Shown here in pieces: positions 1 to 33,396 of a stretch of 33,396 nucleotides of DNA. The stretch comes from a virus: IMG/VR virus record IMGVR_UViG_3300034167_000441, positions 1-33,396 of that record; one strand, 5' to 3'. Positions within the stretch are counted from its first letter, which is position 1. The number at the start of each line of letters is the position of its first letter. Under the pieces are notes generated by a model. The model saw only the letters and a list, made by a program, of their open reading frames with translations, was not told the DNA's origin and did not search any database. The translations under genes were made by a program, and so were the position numbers.

Positions 1-7
1 GGCGTAG

Positions 8-1183
8 GTGAGCATCAAGGATCTCGGAAACGGTAAGTACTACGTCAGGGTCTACAACCCTCACGGCGGGCCGGAGTTCCGCAAGACGGTGAAGGGCGAT
101 CGCGCGGCGCGCAAGGCCGAGGCCGACGCGATCATGAAGTTCGAGCGCGGATCGGTCACCGACCCCGGAGCGGGCAAGGTGCTCTTCCGCGACTACGCGC
201 TGCGCGTCATCGACTCCCGAGACCTCGCTCCCTCCACCCGCCTGCACTACCTGCGCGACTGCAAGCGGCTGCTCTTCCCCGTGTGGGGCGACCGGGCGAT
301 GCGCAGCCTCCTGCACACCGACGCCGAGGCGCTCACCACCGCCGTCCGCAAGTCCGCGGCCGGGGCGGGCGCGTCGAACGCGCTCATCCTCGCCCGGAGC
401 ATCATGCGGTCCGCCATGCTCGACGGCATCATCGAGCGCAACCCGTTCGCCGGGCTGAGGCTCGGGCAGCGCAAGCCCGCCCCGAAGGCACCGCCCGAGT
501 GGGCGGACATCCGGTCGGCCGTCGAGCAGGCGACCCGCAGCGACTACCAGGACGCGACGAACCTCATCATCTCCGTCCTGGCGGGGACCGGGGTGCGGGC
601 CGGCGAGATCGGCGGCATCGACGCGGTCGCCGACGTCGACTACCTGCGCGGCAGCCTGACCGTCCGACGCCAGCTCCGGTGGATGTCGGAGAAGGAGGCG
701 CTCGAGGCGGGCCTCGGCTCGGGCGGGTACTTCTTCTCGCCGCCGAAGACGGAGGCAGGCGAGGACCGGGTGGTGCCGCTCGCCGGGTGGGTGGTCGATG
801 CGATCGCACGGCTGGCGGGGATGCGGGGGGAGCCGGTCGCGCTGCCGTGGAAGTCGCCGGTCGGTGCGCTGACGGCCCCGGTGGACACGCTGCTGCCGCT
901 GTACCAGCCGAGCGCGCTGTCGACGAGGGTGGCCGATGCCTCGCGCCGGGTCGGCGCCCGGTTCTCCCCGCACGACCTGCGTCACCGTTACGCCACCGAG
1001 CTGGAGCAGCGGGGGGTGCCGCTGCGAACCGTCCAGTGCGTCATCGGCCACGCGCCGGTGGGCGTGACGATGTCCGTGTACGTCCACGTCACCCCGGAGT
1101 CGCTGGTCCTCGCGCGCCAGGTGGTGGCAGATGCGTGGGCGGATGCCGCTTCGCCGACGGCCGGGCAGGCCCTGGCCCGGTAG
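8..1183 (+). CDS. int: Tyrosine-family site-specific integrase
   Basis: The enzyme catalyses recombination between phage attP and host attB. The 391-residue product has the usual phage integrase plan: an N-terminal arm-binding segment (about residues 1-55), a SAM-like core-binding domain (60-150) and a C-terminal catalytic domain. Visible active-site residues are Arg197 (GTGVRAGE), Lys247, His322 and Arg325 (HDLRHRY), His348 (IGHAP) and the nucleophile Tyr358 (MSVYVH). The start is the GTG at base 8. If the window is joined end to start, this GTG overlaps the TGA of the HTH regulator on the right edge in a GTGA junction, with a G-rich ribosome site just before it, so the two genes are probably translationally coupled. 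A hairpin and candidate attP arm sites follow immediately. The family is certain; the integration site is not visible. Confidence 0.95.
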   Translation: MSIKDLGNGKYYVRVYNPHGGPEFRKTVKGDRAARKAEADAIMKFERGSVTDPGAGKVLFRDYALRVIDSRDLAPSTRLHYLRDCKRLLFPVWGDRAMRSLLHTDAEALTTAVRKSAAGAGASNALILARSIMRSAMLDGIIERNPFAGLRLGQRKPAPKAPPEWADIRSAVEQATRSDYQDATNLIISVLAGTGVRAGEIGGIDAVADVDYLRGSLTVRRQLRWMSEKEALEAGLGSGGYFFSPPKTEAGEDRVVPLAGWVVDAIARLAGMRGEPVALPWKSPVGALTAPVDTLLPLYQPSALSTRVADASRRVGARFSPHDLRHRYATELEQRGVPLRTVQCVIGHAPVGVTMSVYVHVTPESLVLARQVVADAWADAASPTAGQALAR

Positions 1184-1194
1184 GCGCAAGCAAG

Positions 1195-1225
1195 GAGCCC
1201 CCGGAGACCTGGTCTCCGGGGGCTC
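1195..1225 (+). terminator. Hairpin terminator after integrase
   Basis: A perfect 13-bp stem (1195-1207 pairing with 1213-1225) closes a 5-base loop directly after the integrase stop. There is only a short T run after it, so termination strength is uncertain. It separates the integrase from the attP region. Confidence 0.65.
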
Positions 1226-1250
1226 TTGCGTTCCCAGCGCGCGAGGCGAA

Positions 1251-1524
1251 TCGACGCGACGGGGGACTTGACGCGAAACTGACGCAAATCCGTCGGCGTA
1301 GTTCCGGTGTTTTCCCTGCTCAGAGGGGGTGTCTGGCCTGTTTTCCTAGATGTCGTAGTAGAACCCTGACGACTTCTCGATCATCCCTCGTGAATGGTCG
1401 AATGTCGTTGAATACCAACGGATATGATAGCGTCCGACGGTAATTCTCAGAGTCTTAAACAGTCCGAAACATCACGCAAAAGTGACGCAAAAAAGGCTAC
1501 TTGACGCAAAAAATGACGCAAGAA
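1251..1524. other. attP: Putative phage attachment site attP with integrase arm sites
   Basis: Six direct copies of a TGACGCAAA-like element flank about 180 bp of lower-GC DNA just after int. The left pair starts at 1269 (TGACGCGAA) and 1280 (TGACGCAAA). The right group starts at 1472 (TCACGCAAA), 1483, 1502 (both TGACGCAAA) and 1514 (TGACGCAAG). Spacing within groups is 11, 11, 19 and 12 bp, roughly one helical turn or two, as expected for arm-type sites bound by the integrase N-terminal domain. A degenerate copy lies at 1252. The crossover core should lie between about 1291 and 1471, where an imperfect repeat TGTTTTCC occurs at 1308 and 1339. The exact core cannot be fixed without attL, attR or attB. 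Bases 1291-1471 hold no convincing gene. Confidence 0.6.
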
Positions 1525-1527
1525 AAG

Positions 1528-1569
1528 CGCCCCCCGCGGCAGCCGTGGGGAGCGGCCTCGCGGGGGGCG
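1528..1569 (-). terminator. Rho-independent terminator for the 79-residue gene
   Basis: An 11-bp GC stem (1528-1538 with 1559-1569) is followed on the minus strand by a CTTTTCTT tract. It lies just beyond the stop of the minus-strand gene ending at 1588, so it most likely ends that transcript and keeps it out of the attP region. Confidence 0.75.
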
Positions 1570-1587
1570 GTCTGGGGGCGCGGACTG

Positions 1588-1827
1588 CTACTCGAGCAGT
1601 CCGGCGGCGGCAGCGAACTGGGCGGCGCGGATGCGCAGCATGACCGCGTAGACGATGAGATCGTCGGCCTCCTCGAGCAGCCAGGCAGCAAGCTCGGCGG
1701 CCGGGAGCGTCTCGAACTTCTGGGTGCCGGAGCCGTCGTCGTACTGATGGGCGCCGACTCCGAGCACGCGGTGACGGCAGGCCATGATCGCCTGCTGCAC
1801 TTCGTCGGCCAGCTGCTCGCTCGTCAT
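1588..1827 (-). CDS. Small helical protein, possibly MazG-like, unknown function
   Basis: This 79-residue protein has no recognised domain that I can name with confidence. It is predicted mostly helical. A KFETLP segment is followed by an acidic helix LLEEADDLIVYAV (about residues 50-62), which resembles the EExxD metal-binding helix of all-alpha NTP pyrophosphatases (MazG/dUTPase-like). It is shorter than that family, so this is only a suggestion. The gene stands alone on the minus strand, divergent from the HTH gene at 1902. It shares with it a control region carrying two palindromic operators, and it has its own terminator. This self-contained arrangement in the int-to-lysis interval is typical of accessory (moron) genes. 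Confidence 0.6.
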   Translation of the reverse strand: MTSEQLADEVQQAIMACRHRVLGVGAHQYDDGSGTQKFETLPAAELAAWLLEEADDLIVYAVMLRIRAAQFAAAAGLLE

Positions 1828-1852
1828 TTCTCGCCCATTCCTTCGTGTCGAT

Positions 1853-1901
1853 CTATCAACGTAGGTTGACAGGGTGAGGGTCTATCAACTAAAGTTGAGG
1901 C
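1853..1901. promoter_or_regulatory. Divergent control region: two palindromic operators and a likely leaderless promoter
   Basis: Two copies of the palindrome TCAAC-N4-GTTGA lie at 1856-1869 and 1885-1898, each preceded by TCTA. On the plus strand a TTGACA -35 box (1866-1871) and a TAAAGT -10-like box (1890-1895) are 18 bp apart. This predicts transcription starting at or next to the ATG at 1902, so the mRNA would be leaderless; no Shine-Dalgarno sequence precedes that ATG. One operator overlaps the -35 box and the other the -10 box, so a bound protein would repress. The binding protein is inferred; the HTH product of the gene at 1902 is the obvious candidate. Confidence 0.6.
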
Positions 1902-2138
1902 ATGGCAGATATCGAGCAAGACGCACAGGGCGCACTGATGCTCTCGCAGCGAGTCTTCGACGCGGTGTCGGAGGGCAACTACCGTGAAGCGCTCGTGATG
2001 CTGCGGGAGATGGATGACGCCAGCGAATCGCTGGTCGCAAGCCTCGTCGGGCTACTCCGAGGAGAGGGCGCGACCTGGGCAGAGATTGCCAACGCGCTCG
2101 GCGTTACACCGCAGGCAGTACACAAGCGATTCTCCTAG
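1902..2138 (+). CDS. Small helix-turn-helix protein
   Basis: The 78-residue protein has an acidic helical N-terminus (about residues 1-45) and a C-terminal helix-turn-helix, GATWAEIANALGVTPQAVHK (about residues 56-75). The tail resembles the sigma-like or Clp-N-associated HTH found in many actinobacterial proteins. The start ATG sits about 7 bases after a -10-like box with no ribosome site, so leaderless translation is likely. Two TCAAC-N4-GTTGA operators immediately upstream suggest autoregulation, possibly also controlling the divergent gene at 1588-1827. The N-terminal part may mediate oligomerisation; this is inference. Confidence 0.75.
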   Translation: MADIEQDAQGALMLSQRVFDAVSEGNYREALVMLREMDDASESLVASLVGLLRGEGATWAEIANALGVTPQAVHKRFS

Positions 2139-2289
2139 CACCACCCGCGCTGGCCCGGCGGCCTCGCGAGGATCGACACCTCGCAGCGCACCACGCAAGA
2201 GCACTCCCTCGCCGGGGGTGCCGTTCGGTAGGCCATCGCCTCGGTGGCTCTCCGTGCGGCACCGGGCCGCAGCCGAAGGGAGCACCAAA
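2139..2289. other. Non-coding interval
   Basis: About 150 bases of GC-rich DNA between two plus-strand small genes. I see no gene or clear promoter. It probably forms the untranslated leader of the gene at 2290. Confidence 0.4.
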
Positions 2290-2454
2290 ATGAGCAAGTC
2301 CAAGAAGTCCAAGGTCGTCGTCTTCTCGCTCACCATGCCGAAGACGGAGATCCCGTTCGCGACCCTGTCGACCACGCTGAAGAAGTTCGGCAAGATGCGC
2401 GCCGACTTCGAGACGCTCGCAGTCCGCGTCGAGGTCGTCGACGTCAAGGCGTAA
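2290..2454 (+). CDS. 54-residue basic protein of unknown function
   Basis: The product starts with a Lys/Ser-rich segment (MSKSKKSKVVVF) and continues as an alternating beta/helix pattern ending VRVEVVDVKA. I do not recognise it. The start is supported by a good ribosome site (AAGGGAG, 7 bases before ATG). It is the last plus-strand gene before the leftward late operon, and both converge on the hairpin at 2464-2495. Its place beside an HTH gene and attP suggests a lysogeny-expressed accessory protein. Confidence 0.6.
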   Translation: MSKSKKSKVVVFSLTMPKTEIPFATLSTTLKKFGKMRADFETLAVRVEVVDVKA

Positions 2455-2463
2455 CGACGAACC

Positions 2464-2495
2464 AGCCCCCCGCTCTCACTCGAGGGCGGGGGGCT
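2464..2495. terminator. Bidirectional terminator between accessory island and late operon
   Basis: A perfect 10-bp stem (2464-2473 with 2486-2495) with a 12-base loop lies between the stops of two convergent genes: the 54-residue plus-strand gene and the endolysin. It most likely ends the late transcript from the right and the accessory transcript from the left. Confidence 0.75.
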
Positions 2496-2498
2496 TCG

Positions 2499-3041
2499 TC
2501 ATGGGCGGGCTGGCTTGATCGTGCCGTCGGATGCGATGCGCATGGATTTGATGACGGCGGCCGCGTCCTTCGTGGTGATGCCCGGCGCGATGAAGAAATG
2601 CATCGGGTCATTGCTCGCGTGCTTGCTGTAGACGATCGGGTAGTCGACGCCGGGCGAGTCCTTGCAGACTCCCCAGCCGAAGACGAGGCGGCCGTCAGCA
2701 GTCTTGAACGTCTTGAGGATCGCGCTGATCTTCGCGGCCTGCGCGGCCGGCATCTTCGACGGCCACGTGTGCGTCCCGATGCCGTCGCTCCAGCAGTCGA
2801 TCGCGTAGCCCGCATGATCGGATACGCCCTCGCCCATGCGGGGCGGTCGGTAGACGTACGACCAGGTGTTGCGGGCCTTCAGCGGCTCGACCTGGTCGAG
2901 CAGCACCGCCAGGCGCAGGAACAGCGGCGCGTAGGAGCGGTGGACGCTGATCCAGATCGGACGGCCGGGGACATACGCCCGGCGCAGCAGTGGGTTCCAT
3001 GCCTTCGTGATCGCCGGGTGGCCGCTGATCGTGTTCGGCAT
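2499..3041 (-). CDS. Endolysin, M15-family peptidase
   Basis: The 180-residue enzyme should cleave peptide bonds in peptidoglycan stem or cross-bridge peptides at the end of infection. The zinc-peptidase M15 (VanY/D-Ala-D-Ala carboxypeptidase-like) signature is visible as SDHAGYAIDCW (His76, Asp82) and DPMHFF (His148). There is no separate cell-wall-binding domain and no signal peptide, so release depends on a holin. It is the last gene of the late operon, overlaps the holin stop by one base (TGATG) and is followed by a strong terminator. The exact bond cleaved cannot be read from the sequence. Confidence 0.88.
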   Translation of the reverse strand: MPNTISGHPAITKAWNPLLRRAYVPGRPIWISVHRSYAPLFLRLAVLLDQVEPLKARNTWSYVYRPPRMGEGVSDHAGYAIDCWSDGIGTHTWPSKMPAAQAAKISAILKTFKTADGRLVFGWGVCKDSPGVDYPIVYSKHASNDPMHFFIAPGITTKDAAAVIKSMRIASDGTIKPARP

Positions 3042-3229
3042 CAGGACTCGCAGCTGGGGACGTGCCTGCGGGCGAGTAGTGTCGCGCCGGCCGAGAGGAG
3101 CAGGGCGACGGCTGCGACGATGCGGCTCGCCTGGTCGTCGCTGATCGCGCCGAAGACGACGGCGATCGAGGCAAGCGCGGTTGACACGTCGTACACGGCC
3201 TTGCGCTGCTTGGGGTCGAGCTTGGGCAT
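3041..3229 (-). CDS. Holin-like small membrane protein
   Basis: The 62-residue protein has two hydrophobic stretches (about residues 14-30 and 37-53) separated by a short polar turn (SDDQAS). A charged N-terminus (MPKLDPKQRK) and a basic tail flank them. This size, topology and position directly before the endolysin gene fit an actinophage holin that permeabilises the membrane and frees the endolysin. The ATG is preceded by a good GGAGG ribosome site. The holin assignment rests on topology and context rather than on a sequence signature. Confidence 0.8.
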   Translation of the reverse strand: MPKLDPKQRKAVYDVSTALASIAVVFGAISDDQASRIVAAVALLLSAGATLLARRHVPSCES

Positions 3230-3250
3230 GGTTCCTCCATCACATGAGGA

Positions 3251-3275
3251 AGCCCCGGCCTGGCGGCTCGGGGCT
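3251..3275 (-). terminator. Intergenic hairpin before the holin
   Basis: A 7-bp stem (3251-3257 with 3269-3275) on the minus strand is followed by TTCCTC. It may be a weak terminator or an mRNA-stabilising structure that modulates holin and endolysin levels. Confidence 0.4.
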
Positions 3276-3291
3276 GGTGGTGCTGGGTCGG

Positions 3292-3540
3292 TCAGTTGTC
3301 CATGTGCCAGTCGATGTGGCCGTCGATGCGCGCGCGGACCTCGCGGACATCGGTCTTGATCTCAGCCTGCCCCGCCTCTATGCGGTTCAAGGCGTCGCGG
3401 ATCGAGCTGCCGCTGTTCGGCTGCATCTCCTTGCCGAGCGCCGCCTGCGCCTTGATGAGCCACGTCAGCGCGCCCATGATGACCGACACGATCGTGAGGA
3501 TGACGAGGAGCTCGGCGGGGCTGTCGATCCATTCGGGCAT
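3292..3540 (-). CDS. Membrane-anchored coiled-coil protein (DUF2746-like), lysis cassette
   Basis: The 82-residue product has one N-terminal membrane segment (about residues 10-30, LLVILTIVSVIMGALTWLI). A cytoplasmic or periplasmic helical tail follows, rich in charged heptads (IRDALNRIEAGQAEIKTDVR). This matches the DUF2746 type of small protein seen next to holins in many actinophages. It could be a second holin, an antiholin or a spanin-like accessory protein; the sequence does not decide. It lies just upstream of the two-segment holin gene and is separated from it by a hairpin. Confidence 0.7.
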   Translation of the reverse strand: MPEWIDSPAELLVILTIVSVIMGALTWLIKAQAALGKEMQPNSGSSIRDALNRIEAGQAEIKTDVREVRARIDGHIDWHMDN

Positions 3541-3602
3541 GGTCGTCCTCGAGGTCGAAGGAGTGAGGTGGCGGGCAGTTTCACCTGATGCCCGGCAGGG
3601 GT

Positions 3603-3629
3603 CCCGGCCAGTCCTCGCGGAGGGCCGGG
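3603..3629 (-). terminator. Hairpin between tail and lysis genes
   Basis: A 7-bp GC stem (3603-3609 with 3623-3629) sits in the 111-base gap after the last tail gene. There is no T tract, so it may only attenuate late transcription before the lysis genes. Confidence 0.35.
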
Positions 3630-3651
3630 AACTAGACAGCGCTGTTGAAAC

Positions 3652-3945
3652 TCAAGGCGCTAGTGCGTCGGGGTCTGGTGTCGGCTCTGGTTCCGGCGGT
3701 GGGGCGAATACGGTGCCGTCCCACGAGTATCCGACCCCGGCGTAGCAGCCTCGCGGGTACGGCGTCGGCTGGTCCACCGGGTAGTGAGTCCGCACATAGT
3801 CGAGCGGGTCGCCGCCCCACAGGTCCGCTAGGAATGCTTGCCCAAGTGCTTCGACCTGCTGCCCGTCTGGGTCGGTCATGACGGACGTAACGAGCGTGTG
3901 AACGTCGACGACGATGCCGTCCTTCACTTTTGCGAAATGCGCCAT
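3652..3945 (-). CDS. Small tail-associated protein (MAHFAKV-type family)
   Basis: The 97-residue protein starts MAHFAKVKDGIVVDVHTLVT and contains a YAGVGYSWDGTVFAPP motif (about residues 68-84) before a Pro/Glu-rich tail. I recognise this layout (HFA.. at the start, AGIGY.YD..F.AP near the end) from small proteins that sit beside tail-fibre genes in many unrelated tailed phages; their function is unknown. The start is the ATG 2 bases after the fibre gene stop (TGA-AA-ATG), which favours coupled translation. It may be a fibre accessory or adhesin-tip protein. Confidence 0.7.
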   Translation of the reverse strand: MAHFAKVKDGIVVDVHTLVTSVMTDPDGQQVEALGQAFLADLWGGDPLDYVRTHYPVDQPTPYPRGCYAGVGYSWDGTVFAPPPEPEPTPDPDALAP

Positions 3946-3947
3946 TT

Positions 3948-5054
3948 TCAACCAACTCTCACTATGACGACGCCGGAGCCCCCGGCAAATGCGCTTGTAC
4001 TGCCGCCTGCGCAACCTGACCCGCCGTTGCCGGTGTTTGCTGACCCGACGGTGGTGCCTTGCGCCGCGCCTGCCGCATAGGTGACGCTTGATCCAGTGAT
4101 GCTGTTCGCCAAGCCTGCGCCACCGGCGCCACCTAGGACGCCAGCGCCATCAGCGCCACCGCCTCCGCCACCGGGAGAATTGTCAGCCGTATTCGACGCA
4201 CCTCCTGCATTGCCTTGGCTGAGGGCGACGGCGGTCGCCGCGCCACCGGCGCCACCAGCGGCGCCACCGCCACCGGAACCACCGGAACCGCCAGCGACTC
4301 CCGGGCCACTGCCGCCGAAACCGCCGCCGAAGGCCGTCACTGATGCAATCCCAGACAGGACACCGTGGCTGCCGTTAATCGCGAAACCTCCCGTGCCGCC
4401 AGCGCCGCCTGCGCCGACCTTCACCGTGTGGGTTCCGGCGCTCAATATGAAGGATGCGATGGCGACCATGCCTCCAGCGCCTCCCGAACCGCCACCGCGC
4501 GTACCTGACCCAGCGCCCGTCCCTCCTCCGCCAGCGCCAGCAACGACAAGAAGTGTTACCACCCCTTCAGTGCCGACCACGATCGTGCCGTCGCCCGTAA
4601 ACTTGTAAACGGTCGCGGTGCCTACGGTGGTGATCGTCGGTGACCCGGTAGTGCTGCTGATCACCGCAGGCGCACTACCACCGGAGAAAGGGATAAACGT
4701 CCAAGTGTTGGTCCCGGTCTTTGTCAGCACCGCGCCCTTCCACTGCGCGAGGGTGAGCGGCGTGCCGTTGATCGTCACCCCGACCGCGCCCGCGACCGTC
4801 ACAGTCCCCGCGCCCTGATTGAGCAGGCGCAACTGCGTGCCGGTCGGCCATGCCACCGATGACTCCAGTGGGAGGGTGACGGCGACCGGCGACGCATTCG
4901 ACAGGGTGACCAGTTTGGTCTGGTCCGTGAGCGAAAAGGTGAAAGTGGTGCCGGTCTGCGCGTTCTGCGTCATCGCAAGATCGCTCTTGGCCGCGAAGGC
5001 GCTGTTGAGATCTCCGGCGAGGAGTACCTCGCCCGCCGCCCATGGGTATGTCAT
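3948..5054 (-). CDS. Glycine-rich tail fibre or receptor-binding protein
   Basis: The N-terminal 120 residues (MTYPWAAGEVLLAGDLNSAF onward) look like a virion-attachment and beta-structured stem found at the start of many tail fibre proteins. Residues about 165-368 are dominated by Gly-rich tracts (GGGG, GGAGGAG, GGSGG) and end in the frequent terminal motif GGSGVVIVRVG. Such glycine-rich regions are known from adhesin tips that pack as polyglycine II sandwiches. A good AAGGGAG ribosome site precedes the ATG. Its place between the minor tail protein and the lysis genes supports a host-recognition role. Receptor and trimerisation are inferred. Confidence 0.8.
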   Translation of the reverse strand: MTYPWAAGEVLLAGDLNSAFAAKSDLAMTQNAQTGTTFTFSLTDQTKLVTLSNASPVAVTLPLESSVAWPTGTQLRLLNQGAGTVTVAGAVGVTINGTPLTLAQWKGAVLTKTGTNTWTFIPFSGGSAPAVISSTTGSPTITTVGTATVYKFTGDGTIVVGTEGVVTLLVVAGAGGGGTGAGSGTRGGGSGGAGGMVAIASFILSAGTHTVKVGAGGAGGTGGFAINGSHGVLSGIASVTAFGGGFGGSGPGVAGGSGGSGGGGAAGGAGGAATAVALSQGNAGGASNTADNSPGGGGGGADGAGVLGGAGGAGLANSITGSSVTYAAGAAQGTTVGSANTGNGGSGCAGGSTSAFAGGSGVVIVRVG

Positions 5055-5066
5055 GTTCTCCCTTTC

Positions 5067-6278
5067 TTAGAAGCCGAGGACGTCGGAGTCGAGGACGCCG
5101 AACGTTGGGTCGTCGAGAATGAATGCGGCGAGCGTCTGCGACATCGTGAACGTGACGAGGTGCTGCGTCGGGTCCGCCTGGTGCTCGATCCCGTCGATCG
5201 ACACGATCTGCGTGACCGCAGCGCCGACGCCGTTCGGAGTCCACGACACCTGCACCGCGTCGCCCAGCTCGAGGTCGAGCACCTGCCCGGCCTGCGTGGC
5301 GGTGATGCCGTCCAGGCTGACCGTTAGCGAGTCGACCCGGTACTGCGGCTCCGCGTACAGCGCGACCTGCCAGTTCGCCAGGGCCTGCGCGTCGGCGGCC
5401 GTCGCGAGCAGCGTCGCGTAGGTCTTGTCGACGACGCCGTAGCGGGTCTGCGACGTGGCATCGGTGGCGACCGCTGTCCCGGCGACGACCGTGCCGGCCG
5501 TGTAGGTGACGTTGATGGCGTTGGCGAGCGACTCCGAGCCGTAGTCGATGCCGATGCCGGTGAACGGAATCCCGGACGGGCCGAACGTGACGCCGGACGT
5601 GTACGCCTGCAGCTGCGCGCGGTCGCGGAACGTCATCGCCCCGGTCTTGCCGACGAAGAACGCGCCGGGCTCCGACACGTCGGCGACCTGCGACAGGTAG
5701 GCGAGCGCGTTGACGTTGTCCCCGACGTAGTCGGCGTCGAGCGTTGCCTGCCCCGCGGCGATGGAACGCTGCGGCAGCGGCCACCCGATCTCGGTGAGGA
5801 CGGCGTTGACGCGGTCGCCGGTGAGCTGCGCGGTCGCCGTACCGGGGGTACGGGTCTGCTGGGCGACGATCGCCAGGCCGTCGACTGCGGACGGCATCGC
5901 AAGCGAGTCGCCCGAGATGTCATAGGCGAAGTTCCAGTCGGCGACGTTGCCGGAGTAGATGGCCTTGCCGTCCCGCTCGATCGTGATCTCCTTGCCAGGG
6001 AGTATCGAGCCGTAGTAGGGGCTGGCGGTGTTGAGCGGGTCGAAGGCCCGCGTCCGGTTGTCGAGGGTGAGGTTGGCATTGCCTGCCGTGAACCGCTCGA
6101 GCTGCGTGGACCTCCCCCGCCGGACCTGCACCGATCGCACCGTGCTCGTGACGTCGACGAGCACGTCGCCCGCGAGCTTGTACGTCGCCCCGTCGAGGAC
6201 GCCCTTCGTCGCATCGTCGAGCGTGAAGTAGTCTCCGACGCCGTTGGCGTTCAGGTCGAACGCGATCTGGACCTTCAT
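5067..6278 (-). CDS. Minor tail protein (baseplate hub-like)
   Basis: The 403-residue product begins MKVQIAFDLNANGVGDYF and contains the VRRGRS...ERFTAGNANLTLDN segment (about residues 53-75) typical of actinophage minor tail proteins downstream of the tape measure. These are thought to form the tail tip (distal tail or tail-associated hub). The ATG overlaps the tape measure stop by four bases (ATGA), which is why I prefer it to an upstream Met. No enzymatic motif is visible. The next gene is the fibre, so this protein probably carries or links the fibre. Confidence 0.8.
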   Translation of the reverse strand: MKVQIAFDLNANGVGDYFTLDDATKGVLDGATYKLAGDVLVDVTSTVRSVQVRRGRSTQLERFTAGNANLTLDNRTRAFDPLNTASPYYGSILPGKEITIERDGKAIYSGNVADWNFAYDISGDSLAMPSAVDGLAIVAQQTRTPGTATAQLTGDRVNAVLTEIGWPLPQRSIAAGQATLDADYVGDNVNALAYLSQVADVSEPGAFFVGKTGAMTFRDRAQLQAYTSGVTFGPSGIPFTGIGIDYGSESLANAINVTYTAGTVVAGTAVATDATSQTRYGVVDKTYATLLATAADAQALANWQVALYAEPQYRVDSLTVSLDGITATQAGQVLDLELGDAVQVSWTPNGVGAAVTQIVSIDGIEHQADPTQHLVTFTMSQTLAAFILDDPTFGVLDSDVLGF

Positions 6279-8473
6279 GCGGCACGCCACGACGCGGAGT
6301 TGGATGCCTCGAAGCGCTTGATGTACTCGACGACTTGCTGGCCGATCTGGCGCGGATCCCCGACGCCGGCCTGCACGTTGATGGCGTAGGTGTTGCCACC
6401 GCCGCCACCGGCCCGGCTCGCCGACCCCGCGAGGACGTCGTTCGGGACGATGGTGCCGGACGCGCCGGGCACGAACAGCTCGGGACCGTTCTCCCCGACG
6501 ATGTACGGAGTCCCGCCGGTGACAGGGCCGCCGAGTGCCCTGCCCTCAGTGCCCGACGGCTTGCCGCTCGTGTCGTACTCGACCTTCACGGTGATCGTCG
6601 TGGCGAGGTTGCTTCGCACCCATTTGCGGAACGCGGCCGCCTCATCGCCGATTGTCTTCTTCGCGCTGGCGATCATGCTGACTGCCGACGAGTCGCCGAC
6701 CTTCGCCCAGGCATTCGCCATCGGGATCCCGAGGGTGGTCTCGGTCAGGGTCGCGAGCGCTGCGTAGTCGGCATTGAGCTGCGTGATCATCTCCGGATGC
6801 GCGGCGAGGAAGTTCGCGAGCTGCGTCTGGAACGTCGTCGGGAGCGCGAGCAGCTTGTTCGCGAATGCCTCGGGCAGCTGGGTGATGATGCCGCCCATCG
6901 CGCCGACAGCGGCCGACTGGTTGGCGATGTCGCCGAAGACTGTCTGCATGATCTGCTCAGGCGTCATCGGCTTGCCGTCCGCGCCCGTGGTCGTGAAGTC
7001 CAGGCGGCCCATGATGGTGTCGCTCACGGTCTGGGAGTACGCGGCGAGTGCGTCCTGCCCTTGCTTGACGATGCCGACCTGCTTGTCGACGATCCCCTGG
7101 AACGCATCAAGCCGGGACTGGTAGCCGTCGGCGAGCGCACCGCCGAGCTCGACGCCCTTGCCCTTCATCGTGACGACTGCGCCGTCGAGAGACATCGTGA
7201 TCGCGGCTGCGGCCTCGCCCCACTTGACCTTCGTCAGCTCGGCGGCCGCAGACATCGACCCGCCGGCGGTGTTGGCTGCCGTGGTGACCTCGTCGAAGTA
7301 GGTGGACACGTTGCCGCCGGTGAAGGAGATGCTCTCGCCGTAGGAGCGCGCTGCGGCCGTGTAGCGGTCGGCGGATGCGTTGATCGCCTTCTCCCGCTTG
7401 CCCGCGGCCATCGCGATCTCGGCCGCTTCAGCGGCGGCCGCTAGGCCGTAGTAGCGGGACGACAGGACGTCGACCTTCGCCGCCTGCGCCTCGGCAACGT
7501 CGTTCGCTGCCTTGCCTGCCTCGACCACGCCCTCGACGCCCTGGACCACGAGTCCGAGGCCGGGCGTGAGCCGGGCGCTCGCGAGTGTCAGGTCCCACAG
7601 GCTGACGCCCGCGTCATCGGTTGCCCCGACCGCGTTGTTCGCCGCCGCGATGAAGTCGTTGATCCCCTTAATGCCGAGCCCGAGCCCGGTGATGAAGTCG
7701 GAGAGGACATCCGCGGCGCCGTCGATCGCCTGCGTCACGCCACCAGCGCCACCGAAGGCGCCGCTCGCATCGTCGAGCGCATTGAGGAGCGCGTAGCCGA
7801 TCTTCTCCTTCGCCTCGTTGGCGGCGACGGATACGCGGTTCAGCTTGCCCTGGTAGGTCTCGGCGGCAGCGGATGCCTGCCCCGCGTAGCGCTCGGACAG
7901 GGCCGCGGTGATCTTGTCCATGTCCTTGCTCGCGATGATGTTCGCGTCGATGCCGGACTTGAGCCGGGTGATGGCCGAAAAATTATTGGCGTATCCAGCC
8001 GCTAGGGCCGCAGAAACCTCGGCGACGCTCTTGGAGGATCCGGCGCTGACGTCGAGTGCCAATTTGAGCGCTGACTGCGCGGTCGTGACGTCCTTGGTGA
8101 CCGTCACGATCTGCTGGAGGGCCGGACGAAGGACGTCGTCGGCCGTGCCGGACGCCCGAGCGAGGCCGTCGATGAACTGCTCGACGCCCGTGGTGCGGAA
8201 GCCCTGCCCCACGTTGTCGAGGCTGACCGCGAGGGACTTCATGGCTGCCTCGTCAGCGAGCGCGCCAGAGACGGCGGAGCCGAAGAAGTCGGTTATCGCG
8301 GCGACGCTGAAGGTCGCTGCCATGACGCCGCCGAGGGCGGCCATCGACTTGCCGAGGCCGCCCATCGCACCGCTGGTGACGCCGGCCTGCCTGCTCATCC
8401 GGTCGAGCTCGGACTGCGCCTTGGCGATATCCCGGCCGTCGTACTTGCCGACGATGGAGACGACAATTGCCAT
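6275..8473 (-). CDS. Tape measure protein
   Basis: The 732-residue protein is the longest of the tail block and sits in the standard tape-measure position after the chaperone genes. It is Ala-rich and largely helical. There is a small Gly/Ala hydrophobic segment near residues 38-60 and a central hydrophobic stretch, and the C-terminal part carries GRALGGPVTGGTPYIVGENG. That GGxVxxGxPYxVGExGPE motif is common at the ends of siphovirus tape measures. It sets tail length and is ejected with the DNA. By the usual rule of about 0.15 nm per residue, a tail of roughly 110 nm would be expected. The start lies two bases after the previous stop. Confidence 0.93.
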   Translation of the reverse strand: MAIVVSIVGKYDGRDIAKAQSELDRMSRQAGVTSGAMGGLGKSMAALGGVMAATFSVAAITDFFGSAVSGALADEAAMKSLAVSLDNVGQGFRTTGVEQFIDGLARASGTADDVLRPALQQIVTVTKDVTTAQSALKLALDVSAGSSKSVAEVSAALAAGYANNFSAITRLKSGIDANIIASKDMDKITAALSERYAGQASAAAETYQGKLNRVSVAANEAKEKIGYALLNALDDASGAFGGAGGVTQAIDGAADVLSDFITGLGLGIKGINDFIAAANNAVGATDDAGVSLWDLTLASARLTPGLGLVVQGVEGVVEAGKAANDVAEAQAAKVDVLSSRYYGLAAAAEAAEIAMAAGKREKAINASADRYTAAARSYGESISFTGGNVSTYFDEVTTAANTAGGSMSAAAELTKVKWGEAAAAITMSLDGAVVTMKGKGVELGGALADGYQSRLDAFQGIVDKQVGIVKQGQDALAAYSQTVSDTIMGRLDFTTTGADGKPMTPEQIMQTVFGDIANQSAAVGAMGGIITQLPEAFANKLLALPTTFQTQLANFLAAHPEMITQLNADYAALATLTETTLGIPMANAWAKVGDSSAVSMIASAKKTIGDEAAAFRKWVRSNLATTITVKVEYDTSGKPSGTEGRALGGPVTGGTPYIVGENGPELFVPGASGTIVPNDVLAGSASRAGGGGGNTYAINVQAGVGDPRQIGQQVVEYIKRFEASNSASWRAA

Positions 8474-8475
8474 TG

Positions 8476-8988
8476 CTACCCGCCTCCTAGTTCATTGAGG
8501 TGCCGCTGGACGGCCTCCTCGGCCTCCCTGACTGCCGCGTCGATCTCCGCGACGATCGTGTCCCTGCTGTCGTCGAATGCCTTCCAGATGCCTCGCGGCA
8601 GTGGGTAGTCGCCCATCATCTTGCCCACGAAGTTGCTGTCGGACTTTCCCTTGCCGGCCGTCTGGTAGATCACGCCCGCGGCATCGGCTGACGTGATCCC
8701 GATGTAGTTGCTGATGGCGACGCCGCGCTTGCGGTTGGCCGCCCTGGTGACCTTGATGTTCTTCCTGATCGAGGACGTGTTGAACCCGAAGTCGCGCCCG
8801 TCCTTCGCATGGATCCATCTGCCCCAGTTGGTCAGGGCGCTGCCCTCGGGGATGTCGGACCTGGCATCTGCGGCGACCTTGCCGGCGGCCTTCGTGATCC
8901 GCTTGGCGATGAGCTTGGACTGCTCCGGCTCGAACTTCTTGAGGAGCAGCATCGTCTCCTTGAGGTTCTTCACGACGAGCTCGGCCAT
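8476..8988 (-). CDS. HK97 gp10-like head-tail or minor tail protein
   Basis: The 170-residue protein starts MAELVVKNLKETMLLLKKF and has the pattern of the gp10-like family: a long basic N-terminal helix (KLIAKRITKAAGKVAADARS), a middle beta region and an acidic helical end. Members usually act in head completion or tail attachment. Here the gene is placed after the tail assembly chaperone and before the tape measure, rather than between the connector and the tail terminator, which is unusual. It overlaps the chaperone frameshift product stop by one base (TGATG). The family call is moderately sure; the role at this position is not. Confidence 0.65.
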   Translation of the reverse strand: MAELVVKNLKETMLLLKKFEPEQSKLIAKRITKAAGKVAADARSDIPEGSALTNWGRWIHAKDGRDFGFNTSSIRKNIKVTRAANRKRGVAISNYIGITSADAAGVIYQTAGKGKSDSNFVGKMMGDYPLPRGIWKAFDDSRDTIVAEIDAAVREAEEAVQRHLNELGGG

Positions 8989-9418
8989 CAGTGCCTGCCT
9001 CTCCTGCTCGCCTTCGCCTGCTCGTCGTTGCGGTGCTTGATGTATCGCAGCATCGTGTAGAGCATGCGCGGGGACTCGGCGAGCAGGAGGCTCGGCGCTA
9101 TGCCCGTCTCGACGGCGAGGCCGGCGATGGTCCAGGTGGTGGCGCTTGTTCCAAAGGGGCGGGCTCCGTCGCCTTCGCTTCGATCTCGATCTCGGGCGGG
9201 GACTCCAGCCATGACTCGAACACGACGTCGGTGAGGCCTTGGCGCTTCATCGCGGAGTAGACGAGGAAGAGGTAGGTCGACACCATGCCGCGCTGGAGCT
9301 GCTCGATGACGGGCTTGTCGTACTTCATCTCGAATGCGACGTAGTCGGGGTGCGAGGCCGTGACATGGCTCTGCACCCCGGCTGCGTCGGTGAGCGAGAA
9401 CGTGACCGGGTTGAGCAT
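8988..9418 (-). CDS. Tail assembly chaperone, long -1 frameshift product (gpGT-like)
   Basis: This is the extended form made when ribosomes slip by -1 at CCCTTTG (9152-9158) near the end of the short chaperone frame. After the slip the reading continues GTSATTWTIAGLAVETGIAP and ends in a basic tail at 8988. The C-terminal part has the helical look of the T domain that in lambda and its relatives recruits the major tail protein to the tape measure. Gene order (major tail protein, G, GT, then tape measure) and the correctly phased slippery heptamer support this. The coordinates span both frames; it is not one open frame. Confidence 0.85.
9098..9418 (-). CDS. Tail assembly chaperone, short form (gpG-like)
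   Basis: The 106-residue unshifted product starts at the ATG at 9418 (MLNPVTFSLTD), which has a GAGAGG ribosome site at good distance; the Met seven codons upstream lacks one. The N-terminal half is the structured domain. The last about 30 residues are Glu/Pro/Ala-rich (APPPGPSPASP), which is what is expected when the frame is read past the shift point. It should coat the tape measure protein during tail assembly and be absent from the virion. Confidence 0.85.
   Translation of the reverse strand: MLNPVTFSLTDAAGVQSHVTASHPDYVAFEMKYDKPVIEQLQRGMVSTYLFLVYSAMKRQGLTDVVFESWLESPPEIEIEAKATEPAPLEQAPPPGPSPASPSRRA
9152..9158 (-). promoter_or_regulatory. Programmed -1 ribosomal frameshift site CCCTTTG
   Basis: On the minus strand the zero-frame codons are gcC-CCT-TTG, so the heptamer C-CCT-TTG fits the X-XXY-YYZ rule exactly. 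After slippage the reading is CCC-TTT-GGA, entering the frame that ends at 8988. I could not predict a stimulatory pseudoknot by eye. Confidence 0.85.
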
Positions 9419-9441
9419 TGGATTCCTCTCGACGGGCATAA

Positions 9442-9455
9442 GCCCCCGAGGGGGC
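9442..9455 (-). terminator. Hairpin after major tail protein
   Basis: A short GC hairpin (GCCCC at 9442-9446 with GGGGC at 9451-9455) followed by TT on the minus strand lies between the major tail protein and the chaperone. It may partly end transcription so that the tail tube protein is made in excess. Confidence 0.45.
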
Positions 9456-9472
9456 GCAGGGTTTCGGCAGAG

Positions 9473-9880
9473 CTACGCGGTGGCGCGGGTGACCGTGCCG
9501 GATGCCGGCCACGTGACGTCGAACGTCGCGAGGTCGCCGACGCTGGCCGCGATCGGGCTGTAGGAGTTCACGAGGAACGTGCCGGTGTAGGTCGGGTTTG
9601 TCGCCGACACGGTGCCGCTCGTCGGCTTAATGACGACCGTCGCAAGGCTGGACATGAGCGGGTAGAGGACGCTGTCAATCGCCCCAGCGCCGAAGTCGGA
9701 ATGGAACGACAGCGTGATGCTCGCCTGCTTGAGGCCGCCGATGCGCGTGCGCCAGTCTGAGCCGAACGCGGTCGTCTCGACGTCATCGGACTCGATCGAG
9801 AGCTCGACCTGCGCGAGGCTTGAGGAGTAGTCCACGCCATTGATGGTCGTGGTCACTGTGGTGGCAACGAACTTAGCCAT
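9473..9880 (-). CDS. Major tail protein (tail tube)
   Basis: The 135-residue protein (MAKFVATTVTTTINGVDYSS) is rich in beta strands and Thr/Ser. It contains GSDWRTRIGGLKQASITLSF (about residues 40-59) and the closing SYSPIAASVGDLATFDVTW. This pattern is typical of short tail-tube proteins of actinophage siphoviruses. Its position just before the tail assembly chaperone pair supports the call. It should polymerise in hexameric rings around the tape measure. There is no added Ig-like domain. An AAAGGG ribosome site precedes the ATG. Confidence 0.9.
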   Translation of the reverse strand: MAKFVATTVTTTINGVDYSSSLAQVELSIESDDVETTAFGSDWRTRIGGLKQASITLSFHSDFGAGAIDSVLYPLMSSLATVVIKPTSGTVSATNPTYTGTFLVNSYSPIAASVGDLATFDVTWPASGTVTRATA

Positions 9881-9901
9881 GTTGTGGCCCTTTCTTGGTT
9901 G

Positions 9902-10306
9902 TTAGGCGTAGACCTGAACGACAAACTCCGCAGTCAGGTAGACGGTCCCGCCGATCTCGGCCGGGCCGTAATTGCGCATCGAGGTGACGCGCAAGTCTTG
10001 GATGGTCCCGCCGAGGGTCCGGTCGGACTCGATGGCGGTCTTGACGCTCGTGGAGCCGGTCGGCTCGCAGTAGGCATCGAGGGTGTTCTGCGCGGTGCGG
10101 GCATCGGCCCTGCATGCGATGACCAGGACGGTCAGCTCGTACTCGTCGAGGCCGCGCCTGAACGCCCGGTCGAACGTGACGGTGCCGGGGACGACGACGG
10201 CGATCGGCGGGGACACCGACTCGGGGACGGTCGCGGTCGTGCGCAGCCCGGTGATCGTCGCGAGGTTCGCCGCGATGCCGGAGCGGATGCCGCCCATCGT
10301 CGTCAT
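9902..10306 (-). CDS. Tail terminator protein
   Basis: The 134-residue product starts MTTMGGIRSGIAANLATITG and includes PPIAVVVPGTVTFDRAF and IESDRTLGGTIQDLRVTS, which I recognise from the tail terminator/completion proteins of actinophages placed just before the major tail protein. It caps the tail tube and forms the joining surface to the head. The ATG overlaps the preceding connector stop (ATGA), which fixes the start. Length and position match the family; no catalytic residues are expected. Confidence 0.82.
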   Translation of the reverse strand: MTTMGGIRSGIAANLATITGLRTTATVPESVSPPIAVVVPGTVTFDRAFRRGLDEYELTVLVIACRADARTAQNTLDAYCEPTGSTSVKTAIESDRTLGGTIQDLRVTSMRNYGPAEIGGTVYLTAEFVVQVYA

Positions 10307-10899
10307 GCGGTGCCCGTCATCTTCTTGTACGGATCGAGGAGCACGGCGACGTCGGGATCGACGGCGCGGGTGACGCGGAAGACGCCGATGTCGGATGAGC
10401 CTGCGACCCCGAGCGGGCTGCTGGTCCTGGCGAAGATCCTCGACGCCTGGATGACGGCGGCCTGCGTGACGGAGACGGGGACGGCGGGCCAGCCGAACGT
10501 GCCGGTGATCCGCACCGTCGCCTCGCCGAGTGCCGCCGGCCACCATGCGGACTTGATCGCCCGCAGCCTGGTCGCGGGCCACGGGAGGCCGTCGGCGCGG
10601 CCGTTGAGCGGTTCCAATTGGTAGTCGACGCCGCTCGTCCAGGTGAGGTCGAAGACGTTGTCGGCATTGCTCGAGGACTCGACGAGGGTGGGGACGGCTG
10701 CGAGGTCGTCGACCTGCACGACGAGGGCCTCGATCGGTGCGAAGATGCGCGTCGCGGTGACGGTCCCGAAGGTGCGGCCGCAGTAGCCGTCAATCAGCTC
10801 GGAGGCGGCGGAGCCAGCCATGGAGACGAGCGAGTCGTCCACGCTGTCGGTGATGCGGAGCGCCGCCTTGATCTGCGCGGTCGATGCGTACAGCGGCAT
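10303..10899 (-). CDS. Head-tail connector (gp6-like adaptor)
   Basis: The 198-residue protein has an N-terminal helical segment starting MPLYASTAQIKAALRITDSV. A typical adaptor motif follows (VSMAGSAASELIDGYCGRTF, about residues 26-45), then a beta-rich middle. The aromatic end contains TFGWPAVPVSVTQAAVIQAS, the signature of phage gp6-like head-tail connectors that sit under the portal. The start at 10899 has a GGAG ribosome site, better than the upstream Met. It overlaps the small gene before it by 110 bases and the tail terminator by four. Confidence 0.85.
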   Translation of the reverse strand: MPLYASTAQIKAALRITDSVDDSLVSMAGSAASELIDGYCGRTFGTVTATRIFAPIEALVVQVDDLAAVPTLVESSSNADNVFDLTWTSGVDYQLEPLNGRADGLPWPATRLRAIKSAWWPAALGEATVRITGTFGWPAVPVSVTQAAVIQASRIFARTSSPLGVAGSSDIGVFRVTRAVDPDVAVLLDPYKKMTGTA

Positions 10900-11020
10900 T
10901 CGGGCTCCAATCAGTGAGCAGTTCGCGCATGGCCTGCCGGATCGCGGCATCGTCGGCGTGCTGGCGGGTGAGGCGGTCGATGGTCATGTCGAGTGCCTGG
11001 ACGAGTGCGCGATCATCCAT
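10790..11020 (-). CDS. 76-residue protein between glycan cassette and connector, unknown
   Basis: The first 40 codons (MDDRALVQALDMTIDRLTRQ onward) have the high third-position GC of neighbouring genes, and the ATG overlaps the end of the DUF115-like gene by eight bases. The remaining 36 codons overlap the start of the connector in another frame and are Arg-rich, so the C-terminus may be little constrained. The N-terminal half is predicted as two charged helices. I do not recognise it. It could be a small scaffold-like or head protein. Without it the gap between neighbours would be 113 bases. Confidence 0.5.
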   Translation of the reverse strand: MDDRALVQALDMTIDRLTRQHADDAAIRQAMRELLTDWSPNAAVRIDRADQGGAPHHRQRGRLARLHGWLRRLRAD

Positions 11021-11672
11021 TGATGGTCAGGCCCTCGGTCTCGTAGCGGTGGCCCTCAAGCCGTGGCGTGACCCATGGATTCAGCGAGTGGACGCCGACG
11101 CCGAGGCTGCGGATCCTCGCGGCCATCGCCTCGAGGCTGCGGGTCCACAGTCCGTAGTGGAGATGCCCGTCGGGGTCTGGGTAGTCGGCGATCCGCGAGG
11201 CGTTGTCGAAGGCTCCGCAGTCCGCGCCCACGAGGACGATGTCCGCCGCGCCCATGTAGGCCGCGAGGTGCATCGCCATGTGCAGGGACGTCGGGCCGAC
11301 GACGAGCCGATCATCGTCGGTGGGCCAATGAGCTTCTGGGTCAAAGCCCGAGTAGTGCTGGTCGCTGGTCGGGACGAAGACGACGTTCGGCTCGCTGGCG
11401 CGGGCAGGGCTCTGATCCTCCGGGGGCAGCTGCTCGACCGTCGGCGTGAATACCAGCAGGTCGGGCCGCAGCACCGCGATGCGGTCGGCGTCCGAGTGAT
11501 GATGCGCGACCGAGTAGAACCACTCGAGGCCGGCGGTGGTGCCTGCGAAGTTCGTCGCCACGACCGTCTGGCGTGCGAGGAGCCGCGGGGAGATGCTCTG
11601 CAATGACGCACCGGAGCCGAGCACCCACACGGTCTCGCCCGCGTGGATGTCCGCGAAGTCGGTCAGTCCCAC
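11013..11672 (-). CDS. Rossmann-type DUF115/MptE-like protein, possible sugar transferase
   Basis: The 219-residue product starts at a GTG with an AGGAGG ribosome site eight bases upstream, inside the end of the GT2 gene. It opens with FADIHAGETVWVLGSGASLQ, the G.G.SL nucleotide-binding loop of the DUF115/6-hydroxymethylpterin pyrophosphokinase-like group. It later has ADIVLVGADCGAF, a strand-loop typical of the same fold and of GT42-type sialyltransferase-like enzymes. Such proteins occur in flagellin and surface glycan modification loci. Being third in a translation-coupled run with two glycosyltransferases, it probably takes part in the same glycan synthesis. The substrate is unknown. Confidence 0.65.
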   Translation of the reverse strand: MGLTDFADIHAGETVWVLGSGASLQSISPRLLARQTVVATNFAGTTAGLEWFYSVAHHHSDADRIAVLRPDLLVFTPTVEQLPPEDQSPARASEPNVVFVPTSDQHYSGFDPEAHWPTDDDRLVVGPTSLHMAMHLAAYMGAADIVLVGADCGAFDNASRIADYPDPDGHLHYGLWTRSLEAMAARIRSLGVGVHSLNPWVTPRLEGHRYETEGLTING

Positions 11673-12313
11673 GAGTTGGCCCTCCTGCGTGCGAGTGACC
11701 AGGTGCCCTCGGTCAAGTCTCCAGCGCCTACCTTGCGCTGGTAGTACTCGGCGTTGCTTGCGTAGGTGCGGTTGTTCTGCTCCCCGTAGCCGCTCGCGAG
11801 GGTCGACGAGTTGTCGTGATGGATGAGGCCGGCCGGGAGCCGGACGATCGGCACGGTCGGCGTGCAGCGCCGCTCCATGTCGACGTCCTCGAAGTAGCCG
11901 GGATGCAAGCCCTCGTCGAACAGGCCGACATCGCGGACGACGTCCTCGCCGATCGCGAACGCGCACCAGGGCTGCGGGCCGCCGTTCAGTACGAGCGTGT
12001 CCGGCGCGGCCATCGTCGCGAACTGGCCGAGCGCGCCCGGCGCGAATGTCACGTCGTGATTGACGATCAGCCACCAGGGCGCGAACGGGGTCGCCTTGAT
12101 GCCGAGGTTCCATGACCCAGCGACGCCGAGGTTGGCCGGCATCTTGATGACCGACGTGCGCTGCACGTGCTCGACGGGCCAGCCCGTCGACGTGTTGAGG
12201 GCATTGCCGTTGTCGATGATGACAAGCCGGGCGATCGGGCGGTCGATGGAGTCGAGCATCCGATAGAGGAGCTGCGGGCCGGTGAGGATCGGCACGATGA
12301 GGACGGGGATCAT
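11663..12313 (-). CDS. GT2-family glycosyltransferase (GT-A fold)
   Basis: The 216-residue enzyme starts MIPVLIVPILTGPQLLYRML. It has the family-2 landmarks: the donor-binding strand VIIDNGNALN (about residues 31-41), the NLGVAGSWNLGIKAT segment, an NHDV motif in place of the usual D.D metal site, and DEGLHPGYFEDVDMERR, which carries the ED acceptor-side acids. It should transfer a sugar from a nucleotide donor. It lies between the GT4-like gene (ATGA overlap) and the DUF115-like gene (10-base overlap), all inside the structural operon, so virion proteins are the likely acceptors. No membrane segment is visible. Confidence 0.85.
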   Translation of the reverse strand: MIPVLIVPILTGPQLLYRMLDSIDRPIARLVIIDNGNALNTSTGWPVEHVQRTSVIKMPANLGVAGSWNLGIKATPFAPWWLIVNHDVTFAPGALGQFATMAAPDTLVLNGGPQPWCAFAIGEDVVRDVGLFDEGLHPGYFEDVDMERRCTPTVPIVRLPAGLIHHDNSSTLASGYGEQNNRTYASNAEYYQRKVGAGDLTEGTWSLARRRANSWD

Positions 12314-13566
12314 GCGAGCGCCTTGAGCGCGGGCCGCCAGTAGGCGTCGAATACAGCGTCGGCGTCGTAGCCTGCCGCGAAGTCGATCGCCTTCTGGGAG
12401 CGCTTACGTGGCCGCTCGTAGGCATTGACGAGCGCGCCGACGATGGAGTCCAGCCGCGGGGTCATGAGCCATGATTTCTGCGCGTGGTCCCAGAACGGCT
12501 GGCCCTCGACGAGCCACCCGTCGCCGAGCAGCTCGGGCTGCGCGGTCGCATTCGACACGATCGCCGGAGTGCCGCACGCCTGCGCCTCGACCAGTGGGAT
12601 GCCGAAGCCCTCGCCCATGCTCGGCTGGAGGAGCACGTCCATGCCGCTGTAGCAGGCGGCGAGGACGTTGGCGGGGATGCCCATGCGCCAGACGAACGGG
12701 TCGGGGAACACGATCTGCTTCTTGCTGATCCCGCACGATGCGGCGAGCGCGACGAGGTCGATGCCGCCCATCGCGCCATGCGCCTCGGTGTGGCAGTACA
12801 GGACCGCGTCGGGGTGCTGCCTGGCGAACATCCCGAAGGCGAGGAATGCCTCGGGGAATGCCTTGCGGTTCGGCACCTGGCCCTTGTTCGCGCTGACCAT
12901 GCCGACGACGAATGCGTCCTCGGGCACGCCCATGAACTCGCGACCCGTCATCTCGCCGTCCGTCGCGTCGAACGACTGGGTCGGCTTGAAGACCTTGGTG
13001 TCGATCGCGTGCGGGACGTAGAGCACGTCCTCGACCCCGGCGTCGATGAGCATCTGCTCGCCGAAGCGCGACATCGCGATCGGCCGAACGTTCGGGCGCT
13101 TGCACCACGCGACGACGTCCGGCGGGGCCGGGAAGTGATCGACCGGAACCCACGACGCGATCTGCGGCGCGGTGTCCCAGTTGAGCCCCTTGAAGATCCA
13201 CGTGTCGTAGAGCGTCACGAGCAGCGGGTCGAGCGTCGGGTTCTGGTGCGCCCACCATTGGAGGTAGGCGGGGATGACGTCATTGGAGTGCAGGTCGAAG
13301 CCGCGCGGGAGATGCGGCATTCCCTCCCACGAGGACGTGGTGCCCTCTAGTCCGTAGTTGGAGGCAATGGCGACCGCGTGGCCGTCGGCCTTGAGCCGCC
13401 TGACCGCTTGCGCTGTCTGCTGGCCGTAGCCGCTTTCGGCGGTCGGGCTGTTCGAGGCCCAGAGGATGGCCCGTGATGAAGATGGAACCCGTGCCGCAGC
13501 AGGAGCTGGCCGAATGGCCCGCTCACGCCGAGCGGGACTCCCTGAACGTCTATTTGCATTGCCCAT
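12310..13566 (-). CDS. GT4-family glycosyltransferase (GT-B fold), uncertain start
   Basis: From about residue 33 the protein reads RAILWASNSPTAESGYGQQT. It continues through FGEQMLIDAGVEDVLYVPHA to SMGEGFGIPLVEAQACGTPA, the retaining GT4 donor-site motif with its E-x7-E pattern. It should use a nucleotide-sugar donor. The N-terminal 32 codons in this frame have only about 38 percent GC at the third position and an odd Arg/Ser/Pro composition. A second ATG at 13559, with a GGAG site nine bases upstream, opens a frame with about 73 percent GC3 over the same stretch. The true N-terminus is therefore probably read in that frame with a -1 change near 13470, or a sequence error is present. The gene overlaps the GT2 gene by ATGA. 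Confidence 0.8.
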   Translation of the reverse strand: MGNANRRSGSPARRERAIRPAPAAARVPSSSRAILWASNSPTAESGYGQQTAQAVRRLKADGHAVAIASNYGLEGTTSSWEGMPHLPRGFDLHSNDVIPAYLQWWAHQNPTLDPLLVTLYDTWIFKGLNWDTAPQIASWVPVDHFPAPPDVVAWCKRPNVRPIAMSRFGEQMLIDAGVEDVLYVPHAIDTKVFKPTQSFDATDGEMTGREFMGVPEDAFVVGMVSANKGQVPNRKAFPEAFLAFGMFARQHPDAVLYCHTEAHGAMGGIDLVALAASCGISKKQIVFPDPFVWRMGIPANVLAACYSGMDVLLQPSMGEGFGIPLVEAQACGTPAIVSNATAQPELLGDGWLVEGQPFWDHAQKSWLMTPRLDSIVGALVNAYERPRKRSQKAIDFAAGYDADAVFDAYWRPALKALA

Positions 13567-13597
13567 GTCTCCGGTCTTCCTGTGCGCAGGGTGGAGC

Positions 13598-13637
13598 CTG
13601 GGGGCGCGGCGACCCTGCGCGAGCGCCGCGCCCCCAG
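13598..13637 (-). terminator. Strong hairpin between capsid and glycosyltransferase genes
   Basis: A perfect 14-bp GC stem (13598-13611 with 13624-13637) closes a 12-base loop just after the capsid stop. No T tract follows. It could be a partial terminator or an RNA-stabilising end that keeps capsid mRNA in excess over the downstream glycan genes. Confidence 0.6.
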
Positions 13638-13657
13638 ACAGTGATGTCCAGCGACGG

Positions 13658-14851
13658 CTAGGAACCGCCGCCGATGAAGGTCTTGATGTGCGCCGACTGC
13701 GGCAGGCCGCCATCGACGCGGAAGATGGCCCGGAAGGTGACGAGGCCATCGGCGAAGGCGTAGTCGTCCGAGCGGTCGAGGCGGATGCCGCCGACCTGAC
13801 GGACGAGGTACGACTTCAGGTCGCCAGCGATGAGGGACTTCGCCGAGGTCGCGACCGCAGCCATCGAGGGATTCTCGAAGACTGCATAGCCGAGCAGCCG
13901 GTCGGGCTGGCCCGCCTGGAGCGACGGCTGCCAGACGTAGGAGCCGTTGCCGTCCTGGAGCTTGCGGGCTGCGGCCATCGCCGTCGCGCCGCCCATGATG
14001 CCGAAGCCGGGGAGGCGACGGACTGCGTTGTCGGTGGAGTACACGAGGTCGATCACGTTGTTCGTCGTGAACGCTCCCGAGACGCCGGTGCCGCCGGTGA
14101 TGCCGGAGCCTGCCGAGGGGACCACGCCGTTCGGCTGGGTCGTCCCCGTCCCGGTCGTGAGACCGGCATTGACCGCGAGGCCGAGTGCCTGGCCCACATT
14201 CGTGCCCATGTACCCGAGCAGGTCGACCCCTGCATCCTCGATCATCTCGAGCGACACCTGCACGAGGAAGGAGTACTTGTAGGCACTGAGGGTCAGGAAC
14301 GCCTGGAACGACGGGTCGGACTCGCCGATGGCGCCGCCCTCGGAGGTAACGCTCCCTGAGCTGTAGGCATTGGTTCTTGGAATCTGGAGGGACTCTCCGC
14401 CTGCCGTGTTGAGGACCGTGGAGGTCTCGAGCATCGGGCCGGTGTAGCGGGCGACCTCGATGATGGTGTCGTAGAAGCTGGTCGCGACGGGTGCCCCGGT
14501 CGTTCCCGCCTTCGTAAGATCGCGGCGCTCGAAGTTGAGCGAGCGGGTCTCGCCGCGTGCGAGCGAGCGGATGAGGTCGGCATCGCTGCGGGCCTCGGGT
14601 GCGCGCTCCTCGGGGCGTGCCTCGACGTGGCCGGCGACCGCGCTGCGGATGTCCGCGTCGCGCTTCTCGTCGGCGAGCATCTGGCTGATGACCAGGCCGC
14701 GCGCGTCGATGTCGGCGTTGATGGCCGAGTACTGGACGTTCTCCTCGGCGCTGAGGTCGCGCTTCTCGTTCGCAGCGTTGTCGAGCAGGGCCTTGGCGGA
14801 CTCGAATGCGCGGGCGCGCTCCTCGACCTGCCGCTTGATGTAGTCGCTCAC
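13658..14851 (-). CDS. HK97-type major capsid protein
   Basis: The 397-residue protein starts at a GTG with an AAAGGA ribosome site (VSDYIKRQVEERARAFES). The first about 100 residues are charged and coiled-coil-like, as in the delta scaffold domain removed by the prohead protease. The mature part starts near ETRSLNFERRDLTKAGTTGA. It carries the HK97-fold landmarks IIEVARYTGPML, SLQIPRTNAYSSG, YSFLVQVSLEMIEDAG and a C-terminal FADGLVTFRAIFRVDGGL. It forms the icosahedral shell. The preceding gene is the protease and the following genes are glycosyltransferases, so it is a candidate acceptor for glycosylation. Confidence 0.93.
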   Translation of the reverse strand: MSDYIKRQVEERARAFESAKALLDNAANEKRDLSAEENVQYSAINADIDARGLVISQMLADEKRDADIRSAVAGHVEARPEERAPEARSDADLIRSLARGETRSLNFERRDLTKAGTTGAPVATSFYDTIIEVARYTGPMLETSTVLNTAGGESLQIPRTNAYSSGSVTSEGGAIGESDPSFQAFLTLSAYKYSFLVQVSLEMIEDAGVDLLGYMGTNVGQALGLAVNAGLTTGTGTTQPNGVVPSAGSGITGGTGVSGAFTTNNVIDLVYSTDNAVRRLPGFGIMGGATAMAAARKLQDGNGSYVWQPSLQAGQPDRLLGYAVFENPSMAAVATSAKSLIAGDLKSYLVRQVGGIRLDRSDDYAFADGLVTFRAIFRVDGGLPQSAHIKTFIGGGS

Positions 14852-14961
14852 GACTATTCCTTTCGGGGTTGGTGATGCGGTTGGGGGTTGTCGTGCAGCC
14901 CGCGCGGCTCCGCGTCGAGTAACCCGGCAGGCTCCTGCTCGGGTGAGAAATTGTTGGGGTG

Positions 14962-15681
14962 TCAGGCTTTTGCGAGCAGCTCTAGCCGCCGTTGCAGCAG
15001 CGAGAGCGGGATGGAGTTCATCGACATTTCCGCGACGTCCATCGGCTCCTCGTACGTCATCTTCTCGATGACCCGCATGAGCAGCGTCGCAGCGTCGGGC
15101 GCAAGCTTGTCTGCCGTGAGGAGTGCCTCCACGGCGATCTCCAGCAGCGCCGCGTCCTCGCTGCACCGGACTGCAAGCGCGTCGAATGAGCGCACGGCGG
15201 CCGTGGAGGCCGGGTATGCGGGGAACGTGACGACGGATACCTCGTGCAGCCGCACCTCGTTCAGGGTCCGTCGCTGCCCGTCCTCGCTCCACGTGTCGCC
15301 CTTCGCGGGGACGCTGAAGCCGAACGACATCGACTCGATGTCGCCGCGCTGCATGGAGATGCTGAGGTCGCGGCCATACGAGGTCGGCGGCAGGTCCGCA
15401 TCGACGAGCAGGCCGGTGGAGTCCTCCGACAGGCGCAGCGTCTTCGGCCTGGTCGCGCCGAGCACCTTCGACGTGTCGTGGTTCAGGAGCATCCGCACGT
15501 TGTTGCGGGCGTTCAGCGAGCGTCGGAACGCGCCGGGCGCGACCTGCTCGATGAACGGCAGCGGCTCGGAGTCGCTGTTGAAGACGGCCGCATAGCCTCG
15601 AAAGGACATGCCGGGGCCGTTCTCCGCGTGGTCGCGCAACTCGATGCCGTCGACCGCGATGGTCCTGATCTCCGTGGTCAT
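14962..15681 (-). CDS. HK97-type prohead protease (U35)
   Basis: The 239-residue serine protease matures the capsid by cutting off the delta domain. Landmarks are SFRGYAAVFN near residue 28, the catalytic-His segment VRMLLNHD (about 60-70) and the Ser segment ESMSFGFSVP (about 115-125), followed by LHEVSVVTFPAYPASTAAVR. The ATG at 15681 has an AAGGAG ribosome site five bases upstream. A GTG two codons earlier overlaps the portal stop (GTGA) and is the alternative start. The C-terminal 60 residues are helical and may be a scaffold-binding tail. Confidence 0.92.
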   Translation of the reverse strand: MTTEIRTIAVDGIELRDHAENGPGMSFRGYAAVFNSDSEPLPFIEQVAPGAFRRSLNARNNVRMLLNHDTSKVLGATRPKTLRLSEDSTGLLVDADLPPTSYGRDLSISMQRGDIESMSFGFSVPAKGDTWSEDGQRRTLNEVRLHEVSVVTFPAYPASTAAVRSFDALAVRCSEDAALLEIAVEALLTADKLAPDAATLLMRVIEKMTYEEPMDVAEMSMNSIPLSLLQRRLELLAKA

Positions 15682-15683
15682 GC

Positions 15684-17036
15684 TCACTCCTTCACCGCAT
15701 AGGCGGCGGCCGGGTCATTGGGGTCGATCTGGGCGATCTGCTGCAACTGCGAGGACGGCAGGCCGGTGTGCCTGATCGGCGGGAGCCCGAGGGCGGCGAG
15801 GGCCTCCATCGGGTCGTAGCCGGCGACGACGAGCTTCTGCACCATCGACACCTTCGTGTCCATCTCGACCAGGTCGGCCGCGCCGAGGTTGACGTTCGCG
15901 AGCGGCACGCGCAGCACGTCGCCGCCCTCGACCGGGCGTAGGTCTTCCAGTCGCCTGATGTCGGAGATGGACAGGAAGCCCGACTGGATGCCGGTGGAGT
16001 AGGCGCTGTAGCGGGACGAGAGATCGCCGCGCAGGAGCCCGTCCATGTTGATCCGCAGGAACGCGCCGCCGGGGAGCAGCTGCGTGTAGGCCGTCTCGAT
16101 CTTGCTGACGATCGGGCGCAGCGTGTACTGCGCGAACTGGATCGCGTTCTGCTCGTTCGAGGCGTAGGACTGCACGCCGGGCGCGGCGACCTGCAGCATG
16201 TGGAGCGGCACGCGGAAGATCCGCGCGATCTCCTCCACGGCGAAGCGCCGAGATTCCAGCATTTGGGCCTGCTCGGGGTCGACGCCCGTCTTCGTGAACT
16301 TGGAGCCGCCGCCGAGCACCGCGACGCGGTGGGAGTTGCGCAGGCCCCGGTGCGTCTCCTCGTATGCGCTCTTGACGTCAAGGGCCTGCTCGCGGGTGAG
16401 GACGGCAGCGGTCTCGATGATCCCCGAGGTCGTCGAGCCGCCCGAGAAGAAGCGGGCCGCGAACTCGTCGAGCGCCTGGGCGCTGCCGAACGACTGCTTG
16501 ACCTCGTCGAGCGGGCCGATGCCCTTCAGCGAGCCGGGCCGCTTGAGCATCGTGATGTGCTTGATGTCCGCCCTGGTGAGGATTCGCGAGGAATCCCAGA
16601 CGTATTCGACGTCGCCGAAGCGATCGCGGCGGATCTGCATCCGCGTCGGGTCCAGCACGACGAGGCTCACGACGTCGCCGACGGCGTTGCGGTACACGCG
16701 GGTGTACGAATTGCCGTCGAGCAGGAGGCTCATGACGACCTGCTGCACGTGCTCCTCGCGGGTCGTCCCCGCGTCCGGCTCGTCGACCCATGCGGGCTTG
16801 GGCCGGAACGGAAGGCGCTGCCCGTCCGACCTGAAGAAGGTGTCGACCGGCAGGGTCGAGATGGTGTCGGTGAGCAGCCGCACGCAGGCATACGTCGTCG
16901 ACAGCGCGAGGGCCGAGTCGTAGGTGACCGTCGCGCCGGACCATGTCCGGGTGGTGAGGTCCGCGCCCGAGCCCCACAGTGCCTGGTAGGACATGGCACG
17001 GGTCTCGGTGCGGGGCCTGAGGAATCGCTCCAGCAT
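15684..17036 (-). CDS. Portal protein (HK97 family)
   Basis: The 450-residue product forms the dodecameric ring for DNA passage and the base for the terminase. It shows family landmarks: TYACVRLLTDTISTLPVDTF (about residues 49-68), then LLLDGNSYTRVYRNAVGDVV, IKHITMLKRPGSLKGIGPLD and FRVPLHMLQVA. The ATG overlaps the stop of the small membrane protein gene (TGATG) and has a GGGAG site. It lies in the canonical order between terminase and protease. Confidence 0.95.
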   Translation of the reverse strand: MLERFLRPRTETRAMSYQALWGSGADLTTRTWSGATVTYDSALALSTTYACVRLLTDTISTLPVDTFFRSDGQRLPFRPKPAWVDEPDAGTTREEHVQQVVMSLLLDGNSYTRVYRNAVGDVVSLVVLDPTRMQIRRDRFGDVEYVWDSSRILTRADIKHITMLKRPGSLKGIGPLDEVKQSFGSAQALDEFAARFFSGGSTTSGIIETAAVLTREQALDVKSAYEETHRGLRNSHRVAVLGGGSKFTKTGVDPEQAQMLESRRFAVEEIARIFRVPLHMLQVAAPGVQSYASNEQNAIQFAQYTLRPIVSKIETAYTQLLPGGAFLRINMDGLLRGDLSSRYSAYSTGIQSGFLSISDIRRLEDLRPVEGGDVLRVPLANVNLGAADLVEMDTKVSMVQKLVVAGYDPMEALAALGLPPIRHTGLPSSQLQQIAQIDPNDPAAAYAVKE

Positions 17037-17173
17037 CAGGACTCCCGAGCGATCGACACGCCGAACGCGATCGCGAACGCGCCGACGGTCACGATGCCCG
17101 CCGGGACGTAGACGAGCGCGACGCCGAGCGCGACCACGGCAGCGCCGGCCGCCTGGAGCGAGATCGCGAGCAT
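17036..17173 (-). CDS. 45-residue membrane protein between terminase and portal
   Basis: The short reading frame encodes MLAISLQAAGAAVVALGVAL and continues as a second hydrophobic stretch ending in SIARES. It is almost entirely hydrophobic, with room for two membrane helices joined by YVPAG. An ACGGAGC ribosome site precedes the ATG 16 bases after the terminase stop, and its TGA overlaps the portal ATG by one base. High third-position GC supports real coding. Similar tiny membrane proteins occur at this place in other actinophages; their function is unknown. A role in tethering head assembly to the membrane is speculation. Confidence 0.65.
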   Translation of the reverse strand: MLAISLQAAGAAVVALGVALVYVPAGIVTVGAFAIAFGVSIARES

Positions 17174-17188
17174 GGGCGCTCCGTTCGG

Positions 17189-18763
17189 TTAGAGGATGAA
17201 GGGCATCTGGTCGGCGGGTGCGTCGATGAAGTTGACGGCCCGCTCGAGCGCCATGACGGATGCGACCGCGAGGTCGATCTTCTTGGCGCTGTTCTTGTTC
17301 TCCTTGTAGATCCGCGTGCCCCGTGCGTCCGACTTCAGGACCGCGTTCGACACGTGGCGCGCAAGCGCCGGGTCACCGTTGTGGCTGAGCTGGCGCTGAT
17401 TGACCATGTCGGTGAACCGCTGCGTCGCCGGGGTCATGCGCGATGCCGACTGAGGGAACTCGGTCACCGGCAGGCCCTCGGATGCGAGCACCTCGAGCGA
17501 GCGTGCCCAGCGGTGCGGGTCGGCGGTGATCTCCACGACCTGCCAGCGAAGGCATGCCGTGCGGATTGCCTCCTCCACGTCGAGGATCGGCGCGCGCCAT
17601 TCCCCGTCGCCTGCCGGCTTCTCCCAGAGACCGGCGACGCACAGGTGCGGGAACTCGCCGAGCTCCACGACCGCCAGTGCCGTCGAGTCGCCCGAGAACG
17701 AGCCGTCGAGTGCGAGGACGACGCGAGCGCCGTCGGGTATCGGGCGCGGGTCGAAGCACTCGTCCCACGCCTTCTGCTTCAGCCAGCCGCCCTGGAGCGA
17801 GACGGGCCGGTTGAACCAGTACCGCTCCCACTCGGCCGGCGATGTCTGCGGGTCGTCGTACGAGTCCGCGATCGCCGCGAGGTCCATCCACGACGCGGCA
17901 GGCCCGTAGACCTCCTTGAGGCCGCCGAGGCGGTCGCGCTTCTTGGCGACGTCCCATTTGGAGGACGCCTGCCGGTGGTCGAACAGCAAGGATGAGTCCT
18001 TGGAGCGTCCCTCGGCGAGCTGCTTCGCGTAGTCGTGGGTGCCCTCGGCGACCGAGCCCTCGCCCGGTGCGTACATCGTGGTCGTCTCCAGCATCCAGCC
18101 CGACGCGATCTTGCGCTTGAGCAGGTTGCGCAGCGTCACCTGGTGCAGCCGCTTGAGCCGTGGCAGCACCCACAGGTGCGACTCGTCCGCGACGATGAAC
18201 GTCGACTTGCCGCCGTCCTTGCTGGAGTCGGCAGCAGACTCGGGGGTGATGGTGCCGCCGCCCGGCAGGTTCACGCGCGTCAGGCCCACGTCGATGCGGC
18301 CGTACGTCTCGACGAGCGCTGCCGACCCAGTTTCTGGGCTCAGCATGTAGCGCACGGCGTCGTAGGTGTTGCCGGCCTGCCCGTACTCGGTCGCGAAGCA
18401 GAGGATCTCCGGACGCTTCACCGGGATGCCGACAGGCTCCCCGGCTGCGTACTCGTAGCCCCAGTCGCTGACCTCGCCGTCCTCGGCGAAGTGATCGAAG
18501 CGCACCGGCCCGATGCCCTCAGCGCACGCCGCCATCGCGGCGAGCTCGGACTTCGCGCGGCCCTTCGGCCGGCTGATCACCGCACGCCGAACCTTGCGCC
18601 GGCCGTTGCCGTCGAGTGCGTAGGAGCGGATGAGGAATGCGGCGAACTCGTCGTCGAGCAGCACCGGCTCGCCCTCGATGTCGCCGGGACCATGCACGAT
18701 GAAGTGCTCGATCCAGTCGATGAGGGCGAAGCCGAGCGAGAGCAGCGGGCTAGGCGTCGCCAC
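17189..18763 (-). CDS. terL: Terminase large subunit
   Basis: The ATPase-nuclease packages DNA into proheads. The Walker A-like loop is ISRPKGRAKSE near residue 65-73, Walker B is FIVADESHLW near 190-199, and ETTTMYAPGE is the coupling region. The RNase H-like nuclease is marked by VVLALDGSFSGDSTAL (Asp near 354) and by a late Asp in KKIDLAVASVMAL. At about 524 residues it is full length. The start is uncertain: the GTG at 18763 and the TTG at 18769 are both possible. The frame overlaps the small subunit end by 14-20 bases. I favour GTG. Confidence 0.93.
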   Translation of the reverse strand: MATPSPLLSLGFALIDWIEHFIVHGPGDIEGEPVLLDDEFAAFLIRSYALDGNGRRKVRRAVISRPKGRAKSELAAMAACAEGIGPVRFDHFAEDGEVSDWGYEYAAGEPVGIPVKRPEILCFATEYGQAGNTYDAVRYMLSPETGSAALVETYGRIDVGLTRVNLPGGGTITPESAADSSKDGGKSTFIVADESHLWVLPRLKRLHQVTLRNLLKRKIASGWMLETTTMYAPGEGSVAEGTHDYAKQLAEGRSKDSSLLFDHRQASSKWDVAKKRDRLGGLKEVYGPAASWMDLAAIADSYDDPQTSPAEWERYWFNRPVSLQGGWLKQKAWDECFDPRPIPDGARVVLALDGSFSGDSTALAVVELGEFPHLCVAGLWEKPAGDGEWRAPILDVEEAIRTACLRWQVVEITADPHRWARSLEVLASEGLPVTEFPQSASRMTPATQRFTDMVNQRQLSHNGDPALARHVSNAVLKSDARGTRIYKENKNSAKKIDLAVASVMALERAVNFIDAPADQMPFIL

Positions 18764-19181
18764 TGACAACGCTCAGCAGCCGGGAGCGGCGGGCCGATCC
18801 CATCTGCTTCTTCGGGGCCGCCTTCGCGTCCACGTCGATGACGATGCGCAGCCGCAGCCGGTCCTCGGGAGTAGCGCCGAACTTGGCGGTGCGCAGCCGC
18901 AGCTCGGCCGCGACGCCAGCGTTGCCCGCCCACAGTTCGGAGTGGAGCATGGCGGTGTCGAGGAGGAAGTCCCAGTCGGTGCCCGAGAAGGTGGACGCCT
19001 GCGGCGACTCGCGCCACGTCGCCCACCAGGAGCGGGTCCGTTCGTGCCAGTCGAAGCCATCGGGCAGGTCTGGGCCGCGCAGCTCGTCGTCGGTTTGCAC
19101 GATGACCTGCTCGGCAGCGCGCCGCGCCGTGTCGCGAGGACGCGAGCGTTCGGGCTTCGGGAGAGGACCGCGACCTGGCAT
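18750..19181 (-). CDS. terS: Terminase small subunit
   Basis: The 143-residue protein starts MPGRGPLPKPERSRPRDTAR, a basic tail followed by LPDGFDWHERTRSWWATWRE (about residues 40-59) and GTDWDFLLDTAMLH. This is the familiar small terminase layout of actinophages, in which the Trp-rich helix bundle recognises the packaging site. A GGAGG ribosome site sits four bases before the ATG. It lies directly before terL and after a stand-alone primase-like gene, and the candidate cos region is about 550 bases upstream. Confidence 0.88.
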   Translation of the reverse strand: MPGRGPLPKPERSRPRDTARRAAEQVIVQTDDELRGPDLPDGFDWHERTRSWWATWRESPQASTFSGTDWDFLLDTAMLHSELWAGNAGVAAELRLRTAKFGATPEDRLRLRIVIDVDAKAAPKKQMGSARRSRLLSVVSGDA

Positions 19182-19199
19182 CGGTCCTCCATTCGTTGG

Positions 19200-19742
19200 C
19201 TAGATCGAGGCGATCAGCCCCGAGATGTCGGCAAGGCGAGCAGGGAACGAACCGAATCGCCTGCCGGTGACGGTCATGTAGCGGCCCCGGTCGTAGACCT
19301 CGATGCCGCCCATGTTCCGGCCGACTCCGACGGTCGCCAGCCCGAAGACGTGCAGGCCGTTGCCCGATGGCGAGATCTCGACGTAGGTGCGCGGGCAGCG
19401 GTCGACGATGCCCTGAGCCCAAGGCTCCAGAACGCCGTCGACGAGGCAGTGATCAAGGTCGACGCACGCGATGCCGTCGCCGTTGAGGACGAAGCCCACG
19501 CCGTCGCGCCCCTTGCATGCAGTGACCTGGTCGAAACTGGCCCACGTCGCCGGATCGGTGGACGATGCCGTGCGGCCGTCGACCTGCAGCGGAACCTTCG
19601 CCCGGTGCGTCACCCAGCGGGCACGCGACACGAGCTCGAGCGGGGGGCGACTGGCGCGATGCGCTCGCACCCGGCAGCGACCCGAGCAGAACCTCGCATC
19701 GGCGCGCGCGTGGAAGACCACGTCGCAGGAAGCGCATCGCAT
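19200..19742 (-). CDS. Stand-alone primase-polymerase-like protein with zinc finger
   Basis: The 180-residue product has an N-terminal four-cysteine element (Cys3, Cys6, Cys19, Cys23). A compact archaeo-eukaryotic primase-type core follows: STDPATWASFDQV (61-73), the metal motif ACVDLDHC with Asp94 and Asp96 at the strand end, SPSGNGLHVFG (124-134) and RYMTVTG (154-160). These are the motifs of bifunctional primase/polymerase N-terminal domains, without a helicase part. It may make primers or act in DNA repair. The ATG at 19742 lacks a ribosome site but lies six bases after a TAGAAT -10-like box, so translation may be leaderless. It is the first gene of the late block. Confidence 0.75.
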   Translation of the reverse strand: MRCASCDVVFHARADARFCSGRCRVRAHRASRPPLELVSRARWVTHRAKVPLQVDGRTASSTDPATWASFDQVTACKGRDGVGFVLNGDGIACVDLDHCLVDGVLEPWAQGIVDRCPRTYVEISPSGNGLHVFGLATVGVGRNMGGIEVYDRGRYMTVTGRRFGSFPARLADISGLIASI

Positions 19743-19771
19743 GAGCAAATTCTATTGCGGCGCAACGCAAT
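19743..19771 (-). promoter_or_regulatory. Probable promoter and operator before the late block
   Basis: On the minus strand a TAGAAT box (five of six to TATAAT) ends six bases before the ATG at 19742. A palindrome ATTGCG-N6-CGCAAT (19754-19771) overlaps its upstream edge. I see no good -35 box, which would fit an activated late promoter. The binding factor is unknown. Confidence 0.4.
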
Positions 19772-20012
19772 TTGTTGTCTGTAACGGATAAATGAGCGCA
19801 CCGATCTCAGCCACGTTGAGACATCAGAACGGGAAAAATGGCAAGTCGGGCCAGCTCTTTCGCGCTAGGCTTCGAGACGTGCGCGCAAGATCCTCAGCGG
19901 CCCATCGGGGCGAGTGACCCACGCGCGCAAGATTCAGGCTAGGGACAGGGTAGATCGCGCGCTCGGTCCCGAACTTTCGCCCCACCCCCCGGTCGTGACG
20001 GGCGGGGATCGG
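19772..20012. other. Non-coding region, candidate cos/packaging site
   Basis: No convincing gene is present in these 241 bases between the terminase block and an HNH gene. An 11-base direct repeat GCGCGCAAGAT occurs at 19881-19891 and 19923-19933, and short C/G runs follow near 19984-20010. HNH genes and terminases usually flank cos in actinophages, so this is the best candidate for the packaging site. The cut position cannot be read from the sequence. Confidence 0.45.
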
Positions 20013-20345
20013 TCACGCGGTCGCGACTTTCGTCTTCGACTCGTGAAACTTTCGGACGTTGCACGTGCGGTGGACGCCCTGCAAGGGGGAGGCGGGGTCG
20101 CCCTCCCTGACGTGATCGGCTTGCCACGGGTCGCCCGGTCGGGCACCCTCCCCGCACACTGCGCAGTTCGACGTGTTCGCTCGGACGTAGGCAGCGCGCT
20201 TCTTGTAGTCGCCTGAGTAGTGCGGTCGATCGCCTCGCCGTGCTTCCATCGCCCGATCGACGACTTGCTGGCAGGGCTGGCAGCGCGATCCGTACAGGGT
20301 GGGGACCCCGCACCCCAGGCACACGCGGCGCACGCCCGGAATCAT
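20013..20345 (-). CDS. HNH endonuclease, packaging-associated
   Basis: The 110-residue protein has an N-terminal Cys pair plus Cys pair (CLGCG, CQPCQ) and the HNH fold. CAVCGEGARPGDPWQADHVR carries the first His in ADHV, and LQGVHRTCNVRKFH holds the His/Asn end. HNH proteins located beside the terminase genes are known to stimulate terminase cutting at cos in several phages. Here it is separated from terS by the primase-like gene and the non-coding region. It overlaps the preceding small gene by ATGA. Confidence 0.85.
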   Translation of the reverse strand: MIPGVRRVCLGCGVPTLYGSRCQPCQQVVDRAMEARRGDRPHYSGDYKKRAAYVRANTSNCAVCGEGARPGDPWQADHVREGDPASPLQGVHRTCNVRKFHESKTKVATA

Positions 20346-20506
20346 CTGGTCTCTGGTGCCTTCATGACCCGCTGCTCAACGGCAGCCGCCGGGTTGAGCG
20401 CGGCGTCTAGCGCGTCGGCCATCGTGTCGATGACCTCGGCAACGCTGCCGGCCGACGGATCTCCGACGGACGACGCGATGACGGCGCGCAGCTGATCGCG
20501 GGTCAT
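20342..20506 (-). CDS. 54-residue helical protein, unknown
   Basis: The product MTRDQLRAVIASSVGDPSAG continues as a single amphipathic Ala/Asp-rich helix (VIDTMADALDAALNP). It has no recognisable domain. A GGAGG ribosome site precedes the ATG, and both ends overlap neighbouring genes by four bases (ATGA), which argues for true translation. It sits with the HNH gene and may be a small accessory to it. Confidence 0.6.
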   Translation of the reverse strand: MTRDQLRAVIASSVGDPSAGSVAEVIDTMADALDAALNPAAAVEQRVMKAPETR

Positions 20507-20643
20507 GATGCCTCCAGTCGGTTGCGGTCGTCGAGCAAGCGGTCGATGAACGCCTGCCATAGTGGGCCGCGCTCGGCGGCGGGGATGCGGTTGGCATGAG
20601 CGAGCGCCTCGTCGATCTCCTCGAGGGTGATGGCCTCGGCCAT
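20503..20643 (-). CDS. 46-residue acidic helical protein, unknown
   Basis: The short frame encodes MAEAITLEEIDEALAHANRI and ends RLLDDRNRLEAS. GGAGG stands six bases before the second of two adjacent ATGs, and the stop overlaps the next gene in ATGA. Third-position GC is high. The charged helical pattern suggests a small helix-hairpin protein. It is the first gene after the hairpin at 20665-20690. Confidence 0.55.
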   Translation of the reverse strand: MAEAITLEEIDEALAHANRIPAAERGPLWQAFIDRLLDDRNRLEAS

Positions 20644-20664
20644 CATCGACCTCCAGGAATGACG

Positions 20665-20690
20665 AAGGCCCCCGAGTTATCGAGGGCCTT
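20665..20690 (-). terminator. Terminator at the left end of the early operon
   Basis: An 11-base stem with one mismatch (20665-20675 with 20680-20690) and a 4-base loop starts with AAGGCCC and ends in CCTT. It separates the leftward early genes (20805 and right) from the HNH group. There is no long T run. Confidence 0.55.
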
Positions 20691-20804
20691 GGTGACGCGT
20701 GTATCGAGACTTTCACAACCTAGCGGACATCGGAGCGCAAATCAAGGACGGCCCTCGGCATCCCGAATGGCGGCAATGGCATCCGAGCGTCGGATCATGC
20801 TCGG

Positions 20805-21044
20805 CTAGGTGTTCGGCAGCGGGGCAACGGTCTCCTCTACCCGCTGCACGGCGGCAGCGATGGCGTCTCGCTGGCCCTGCAAGTGGCTAAGTGGTGACCA
20901 TCGCTCAGTTGCCGCATGGACCTTTGCTTCTTGCGAACGTGCCTCGTCGATAGCGGTCTTCGCGTCAGCAAGAGTGACGAATGGACCATCCTCGTCCAGC
21001 ATCGGGCCGAAACTCGTCCACTTGTAGCGCAGCATTGCTGTCAT
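20805..21044 (-). CDS. 79-residue protein, unknown
   Basis: The protein starts MTAMLRYKWTSFGPMLDEDG after an excellent AAAGGAGA ribosome site. It has a short beta-rich front followed by a helical part (LADAKTAIDEARSQEAKVHA) and ends RVEETVAPLPNT. I do not recognise it. Its C-terminal AAVQRV...PNT resembles the middle of the next protein upstream (AAVQRVAALIDPWPNT), suggesting a shared helix-forming element or a local duplication. The two genes overlap by ATGA. Confidence 0.65.
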   Translation of the reverse strand: MTAMLRYKWTSFGPMLDEDGPFVTLADAKTAIDEARSQEAKVHAATERWSPLSHLQGQRDAIAAAVQRVEETVAPLPNT

Positions 21045-21253
21045 GGCTGATCTCCTTTGATAGCGGCGAAGACGTTCCCGCGCCGGATCAACCCCGGCGA
21101 TGTATTCGGCCAAGGATCAATGAGCGCCGCTACCCGTTGCACGGCGGCATTGAGTACCCGCTCCTCGCAGGCACGCAGCGCCTCGCAGATGCAAGAAGTG
21201 AACGTTCCGGGGAGGGCAACAGCGACAGCGCATTCCGGTAGATGCTCAGTCAT
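21041..21253 (-). CDS. 70-residue Cys-containing protein, unknown
   Basis: The product contains FTSCICEALRACEERVLNAA, with three cysteines spaced C-x-C-x6-C, in a small family I have seen in other actinophage early regions without known function. A long amphipathic helix follows. Translation is coupled at both ends: its start lies within the end of the gene before it, and its stop overlaps the next ATG. The cysteines could bind zinc together with a partner. Confidence 0.6.
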   Translation of the reverse strand: MTEHLPECAVAVALPGTFTSCICEALRACEERVLNAAVQRVAALIDPWPNTSPGLIRRGNVFAAIKGDQP

Positions 21254-21422
21254 TGCTGATCACCTCCACGGTCTCGACCCACGGCCGGTTGGCAGCGTAC
21301 CCAGCGACGCAGCCCCAGCCGCAGAAGTGCAGCGACTCGCCCACCATGACCCAGCCGTCCAGCCCGATGCCTCGCGTCCACGTGGTGCAGCCTGCGCCGT
21401 CGCAGTGCCAGGCGCGGCTCAT
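21246..21422 (-). CDS. 58-residue zinc-finger-like protein
   Basis: The small protein has two cysteine pairs, CDGAGC (starting near residue 7) and CGWGC (near residue 34), with a WxMVGESLHFCGWGC core. This resembles short MYM or treble-clef zinc fingers. It probably binds one zinc ion; DNA or protein binding is not determined. It overlaps the next gene by eight bases and the previous gene by one base. Confidence 0.6.
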   Translation of the reverse strand: MSRAWHCDGAGCTTWTRGIGLDGWVMVGESLHFCGWGCVAGYAANRPWVETVEVISND

Positions 21423-21748
21423 CAGTCGTTGCCTATCGTGCGTAGTTCGGCGAGTGCGCGGACGATGGCCTTGCACGGCTCGCAGTCGCAGTTCTCGTGC
21501 CGGACGGCTTCGAGGGCTTCCTTCGCGGCGATCCACCGGGCGTCATCGAACCCCCGATCATACGACTCCGTTATGCCGTTCGCATGATCGTCGGTCGTGA
21601 AGTTGCTGCTCCGCTCGTCATCGCGCACGCTGGCGATGAGCCGGCACTGCCCGCACCTGTCGCCCGGCCAGATGCACCAGGTCTCGCGGGCGATCGGGCA
21701 CATCGGGTCGTGGGACGCGGGCACCGCTGCCGTCGGATCGCCGCTCAC
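21422..21748 (-). CDS. 108-residue Cys-rich protein, unknown
   Basis: The frame starts at a GTG overlapping the stop of the MerR-type gene (GTGA); Met16 is an alternative start. It has an N-terminal CIWPGDRCGQC cluster and a C-terminal CDCEPC cluster flanking a charged helix (DDARWIAAKEALEAVRHEN), so one or two zinc sites are likely. The family is not recognised. It is part of the run of small early genes downstream of WhiB. Confidence 0.6.
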   Translation of the reverse strand: MSGDPTAAVPASHDPMCPIARETWCIWPGDRCGQCRLIASVRDDERSSNFTTDDHANGITESYDRGFDDARWIAAKEALEAVRHENCDCEPCKAIVRALAELRTIGND

Positions 21749-22515
21749 GTCGCGGCCGCCATCGCCTGGATCTCCTTCAGGTCGTAACGCCCGTGGTCGC
21801 GGCGCACTCGGCCCGCGGCGGCCCAGCGGCGCAGCGTGCGGACGTCGACGCCGGCGCGCTGGGCAGCGGCCTCGCCGTCCATCCAGATCGCTCCCGTGAC
21901 CTCGCCCGCCACGATGACGAGCAGCCGGTCCACGCTCCACGTCGTCCCGCACGATCGGCACGTCACCTCGTCGTCCAAGTCCTGGCCGTTGATGACGAGC
22001 ATCCGGCCGCAGTCGCCGCCGTCCTCGGGCGCGGGACAGGCCACCCGGTAGCCGTGCGATGGGGCGGCGTTCGCGGCCCGCTGGGCTTGGAGGTAGCACT
22101 GGCGCACCTCGCCCGCGAGGTCGTCGACCGGGAGGAAGTCGACCGCAAGGCGCGGCAGCCAGGAGCGCAGGAAGCCGATGACGTCGACCAGGAGTGCGAG
22201 CGCGGGGTCGGCCTGCCCGCGGCTGGCGTCCAGCGATGCCGGACCCCACGGGCTGAGGCCGTAGGTCTCGCGGATGTCGCGACACCACAGCTCGAGCACA
22301 TCGAGGACGGTGTTGCCGGCCACGAAGTCCAGGGCGTCGAGCCTGACCCCGAGGCCGCGCTCGCCTGCCCGGCCGCTGCCGCCCCTGCCCGGCTCGAGCT
22401 CGTCCTCGGCGAGGTGGCGGAAGGCGAGGATGCCGGAGAGCTGCAGGTCGATGCGGCGCCGGCACGGGTCGCACGCGAGGTTCGTGCTGTCGCGAGAGCA
22501 GATGACGCACGTCAT
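21745..22515 (-). CDS. Zinc-ribbon and MerR-type HTH protein
   Basis: The 256-residue protein has an N-terminal zinc ribbon (CVICSRDSTNLACDPC, residues 3-18). A long helical middle (30-170) is followed by a second Cys pair region (VACPAPEDGGDC and VTCRSCGTTWS). The C-terminal winged helix DGEAAAQRAGVDVRTLRRWA is of the MerR/excisionase type. I recognise this layout from actinophage early genes annotated only as DNA-binding. It probably regulates phage or host transcription. It overlaps the WhiB gene stop by ATGA. Confidence 0.72.
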   Translation of the reverse strand: MTCVICSRDSTNLACDPCRRRIDLQLSGILAFRHLAEDELEPGRGGSGRAGERGLGVRLDALDFVAGNTVLDVLELWCRDIRETYGLSPWGPASLDASRGQADPALALLVDVIGFLRSWLPRLAVDFLPVDDLAGEVRQCYLQAQRAANAAPSHGYRVACPAPEDGGDCGRMLVINGQDLDDEVTCRSCGTTWSVDRLLVIVAGEVTGAIWMDGEAAAQRAGVDVRTLRRWAAAGRVRRDHGRYDLKEIQAMAAAT

Positions 22516-22775
22516 GGGTTCCTCCGTTGGTGGCGGCGCATGGATCGGATCTCGTCGGACGTGAGCCCGGCCCAGATGCCGAAGCCGAGGTTCGGCTCGG
22601 CGAGGGCGTGGGCGAGGCACTCGGGCTTGACAGGGCAGGCCTGGCAGATGGCGATCGCGACGCCCTCCTCGCCCCGGTACGGCTGAAGATTCGGGAACCA
22701 CAGGTCGGGGTCGACGCCCGGCGCGGCGCAGGCGGCGTCGGTCATCCACGGGTGCTTGGTGGGCGGTTGGAACAT
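22512..22775 (-). CDS. WhiB-family iron-sulfur regulator
   Basis: The 87-residue protein has the four WhiB cysteines, Cys16 (DAACA), Cys44, Cys47 and Cys53 (CQACPVKPEC), which hold a [4Fe-4S] cluster. The family's G-[IV]-W-x-G turn (GFGIWAGLTSDE, 64-75) and a basic C-terminal DNA-binding tail (RSMRRHQRRNP) follow. WhiB proteins bind the major sigma factor in actinobacteria. A phage copy can redirect host transcription; superinfection exclusion is known for a mycobacteriophage WhiB. TGATG and ATGA overlaps on its two sides put it in the early operon. Confidence 0.93.
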   Translation of the reverse strand: MFQPPTKHPWMTDAACAAPGVDPDLWFPNLQPYRGEEGVAIAICQACPVKPECLAHALAEPNLGFGIWAGLTSDEIRSMRRHQRRNP

Positions 22776-23173
22776 CAGAACGGCATCCCCTCGGTCGTTG
22801 CGGCGGCTGGTCGGGGCGTGATGGCCTGCCATTCGGCAGGGGTGGGCTCGCCGCAGCGGTGCGCGGCGTATGCGGGGCGCTGGCCCGCCCCGGCCGGGTA
22901 GGCGCGGATCCAGTGGCGGTCGCGGGGCACGAGCTGGCGGCCGGCGAACAGCGACAGCGTCGGGCGCCCGGCGAGGAGTGCCGCAAGCTCGCCGGCCGCG
23001 TGCAGCTGGCCGAGGTCAGCCCAGGCGTCGAGCCCGGTGCAGGCGATGCCCGCCAGGCATTGCGCGCGGCACGTCCGGCAGGTGCGGATCCCTGCGTTGC
23101 GGGTGAGCCCGGACTCGGACAGGACGCCCTTGTCGACGAGCATGGATCGCAGCCACAGCTCCTGCTCGTTCAC
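22775..23173 (-). CDS. 132-residue Cys-rich phage protein, unknown
   Basis: The protein starts at a GTG (MNEQELWLRSMLVDKGVLSE) and has a zinc-ribbon-like CRTCRAQCLAGIAC (about residues 32-45). A helical LDAWADLGQLHAAGELAALL region and an aromatic/basic end follow. It is a familiar but uncharacterised type in actinophage replication regions. It is the first gene after the iteron-like repeat cluster, so its promoter may lie within or beside those repeats. It overlaps whiB by TGATG. Confidence 0.65.
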   Translation of the reverse strand: MNEQELWLRSMLVDKGVLSESGLTRNAGIRTCRTCRAQCLAGIACTGLDAWADLGQLHAAGELAALLAGRPTLSLFAGRQLVPRDRHWIRAYPAGAGQRPAYAAHRCGEPTPAEWQAITPRPAAATTEGMPF

Positions 23174-23191
23174 CGGCTTGCCTGCCCCGAA

Positions 23192-23443
23192 TGACGCATG
23201 ACGCGTATGACACGTTTTTCCGCATATTCCCTTGTGCGCATATGTGGGGGTTTGTGGAGAAAACGTGTCATACGTGTCATACGTGTCATAGGCAATGACA
23301 CGTTTTCGCTATTCATGAGGGGAATGACACGTATGACACGTTTTCTTGGCATCGGTTCCAATGACACGTGATGACACGTGATGACACGTTTCGGGCCAGT
23401 TTCGGTCATTCCTCGTCATCCCCGCCCGAGATCAATGACACGT
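23192..23443. repeat. ori: Iteron-like cluster: 11 copies of TGACACGT, probable replication origin
   Basis: Exact copies of TGACACGT on the plus strand start at 23208, 23296, 23325, 23334, 23362, 23372, 23382 and 23436. The reverse form ACGTGTCA starts at 23263, 23272 and 23281. Degenerate copies (TGACGCAT, TGACGCGT) are at 23192 and 23199. Adjacent copies are spaced 9 or 10 bp. The cluster also holds AT-richer DNA (CGCATATT, 23221-23228). It fills the 232-base gap between the primase-helicase gene and the next gene and runs into the last codons of the primase. This is the pattern of a theta-type origin bound by its own initiator or primase-helicase; an operator array is the alternative. Confidence 0.7.
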
Positions 23444-25802
23444 TGGTCAGGAACCGATGACGCGTGTCGCGGGTCTTCCCGATCCCGAACTTGGCCGCAA
23501 GCTGCATCGTCATGGCCTTCGCGGAGACCGCGGTCTCGCCTTCCTGCTCGCACCAATGCTCGTATGAGCGGCGCACGAGCGACGAGTTCGTCTTGACGTG
23601 CTCGCCCCCGCCGACGATGCACATCTCGCCCACGAAGCGCGTGACGGTGTCGGTGCTTGCCTGGTACTCGCTGGTCGCGGCCTTGACTCCCGCCGGATCC
23701 TTCAGCCCTTGCGATGCGTAGTGCGATGCGCCGATGGCAAGCCAGGACATGATGGCGGGGCCGTGGTCGCGGATGAGGGTGTCCTGGTACTTCTCGATCT
23801 TCTTGTCGGGAGGGACTTCGCGCGTGAACGGCACCTCCCGGACGCGCCGCCAGAATCCGTGGCCGCCGGACCTGACCTCGGGTCGGTGGTTCGTCATCAG
23901 GAACAGGGTGTGGCTGGGCGCGAATCCGAACCAGTCCTGCCGCATGAAGCGGCCCTTGAGCCGGTCGCCGCCGGTGAGCTGCTTGACCTTGGCCTCGTCG
24001 AACTTCTGGTCCTCGTTGGTCTCCGAGGCGATGACGAACCGAGCGCCGGCCAGCTCGGCGATCTCGGCCGGATGCTGCGGCGGCCCCTGGACGAGGAAGC
24101 CCTGCGGGGCCTCGGTCGCGTAGTCGGCGAGCAGGCCAGCGATGGTCTCGAGGATGGTGGTCTTGCCGTTCGCGCCGAGCCCGAAGAAGAGCGGCAGGAT
24201 CGCCTCGCGCACCTCGCCGACGCACGTGTAGCCGAACAGCCGCTGGAGCCATCCGATCATCTCCTCGTCCTGCCCGAACGTATCGGCGAGGAATGCGAGC
24301 CAAGTGCCCTTGTCCGCCTCGGGGTCGGGAGTGCAGGCGGTCGACTTCGTGTGGAGGCTGCCCGGATTGCTGTCGCGCAGCTGGCCGCTGCGGAGCTCGA
24401 GGATTCCTCCCGGAGTGTTGAGCTCCCACGGCCTGGCATCGAGCTCGTGGATGCTCACGGCGACCCGGTAATCGGTCTCGCTGAGCGACAGGCACGCGGC
24501 AATGCCGCTGCTTGATAGCGAGCGCTTCTTGAAGGCGTCCCAGCCGTCCCCGCTCGGGTAGGAGCGCGCGACTGCCTTGGCGAGCTCTCGGACGATCCCG
24601 CCGCCGGGGGCCTGCCAGCACCAGATGGATCCGTTCCAGTGCAGCCAGCGACCGCGCTCGGCGCAGTACTTGATCTCGCGCCCGTATTCGGCGATCAGTG
24701 CCTGGCTGTGGCCGTCCTCGGTACGGGCGACAGTGCTCGTGGTCTCGGCGGTGAGCGTCGCGATGGCCGCGGTGGCGGGCGTGCCCGACGCGGCGGCACC
24801 GGGCGACGGGGCCGACGTGGTGGACTGCTGGGGCTGGCTCCCGTATCCGGCGGCGGCGAGCGCCTTGGCGGCCGCGCCGTAGTCGCCGCCGTGCTCGAGC
24901 AGCGCGTAGGCCGCGAACTTGGCGTATGGCTTCTCGGCCTCGAACTCGGTGGACGTGGAGAACACGAACAGTCGGTCGACCCCGTCGGCCGACTGCCCCG
25001 TGGTCGCGGAGATGCCGGGGCCTTCCTTGCCGGGCTTGCGCCAGCCGTAGCCGGAGCCCATGCGGGTCGCCCGATTCCATCCGGTGAGGATGTCCGACCA
25101 GTCGGCGCGCTCGTTGAAGTCGTCGCCGGGTCGCGTGCCGGCAACGGCCCCGGCGAGCATCCCGCCCACGGCCTGCACGGCCGCGGCCTCGCGCTCGGGC
25201 TCCTCGTCGAGCATCCGGATGAGCGCCCAGAGCAGGTCGCGCTCGTCGAGGTTGATGGTCGCGACCTGCTCGACTGATCCGCTGATGAGCGACCAGGGCG
25301 ACCCGGTCGGGTGGGTGCGCCCGGCGCTGGGAGCGACGACGACGAAGCCGCCCTCGCCGCGCGTCTCGGCCAGCACCTGGCGGTCGGCGGTGCGGGCGAG
25401 CTTCGTGTTCTTGCGGACGCCGCCGCCCTCGACCCGGTAGAGGATGTGGATGCCTCCGGACGGGGTCTGCTCGCAGTATCCGTCGATTACCCTGTCGAGC
25501 AGGGCGATGGCGTCGTGGTCGAGGGCGTGCTGCTTGAGCCGGGCCAGTGCCCCGGCGAGGATGGCGCGCCCCTCGAGCTCGACCATCTCGAGGTGGCCGC
25601 TGACGGTGCCGGTGAGGACGCCGATGCCGTCGGTCGCGCCGGGGGCGAACCATGCGACGAGGTCGCCGATGGTCGGCATGTTCTCCTGGTACTGCTTCCA
25701 CGAGGCGAGGCCGGGTGCCTTGCTGCCGTCCGTGCGGACGGGCAGCGGGACGACCCCGGCCGCCTGCCACCGGATGGCCTGCTCGAGGAGGTGCTGCGTC
25801 AT
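23406..25802 (-). CDS. Primase-helicase (Prim-Pol/D5-type SF3 helicase)
   Basis: The 798-residue replication protein has three parts. A Prim-Pol-like N-terminal domain covers residues 1-200: ILTGTVSGHLEMVELEG-type strand at about 61-78, QTPSGGIHILYR at 112-123, GGFVVVAPS at 151-159. A linker rich in Ala/Pro/Ser (325-365) follows. The C-terminal D5_N plus superfamily 3 helicase has Walker A GLGANGKTT (541-549), Walker B-like ARFVIASETNEDQ and sensor-like HTLFLMTNHRPEV. The expected Asp pair of the primase site is replaced by E-x-E (Glu75, Glu77). It would open the origin and prime synthesis. Iteron repeats begin inside its 3-prime end. Confidence 0.92.
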   Translation of the reverse strand: MTQHLLEQAIRWQAAGVVPLPVRTDGSKAPGLASWKQYQENMPTIGDLVAWFAPGATDGIGVLTGTVSGHLEMVELEGRAILAGALARLKQHALDHDAIALLDRVIDGYCEQTPSGGIHILYRVEGGGVRKNTKLARTADRQVLAETRGEGGFVVVAPSAGRTHPTGSPWSLISGSVEQVATINLDERDLLWALIRMLDEEPEREAAAVQAVGGMLAGAVAGTRPGDDFNERADWSDILTGWNRATRMGSGYGWRKPGKEGPGISATTGQSADGVDRLFVFSTSTEFEAEKPYAKFAAYALLEHGGDYGAAAKALAAAGYGSQPQQSTTSAPSPGAAASGTPATAAIATLTAETTSTVARTEDGHSQALIAEYGREIKYCAERGRWLHWNGSIWCWQAPGGGIVRELAKAVARSYPSGDGWDAFKKRSLSSSGIAACLSLSETDYRVAVSIHELDARPWELNTPGGILELRSGQLRDSNPGSLHTKSTACTPDPEADKGTWLAFLADTFGQDEEMIGWLQRLFGYTCVGEVREAILPLFFGLGANGKTTILETIAGLLADYATEAPQGFLVQGPPQHPAEIAELAGARFVIASETNEDQKFDEAKVKQLTGGDRLKGRFMRQDWFGFAPSHTLFLMTNHRPEVRSGGHGFWRRVREVPFTREVPPDKKIEKYQDTLIRDHGPAIMSWLAIGASHYASQGLKDPAGVKAATSEYQASTDTVTRFVGEMCIVGGGEHVKTNSSLVRRSYEHWCEQEGETAVSAKAMTMQLAAKFGIGKTRDTRHRFLTNVSLISGGDDEE

Positions 25803-25840
25803 GTTCCTGCTTCCGTTGCCGTTCGTTGACTTGGTGGTGC

Positions 25841-25914
25841 AGTGGGCGGCCGGGCTTCCCTCGGCGGATGCCGCGGGTCGCGCTATCCATGACGACCCCT
25901 CCCGGCCGCCCACT
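25841..25914. repeat. Inverted repeat between primase-helicase and upstream gene
   Basis: A perfect 14-bp inverted repeat (AGTGGGCGGCCGGG at 25841-25854 and its complement at 25901-25914) flanks 46 bases in the 122-base gap before the primase-helicase gene. In RNA it would form a stable stem-loop about 38 bases before the ATG. It may attenuate transcription or control translation; there is no T tract. Confidence 0.5.
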
Positions 25915-25924
25915 GGTCGGGGGC

Positions 25925-26512
25925 CTAGAAGGGCGGGATGTTCGCGAGCGCCGCGACGACGGTCTCCGGCAGCCCGGACGCCTTCGCGACGTCGGCGGTG
26001 CTCATGCCCGCAGCGAGGAGCTGCTTGGCGGTCTCGACCGGGTTGGCCGCTGCCGGTGCCGCTTGCTGCGGGGCCGGATCGGGCGCGACATCGAGCAGCC
26101 CGGCGACCGGGGTCGGCCCGGCGGCGAGCACGTACTCGAACATGCGGGGCGCCTTGGCGTTGCCGACGCCGCTGACGTGCGTCGCGGTGAACGACTGGCC
26201 GACCTGCGGCTCGGGCACGCCTGCGGCCTTGCACGCCGCGATGAGAGCTTTCTTCTGGCCGGACCACAGGTTGATGGCGAGCAGCCTGGTGCCGTCGTCC
26301 TCGTCCCGGCCCGCGTCCCGGTAGTCGGTGGACAGGGTCAGGAGGCACTGCATCTGCGGGCTGCCGTCGTCCCAGAACGCGAGGTCGGGCGAGTCGAACT
26401 TGTGTGCTTGGCGTGCTTCGACCGCGGCGATGATGCCGGTGTAGGTGGTGCCGACGTTCTCCCATTTCAGGAAGGCTCCGCCGCTGGTCATGAGTCCGTC
26501 GAGGACGCCCAT
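25925..26512 (-). CDS. Possible single-stranded DNA-binding protein
   Basis: The 195-residue protein has a beta-rich N-terminal region (about residues 10-130: FLKWENVGTTYTGIIAAVEA, MQCLLTLSTDYRD, LLAINLWSGQ, FTATHVSG). It could form an OB fold. An Ala/Pro linker follows, and the C-terminal segment TAKQLLAAGMSTADVAKASG looks like a small helix-turn-helix or UBA-like module. I place it by context: upstream of it are a Cas4/RecB-like nuclease and a resolvase, downstream the primase-helicase. An SSB-like role is inferred; no signature proves it. The start lies one base after the nuclease stop. Confidence 0.55.
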   Translation of the reverse strand: MGVLDGLMTSGGAFLKWENVGTTYTGIIAAVEARQAHKFDSPDLAFWDDGSPQMQCLLTLSTDYRDAGRDEDDGTRLLAINLWSGQKKALIAACKAAGVPEPQVGQSFTATHVSGVGNAKAPRMFEYVLAAGPTPVAGLLDVAPDPAPQQAAPAAANPVETAKQLLAAGMSTADVAKASGLPETVVAALANIPPF

Positions 26513-26513
26513 G

Positions 26514-27392
26514 TCATGCTCCTATCAGTTGTGTGAGTGTTCGGTCTTCCTGCTGTGGCAGTGCATGTCCCGCGCAGGATCGGGAGTCGTTGGCCGCTCG
26601 CGCGGAGTAGTACGGGCACCAGCGGCAGTAGGCGTCGCCAGTCGCGAGGAGCGGCAGCGCCATCTCGGGTCCGAGGCCGTCGATGGCGTTCTGGATGCCG
26701 GTGACGCGGGCGATGGCGCGCGCGGCGACGTCCGGGTCGTAGGGCTGGTGCCAGACGTGACGGTCCGTGAACTCCCCGTCGCGGGTGAAGAAGATGACGC
26801 CGACGCTGCGCACCTCGTAGCCCTTCCGAGCCCAGCCGTGTCCGTAGAGCTGCGCCTGGACCTCGTACTGGCTGCCGACGCCGCTGGGTCGGTACGTCTC
26901 CCGGATCTTGTTGCGGGTCGTCACCTTCCAGTCCCAGACGGCGCCGTTGTGCGCGTCGAACAGGTCGCAGCTGCCGTCGATGTCGACCCCGTCGAGGGTC
27001 AGGCCGGGGCTCACCTTCTCCTCCACGTGCCACCGCTGCCCGTTCCACGCGGGATCGGCAAGGGCGTCGGCCTCGCTGCGGGCGATGATGTTCGCGAACT
27101 GCTCGTGGATCGACGTGCCGATGTACGCCTTCCAGTTGACGTCGCCGACGCGGTTCACCTCGGGCGTCCCGGCGAGCTTGTAGCCGATGCGCCGATCGCA
27201 CGGGACGCCGATCTCGCTCGGCCCGATTCGGCGCTGGAGGCTGCGGGGCTGGTGGGCGATGGCCTGCTCGATGATCCCGAACAGCTCGGACGCGAGAACG
27301 TCGGGGTCGACCTCGCAGGTCGGGTGGACGCGGGAGGCGCTCGCGGTGATCATCGGCCCCTGGCACGCCAGGCAGGTCGCGTCGGGCTTCAC
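26514..27392 (-). CDS. Cas4/RecB-like PD-(D/E)xK exonuclease with predicted Fe-S cluster
   Basis: The 292-residue nuclease starts at GTG in a GTGA overlap. Cas4 landmarks are in order: Cys65 (IGVPCDRR), His96 (GTSIHEQF), Asp143 (IDGSCDLFD), the D-x-K motif VWDWKV (Asp154, Lys156), the QAQLYGHGW helix (Gln179), then Cys256 and Cys259 (CRWCPYY) and Cys273. The four cysteines would bind a [4Fe-4S] cluster. An extra N-terminal Cys pair (Cys7, Cys10) is present. It likely resects DNA ends during replication and recombination. There are no CRISPR genes here, so no adaptation role is implied. Confidence 0.88.
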   Translation of the reverse strand: MKPDATCLACQGPMITASASRVHPTCEVDPDVLASELFGIIEQAIAHQPRSLQRRIGPSEIGVPCDRRIGYKLAGTPEVNRVGDVNWKAYIGTSIHEQFANIIARSEADALADPAWNGQRWHVEEKVSPGLTLDGVDIDGSCDLFDAHNGAVWDWKVTTRNKIRETYRPSGVGSQYEVQAQLYGHGWARKGYEVRSVGVIFFTRDGEFTDRHVWHQPYDPDVAARAIARVTGIQNAIDGLGPEMALPLLATGDAYCRWCPYYSARAANDSRSCAGHALPQQEDRTLTQLIGA

Positions 27393-27748
27393 AGGACGAC
27401 CACGCTGGGCTTGTTCGCCGAGCAGCACTGGTCGTACAGCGCGGGGGCGAGGATCGCCTTGGCACGCTTGCCGTCGGCCTGCACGGTGGAGATTCGTGCG
27501 AGCAGTTCCTTTGGCAGGTTGGCTGCCGCGAGGTCGGCGTCGAAGCGCTGGGCGCCGGCGCGCACGGCGACGATCTCCTCGCCGTCCGGGGTGACGCCGC
27601 GCTCGCCGACGGCCAGGTGCTTCTCGATGATGCGCTTGCACTCGGCCTCGCGGCTCGCGAGGTCCTTCTTCTCCTGGGCGATGGCGCGCAGCTCGTTGGC
27701 GGCGTCCAGGTACTCGCCGTCGAGCAGCACGTGCAGGGTGTCGGTCAT
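27389..27748 (-). CDS. Coiled-coil phage protein, unknown (recombination module)
   Basis: The 119-residue product has an N-terminal MTDTLHVLLDGEYLDAANEL, a coiled-coil helix (RAIAQEKKDLASREAECKRI, about 21-42), then a short beta segment (GVTPDGEEIVAVRAGAQRFD) and a helical end with YDQCCS. The pattern (helix hairpin, then beta) is seen in uncharacterised actinophage proteins next to Cas4-like nucleases. The ATG has a GGAGGA site and overlaps the resolvase stop. It might be a partner of the nuclease; this is inference from coupling. Confidence 0.65.
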   Translation of the reverse strand: MTDTLHVLLDGEYLDAANELRAIAQEKKDLASREAECKRIIEKHLAVGERGVTPDGEEIVAVRAGAQRFDADLAAANLPKELLARISTVQADGKRAKAILAPALYDQCCSANKPSVVVL

Positions 27749-28122
27749 TCGCTTCCTCCGTTGTCGGTTTCTTCGGTGAGCGGGTCGCCGTAGCCGGCGG
27801 CCCGGAGCAATTCGGTGAACGTGTCGAGCCGGATGACGACGGGCCACGCGCCGATGACGGCAGGCCCCTGGCCGTCCATGCGCAGCAGCGCGAAGGCGAG
27901 GTCGCCGCGCGCTGCCCGGTCCTCCTGCTGGCGCATCGCGGCGAGCGGGGAGAAGCCGGTGCGCGCCTTGACCTCGATGTCGATGCCGGGCATCCCGGTG
28001 ACGTCGCTGCCGGAGCGGCCGGCTCCGGTCGACTCCGCATACGGCCAGCCGTTGCGCTGGAACCATTCGGCCGCGATGCGCTGACTGGCGTAGCCCCTTG
28101 CCTTTCGGTGCTGACTAGGCAT
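27745..28122 (-). CDS. Hjc-like Holliday junction resolvase
   Basis: The 125-residue protein has the PD-(D/E)xK layout of archaeal-type resolvases: basic start HRKARGYASQRIAAEWFQRN, glycine-rich STGAGRSGSDVTGMPGIDIE and catalytic Asp40, Glu50 and Lys52 (IEVKART). It would resolve branched DNA in replication and before packaging. The gene is coupled to the following coiled-coil protein by ATGA and overlaps the HNH gene end by eight bases. VRR-type nucleases are the alternative family. Confidence 0.75.
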   Translation of the reverse strand: MPSQHRKARGYASQRIAAEWFQRNGWPYAESTGAGRSGSDVTGMPGIDIEVKARTGFSPLAAMRQQEDRAARGDLAFALLRMDGQGPAVIGAWPVVIRLDTFTELLRAAGYGDPLTEETDNGGSE

Positions 28123-28585
28123 ATAGGCCGCTTCCGATTAGGTAGGTGATGGCTTGGCGCGTGACTCCGTAGTGAGCGGCGACAGCGTCCTTCCGCTCGC
28201 CTGCCGCAACGCGCCGAACTGCATCGCTCCTTTGCTCGCGTGACAATTTGCCGTTGTGCGGATCAAGTCCGCGGCCCCTTCCCTTGGTCCACATGTCGCG
28301 GTTGTTGTCTCCGACTGAGCCAGCAAAAAGGTGATCGGGCCTGACGCAGTTGCGGACATCGCACTTGTGACAGATGACCTGGCCAACCAATATCGGGCCT
28401 ACGTTGATTTCGTAGGAGAGACGGTGCGCATAGATACGCTTCCCGTCTCGCGTAAGGGTGCCGTAGCCATTTAGCAGAGTCGCCCCTGTCCAAATCCAGC
28501 AAGTTTCCGACTTACTGACGTTGCGCCACAGGCGTTTTTCGGCAGACCATGTCGCCAATCCCCGCGGCCTCAATTGAGTCGTCAC
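28115..28585 (-). CDS. HNH homing-type endonuclease with C-terminal HTH
   Basis: The 156-residue protein shows the HNH_3 pattern: CWIWTGATLLNGYG (29-42), YAHRLSYE (52-59), then ICHKCDVRNCVRPDHLFAGS with Cys72, His73, Cys75, Cys80 and His85, and VGDNNRDMW (91-99). The C-terminus has a DNA-binding helix-turn-helix (AAHYGVTRQAITYLIGSG). This is typical of free-standing homing endonucleases in phages. Its base composition is visibly less GC-rich than its neighbours, pointing to recent transfer, yet it keeps an eight-base overlap with one gene and an ATGA overlap with the other. A role for the phage itself is not evident. Confidence 0.85.
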   Translation of the reverse strand: MTTQLRPRGLATWSAEKRLWRNVSKSETCWIWTGATLLNGYGTLTRDGKRIYAHRLSYEINVGPILVGQVICHKCDVRNCVRPDHLFAGSVGDNNRDMWTKGRGRGLDPHNGKLSREQRSDAVRRVAAGERKDAVAAHYGVTRQAITYLIGSGLYA

Positions 28586-28893
28586 GTCGCCACCTTCTTC
28601 GCAGCCTTCTTCTTCTCCCGGCGCACGATGCCGCGCAGGTTGTGGCAGGCGCGGCAGGACCGCGTGACTGATTGCTTGTCTCCGGCACGCACGTCGATGC
28701 GCGTGTTCTCCGGCGTCATCTCATGCCCCTTTGGGCAGTGCGTCCGGGTCTGGACGTAGGGGCGCTCGAGCAGCGCCTGCGCGGCCTGCTCAGCCTCGAT
28801 CGCCCGCAGCAGCGAGATGCAGTCCGTGCAGTCGAGCTCGGTCATGAGGGCCTCGCACGCGGGGCAGCGATCCTCGGGGATGACGATCGTCAT
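28582..28893 (-). CDS. 103-residue protein with two zinc-ribbon elements
   Basis: The N-terminal half has CPACEALMTELDCTDC (residues 9-24), a C-x2-C plus C-x2-C pair. The C-terminal half has HCPKGHEMTPENTRI and SCRACHN, an HxCPxGH...C-x2-C arrangement known from small HNH-associated or DNA-binding zinc proteins. It ends in a Lys-rich tail (RREKKKAAKK), favouring nucleic-acid binding. The ATG overlaps the previous gene by one base; the TGA overlaps the HNH start by ATGA. Confidence 0.65.
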   Translation of the reverse strand: MTIVIPEDRCPACEALMTELDCTDCISLLRAIEAEQAAQALLERPYVQTRTHCPKGHEMTPENTRIDVRAGDKQSVTRSCRACHNLRGIVRREKKKAAKKVAT

Positions 28894-29093
28894 CACTCGC
28901 ACTCCGATCGCTCGGTCGTCTCGGTGTCGCAGCGCGGACAGGTCCACGTCATCGAGCGGCCCGCGACCTGGACGATCGTGCGACCGGACCAGCCGCAGTC
29001 GATCTCGTCGTCGCCCTGCTCGCGGCATTCGACGTCGGCCCATTCCTCGACGGCCTCGGGCGGCCCGGCGAGCCTCCAGTCGTCGTAGGTCAT
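28893..29093 (-). CDS. 66-residue acidic zinc-ribbon protein
   Basis: The product is acidic at the front (GPPEAVEEWADVECREQGDD). It contains CGWSG and, near its end, a WTCPRCDTE C-x2-C pair, so one zinc-ribbon fold with four cysteines (about residues 23, 33, 52, 55) is likely. Function is unknown. It is coupled on both sides (ATGA with the HTH protein, TGATG with the next gene). Such small ribbons often serve as protein-protein adapters. Confidence 0.6.
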   Translation of the reverse strand: MTYDDWRLAGPPEAVEEWADVECREQGDDEIDCGWSGRTIVQVAGRSMTWTCPRCDTETTERSECE

Positions 29094-29878
29094 GACGCCG
29101 CCCGATCTGCACGGGAGAGGATCTGGGCGACAAGGGACTGGCTGACTCCGAGCCGCCAGGCGATCTGCTGGGCGCTGACGTAGCCCTGATCGCGGGCCTC
29201 CTCGATGTCCTCGAGGGTCACGCCGGTTACATTGCGCGGCAACGACTTTCGACGCACGTCCTCGGGCTGGTAGTCGGGGTCGTCGATCGACTCGTCATCC
29301 CACGCGAGCGGCGGGAGCCAGCCCTTGGCCTTCGCGATGCTCGCGGCCCGAACGCTCGGCCCCGCCTGATCCCACAGGTCCTCGTAGAGGCCGCGGATGG
29401 CGTCCTTCGTGCGGAGCCGGATCGTCGGCGTCTTGCCGCTCGCGATGTCCTGAATCGTTGCTGGATGCTTGTGGCCGAGCTGCTTTGCAAGGTTCCGGCT
29501 GGGCCATCCGTTGACGGCAAGCGCCCGGATCCTGCGGGCGGATCCGGTGGCGTCGACGTATGCGTCCCGACGGTTGTCGGAGTCGATGCGGACGGCGAGG
29601 ACACGCGCCATCGTCTTATGCATGACCCGTTTCCTCGTCATCACGTCGGCCAGTGCGTTCCTACTCGACCAGCCGGAGGCGAGGGCGATCGCCTTGAATG
29701 ACATGCCGGCGGCCATGAGTTCGGCGACGTGGTCGCGGAGCGGTTGCGCGTCGACGGTGTGCTCGACTCCGCGGAGCCGGTTCAGCCTCCACATCTTCGA
29801 CCGCTTTGAGGTAGCGACCCGGCAGGTCTCGCATCGGCATCCGTGACGTGCGTACGCGGTCGCGCTCCCGTGCCTCAT
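29090..29878 (-). CDS. Multi-HTH DNA-binding protein
   Basis: The 262-residue protein begins MRHGSATAYARHGCRCETCR, the Gly/His/Cys zinc-like start common in actinophage HTH proteins. At least three helix-turn-helix-like segments follow: AAGMSFKAIALASGWSSRNA (about 53-72), NGWPSRNLAKQLGHKHPATI (about 123-142) and YVSAQQIAWRLGVSQSLVAQ near the end. It probably regulates transcription or binds replication DNA. The start is the ATG overlapping the methyltransferase stop (ATGA). The target is unknown. Confidence 0.7.
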   Translation of the reverse strand: MRHGSATAYARHGCRCETCRVATSKRSKMWRLNRLRGVEHTVDAQPLRDHVAELMAAGMSFKAIALASGWSSRNALADVMTRKRVMHKTMARVLAVRIDSDNRRDAYVDATGSARRIRALAVNGWPSRNLAKQLGHKHPATIQDIASGKTPTIRLRTKDAIRGLYEDLWDQAGPSVRAASIAKAKGWLPPLAWDDESIDDPDYQPEDVRRKSLPRNVTGVTLEDIEEARDQGYVSAQQIAWRLGVSQSLVAQILSRADRAAS

Positions 29879-31404
29879 GCCGTCACCAGGCTCTCCGCGA
29901 CAGCCGTGATGAGGTCGCGCGCGGACGGCGGGGTGACGGCGTTGCCGCACATGCGTACCTGCTCGCGGCGGTTGCCGAGGATTCGGTATTCGGCGGGGAA
30001 CGCCATCGCGCCCTTGACCTCGGACGGCTCAAGCATCCTGAACATGACGTCGTCGACCTGGGCCGCTGCGGCGTCGATGTCGCCGGGGGTCAGGACCGAC
30101 TGGTGGCCCGCGGTCGTGATTGTCCGCGCGGCCTCCCATGCAGGGGTGGTCATCTCGGCTCCTCCGGTGTTGTTGCGCATGAGCAGGGCGTGGCGGTCGG
30201 TGGTCGTCACGGTGGGCAGGGCGTCCCCGATCGGCTGCGCCCCGTCGCTGCTTCCGTAGTAGGAAGTGATGAGTGCGCGGCGGCTCGCCGGGAACACGAC
30301 GCCGACGCCGTCGTTCGTCGTCTGGGTCCTCATGACGTCGTTCGATGACCGGGCCGTGTCGTCCCACTTGCCTCCGACCGGGGTGAGCAGCGGCGGCACG
30401 GCGAGGGCCTTCGACTCGATCGTGTGCAGGGTGCGGAGCACGTCGTCCGTCGACCACGCGCGGTAGTACGAGTTCGGGTTGCCGAACTGCGCGTGCTTCG
30501 GGTCGGCTGCGTCGTAGGTATTCCCGGCGGCCTCCAAGTGGATCGGCGACCAGTAGCGGGCGATGCCCGCGGCGATGCGGCGGCGCGTCTTCTCCGCGAG
30601 GGGCTTGGCCCGGTCGCCGATGCGATGGCCCTGCAGCGTCCAGTCGATGATCGAGGACGCGGGGAGCCAGCCGGGCTCGACGACGGCGTTGCGGCAGGAC
30701 GCGTTCGGGCAGCGGTAGACGTACTGCGAGCGGTAGCGTCCGACGCCCCCGGAGTCCTGGCGCTTCCACGACTGCACGGAGCCCACGACCTCGGAGCAGG
30801 CCGGGCACCACGCCTTGGGGCGCTGCATGGACGCGACGTCCGGGCGGCGGTTCCCCTTGCGGTGGAACACCACGTAGAGGCGATCTCGCGACTGCGCGGC
30901 GGGAGCACCCTGCGCTTGGGCGTGCATCGAGTTGAGGCTGACGATCTGGTGGTCGTACCCGAGTGCGTCCATCGCGAGCAGCCATGCGCGGAACGGCAGC
31001 CAGGCGGCGACCTCGATCACGTTCTCGACGATGACCGCCGCGTACTGGTGGTGCTCGGCGAACCGGACGACGTCCCACATCGTGGCGCGTGACCGCTCGG
31101 CCGCCTCGTCGGGCACCCGCTCGTCGAACAGGTCGCCCTGCAGCGTGTCCTGCTTGCGGCCCTTGGCGCGCGAGTGATTGGTGCAGGACGGGCTCGCCCA
31201 CAGGATGTCGGAGGTCGGGAAGTAGCGGGGGTCGATCTGGGAGATGTCGGCGCAGATGTGGTCGGCATCGGGGTGGTTGCTGTTGTGCGTCTCTACCGCG
31301 AGGTCCCAGTGATTGGAGGCGACACGGACCTCGATGCCTGGGACTTGGATAGCCCCGGTCGACGATCCGCCGGCCCCGCAGAACAGGTCCGTGATGTTCA
31401 GCAC
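29875..31404 (-). CDS. DNA cytosine-C5 methyltransferase
   Basis: The 509-residue enzyme uses S-adenosylmethionine to methylate cytosine. It starts at GTG with a GGGGAGG site. Motif I is DLFCGAGGSS (6-15), motif IV is ASPSCTNHSRAKG (70-82) with the likely nucleophile Cys74 in an S-P-S-C context instead of P-P-C, and motif VI is VIVENVIEVAAW (125-136). Motif VIII is QSRDRLYVVF (171-180), and the C-terminus has the RMCGNAVTPPSARDL motif X. A zinc-ribbon-like insert (CPACSEVVG ... CPNASC) lies in the target-recognition part. No restriction enzyme is nearby, so it probably protects phage DNA from host restriction or marks it for regulation. Confidence 0.92.
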   Translation of the reverse strand: MLNITDLFCGAGGSSTGAIQVPGIEVRVASNHWDLAVETHNSNHPDADHICADISQIDPRYFPTSDILWASPSCTNHSRAKGRKQDTLQGDLFDERVPDEAAERSRATMWDVVRFAEHHQYAAVIVENVIEVAAWLPFRAWLLAMDALGYDHQIVSLNSMHAQAQGAPAAQSRDRLYVVFHRKGNRRPDVASMQRPKAWCPACSEVVGSVQSWKRQDSGGVGRYRSQYVYRCPNASCRNAVVEPGWLPASSIIDWTLQGHRIGDRAKPLAEKTRRRIAAGIARYWSPIHLEAAGNTYDAADPKHAQFGNPNSYYRAWSTDDVLRTLHTIESKALAVPPLLTPVGGKWDDTARSSNDVMRTQTTNDGVGVVFPASRRALITSYYGSSDGAQPIGDALPTVTTTDRHALLMRNNTGGAEMTTPAWEAARTITTAGHQSVLTPGDIDAAAAQVDDVMFRMLEPSEVKGAMAFPAEYRILGNRREQVRMCGNAVTPPSARDLITAVAESLVTA

Positions 31405-31547
31405 GACGCCTCCCCGATGTCCTCGAGGCACTGCTGCGCGGCGTCGAGCCAAAGCACGGTCGCGGGGGCTGCGGCGACCTCATCCGGGGTGCCGCCGTCG
31501 GCCCATGCCAGGACGCGGGCGACGAGGCTGACCTGCTCGGGCGTCAT
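31398..31547 (-). CDS. 49-residue protein coupled to the methyltransferase, unknown
   Basis: The short product MTPEQVSLVARVLAWADGGT continues as two predicted helices and ends LEDIGEASC. Its stop overlaps the methyltransferase start by seven bases and its start overlaps the upstream gene by ATGA. Third-position GC is high. I do not recognise it. Translation coupling suggests a stoichiometric relation to the methyltransferase. Confidence 0.55.
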   Translation of the reverse strand: MTPEQVSLVARVLAWADGGTPDEVAAAPATVLWLDAAQQCLEDIGEASC

Positions 31548-31975
31548 GAGGTGCCGCCAGCCAGTGCGTTGCAGCGGGAGCCCGCGAGGTACCAGTGCTT
31601 CCAGCCGCTCCATGGGCCGCGGGCGTTGAGGACGGCGACGAACGCTGCGTCCTGGTAGGCGGGCTCCCACGCGGCGATGTGCGTGGCCTGCAAGTGGATC
31701 CGCACGGCCTTGGATGCGGGGCCGGTCATGCCGAAGTCGCGGAGGCGTGCGGCGACCATGTACGACAGGCCATTGCGCCAGGGGCGGTCGAGGAACTGCC
31801 AGCGGCCCGCGCTCGAACTGTCGGAGCCGCGTGCCTTGTAGTTGCCGTGGGACTCGCGCTGGCTCACGCACTCGGCGAAGGCTTGTTGTGATGAGGGGAT
31901 GACGGCGGCGCTCGCAGCCGGGTCGGTGGACGCAGGGGCTACGAGGAGGGCCGCCGCGAGGACGACCGCGCCCAT
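31544..31975 (-). CDS. Secreted lysozyme/Rpf-like muralytic protein
   Basis: The 143-residue protein begins with a hydrophobic signal-like segment (MGAVVLAAALLVAPAST). Its domain opens ECVSQRESHGNYKARGSDSS and continues AGRWQF. In Rpf-type and GH23 enzymes the Glu in the C..x.ES.GN segment is the catalytic acid (here the Glu of RESHGN) and the SSAGRWQF-like part lines the cleft. It would cut the glycan strand of peptidoglycan outside the membrane. It is not in the lysis cassette but among early genes. The ATG at 31975 has a GGAGG site; a GTG one codon upstream is an alternative. Activity is inferred. Confidence 0.72.
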   Translation of the reverse strand: MGAVVLAAALLVAPASTDPAASAAVIPSSQQAFAECVSQRESHGNYKARGSDSSSAGRWQFLDRPWRNGLSYMVAARLRDFGMTGPASKAVRIHLQATHIAAWEPAYQDAAFVAVLNARGPWSGWKHWYLAGSRCNALAGGTS

Positions 31976-32042
31976 CACGCCGCCTCCGTGGGTCGGGGGG
32001 CGTGGACTTCGCAGGCGGTGGCTCGGTTCATGGCGGTGCCTT

Positions 32043-32117
32043 TCAGTCGTTGAGGATCCAGGCGATCAGGACGATGCCGAGGGTGACGATGGAGACGAAG
32101 GTGATGAGCGCGTCCAT
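32043..32117 (-). CDS. Possible 24-residue single-span membrane peptide
   Basis: A tiny frame encodes MDALITFVSIVTLGIVLIAW and ends ILND. Nearly all residues are hydrophobic, enough for one membrane helix. The ribosome site is weak. Between 31976 and 32166 there are further minimal frames (18 and 12 codons) that overlap neighbours by TGATG or GTGA, so this interval may hold leader peptides or short membrane proteins. Confidence is low because of the length. Confidence 0.35.
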   Translation of the reverse strand: MDALITFVSIVTLGIVLIAWILND

Positions 32118-32162
32118 CAGCGCGTGGTCATGACGCGAGGTGCTTGGCGATCGCGAGGGCGA

Positions 32163-32393
32163 TCACGAGGCGCCGTCCTCGCGGACGAGGCGCAGCTCGC
32201 GGCCTGCGGGGTGGCGACGCTGGGCGTGTTGGCGCAGGGACTCGGTTGCGTAGTCGAGCTCGTCGAGCAGGCGCTCGATGCGCTCCTGCTTGCTGGCCTC
32301 GCCGTTCGCGACGCCCTTCCAATAGCTCACGAAGGAGATGACGGTGCAGAGCATGAGGAGAAGCAGAAGGAGAGTGGCTTCGGATGTGATCAT
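32163..32393 (-). CDS. Small membrane protein with charged helical tail
   Basis: The 76-residue protein has one N-terminal membrane segment (TLLLLLLMLCTVISFVSYW, about residues 7-25). A highly charged helix follows (EASKQERIERLLDELDYATE), then an Arg-rich end. The topology is that of a single-span anchor with a cytosolic coiled tail. It could interact with host division or envelope proteins; this is speculation. The gene is in the early operon just after a tiny zinc-ribbon gene. A GAGGAAC ribosome site is slightly far from the ATG. Confidence 0.6.
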   Translation of the reverse strand: MITSEATLLLLLLMLCTVISFVSYWKGVANGEASKQERIERLLDELDYATESLRQHAQRRHPAGRELRLVREDGAS

Positions 32394-32409
32394 CGGGGGG
32401 TTCCTCGCG

Positions 32410-32538
32410 TCAGTGGGAATCGGGGCGATTGCACTGCGTGCAGCCGGTCCTGGTGCCGGTGCCGATGGGACGGATGACCCGGCACTTGTCGCAGGTCGCG
32501 TAGTCGCAGACCGCGTCGAATGAATGCAGGGCGCTCAT
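32410..32538 (-). CDS. 42-residue zinc-ribbon protein
   Basis: The short frame encodes MSALHSFDAVCDYATCDKCR and ends TGCTQCNRPDSH. Two C-x2-C knuckles (CDKC and CTQC) about 17 residues apart define a minimal zinc ribbon. The ATG overlaps the stop of the excisionase-like gene (ATGA). High third-position GC and the intact Cys pattern support it. Small ribbons of this kind are frequent beside phage regulatory genes. Its partner is unknown. Confidence 0.6.
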   Translation of the reverse strand: MSALHSFDAVCDYATCDKCRVIRPIGTGTRTGCTQCNRPDSH

Positions 32539-32732
32539 CGGACGGGGTCGATCCGCGTGATGCGGCTGGCGACCCAGAGGTCGACGTCGGCTGGGTCGAA
32601 GAAGAGCCTGCGCCCGATCTTGTAGGCGCGGGGCACTCGTCCGGTCTGGCGCAGGGTGCGATATCCGCTCTTGGTGATGCGGCCCTTTGCGCAGACCTCA
32701 TCAAGGGTCATTAGGTTCTCTGTGGGGGTCAT
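32535..32732 (-). CDS. Excisionase/Cro-like HTH protein
   Basis: The 65-residue protein contains a MerR/HTH_17-type winged helix: MTLDEVCAKGRITKSGYRTL, then RQTGRVPRAYKIGRRLFFDP and ADVDLWVASR. This is the form of recombination directionality factors and of some Cro-like switch proteins. It is the first gene of the leftward early operon, divergent from the repressor-integrase operon. Palindromes TTAGCGCTAA and TTAGCGCTTA lie between them. The ATG at 32732 has no ribosome site and may be leaderless; Met at 32711 is an alternative. Whether it is Xis, Cro or both cannot be read. Confidence 0.75.
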   Translation of the reverse strand: MTPTENLMTLDEVCAKGRITKSGYRTLRQTGRVPRAYKIGRRLFFDPADVDLWVASRITRIDPVR

Positions 32733-32900
32733 GGCGGGAACATTAGCGCTAAAAAGCGCCAAGAGACACACATACACGTTATTCGGCGTGTCGTATCGAT
32801 CTATTTTTGCGGAATGAGATGTCCGGTCACGACTGGTCTGTAATGATGATCACGCCGTTAATAAGCGTCCATTAGCGCTTATCGAGCGTATGGTTGGGGC
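32733..32900. promoter_or_regulatory. Divergent switch region with related palindromes
   Basis: The 168-base lower-GC interval separates the leftward early gene from the rightward repressor. TTAGCGCTAA (32743-32752, perfect palindrome) lies 10 bases before the early ATG. TTAGCGCTTA (32872-32881) lies 19 bases before the repressor ATG. Further half-sites are AAAGCGCC (32753-32760) and TTAATAAGCGT (32858-32868). A -10-like TATGGT (32889-32894) just before the ATG at 32901 suggests a leaderless repressor mRNA; no good -35 is seen. The two palindromes fit opposing control by repressor and Cro/Xis-like protein. Confidence 0.65.
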
Positions 32901-33396
32901 ATGCCAAAAACAGCAGATCCCCGTCAGGTGCTCGCCGCCAAGGTGAAGGCTCGACGGGAGGAACTAGGGATGACACAGACTCAACTCGCAGCGAATGGAG
33001 GCCCGTCGACGGCGTCGATCAGGGCAGTGGAGGCCGCCAGGGCGCCGTCGATCACCGGGCGCACGATCCGCGCACTGGAGACCGCGCTCGGGTGGGAGGC
33101 GGGGAGCGTCCAGGACGTGCTTCTCGGCAACGAGCCGACGATGGCGCTGTCCCCGGCACTGCCGGACGACGAGCTCGTCACCAGCCTCACCGAGCTGCGC
33201 GAGCGGCTCGCGTCGATCGACCGGATGCTCGTCGCGAAGACGAAGTCGATCGCGGAGGCCAGCGTCGTATCGCTGCGACTGGACGCGGACGTGTGGGACC
33301 TGGTCAAGCGCACGGCCGCGACGGAGCGCCGCACGGTCAACGCGATCGTGCGAGACGCCGTCGTCCTCTACTCCGATGTCATGGGAGAAGCGGGGG
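32901..33396 (+). CDS. HTH-RHH fusion regulator (repressor), runs off the window edge
   Basis: The frame begins MPKTADPRQVLAAKVKARRE and stays open to the last base (165 codons). An XRE/Cro-type helix-turn-helix spans about residues 11-75 (REELGMTQTQLAANGGPSTA is its first half). A helical linker with LTELRERLASIDRML follows, and residues about 120-157 (VVSLRLDADVWDLVKRTAAT, then NAIVRDAVVLY) look like a ribbon-helix-helix domain. If joined to base 1 the frame adds Gly-Arg-Arg and stops at 9-11, giving 168 residues and overlapping the integrase GTG. It is the likely lysogeny repressor. A missing autoproteolysis domain suggests it is not SOS-cleaved. Confidence 0.8.
   Translation, partial: MPKTADPRQVLAAKVKARREELGMTQTQLAANGGPSTASIRAVEAARAPSITGRTIRALETALGWEAGSVQDVLLGNEPTMALSPALPDDELVTSLTELRERLASIDRMLVAKTKSIAEASVVSLRLDADVWDLVKRTAATERRTVNAIVRDAVVLYSDVMGEAG

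Follow-up and report, generated by a model that had tools for sequence, protein, structure and literature searches.

A candidate glycan cassette at a fixed address between the capsid and connector genes of aquatic phages

Introduction

Glycosylation of the phage particle has been demonstrated in few phages. Mycobacteriophages Che8, Corndog, and Myrna use their own glycosyltransferases (GTs) to glycosylate capsid and tail tube (PMC12363180), and the chlorovirus group makes its own capsid glycans (PMC4691112). GTs are also encoded by the acI phages E7 and F5, with either DNA protection or superinfection exclusion proposed as their role (PMC10202952), and Pontimonas phage phiPsal1, whose genome has a counterpart of the locus analyzed here, has been lost as a phage (PMC6106888). 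Virion glycosylation is already known from mycobacteriophages, and GT genes have been annotated in the structural regions of phiPsal1, Mae-JY09, and S-CBS4. In the literature covered, to which the primary papers on mycobacteriophage glycosylation and freshwater actinophages did not belong, we found no prior description of a fixed capsid-connector slot with a constant GT4 and a rotating interior.

Results

A three-gene cassette in the late operon

The stretch of DNA analyzed, hereafter the window, spans the whole of an IMG/VR virus record (33,396 bases, GC content 68%). Its late genes lie on the minus strand in the order small terminase, large terminase, portal, S78 protease, HK97-type capsid, a trio of GT4, GT2, and DUF115-like genes, connector, tail tube, and tape measure (Table 1). 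A sequence-only reading of the window had described this trio as overlapping genes that interrupt the capsid-to-connector order, and ORF coordinates and family matches agree with it exactly: the three genes have the positions and identities claimed, GT4 and GT2 overlap by ATGA (12310-12313), GT2 and the DUF115-like gene overlap by 10 bases (11663-11672), and all three lie between the 3' end of the major capsid protein (MCP) gene at 13658 and that of the connector gene at 10303. A 76-aa candidate ORF (10790-11020, minus strand) begins shortly before the DUF115-like gene ends and enters the connector gene in a different frame.

Table 1. Positions of the features discussed, in window coordinates.
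Feature	Coordinates	Strand	Supporting match
Tyrosine integrase	8-1183	+	
Tail tube protein, possible glycan target	9473-9880	-	PHROG 4574 1.9e-33
Head-tail connector, gp6-like	10303-10899	-	PHROG 442 3.6e-18
DUF115/MptE-like putative sugar transferase, 219 aa, GTG start	11013-11672	-	PF01973 5e-6
GT2-family glycosyltransferase, 216 aa	11663-12313	-	PF00535 (Glycos_transf_2) 2e-4; PHROG 29879 1.1e-39
GT4-family glycosyltransferase, 418 aa	12310-13566	-	PF00534 (Glycos_transf_1) 1.1e-11; PHROG 2170 2e-39
Strong hairpin 3' of capsid stop codon, terminator-like	13594-13638	-	Fold-energy scan
HK97-fold major capsid protein	13658-14851	-	PF05065 (Phage_capsid) 9e-52
WhiB-like regulator gene	22512-22832	-	
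C5-cytosine DNA methylase	29875-31452	-	

The WhiB-like gene suggests an actinobacterial host and the tyrosine integrase a temperate lifestyle; with the C5 methylase added, the window phage is a probable temperate actinophage that methylates DNA. Besides WhiB, phiPsal1 and the binned contigs described below also make an actinobacterial host probable. No phage near-identical to the window was found in INPHARED.

The three predicted enzymes differ in how closely they match described families. GT4 scores 45 bits against Glycos_transf_1, above the curated cut-off of 26.4, and both glutamates of its catalytic EX7E motif (E319 and E327) are invariant in 18 aligned sequences. GT2 falls just below the cut-off of Glycos_transf_2 (21.8 bits against 23.3) and matches PHROG 29879, a phage galactosyl transferase family; its metal-binding Asp and catalytic-base acidic motif are present, with D87 and D143 invariant and E142 conserved in at least 90%. 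The third protein scores 26.7 bits against PF01973, below the gathering cut-off of 34.6, and this profile is matched at E <= 0.01 by 37 of the 37 members of its family, 20 of which also match a PHROG sialyltransferase. In a fold search with its AlphaFold model (pLDDT 92.6), good matches were limited to predicted viral MptE-like proteins (TM 0.54-0.60), weak ones included CstII (probability 0.82, TM 0.43) and ST6GalNAc2 (probability 0.84), and no PDB fold matched at E < 0.001; a tblastn search of cultured phages for its gene gave no match. Profiles and predicted fold together suggest that this protein belongs near DUF115/MptE-like proteins as a putative sugar transferase. A search for membrane segments found none in any of the three proteins.

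The cassette occupies the same slot across relatives

Relative scans recovered at least 317 viral relatives of GT4 and 194 of the DUF115-like gene, showing that the trio is not a chance assembly. Among the best 80 of the 317 GT4 relatives, GT4 lies between capsid and connector genes wherever the flanks extend far enough. Since choosing loci by GT4 might bias this picture, loci were picked again by the capsid protein alone, and GT4 is directly downstream of the capsid gene in all 75 capsid-selected loci with enough sequence. In the branch of phiPsal1, GT4 adjoins the capsid gene in 56 of 65 assessable loci and is missing from nine, with 15 more loci too short to assess. The DUF115-like gene is in the same slot in 76 of 76 new loci (family scan, one motif).

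The order GT4-GT2-DUF115 followed by the connector, which the sequence-only reading had proposed to look for in other phages, was found in at least 57 distinct loci, a count taken from metagenome contigs, which are fragments, and from loci that are related within a clade and so are not independent events. That reading had also called the DUF115-like member uncommon; these loci instead make it a recurrent third member within this phage group.

A cellular origin of GT4 was considered and rejected: the five strong GTDB matches are all in metagenome-assembled genomes, four of them (L325-L327 and L329) with a capsid gene adjoining GT4, and the remaining cellular GT4s have weak scores. Two of these contigs with a related GT4 behind a capsid gene, L329 and L326, are binned as Gemmatimonadaceae and Chloroflexi; the slot may thus extend beyond actinobacterial phages, unless these bins are wrong.

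Slot content is swapped or absent in close relatives

Genes found in the slot as alternatives encode GT17, a TagD-like cytidylyltransferase, further GT2-type enzymes, an NAD epimerase/GDP-mannose dehydratase, CmcI-type and other methyltransferases, an NTP transferase, and a radical-SAM protein, in addition to several families without a Pfam or PHROG match. Such exchange is visible between very close phages. L033 and L042 share 99.7% of capsid and 98% of connector sequence and have slots of 3012 and 3961 nt, and L038 matches L042 at 98.5% in the capsid and 99% in the connector, with GT2 at only 73%. Within the slot of L042, otherwise near-identical to L033, positions 6589-7530 encode a radical-SAM/SPASM protein. 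Gene order can also change, as in L327, a phage contig from a Microbacteriaceae assembly, where it is GT4-DUF115-GT2.

Of the nine phiPsal1-branch loci lacking GT4, seven have an empty slot with only 16-81 bases between capsid and connector genes, and the other two (L216 and L225) retain GT2 without GT4. A short minus-strand ORF lies between the capsid gene and GT2 in these two. The slot of L231, one of the loci too short for the count above, is also empty. These empty-slot sisters (L214, L226-L231, and L237) retain their virion genes, which shows that a phage can lack the cassette and still keep these genes, and they are natural controls for cassette function. A GT4 elsewhere in three empty-slot contigs was sought and not found, in a search run without a positive control. 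A glycosylated C-terminal tail was considered as a mark of the target and rejected: the C-termini of capsid and tail tube are short and alike in loci with and without the cassette.

The cassette also occurs next to another type of capsid gene. In L285, the trio adjoins a different HK97-family capsid (PHROG 2263), which is about 25% identical to that of the window over part of its length, and the trio, connector, tail tube, and tape measure remain recognizable at 46-58% identity (connector 55%, tail tube 53%, GT2 58%). Thus, the cassette is not tied to the window-type capsid. No match to the window-type capsid profile was found in L281-L289, among which the PHROG 2263 capsid was verified in L285 only. 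In these nine loci, a recombination break appears to lie just behind the capsid gene.

The hairpin belongs to the capsid transcript

The sequence-only reading had taken the position of the trio behind a strong hairpin as a hint of its function. The hairpin is real: it is the strongest 45-nt hairpin on the entire minus strand of the window (z = -3 against shuffles), and a hairpin of -20.5 kcal/mol or stronger within 45 bases is present in all 171 distinct capsid-GT4 junctions, whose median energy is -30.3, compared to -14.8 for 150-base segments drawn at random from these loci, only 1% of which reach the junction median. However, it is no sign of cassette function, since it also follows the capsid gene in the empty-slot loci and both GT2-only loci, in most of which a T-run comes after it, a trait of intrinsic terminators. 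A role as regulator of the cassette was rejected on the same ground. Kept where the cassette is missing, the hairpin is a feature of the capsid transcript and uninformative on what the cassette does; it probably acts as an attenuator, reducing expression of downstream genes. Across the 171 junctions, its stem sequence varies freely and its loop motif is often kept (GCAGG, with TAGG instead in many phages of the phiPsal1 type). No Rfam family matches it. A conserved loop is unusual for a terminator and may bind something.

Discussion

We favor, with a probability of roughly 0.52, the reading that this locus is a late glycan cassette whose soluble enzymes glycosylate a virion protein, the GT4 step being constant and the rest varying. 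GT4 would lay down the first or core sugar, GT2 would extend it, and the DUF115-like protein would add or cap it with a further group. These steps would take place in the cytoplasm during assembly, and the product would be a glycan on a virion protein of the same operon, most likely the capsid or the tail tube. Against this reading, no nucleotide-sugar pathway gene was seen among the scanned window proteins, so that the host would have to supply the donor sugars. Since interior genes are swapped within the phage group, the surface sugar would differ between otherwise near-identical phages, and varied surface sugars may be under selection.

Decoration of capsid or tail tube is what the sequence-only reading had suggested, and the late operon position, kept in hundreds of relatives, and the soluble nature of the enzymes fit virion glycosylation. 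Neither target stands out: no sequence mark in capsid or tail tube tracks the cassette, and both the unchanged C-termini of the sisters lacking it and the foreign capsid beside the trio in L285 count against a simple capsid target. Also against the favored reading, the distant GT4-GT2 pair of Synechococcus phage S-CBS4 lies between portal and protease. Given the break between capsid and GT4 in L285, the capsid is no likelier as the target than the tail tube or some other late protein.

The main rival, which we regard as rather unlikely, is that the enzymes act late in infection on glycans of the host cell surface and thereby prevent superinfection or the re-adsorption of released progeny. Genes for GT4, GT2, methyltransferases, and cytidylyltransferases typify the decoration of cell-wall polymers, variable surface glycan islands occur in aquatic actinobacteria (PMC7771536), and superinfection exclusion is among the roles proposed for the GTs of E7 and F5 (PMC10202952). 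However, the trio has no linked flippase or membrane GT, its own proteins are free of membrane segments, and the genes are within the late structural operon rather than near the integrase.

It is improbable that the glycan is instead placed on some other late protein, such as a tail fibre, receptor-binding protein, or connector, or that the product is a soluble sugar. The trio of L285 does stay with the connector and tail side, but no particular partner stands out, and in nearly all examined loci the cassette stays next to the capsid gene.

Glycosylation of the phage DNA, which would shield it from host nucleases, is very unlikely, because the scanned window proteins include no hydroxymethylase or other base-hypermodification gene and the C5 methylase alone was seen. 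Viral GTs can hypermodify DNA, as cited in PMC12619734, and DNA protection has been proposed for E7 and F5 (PMC10202952), but the cassette is in a structural operon and has empty-slot sisters. Least credible of all is that the slot serves as a neutral point of insertion (a moron site), a safe gap between capsid terminator and connector start with products that have no virion role: slots can be empty and their content rotates, yet the annotated content is nearly all glycan enzymes and GT4 persists throughout the main-clade loci with invariant catalytic residues.

Candidate virion-glycosylation genes have one fixed, easily located address in hundreds of environmental phages, and the natural relatives with empty or swapped slots make testable what aquatic phages gain from sugars. 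In water, there is no animal immune system to explain such sugars, and the options are adsorption, protection from decay or grazers, and escape from bacterial defences.

Comparison with known systems

Among described phages, phiPsal1 (MG835450) has the same slot, with the order MCP-GT4-methyltransferase-GT2-neck and identities to the window of 46% for GT4 and 43% for GT2, except that an opposite-strand methyltransferase takes the place of the DUF115-like gene. Che8 resembles the window in having three overlapping GT genes (gp108-gp110), and its virion proteins are glycosylated (as cited in PMC12363180). In contrast to the window, the Che8 trio is at the far right genome end, the connector directly follows the MCP, and gp110 is a GT25, unlike the window families. 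Homology to gp108-gp110 was rejected, as the GT4, GT2, and DUF115 profiles have no match in that region of Che8.

Microcystis phage Mae-JY09 has a GT4 between MCP and head-tail adaptor, and Synechococcus phage S-CBS4 has GT4-GT2-methyltransferase in its structural region, but the distant GT4-GT2 pair of S-CBS4 lies between portal and protease, and both are cyanophages whose head and tail proteins differ from those of the window and whose GT4 identity is 25-38%. Among solved structures, the GT4 profile matches the chlorovirus GT B736L (PDB 3oy2) best by sequence (2.4e-12); this GT is likewise virus encoded, although by a eukaryotic virus, and the match is confined to about 140 residues in the core of GT4.

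The DUF115-like protein can be set beside DUF115/MptE-like proteins, through the PF01973 match of all 37 family members, and beside GT29/GT42 sialyltransferases, through its weak fold likeness to CstII and ST6GalNAc2. The Maf flagellin glycosyltransferase has a multi-domain architecture and acts on flagellin; the window protein, in contrast, is a single 219-aa domain encoded in a phage operon. Gtr serotype-conversion cassettes comprise a membrane flippase and a polytopic GT next to attP, unlike this trio, which has no membrane segments and is located in the late operon about 10 kb from the integrase. Tentatively, a widespread aquatic phage group, probably of actinobacteria, may possess a fixed-address surface-sugar locus within its virion operon, in which a constant priming GT4 adjoining the capsid gene and rotating finishing enzymes give near-identical particles different sugars, as a counterpart of bacterial serotype loci.
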